A DNA stretch of 6,855 nt from positions 1 through 6,855 of the forward strand of contig JACPSX010000095.1 of assembly GCA_016193065.1 (NCBI GenBank). Reading direction: 5' to 3'. Each line of letters begins with the position of its first letter. The first letter of the stretch is position 1. Shown here piece after piece: positions 1-6,855 of the stretch. Source of the stretch: Candidatus Tectimicrobiota bacterium (GTDB lineage Bacteria > JACPSX01). The notes under the pieces are model-generated. The model was not told the origin of the DNA. It saw only the letters and a list, made by a program, of their open reading frames with translations, and did not search any database. Made by a program: the position numbers and the translations under genes.

Positions 1-964
1 AAAGCTCAGGGCGGATCTCCAGTTTACCCACCTCCATATGGGAATAATCCAGAATGTTCATGATCAGGCCCTGGAGGTATTTGGCGTTCTGATGGATCGT
101 CGCGATGTCCTCCTGCAAGCGCTCCGTGAGGGGCCCGTCAATCCCTTTGAGAATGATGCCCGAAAATCCGATCATGGCATTGAGAGGAGTGCGGAGCTCA
201 TGACTCATGCTGGCCAGGAAGGTGGACTTGACGCGGTTTGCCTTCTCCAACTGGCGGTTGGTCTCCCGCAGGCTTTTGTTCAGATTCTCGAGATCCCGGG
301 TCCGCGCGGCGACCTGGTCTTCCAGGATGCGGTTCATGTTCTGCACCCGGGAAAACAGGCGGGCATTGGCCACGGCCTGGGAAGCTTGCGAAGCGATGAT
401 CGTGAGGAGACGCTGGGCGTTGTCATCAAAAGCCGCCGGCTCGGAATGGCTTAAGTTCAACACCCCGATGACCTCGTCCCCGTTCTTGAGGGGTAGACAA
501 AGCAAGGAGACCACGGAATCGCCGTAGGGAGGCCCTGTGACGAAGCGCTCATCCTGCCTGGCGTCGGACAGGAGGCAGATCTCTCCGGTCTTCGCCACGG
601 TTCCCGCAATTCCTTCCCCCCACTTGAAGTAAACCGTGGCGGGATCTTCCGGCGTGTAAAACGACGCCTGCTCGTCATCGATCCCTCGGGCCGCTACCAG
701 AGAGAGACACACCTTGGCATCATCCGCCAGCATGAGCGAGCAGTTTTCGGCCCCAGTTTCCTCACAGACAATGGTGAGCAGTTCCTTACAGGTCCGGGGG
801 AAATCGTTCCAGAACTTGAGGCCGTCGGCCACGCGGCGAACGACCGAGATCTCTTCGACCTTTTCCTGGAAACGCAGCGAGGTCTCTTGGAGTGTGCGGG
901 CATAGAGATCCCGCTCCTTTAGCAGACTGTGGATCCTGTCCTGGAGGGCAATATCCCTCAACAT
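1..964 (-). CDS. GAF-domain sensor histidine kinase, 3' end beyond the window
   Basis: My own translation gives 321 uninterrupted codons from the ATG at 964-962 to the window edge. Residues about 1-45 are helical. Residues about 47-200 look like a GAF sensor domain, with typical segments such as KWGEGIAGTVAKTG and LCLPLKNGDEVIGVLNLSH. Residues about 203-250 form a charged coiled coil. The HisKA dimerisation domain follows, with the H box FLASMSHELRTPLNAMIGFS and the phosphoacceptor His255. The ATP-binding domain, and any receiver domain after it, lie outside the window. No membrane segment is visible, so a cytoplasmic kinase sensing a small ligand or redox signal is likely; the ligand cannot be told. 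The start is well supported: AGGAG lies 8 nt upstream and overlaps the TAG stop of the HDOD gene, leaving only 11 nt between the genes. It is probably co-transcribed with the HDOD and receiver-kinase genes. Confidence 0.93.
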   Translation of the reverse strand, partial: MLRDIALQDRIHSLLKERDLYARTLQETSLRFQEKVEEISVVRRVADGLKFWNDFPRTCKELLTIVCEETGAENCSLMLADDAKVCLSLVAARGIDDEQASFYTPEDPATVYFKWGEGIAGTVAKTGEICLLSDARQDERFVTGPPYGDSVVSLLCLPLKNGDEVIGVLNLSHSEPAAFDDNAQRLLTIIASQASQAVANARLFSRVQNMNRILEDQVAARTRDLENLNKSLRETNRQLEKANRVKSTFLASMSHELRTPLNAMIGFSGIILKGIDGPLTERLQEDIATIHQNAKYLQGLIMNILDYSHMEVGKLEIRPEL

Positions 965-975
965 GGCACCGGCTC

Positions 976-1872
976 CTATCCCAGAACTTGCAGGAATTCT
1001 TCGATGTTCGCCCGCTCTTTGCTCAGGTTCATGGACAACACCAGCAGCGCATCGTCATCCAGGTTGAGAATCTTCCGGCTGTTGAGACGGATGTTTGGCA
1101 CCAGCGGATCCCCCCCCGAACCGATGCCGACCTTCCGTGTGATGGAGTCACCCACATGGACAAGGGATGCCAGCAAGATCCCATGAGGTTCGCTGTCCTC
1201 CGGGTGGTGGTGATGGTGAATGGATTCCAGGAGCAAAGGGGGGAACTTCCAGTGTTGCCCCAGCCAGAATCCCACGTCGTCGTGCCCGACCCCCAGGAGG
1301 ACCTCCTTCTCGACTTCCACGATCGGCCGGGAAGCCTCCCGGATGGAGTTCGCCACCTGCTGATATTCCTCGGGGAAGATGCGGTCCAGAACGACCTTGC
1401 CGATATCGTGGAGAAGTCCCGCCAAAAAAGCAGTTTCCGGGTCCGGGTAGCGCACCTGTTTGGCCAGCAACTCGCAGGCCTTGGCGCAGCCAATGGAATG
1501 GAGCCAGAATTTCTCCCGGTCGAAAAACCGGGAATCGCTCCGGCCCAAAACATCAAACACCGAGGCGCTCAGTGCCAGGCTTTTCACCGTTTCAAAACCC
1601 AACACGACCACAGCCTGGGGGATGGAGGTGATTGTCCTGGAATACCCGTAAAAGGCCGAGTTGGCCAGCCGGAGAATCCGCGAAGAGATGGACTGATCCT
1701 TGGCAATCATGCGCCCCAGGTCCTTGGCGGAGGACTTCTCATCCTTGGCGATTTGCATGATCCTGGTGACAATCACGGGTAGGGTAGGAAGATCCTTCAA
1801 GCGGGCCATGAACCTCTTTATTTCGTGTTCGCTGAACTGACTCTCCGTGCGCGCTTGCTCAAACATGCTCAT
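976..1872 (-). CDS. HDOD domain signalling protein
   Basis: This is a 298-residue cytoplasmic protein of the HDOD family, a non-GYP relative of HD phosphohydrolases found in bacterial signal transduction. The HDOD domain spans about residues 24-225. It begins with the usual LKDLPTLPVIVTRIMQIAKD segment, then has the conserved ILRLANSAFYG and AVVVLGFETVKSLAL stretches. Some HD-type residues remain: His125, the HDIGK motif at 155-159, GVGHDDVG at 194-201, and a run of five histidines at 219-223 before PE. Whether it hydrolyses anything is unknown; many family members act as non-catalytic regulators, including in cyclic di-GMP and kinase pathways. The last 70 residues are less typical. The ATG at 1872 overlaps the TGA of the upstream receiver-kinase gene (ATGA), with AGGAG just before it. 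A second ATG two codons later is an alternative start. The overlap implies translational coupling, so the protein probably works in the same pathway as the two flanking kinases. Confidence 0.93.
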   Translation of the reverse strand: MSMFEQARTESQFSEHEIKRFMARLKDLPTLPVIVTRIMQIAKDEKSSAKDLGRMIAKDQSISSRILRLANSAFYGYSRTITSIPQAVVVLGFETVKSLALSASVFDVLGRSDSRFFDREKFWLHSIGCAKACELLAKQVRYPDPETAFLAGLLHDIGKVVLDRIFPEEYQQVANSIREASRPIVEVEKEVLLGVGHDDVGFWLGQHWKFPPLLLESIHHHHHPEDSEPHGILLASLVHVGDSITRKVGIGSGGDPLVPNIRLNSRKILNLDDDALLVLSMNLSKERANIEEFLQVLG

Positions 1873-3008
1873 CCCTCTCCTGAGTCCAGTCCGGCAATTG
1901 CCGAGTCCCCCCAGCCCGGAAGAGGGAATACAACCCCGAAGGTCGCGCCCTCCCCGGCAACGCTCTCGACCTGGATAGTCCCCCCGTGAGCTTTAACGAT
2001 CCCGTAAGAGACAGACAGGCCCAGCCCGGTGCCATGACCTTCCTTCTTGGTCGTAAAGAAGGGTTCAAAGATATGCTTCACGATCCCCGGCTCGATCCCG
2101 CTGCCGTTGTCCTTGAAAAAGATCGATACCGTCTTGTCTCCACGACGGGTCTCAAGCTGATTCTTAAGGAAGGCCAGCGTTTTCTCCACAACCTCGCCAA
2201 TGTCCACCTCCTGATCCAGGGAAGGTTTGGCGCGGTGCATCTCCAGCAACTGGCGGACGATGCGGGAGATCCTTTCCACGCTCTCCTGGAGCAATCCGAC
2301 GTATTCCCGATGAGGATGTTCCGGCGGGATTTCCCGCCACAAGACTCCCAGGAAGTTTTCCATGGCCTGCAAGGGGTTATTGATCTCGTGAGCCACGCTG
2401 GCCGCCAGCCTGCCCACGGCGGCCAGCTTGGCGGATTGCACCAACTGTTCCTGGAGCCCCTCGAGCTGGCGGGATCTTTCCTCCACCCGGCTCTCCAGAT
2501 CCCGGTTGAGGGCCGTAAGCTCGGCGATCTTCTCCTCCAACCGGTTCACCAGCCGGCTGCTGTATTCCCTCAGGTAGTGAACCTCCTCCTGGTCGGGGAT
2601 TTGCTCGGTTTTCCCGGTCAGAAACTCTCGAAGCTGGCGGGGGAACTTCTCGATATCGATGGGTTTTCCCAGATACCCCGTGCACCCGCATGCCAGGCTT
2701 CTCTCCCGGTCCCCTGCGCTCACGTTGGCCGTGAGGGCCACAATAGGGACTCCGCGGAGCTCCTCCATTCCCCTCATCTTGGTGGAGGCCTCGTAGCCGT
2801 CCATCCCCGGAATGTTGATGTCAACCAGGATCAGGTCAGGCTTAATTTCCCGGGCCATGGCGATGCCCGCGATCCCGTCGGCGGCTCCATAGACCACATA
2901 ACCGTGGGGTTCGAGAACACGCTGCACGAGCAAAAAATTATCCCGGTTATCCTCAATATAAAGGACCTTCTTGGCCGGCACCTTTCCGGCAGACCCGTTC
3001 TCTTTCAA
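1869..3008 (-). CDS. Receiver-histidine kinase fusion with incomplete ATP-binding domain
   Basis: With the TTG start at 3008 the protein has 379 residues. A receiver domain occupies about residues 14-130: acidic pocket in VLYIEDN, phosphoacceptor Asp63 in LILVDINIPGMDG, then ALTAN and YLGKPID. A coiled coil (about 145-195) leads to HisKA with His207 in SVAHEINNPLQAMENF. The C-terminal part keeps a G1 box (DNGSGI, from Asp300), an F box (IFEPFFTTK) and a G2 box (GTGLGLS). The usual N box is missing: sequence passes from FLKNQLETRR directly to GDKTVSIFFKDNG, so His207 to Asp300 is only 93 residues, against roughly 130-150 in related kinases. The reading frame is intact. The TTG at 3008 is chosen because GGAAGGGG lies 7 nt upstream. 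A TTG at 3041 and a GTG at 2981 are alternatives. It overlaps the HDOD gene downstream by 4 nt. Catalysis by this protein alone is doubtful; phosphotransfer with the neighbouring GAF kinase is an inference. Confidence 0.9.
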   Translation of the reverse strand: MKENGSAGKVPAKKVLYIEDNRDNFLLVQRVLEPHGYVVYGAADGIAGIAMAREIKPDLILVDINIPGMDGYEASTKMRGMEELRGVPIVALTANVSAGDRERSLACGCTGYLGKPIDIEKFPRQLREFLTGKTEQIPDQEEVHYLREYSSRLVNRLEEKIAELTALNRDLESRVEERSRQLEGLQEQLVQSAKLAAVGRLAASVAHEINNPLQAMENFLGVLWREIPPEHPHREYVGLLQESVERISRIVRQLLEMHRAKPSLDQEVDIGEVVEKTLAFLKNQLETRRGDKTVSIFFKDNGSGIEPGIVKHIFEPFFTTKKEGHGTGLGLSVSYGIVKAHGGTIQVESVAGEGATFGVVFPLPGWGDSAIAGLDSGEG

Positions 3009-3067
3009 AAGGACACCCCTTCCAGAGCGAACCGGCGGCAAATCGCAGTCCGTCCATTCTTACTCAT
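3005..3067 (-). other. Possible 20-codon leader ORF before the receiver-kinase
   Basis: An ATG at 3067 opens a 20-codon frame ending in TGA at 3007-3005. The TGA overlaps the TTG start of the receiver-kinase (TTGA). The peptide would begin MSKNGRTAICRR. There is no good SD before its ATG, and the kinase start has a strong SD of its own, so this may be chance. The 142-nt gap from the lepB stop also holds an 11-nt palindrome, CAAGGACCTTG, at 3080-3090. I see no clear terminator or sigma70 promoter there, so it is unclear whether the signalling operon is read through from lepB. Confidence 0.15.
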
Positions 3068-3150
3068 CGAATTTCTCTGCAAGGACCTTGAGGAAGAAGG
3101 AAAATGAATCGGCGCTAAAGAGGGGGCGGGCTCCGGGCAGGCAGGACGTT

Positions 3151-3792
3151 TTAATGCAAGAGCTTACCCAGGCGACTCCAGCGGGGACCCGTCTTGTCAC
3201 GGTCCCAGGACCAATAAATCAGGAACGCTTTCCCCTTAATTTCATCCGCTTTCAGAAACCCCCAGAACCGGCTGTCCTGGCTGTTGTCCCGGTTATCCCC
3301 CATGACAAAATAGTGATTCGGAGGGATCACAGCGGGGCCGAAATAGTCCCGGGGGGAGGTCAGGCGCGGCAGGAGGGCGCTATCTTCATGCATTGTGAAG
3401 TTTTCCTGCAATGGCTTCCCGTTAATGTAAACCATCTTCTTGCGGACCTCCACCGTATCTCCGGGAAGACCGATGACCCGCTTGATGAAATCCCTGGTTT
3501 TGTCCTGGGGATATTTGAACACGATGATGTCGTCCCGGGTGAGATTGGCAAACCGGTAGAGGAATTTATTGACCAGAATGTGGTCGCCGATGAGAAGCGT
3601 GGGCACCATGGAGCCTGAGGGAATTTTGAAGGCCTGCACGACGAAGGTTCTTATGAACATGGCGAGGACCACCGCTATCAGAATGGCCTCGCCGTATTCC
3701 CTCCAAACCGGCTTTTTCTTGCGGGGCTTCCCGCTCTGTTCCGCCGTCGCTATCCTCTCCACCGTTTTCGCATGTCGAGTGACTTGGGCCAT
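3151..3792 (-). CDS. lepB: Signal peptidase I
   Basis: This is a 213-residue type I signal peptidase, the membrane serine protease that removes signal peptides from Sec- and Tat-exported proteins. A basic N-terminal tail (PRKKK at 23-27) precedes a single membrane segment at about 34-55. The catalytic Ser61 lies in IPSGSMVPTL. The general-base Lys104 lies in DFIKRVIGLPGD, giving the family's Ser/Lys dyad. The C-terminal family box is intact as FVMGDNRDNSQDSRFWG at 162-178. Length fits the compact one-membrane-segment forms, unlike the longer two-segment E. coli enzyme. The topology should place the catalytic domain outside the inner membrane. The gene begins 6 nt after the lepA stop; the SD-like AAGGGTGAG contains that stop, so translation is probably coupled to lepA. 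The lepA-lepB order is also found in E. coli, which supports both assignments. Nothing looks truncated or degenerate. Confidence 0.97.
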   Translation of the reverse strand: MAQVTRHAKTVERIATAEQSGKPRKKKPVWREYGEAILIAVVLAMFIRTFVVQAFKIPSGSMVPTLLIGDHILVNKFLYRFANLTRDDIIVFKYPQDKTRDFIKRVIGLPGDTVEVRKKMVYINGKPLQENFTMHEDSALLPRLTSPRDYFGPAVIPPNHYFVMGDNRDNSQDSRFWGFLKADEIKGKAFLIYWSWDRDKTGPRWSRLGKLLH

Positions 3793-3798
3793 CGTTTC

Positions 3799-5601
3799 TC
3801 ACCCTTCTTGGCGCTGCAGCAAGACCATGAAAGCTTCCTGAGGAATCTCCACCCTGCCCACTTGCTTCATCCGCTTTTTCCCTTCCCTTTGCTTCTCCAG
3901 CAGCTTGCGTTTCCGGGTAATGTCTCCCCCATAGCACTTGGCTGTCACGTTCTTGCGCAGGGCCTTGATGGACTCACGGGCAATAATACGACTGCCCACA
4001 GCCGCCTGCAAGACCACCTCGAAGAGCTGCCGGGGGATGACCTCTCTCATCCTCTGCACCATGTCCCGTCCCAGGTAGTAGGCTTTTTCCCGGGGAACCA
4101 AGAGAGAGAGCGCATCCACCGCTTCGCCATTCACCAGAATGTCCAGCTTGACCAGGTCCCCGGTCCGCCAGTCAAGGGGCTCGTAATCCAGGGAGGCATA
4201 TCCTCGGGTCAGGGACTTCAAGCGGTCGAAAAAGTTGTGCATGATCTCGTTCAGGGGGATCTCGTAGGTCAAGATGGCGGTGCGCTCGTCGAGATACTCG
4301 AAGCTTTTCTGGATCCCACGCCGGTCTTGCAAGAGCTGAAATACCGCTCCCACAGAATCCGCCGGGGTGACGATCGTGGCCAGAACATAGGGCTCCCGGA
4401 TTTCTTCGATTTCCTGGGGAGAAGGCATGCAGGCAGGGTTTTCAATCCGCACCGTCCCTTGCCCCCGGACCGCAACCTGGTAAACCACGGTGGGCGCCGT
4501 GGTGATCAGGGACAGGGAAAATTCCCTCTCCAGCCGCTCCTTGACGATTTCCATGTGGAGGAGCCCCAAAAAACCGCAGCGGAATCCGAAGCCGAGGGCC
4601 AGCGAGGTCTCGGGCTCATACGTGAAGCTGGAGTCGTTGAGCCTCAACTTCTCCAGCGAGGCCCGCAAAGACTCGAACTGGGAGTTCTCTGTCGGGTAGA
4701 GCCCGCAAAACACCATAGGCTTCAGATTCTTGTACCCCGGGAGCGCCCCGGCGTCAGGCCGGCCGGCTTCCGTGATGGTATCCCCCACCTCCGTATCGCC
4801 GACCTGTTTGATTCCAGCGATCAGGTAGCCCACCTCTCCCGCACTGAGCTGGGGGAGAGGAGTGAGCTTGGGGCGGAGAATCCCCACTTCCTCCACTTCG
4901 AAACACTTCCCGGAAGACATAAGCTGAATCACGGTGCCCTGCCTCACCTCCCCGTCAAACATCCGGATCAGCGCCACGACTCCCCGGTACGTGTCAAACC
5001 AGGAGTCGAAAATCAGGGCCTTGCAGGGCGCCTCGGGATTCCCGCGGGGTGCGGGGATCCGCGCGATGATGGCGGAGAGGATCTCTCGAACCCCCGATCC
5101 GAGCTTGGCGCTGGCCAGAATCGCATCGCCCGCTTCAATCCCGAGAACCTCTTCGATTTGTCTCTTGATCCGGTCCGGATCGGCGTTGGGAAGATCGATC
5201 TTGTTGATCACCGGGATGACGGTGAGATGGTTTTCCGAGGCCAGGTAAGCGTTGGCCAGGGTTTGCGCTTGCACCCCCTGCACTGCATCAACAAGCAGGA
5301 GGGCACCCTCGCAGGCGGCCAGGCTGCGGGAAACCTCATACGTAAAGTCCACGTGCCCCGGCGTATCAATTAAATTCAGGATGTACGGTTCCCCCTCCTG
5401 GGGTTGGTACTTCATGCAGGCCGACTGAGCCTTGATGGTGATCCCTCTCTCCCGTTCCAGGTCCATCTGATCCAGGACCTGGTCTCTCATTTCCCGCGCA
5501 GGGATCGTCTCGGTCACCTCCAGGAGCCGGTCCGCCAGCGTGGACTTGCCATGGTCGATGTGGGCAATAATAGAGAAGTTCCTGATGTGAGCGATGGTCA
5601 T
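3799..5601 (-). CDS. lepA: Elongation factor 4 (LepA), ribosome-associated GTPase
   Basis: From the ATG at 5601 the protein has 600 residues, the usual length for LepA/EF4, a translational GTPase related to EF-G that acts on the ribosome during initiation and elongation and lacks the tRNA-mimicking domain IV of EF-G. The GTPase motifs are all present: G1 AHIDHGKST (13-21), G2 RGITIK (52-57), G3 DTPGH (79-83), G4 NKID (133-136) and G5 SAK (164-166). Domain II and the EF-G-like domains III and V follow. The LepA-specific C-terminal domain is recognisable from [18 protein letters not shown] and [18 protein letters not shown] near the end. The frame stays open upstream as far as a TTG at 5709, but LepA proteins begin at [10 protein letters not shown] and that TTG coincides with a likely -35 element, so the extension is rejected. 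The SD directly before the ATG is weak (GGTGA), which makes the leader ORF described separately of interest. lepB follows after 6 nt. Confidence 0.97.
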
Positions 5602-5642
5602 CGTTGCAACTTCACCCGCAAACAAAAGGGGAGGAGCACCAC
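5598..5642 (-). other. Possible 14-codon leader ORF coupled to lepA
   Basis: A strong SD (GGGAGGAG, 5654-5647) has no lepA start at a useful distance, but it sits 4 and 7 nt before two consecutive GTG codons at 5642 and 5639. From the first GTG, 14 codons run to a TGA at 5600-5598 that overlaps the lepA ATG as ATGA. The peptide would be [14 protein letters not shown], with GTG read as Met. Since lepA has only a weak SD of its own, ribosomes may enter here and reinitiate at lepA. This is an inference from layout; no homologue of the peptide is known to me. Confidence 0.35.
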
Positions 5643-5657
5643 GGATCTCCTCCCTTT
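5625..5657 (-). promoter_or_regulatory. Hairpin in the lepA leader masking the strong SD
   Basis: On the minus strand AAAGGGAGGAG (5657-5647) can pair with CTCCTCCC plus TTT (5636-5625, one bulged C) across a 10-nt loop, ATCCGTGGTG. Eight GC-rich pairs are perfect. The left arm is the strong SD, and the loop holds the two GTG codons of the possible leader ORF. The right arm is followed by a short T-rich stretch, so it could also be a weak terminator or attenuator. Which role applies, if any, cannot be decided from sequence alone. Confidence 0.4.
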
Positions 5658-5680
5658 CCCAGAGGTTGACACCGGCTGTA

Positions 5681-5709
5681 TAAATACCTCTTTCCCGCCG
5701 GTGAGTCAA
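5681..5709 (-). promoter_or_regulatory. Probable sigma70-type promoter for lepA-lepB
   Basis: TTGACT (5709-5704), a 5/6 match to the -35 consensus, is followed after exactly 17 nt by TATTTA (5686-5681), a weaker -10 that keeps the first TAT. The local sequence is AT-rich compared with the GC-rich surroundings. Transcription would start near 5674, giving a leader of about 70 nt before lepA. Position at the upstream edge of the operon supports it; the weak -10 lowers confidence. Confidence 0.5.
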
Positions 5710-5768
5710 CCCCTTTTGGACTCTCCCTTGCCGGCCCTAGGGTTGCGGCTCCGTAGGAAAGGGACCGC

Positions 5769-5828
5769 CTCCCGCCCTTCGCTTCACGCCTCCCGCAGCG
5801 GACCCTTACGGGGCGCCCAGGGCGGGAG
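5769..5828. repeat. Inverted repeat with 10-bp perfect arms, REP-like
   Basis: CTCCCGCCCT at 5769-5778 is perfectly complementary to AGGGCGGGAG at 5819-5828, with 40 nt between them that can form further small stems (CCC/GGG and CCGC/GCGG). On the minus strand the element is preceded by GTAG (5838-5835), a tetranucleotide often seen beside REP palindromes. No transposase of the REP-associated kind is in the window, so the REP label is tentative. Confidence 0.45.
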
Positions 5829-5939
5829 CCCTCCGCTACCGCCTCCATGTTCATGCGGCAATTCGCGAGTTTCTACAGGCTACGCGGTTTCCCATCCCTG
5901 GCCGCTCCCGGTGGGTTCCCCCGCTGCTCCCGGCACTTC

Positions 5940-5954
5940 CGCTCAGGGCGGGAA
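5940..5954. repeat. Second copy of the CGCYCAGGGCGGGAR motif
   Basis: CGCTCAGGGCGGGAA here matches CGCCCAGGGCGGGAG at 5814-5828 in 13 of 15 bases, in the same orientation. The first copy forms the right side of the inverted repeat; this one lacks a matching partner nearby. Two copies in 140 bp suggest a duplicated repeat unit, though GC-rich composition makes chance similarity easier. Confidence 0.35.
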
Positions 5955-6079
5955 GGTCGGCCCCTTCGTGGTCTCCTTCCGAGGGAGCTGCCCCCGTAGG
6001 CGATCTAAGGGGTTGCGAGGAAGAGGACTCTCAATCCCGGCTTGCTGACCCGCCGACGGCTGGTAACTCTCTCACGGTG

Positions 6080-6487
6080 CTAAGCTGTCTCGGGCGATCT
6101 TACGGTGTGCCGGTGCATGAAACCCACCAGGGCATCCCTATGCTCTTCGCGAATCAGCACAAAGGAGCCGACCGCTGCCACGATCTCCTCCCCGTTGTAT
6201 TCCCTTACCATCATCCGGATCACCTTCACCACGGCCCGCACCGTCTCCCGCATCTCCGGGTGAACGATCTCCAGGTAGAGAAAAGTCCCAATCTCAATCG
6301 TCCGATCCGTCAAGAAGGCAAGCCCGGCCCCGCTGAAGTTCACCCCCTGTCCTTCGCGCAGGGGTCCGAGCAGGTAGGAGGATTCTCCTTGCTTGAGAAT
6401 CTCCCGGTAGTGGACAGGGATCTGCAGGTCAAGGCGAAAGAATGCTCGCCGGTTAGAGGATCCCACGTGAGTGGGGTTGATTCCCAT
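6080..6487 (-). CDS. PilZ domain protein, likely cyclic di-GMP receptor
   Basis: This 135-residue protein is essentially a single PilZ domain. The two ligand-binding signatures of the family are both present: an RxxxR motif as RRAFFRLD (Arg14 and Arg18) and an NxSxxG motif as NFSGAG (50-55). These residues bind cyclic di-GMP in characterised PilZ proteins, so binding is likely here. The segments IEIGTFLYLEI and VVKVIRMMVREYNGEEIVAAVG fit the beta-barrel strands. There is no signal peptide or membrane segment, so it should be cytoplasmic. It lacks the N-terminal YcgR domain of the enterobacterial flagellar brake. The start is clear: AAGGGAG overlaps the TAA stop of the motB-like gene and lies 5 nt before the ATG, with 10 nt between genes. 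Co-transcription with a flagellar stator gene suggests that it links cyclic di-GMP to motor output; that role is inferred from position. Confidence 0.93.
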   Translation of the reverse strand: MGINPTHVGSSNRRAFFRLDLQIPVHYREILKQGESSYLLGPLREGQGVNFSGAGLAFLTDRTIEIGTFLYLEIVHPEMRETVRAVVKVIRMMVREYNGEEIVAAVGSFVLIREEHRDALVGFMHRHTVRSPETA

Positions 6488-6497
6488 GTCTGCTCCC

Positions 6498-6855
6498 TTA
6501 CTCTTTCAGAATAATCATTTCCACCCGACGGTTTCGGGCCCGGTTTTCCGGTGTCAGTTCAAACCGCGGCTTGTAACTGGCATAGCCCACCGCGGAGAAG
6601 CGCTGCGGGGGGAGACCGGTCTCTTCGATGAAAAACCGCACGACACTGCTGGCGCGGCCGCTGGAAAGCTCCCAGTTGGAAGGGTACTGGGGGGTGTTGA
6701 TCGGCACGTCGTCCGTGTGGCCTTCCACCAGAACCTTGTACGGGACCCTTTTCAAGAGATCCGCCATGCGGAACAGGAAAGGCCGGAACCCCCCTTCGAT
6801 TGCCGAGGTTCCAGACTCGAAGAGAACCCCCCCGCTGGCATAGAGGATAATCCCC
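6498..6855 (-). CDS. motB: Flagellar motor stator protein MotB, C-terminal part, 5' end beyond the window
   Basis: The frame is open from the window edge to TAA at 6500-6498, giving 118 visible residues that make up an OmpA-like peptidoglycan-binding domain. An N-terminal piece resembles the MotB strand before this domain (VLFESGTSAIEGGF). The core follows as VEGHTDDVPINTPQYPSNWE, then LSSGRASSVVRFFIE, VGYASYKP and NRARNRRVEMIIL. Asp48 (GHTDD) and Arg67 (SGRAS), counted from the first visible residue, match the pair that contacts the peptidoglycan diaminopimelate in OmpA-like domains. The TDDVPINT and NWELS wording is typical of MotB rather than Pal or OmpA. In MotB this domain anchors the stator to the cell wall while the missing N-terminal membrane helix forms the ion channel with MotA. 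The plug and channel Asp cannot be checked here. A motA gene just upstream is expected but not visible. Confidence 0.87.
   Translation of the reverse strand, partial: GIILYASGGVLFESGTSAIEGGFRPFLFRMADLLKRVPYKVLVEGHTDDVPINTPQYPSNWELSSGRASSVVRFFIEETGLPPQRFSAVGYASYKPRFELTPENRARNRRVEMIILKE

Follow-up and report, generated by a model that had tools for sequence, protein, structure and literature searches.

The window, by which we mean the whole stretch of DNA analyzed, is the entire contig C195 (6855 bases). The genes and features of concern here lie on its minus strand:

1869..3041, minus strand: ORF for a Rec-controlled histidine kinase (REC-coil-HisKA-HATPase_c) without the N-box segment (ORF listing and Pfam)
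2388..2390, minus strand: codon of the phospho-acceptor His218, in the H box HEINNP with the ExxN motif E219-N222 (position computed; motif read from the sequence)
2142..2153, minus strand: putative deletion junction, codons ETRR (residues 297–300), where 48 residues (144 nt) are absent relative to near kinases (alignments and residue counts)
1917..2144, minus strand: C-terminal remnant of HATPase_c with the G1 (DNGSGI), F (EPFFTTKK), and G2 (GTGLGL) boxes (HATPase_c match, profile positions 34–110)
976..1872, minus strand: HDOD-domain protein, its ATG overlapping the kinase stop (ATGA) (Pfam PF08668, E 7e-65)
2..964, minus strand: GAF-HisKA sensor kinase, cut by the contig end ahead of its ATPase domain (Pfam)

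The kinase ORF encodes 390 aa and is open from 3041 to 1869 with zero internal stops; the listed start is TTG, and a GTG slightly downstream is an alternative. Pfam places REC at residues 26–133, HisKA at 210–271, and HATPase_c at 300–375. The REC phospho-Asp is Asp74 (in LVDINI); residue 218 is the His of the H box and residue 311 the Asp of G1, and the F and G2 boxes start at residues 326 and 337. An N-terminal REC domain with its phospho-Asp, a helix, HisKA, and HATPase_c occur in that order, and judged by its sequence the protein has the architecture of a Rec-controlled histidine kinase of the LvrB kind. LvrB of Leptospira (PMC13269768, PDB 8vc9) has the same Rec-signalling helix-DHp-CA order and a similar length, and 8vc9 is the second-best PDB sequence match to the window protein. 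However, LvrB possesses a full CA domain, and it becomes competent for autophosphorylation once its Rec is phosphorylated (PMC13269768). The window protein is not LvrB itself, because it scores 126.6 bits with the NCBIfam LvrB model NF047466, far below the cut-off of 500. The nearest relative of its REC domain and linker is L002 940-2037 in genome G034 (50% over residues 16–204), which has an apparent HD-GYP output in place of the kinase, a pattern that suggests swapping of the domains that follow a common REC and coil.

Because the ATG of the HDOD gene overlaps the kinase stop, these two genes are probably in one operon, and the arrangement suggests that the GAF-HisKA gene belongs to the same operon. 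The GAF kinase is perhaps a partner of the window kinase, a proposal that comes from its position. A stretch of contig C2 was considered as the continuation of the truncated GAF kinase and was rejected, since it encodes a different GHKL ATPase. Elsewhere in the window, positions 6080-6854 encode a PilZ-like protein (just under the Pfam cut-off) and an OmpA/MotB-type C-terminal domain, with lepA and the signal peptidase I gene downstream of them.

An earlier note on this DNA had claimed that the kinase lacks the N box of its ATP-binding domain while staying in frame, the protein passing directly from TLAFLKNQLETRR to GDKTVSIFFKDNGSGI. That junction is present exactly as quoted, and the claim is borne out by the uninterrupted ORF together with a HATPase_c match that runs solely from profile position 34 to 110 of 111, versus a start at profile position 3 in a near homologue. 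Aligned with the nearest kinases (42–51% identity over shared columns), the window protein reads KNQL-ETRR-GDKTVS-IFF at the junction, and the distance from KNQL to the same strand is 58 residues in three near kinases versus 10 in the window protein, a difference of 48 with no further gaps. A local HMM left 46 profile positions (101–146) unmatched, and the note's estimate of 40–60 lost residues was therefore right. In the window kinase 93 residues separate the H box from G1. The initial set of homologues has a median spacing of 148, and among the closest ones several have 141; one listed distance shorter than that of the window kinase proved to be a regex mis-hit within another motif. The E of ETRR is encoded at 2153-2151 and G301 follows at 2141, the exact breakpoint being ambiguous inside the ETRR codons (2142-2153). 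Nucleotide microhomology at the breakpoint is plausible, and homologues carry TR-type residues close to the right-hand end of the segment lost here. The lost part comprises one beta-strand, the loop connecting it to the N box, the helix of the N box (NLILNA type), and then the next strand, with two or three strands lost altogether. Of the N, G1, F, and G2 boxes of a complete Bergerat CA domain, the N box is absent and the others are present.

What remains is well preserved, as the note had also observed: HEINNP, DNGSGI, EPFFTTKK, and GTGLGL are all kept. All near-invariant residues outside the gap (22/22) are retained too, including the ATP-binding ones of G1, F, and G2. By agreement with the consensus, the CA remnant ranks 49 of 176 and the DHp part 51 of 176, in columns derived from homologues chosen for their likeness to the window protein, a choice that somewhat favors it. 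The remnant thus fits the consensus about as well as a typical homologue does and is no worse in this respect than DHp. Third-position GC shows no step at the junction and resembles that of the neighboring genes. Since the ATP-binding residues of G1, F, and G2 show no decay, the evidence favors a deletion that would be fairly recent, or an artefact; the apparent recency comes from comparisons with distant sequences that show no decay, and such comparisons cannot put a date on the event. The conserved remnant could reflect selection, if it still binds a partner or nucleotide.

A profile was built from related kinases, with the window protein left out, and was run on the collected ORFs to score N-box coverage. 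The N box was covered in 184 of the 185 distinct kinase ORFs matching both sides, the sole exception being the window protein, and a general alignment failure is not the cause, because the same profile covers the N box in all the others. The same genome contains 30 HATPase_c matches, all of which begin at profile positions 1–7 except that of the window kinase. When 386 genomes were searched with a junction-spanning query, the best matches listed mostly ended or began at the junction, and full-length kinases gave split matches. No second clear case of N-box loss was found among the matches listed from these 386 genomes, in a search that scored the best 8 candidates per genome and could miss rare cases. 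Apparently gap-free full-length matches in G046 and G052 were rejected as second cases, since neither lacked the N box in the profile test, and L004 (G046), read directly, contains FMNLTGNA. Junction-crossing matches in G168, G356, G310, G381, G187, G330, G198, and G327, among others, likewise gave none without an N box in that test. The viral contigs searched yielded distant kinases only. The lineage of the organism is sparsely sampled, and its genome is the sole representative of its phylum among the genomes compared. The alignment of homologues that the earlier note had proposed found the N box in all the other kinases compared, and among these sequences the loss is, to judge from these alignments, derived and private to one assembly.

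Structure prediction of the C-terminal domain, another of the note's proposals, gave a corresponding picture. AlphaFold2 models of the window protein and of a full-length control were both single chains made with the same 59 sequences, and they illustrate rather than prove folding. In the window model the DHp hairpin is intact, and the helix preceding the ATPase core is followed by three strands and one longer helix only, whereas the control has extra strands (100-106, 113-115, and 139-148) and the N-box helix (117-134). Mean pLDDT is similar in the two models, although pTM is 0.45 for the window protein versus 0.69 for the control. Structural alignment matches the CA remnant to known CA structures, among them 3sl2 (Z 8.6, rmsd 2.1, 74 residues).

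We consider it probable that the locus carries a real, fairly recent, single in-frame deletion of ~144 nt in an ordinary Rec-controlled histidine kinase, one that would have killed autokinase activity. The ancestor would have had REC, a signalling helix, DHp, and CA, and the deletion would have taken two or three beta-strands and the N-box helix from the CA domain. In the Bergerat fold, losing the N-box Asn and central strands should abolish Mg-ATP use. With the N-box Asn and a portion of its central sheet lost, the window protein almost certainly cannot use ATP and is predicted neither to bind Mg-ATP nor to autophosphorylate. One partial reason for retaining the frame may be that the overlapping HDOD gene needs it for its own translation. 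As REC and the DHp His/ExxN are intact, phosphatase or reverse phosphotransfer activity like that of EnvZ-N347D could persist, and by this analogy residual activity of either kind is possible.

It is unlikely, though well within reason, that the deletion is instead an artefact of assembly or strain mixture, in which the dominant allele would have an N box, the contig having been built along a chimeric read or along a deletion path from a minor strain. The genome is fragmented and incomplete (294 contigs, 86% complete), the deletion is private to this one assembly, and the boxes are intact, as they would be in a working kinase. Against this, the frame is preserved, which a random deletion manages one time in three; the junction has only short imperfect repeats, as elsewhere in the region, and no long direct repeat able to cause a collapse was found there; a search of the same genome found no further copy of the window kinase; and the other kinase ATPase domains of that genome are intact at the N-box end. 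A chimeric read or a minor-strain allele is nevertheless possible with the frame retained and no long repeat. A remnant CA domain that still binds ATP and phosphorylates, its missing parts supplied by the dimer partner or by another kinase, is very improbable: in its favor are the retained G1, F, and G2 boxes and the superposition of the remnant on CA structures described above, but the protein lacks the Mg-binding Asn and central strands, the pTM is low, and no precedent was found in the literature searched.

The protein might alternatively have been selected as an ATPase-less Rec-DHp protein that serves other kinases, perhaps including the GAF kinase encoded two genes further along, as a phosphatase or phosphotransfer partner; we regard this explanation as rather unlikely. 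It would fit the open frame, the preservation of the REC Asp, the DHp His, and the ExxN motif, the last being one version of the E/DxxT/N motif, which in HisKA kinases influences phosphatase activity (PMC5727384), and the overlap of the HDOD gene with the kinase gene. Quite doubtful is its fuller form, in which an otherwise unsampled phylum has a natural Rec-DHp protein that keeps a partial CA domain, lacking the N box, to act as a regulated module for phosphatase or phosphotransfer reactions, with links to the HDOD protein and the neighboring GAF kinase. Precedents for the general idea come from EnvZ, whose N347D form we take to be an N-box mutant. In PMC5727384 (its references 18 and 19), EnvZ without its catalytic domain is cited as a phosphatase and EnvZ-N347D as kinase-negative and phosphatase-positive. 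These EnvZ forms resemble the window protein in having lost the N-box Asn or the CA domain while keeping DHp intact, but they are a laboratory-made point mutant and a domain construct, whereas the window protein has a natural 48-residue loss. Further precedents are ChpT and PhyT/PhyP, kinase-like but non-kinase relatives with degenerated or atypical ATP-binding domains (PMC3433190, PMC5898713). Like the window protein they have a DHp with a phospho-His and are not expected to show ATP-dependent autokinase activity. These proteins, however, recur across species with CA domains that are degenerate or atypical, whereas in the window protein the ATP boxes are intact, a block of the fold is missing, and the form occurs in one genome. 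The DHp His is present and the near-invariant G1, F, and G2 residues are all conserved, and the window protein is on this evidence not of the ChpT/PhyT kind. RocA, a pseudokinase of group A Streptococcus (PMC6193603), is likewise kinase-like and thought to act without kinase activity, but it works through its membrane part and has another architecture. Long-term selection as a relay protein is unsupported because the ATP-binding boxes are undecayed, whereas known relay proteins have ATPase domains that have degenerated; in addition, the form was not found in any other genome compared, and the GAF kinase is tied to it by proximity only.

Among the three readings that the earlier note had offered, a recent deletion or an artefact is therefore favored over a long-selected ATPase-less relay, in view of the strict conservation of G1, F, and G2. 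The loss seems to be an isolated deletion, probably of recent date, or else a fault of assembly, rather than the mark of a new protein class, and the interest of the window protein is modest unless relatives or reads show that the form is maintained. If recent or artefactual, it would be a reminder that family models still label such a protein a histidine kinase: HATPase_c of the window kinase scores 64 bits versus a Pfam cut-off of 26. If the allele is real and fixed, it would be a natural case of a Rec-controlled kinase that a single block deletion has deprived of ATP use, and would offer a clean test of REC plus DHp alone.
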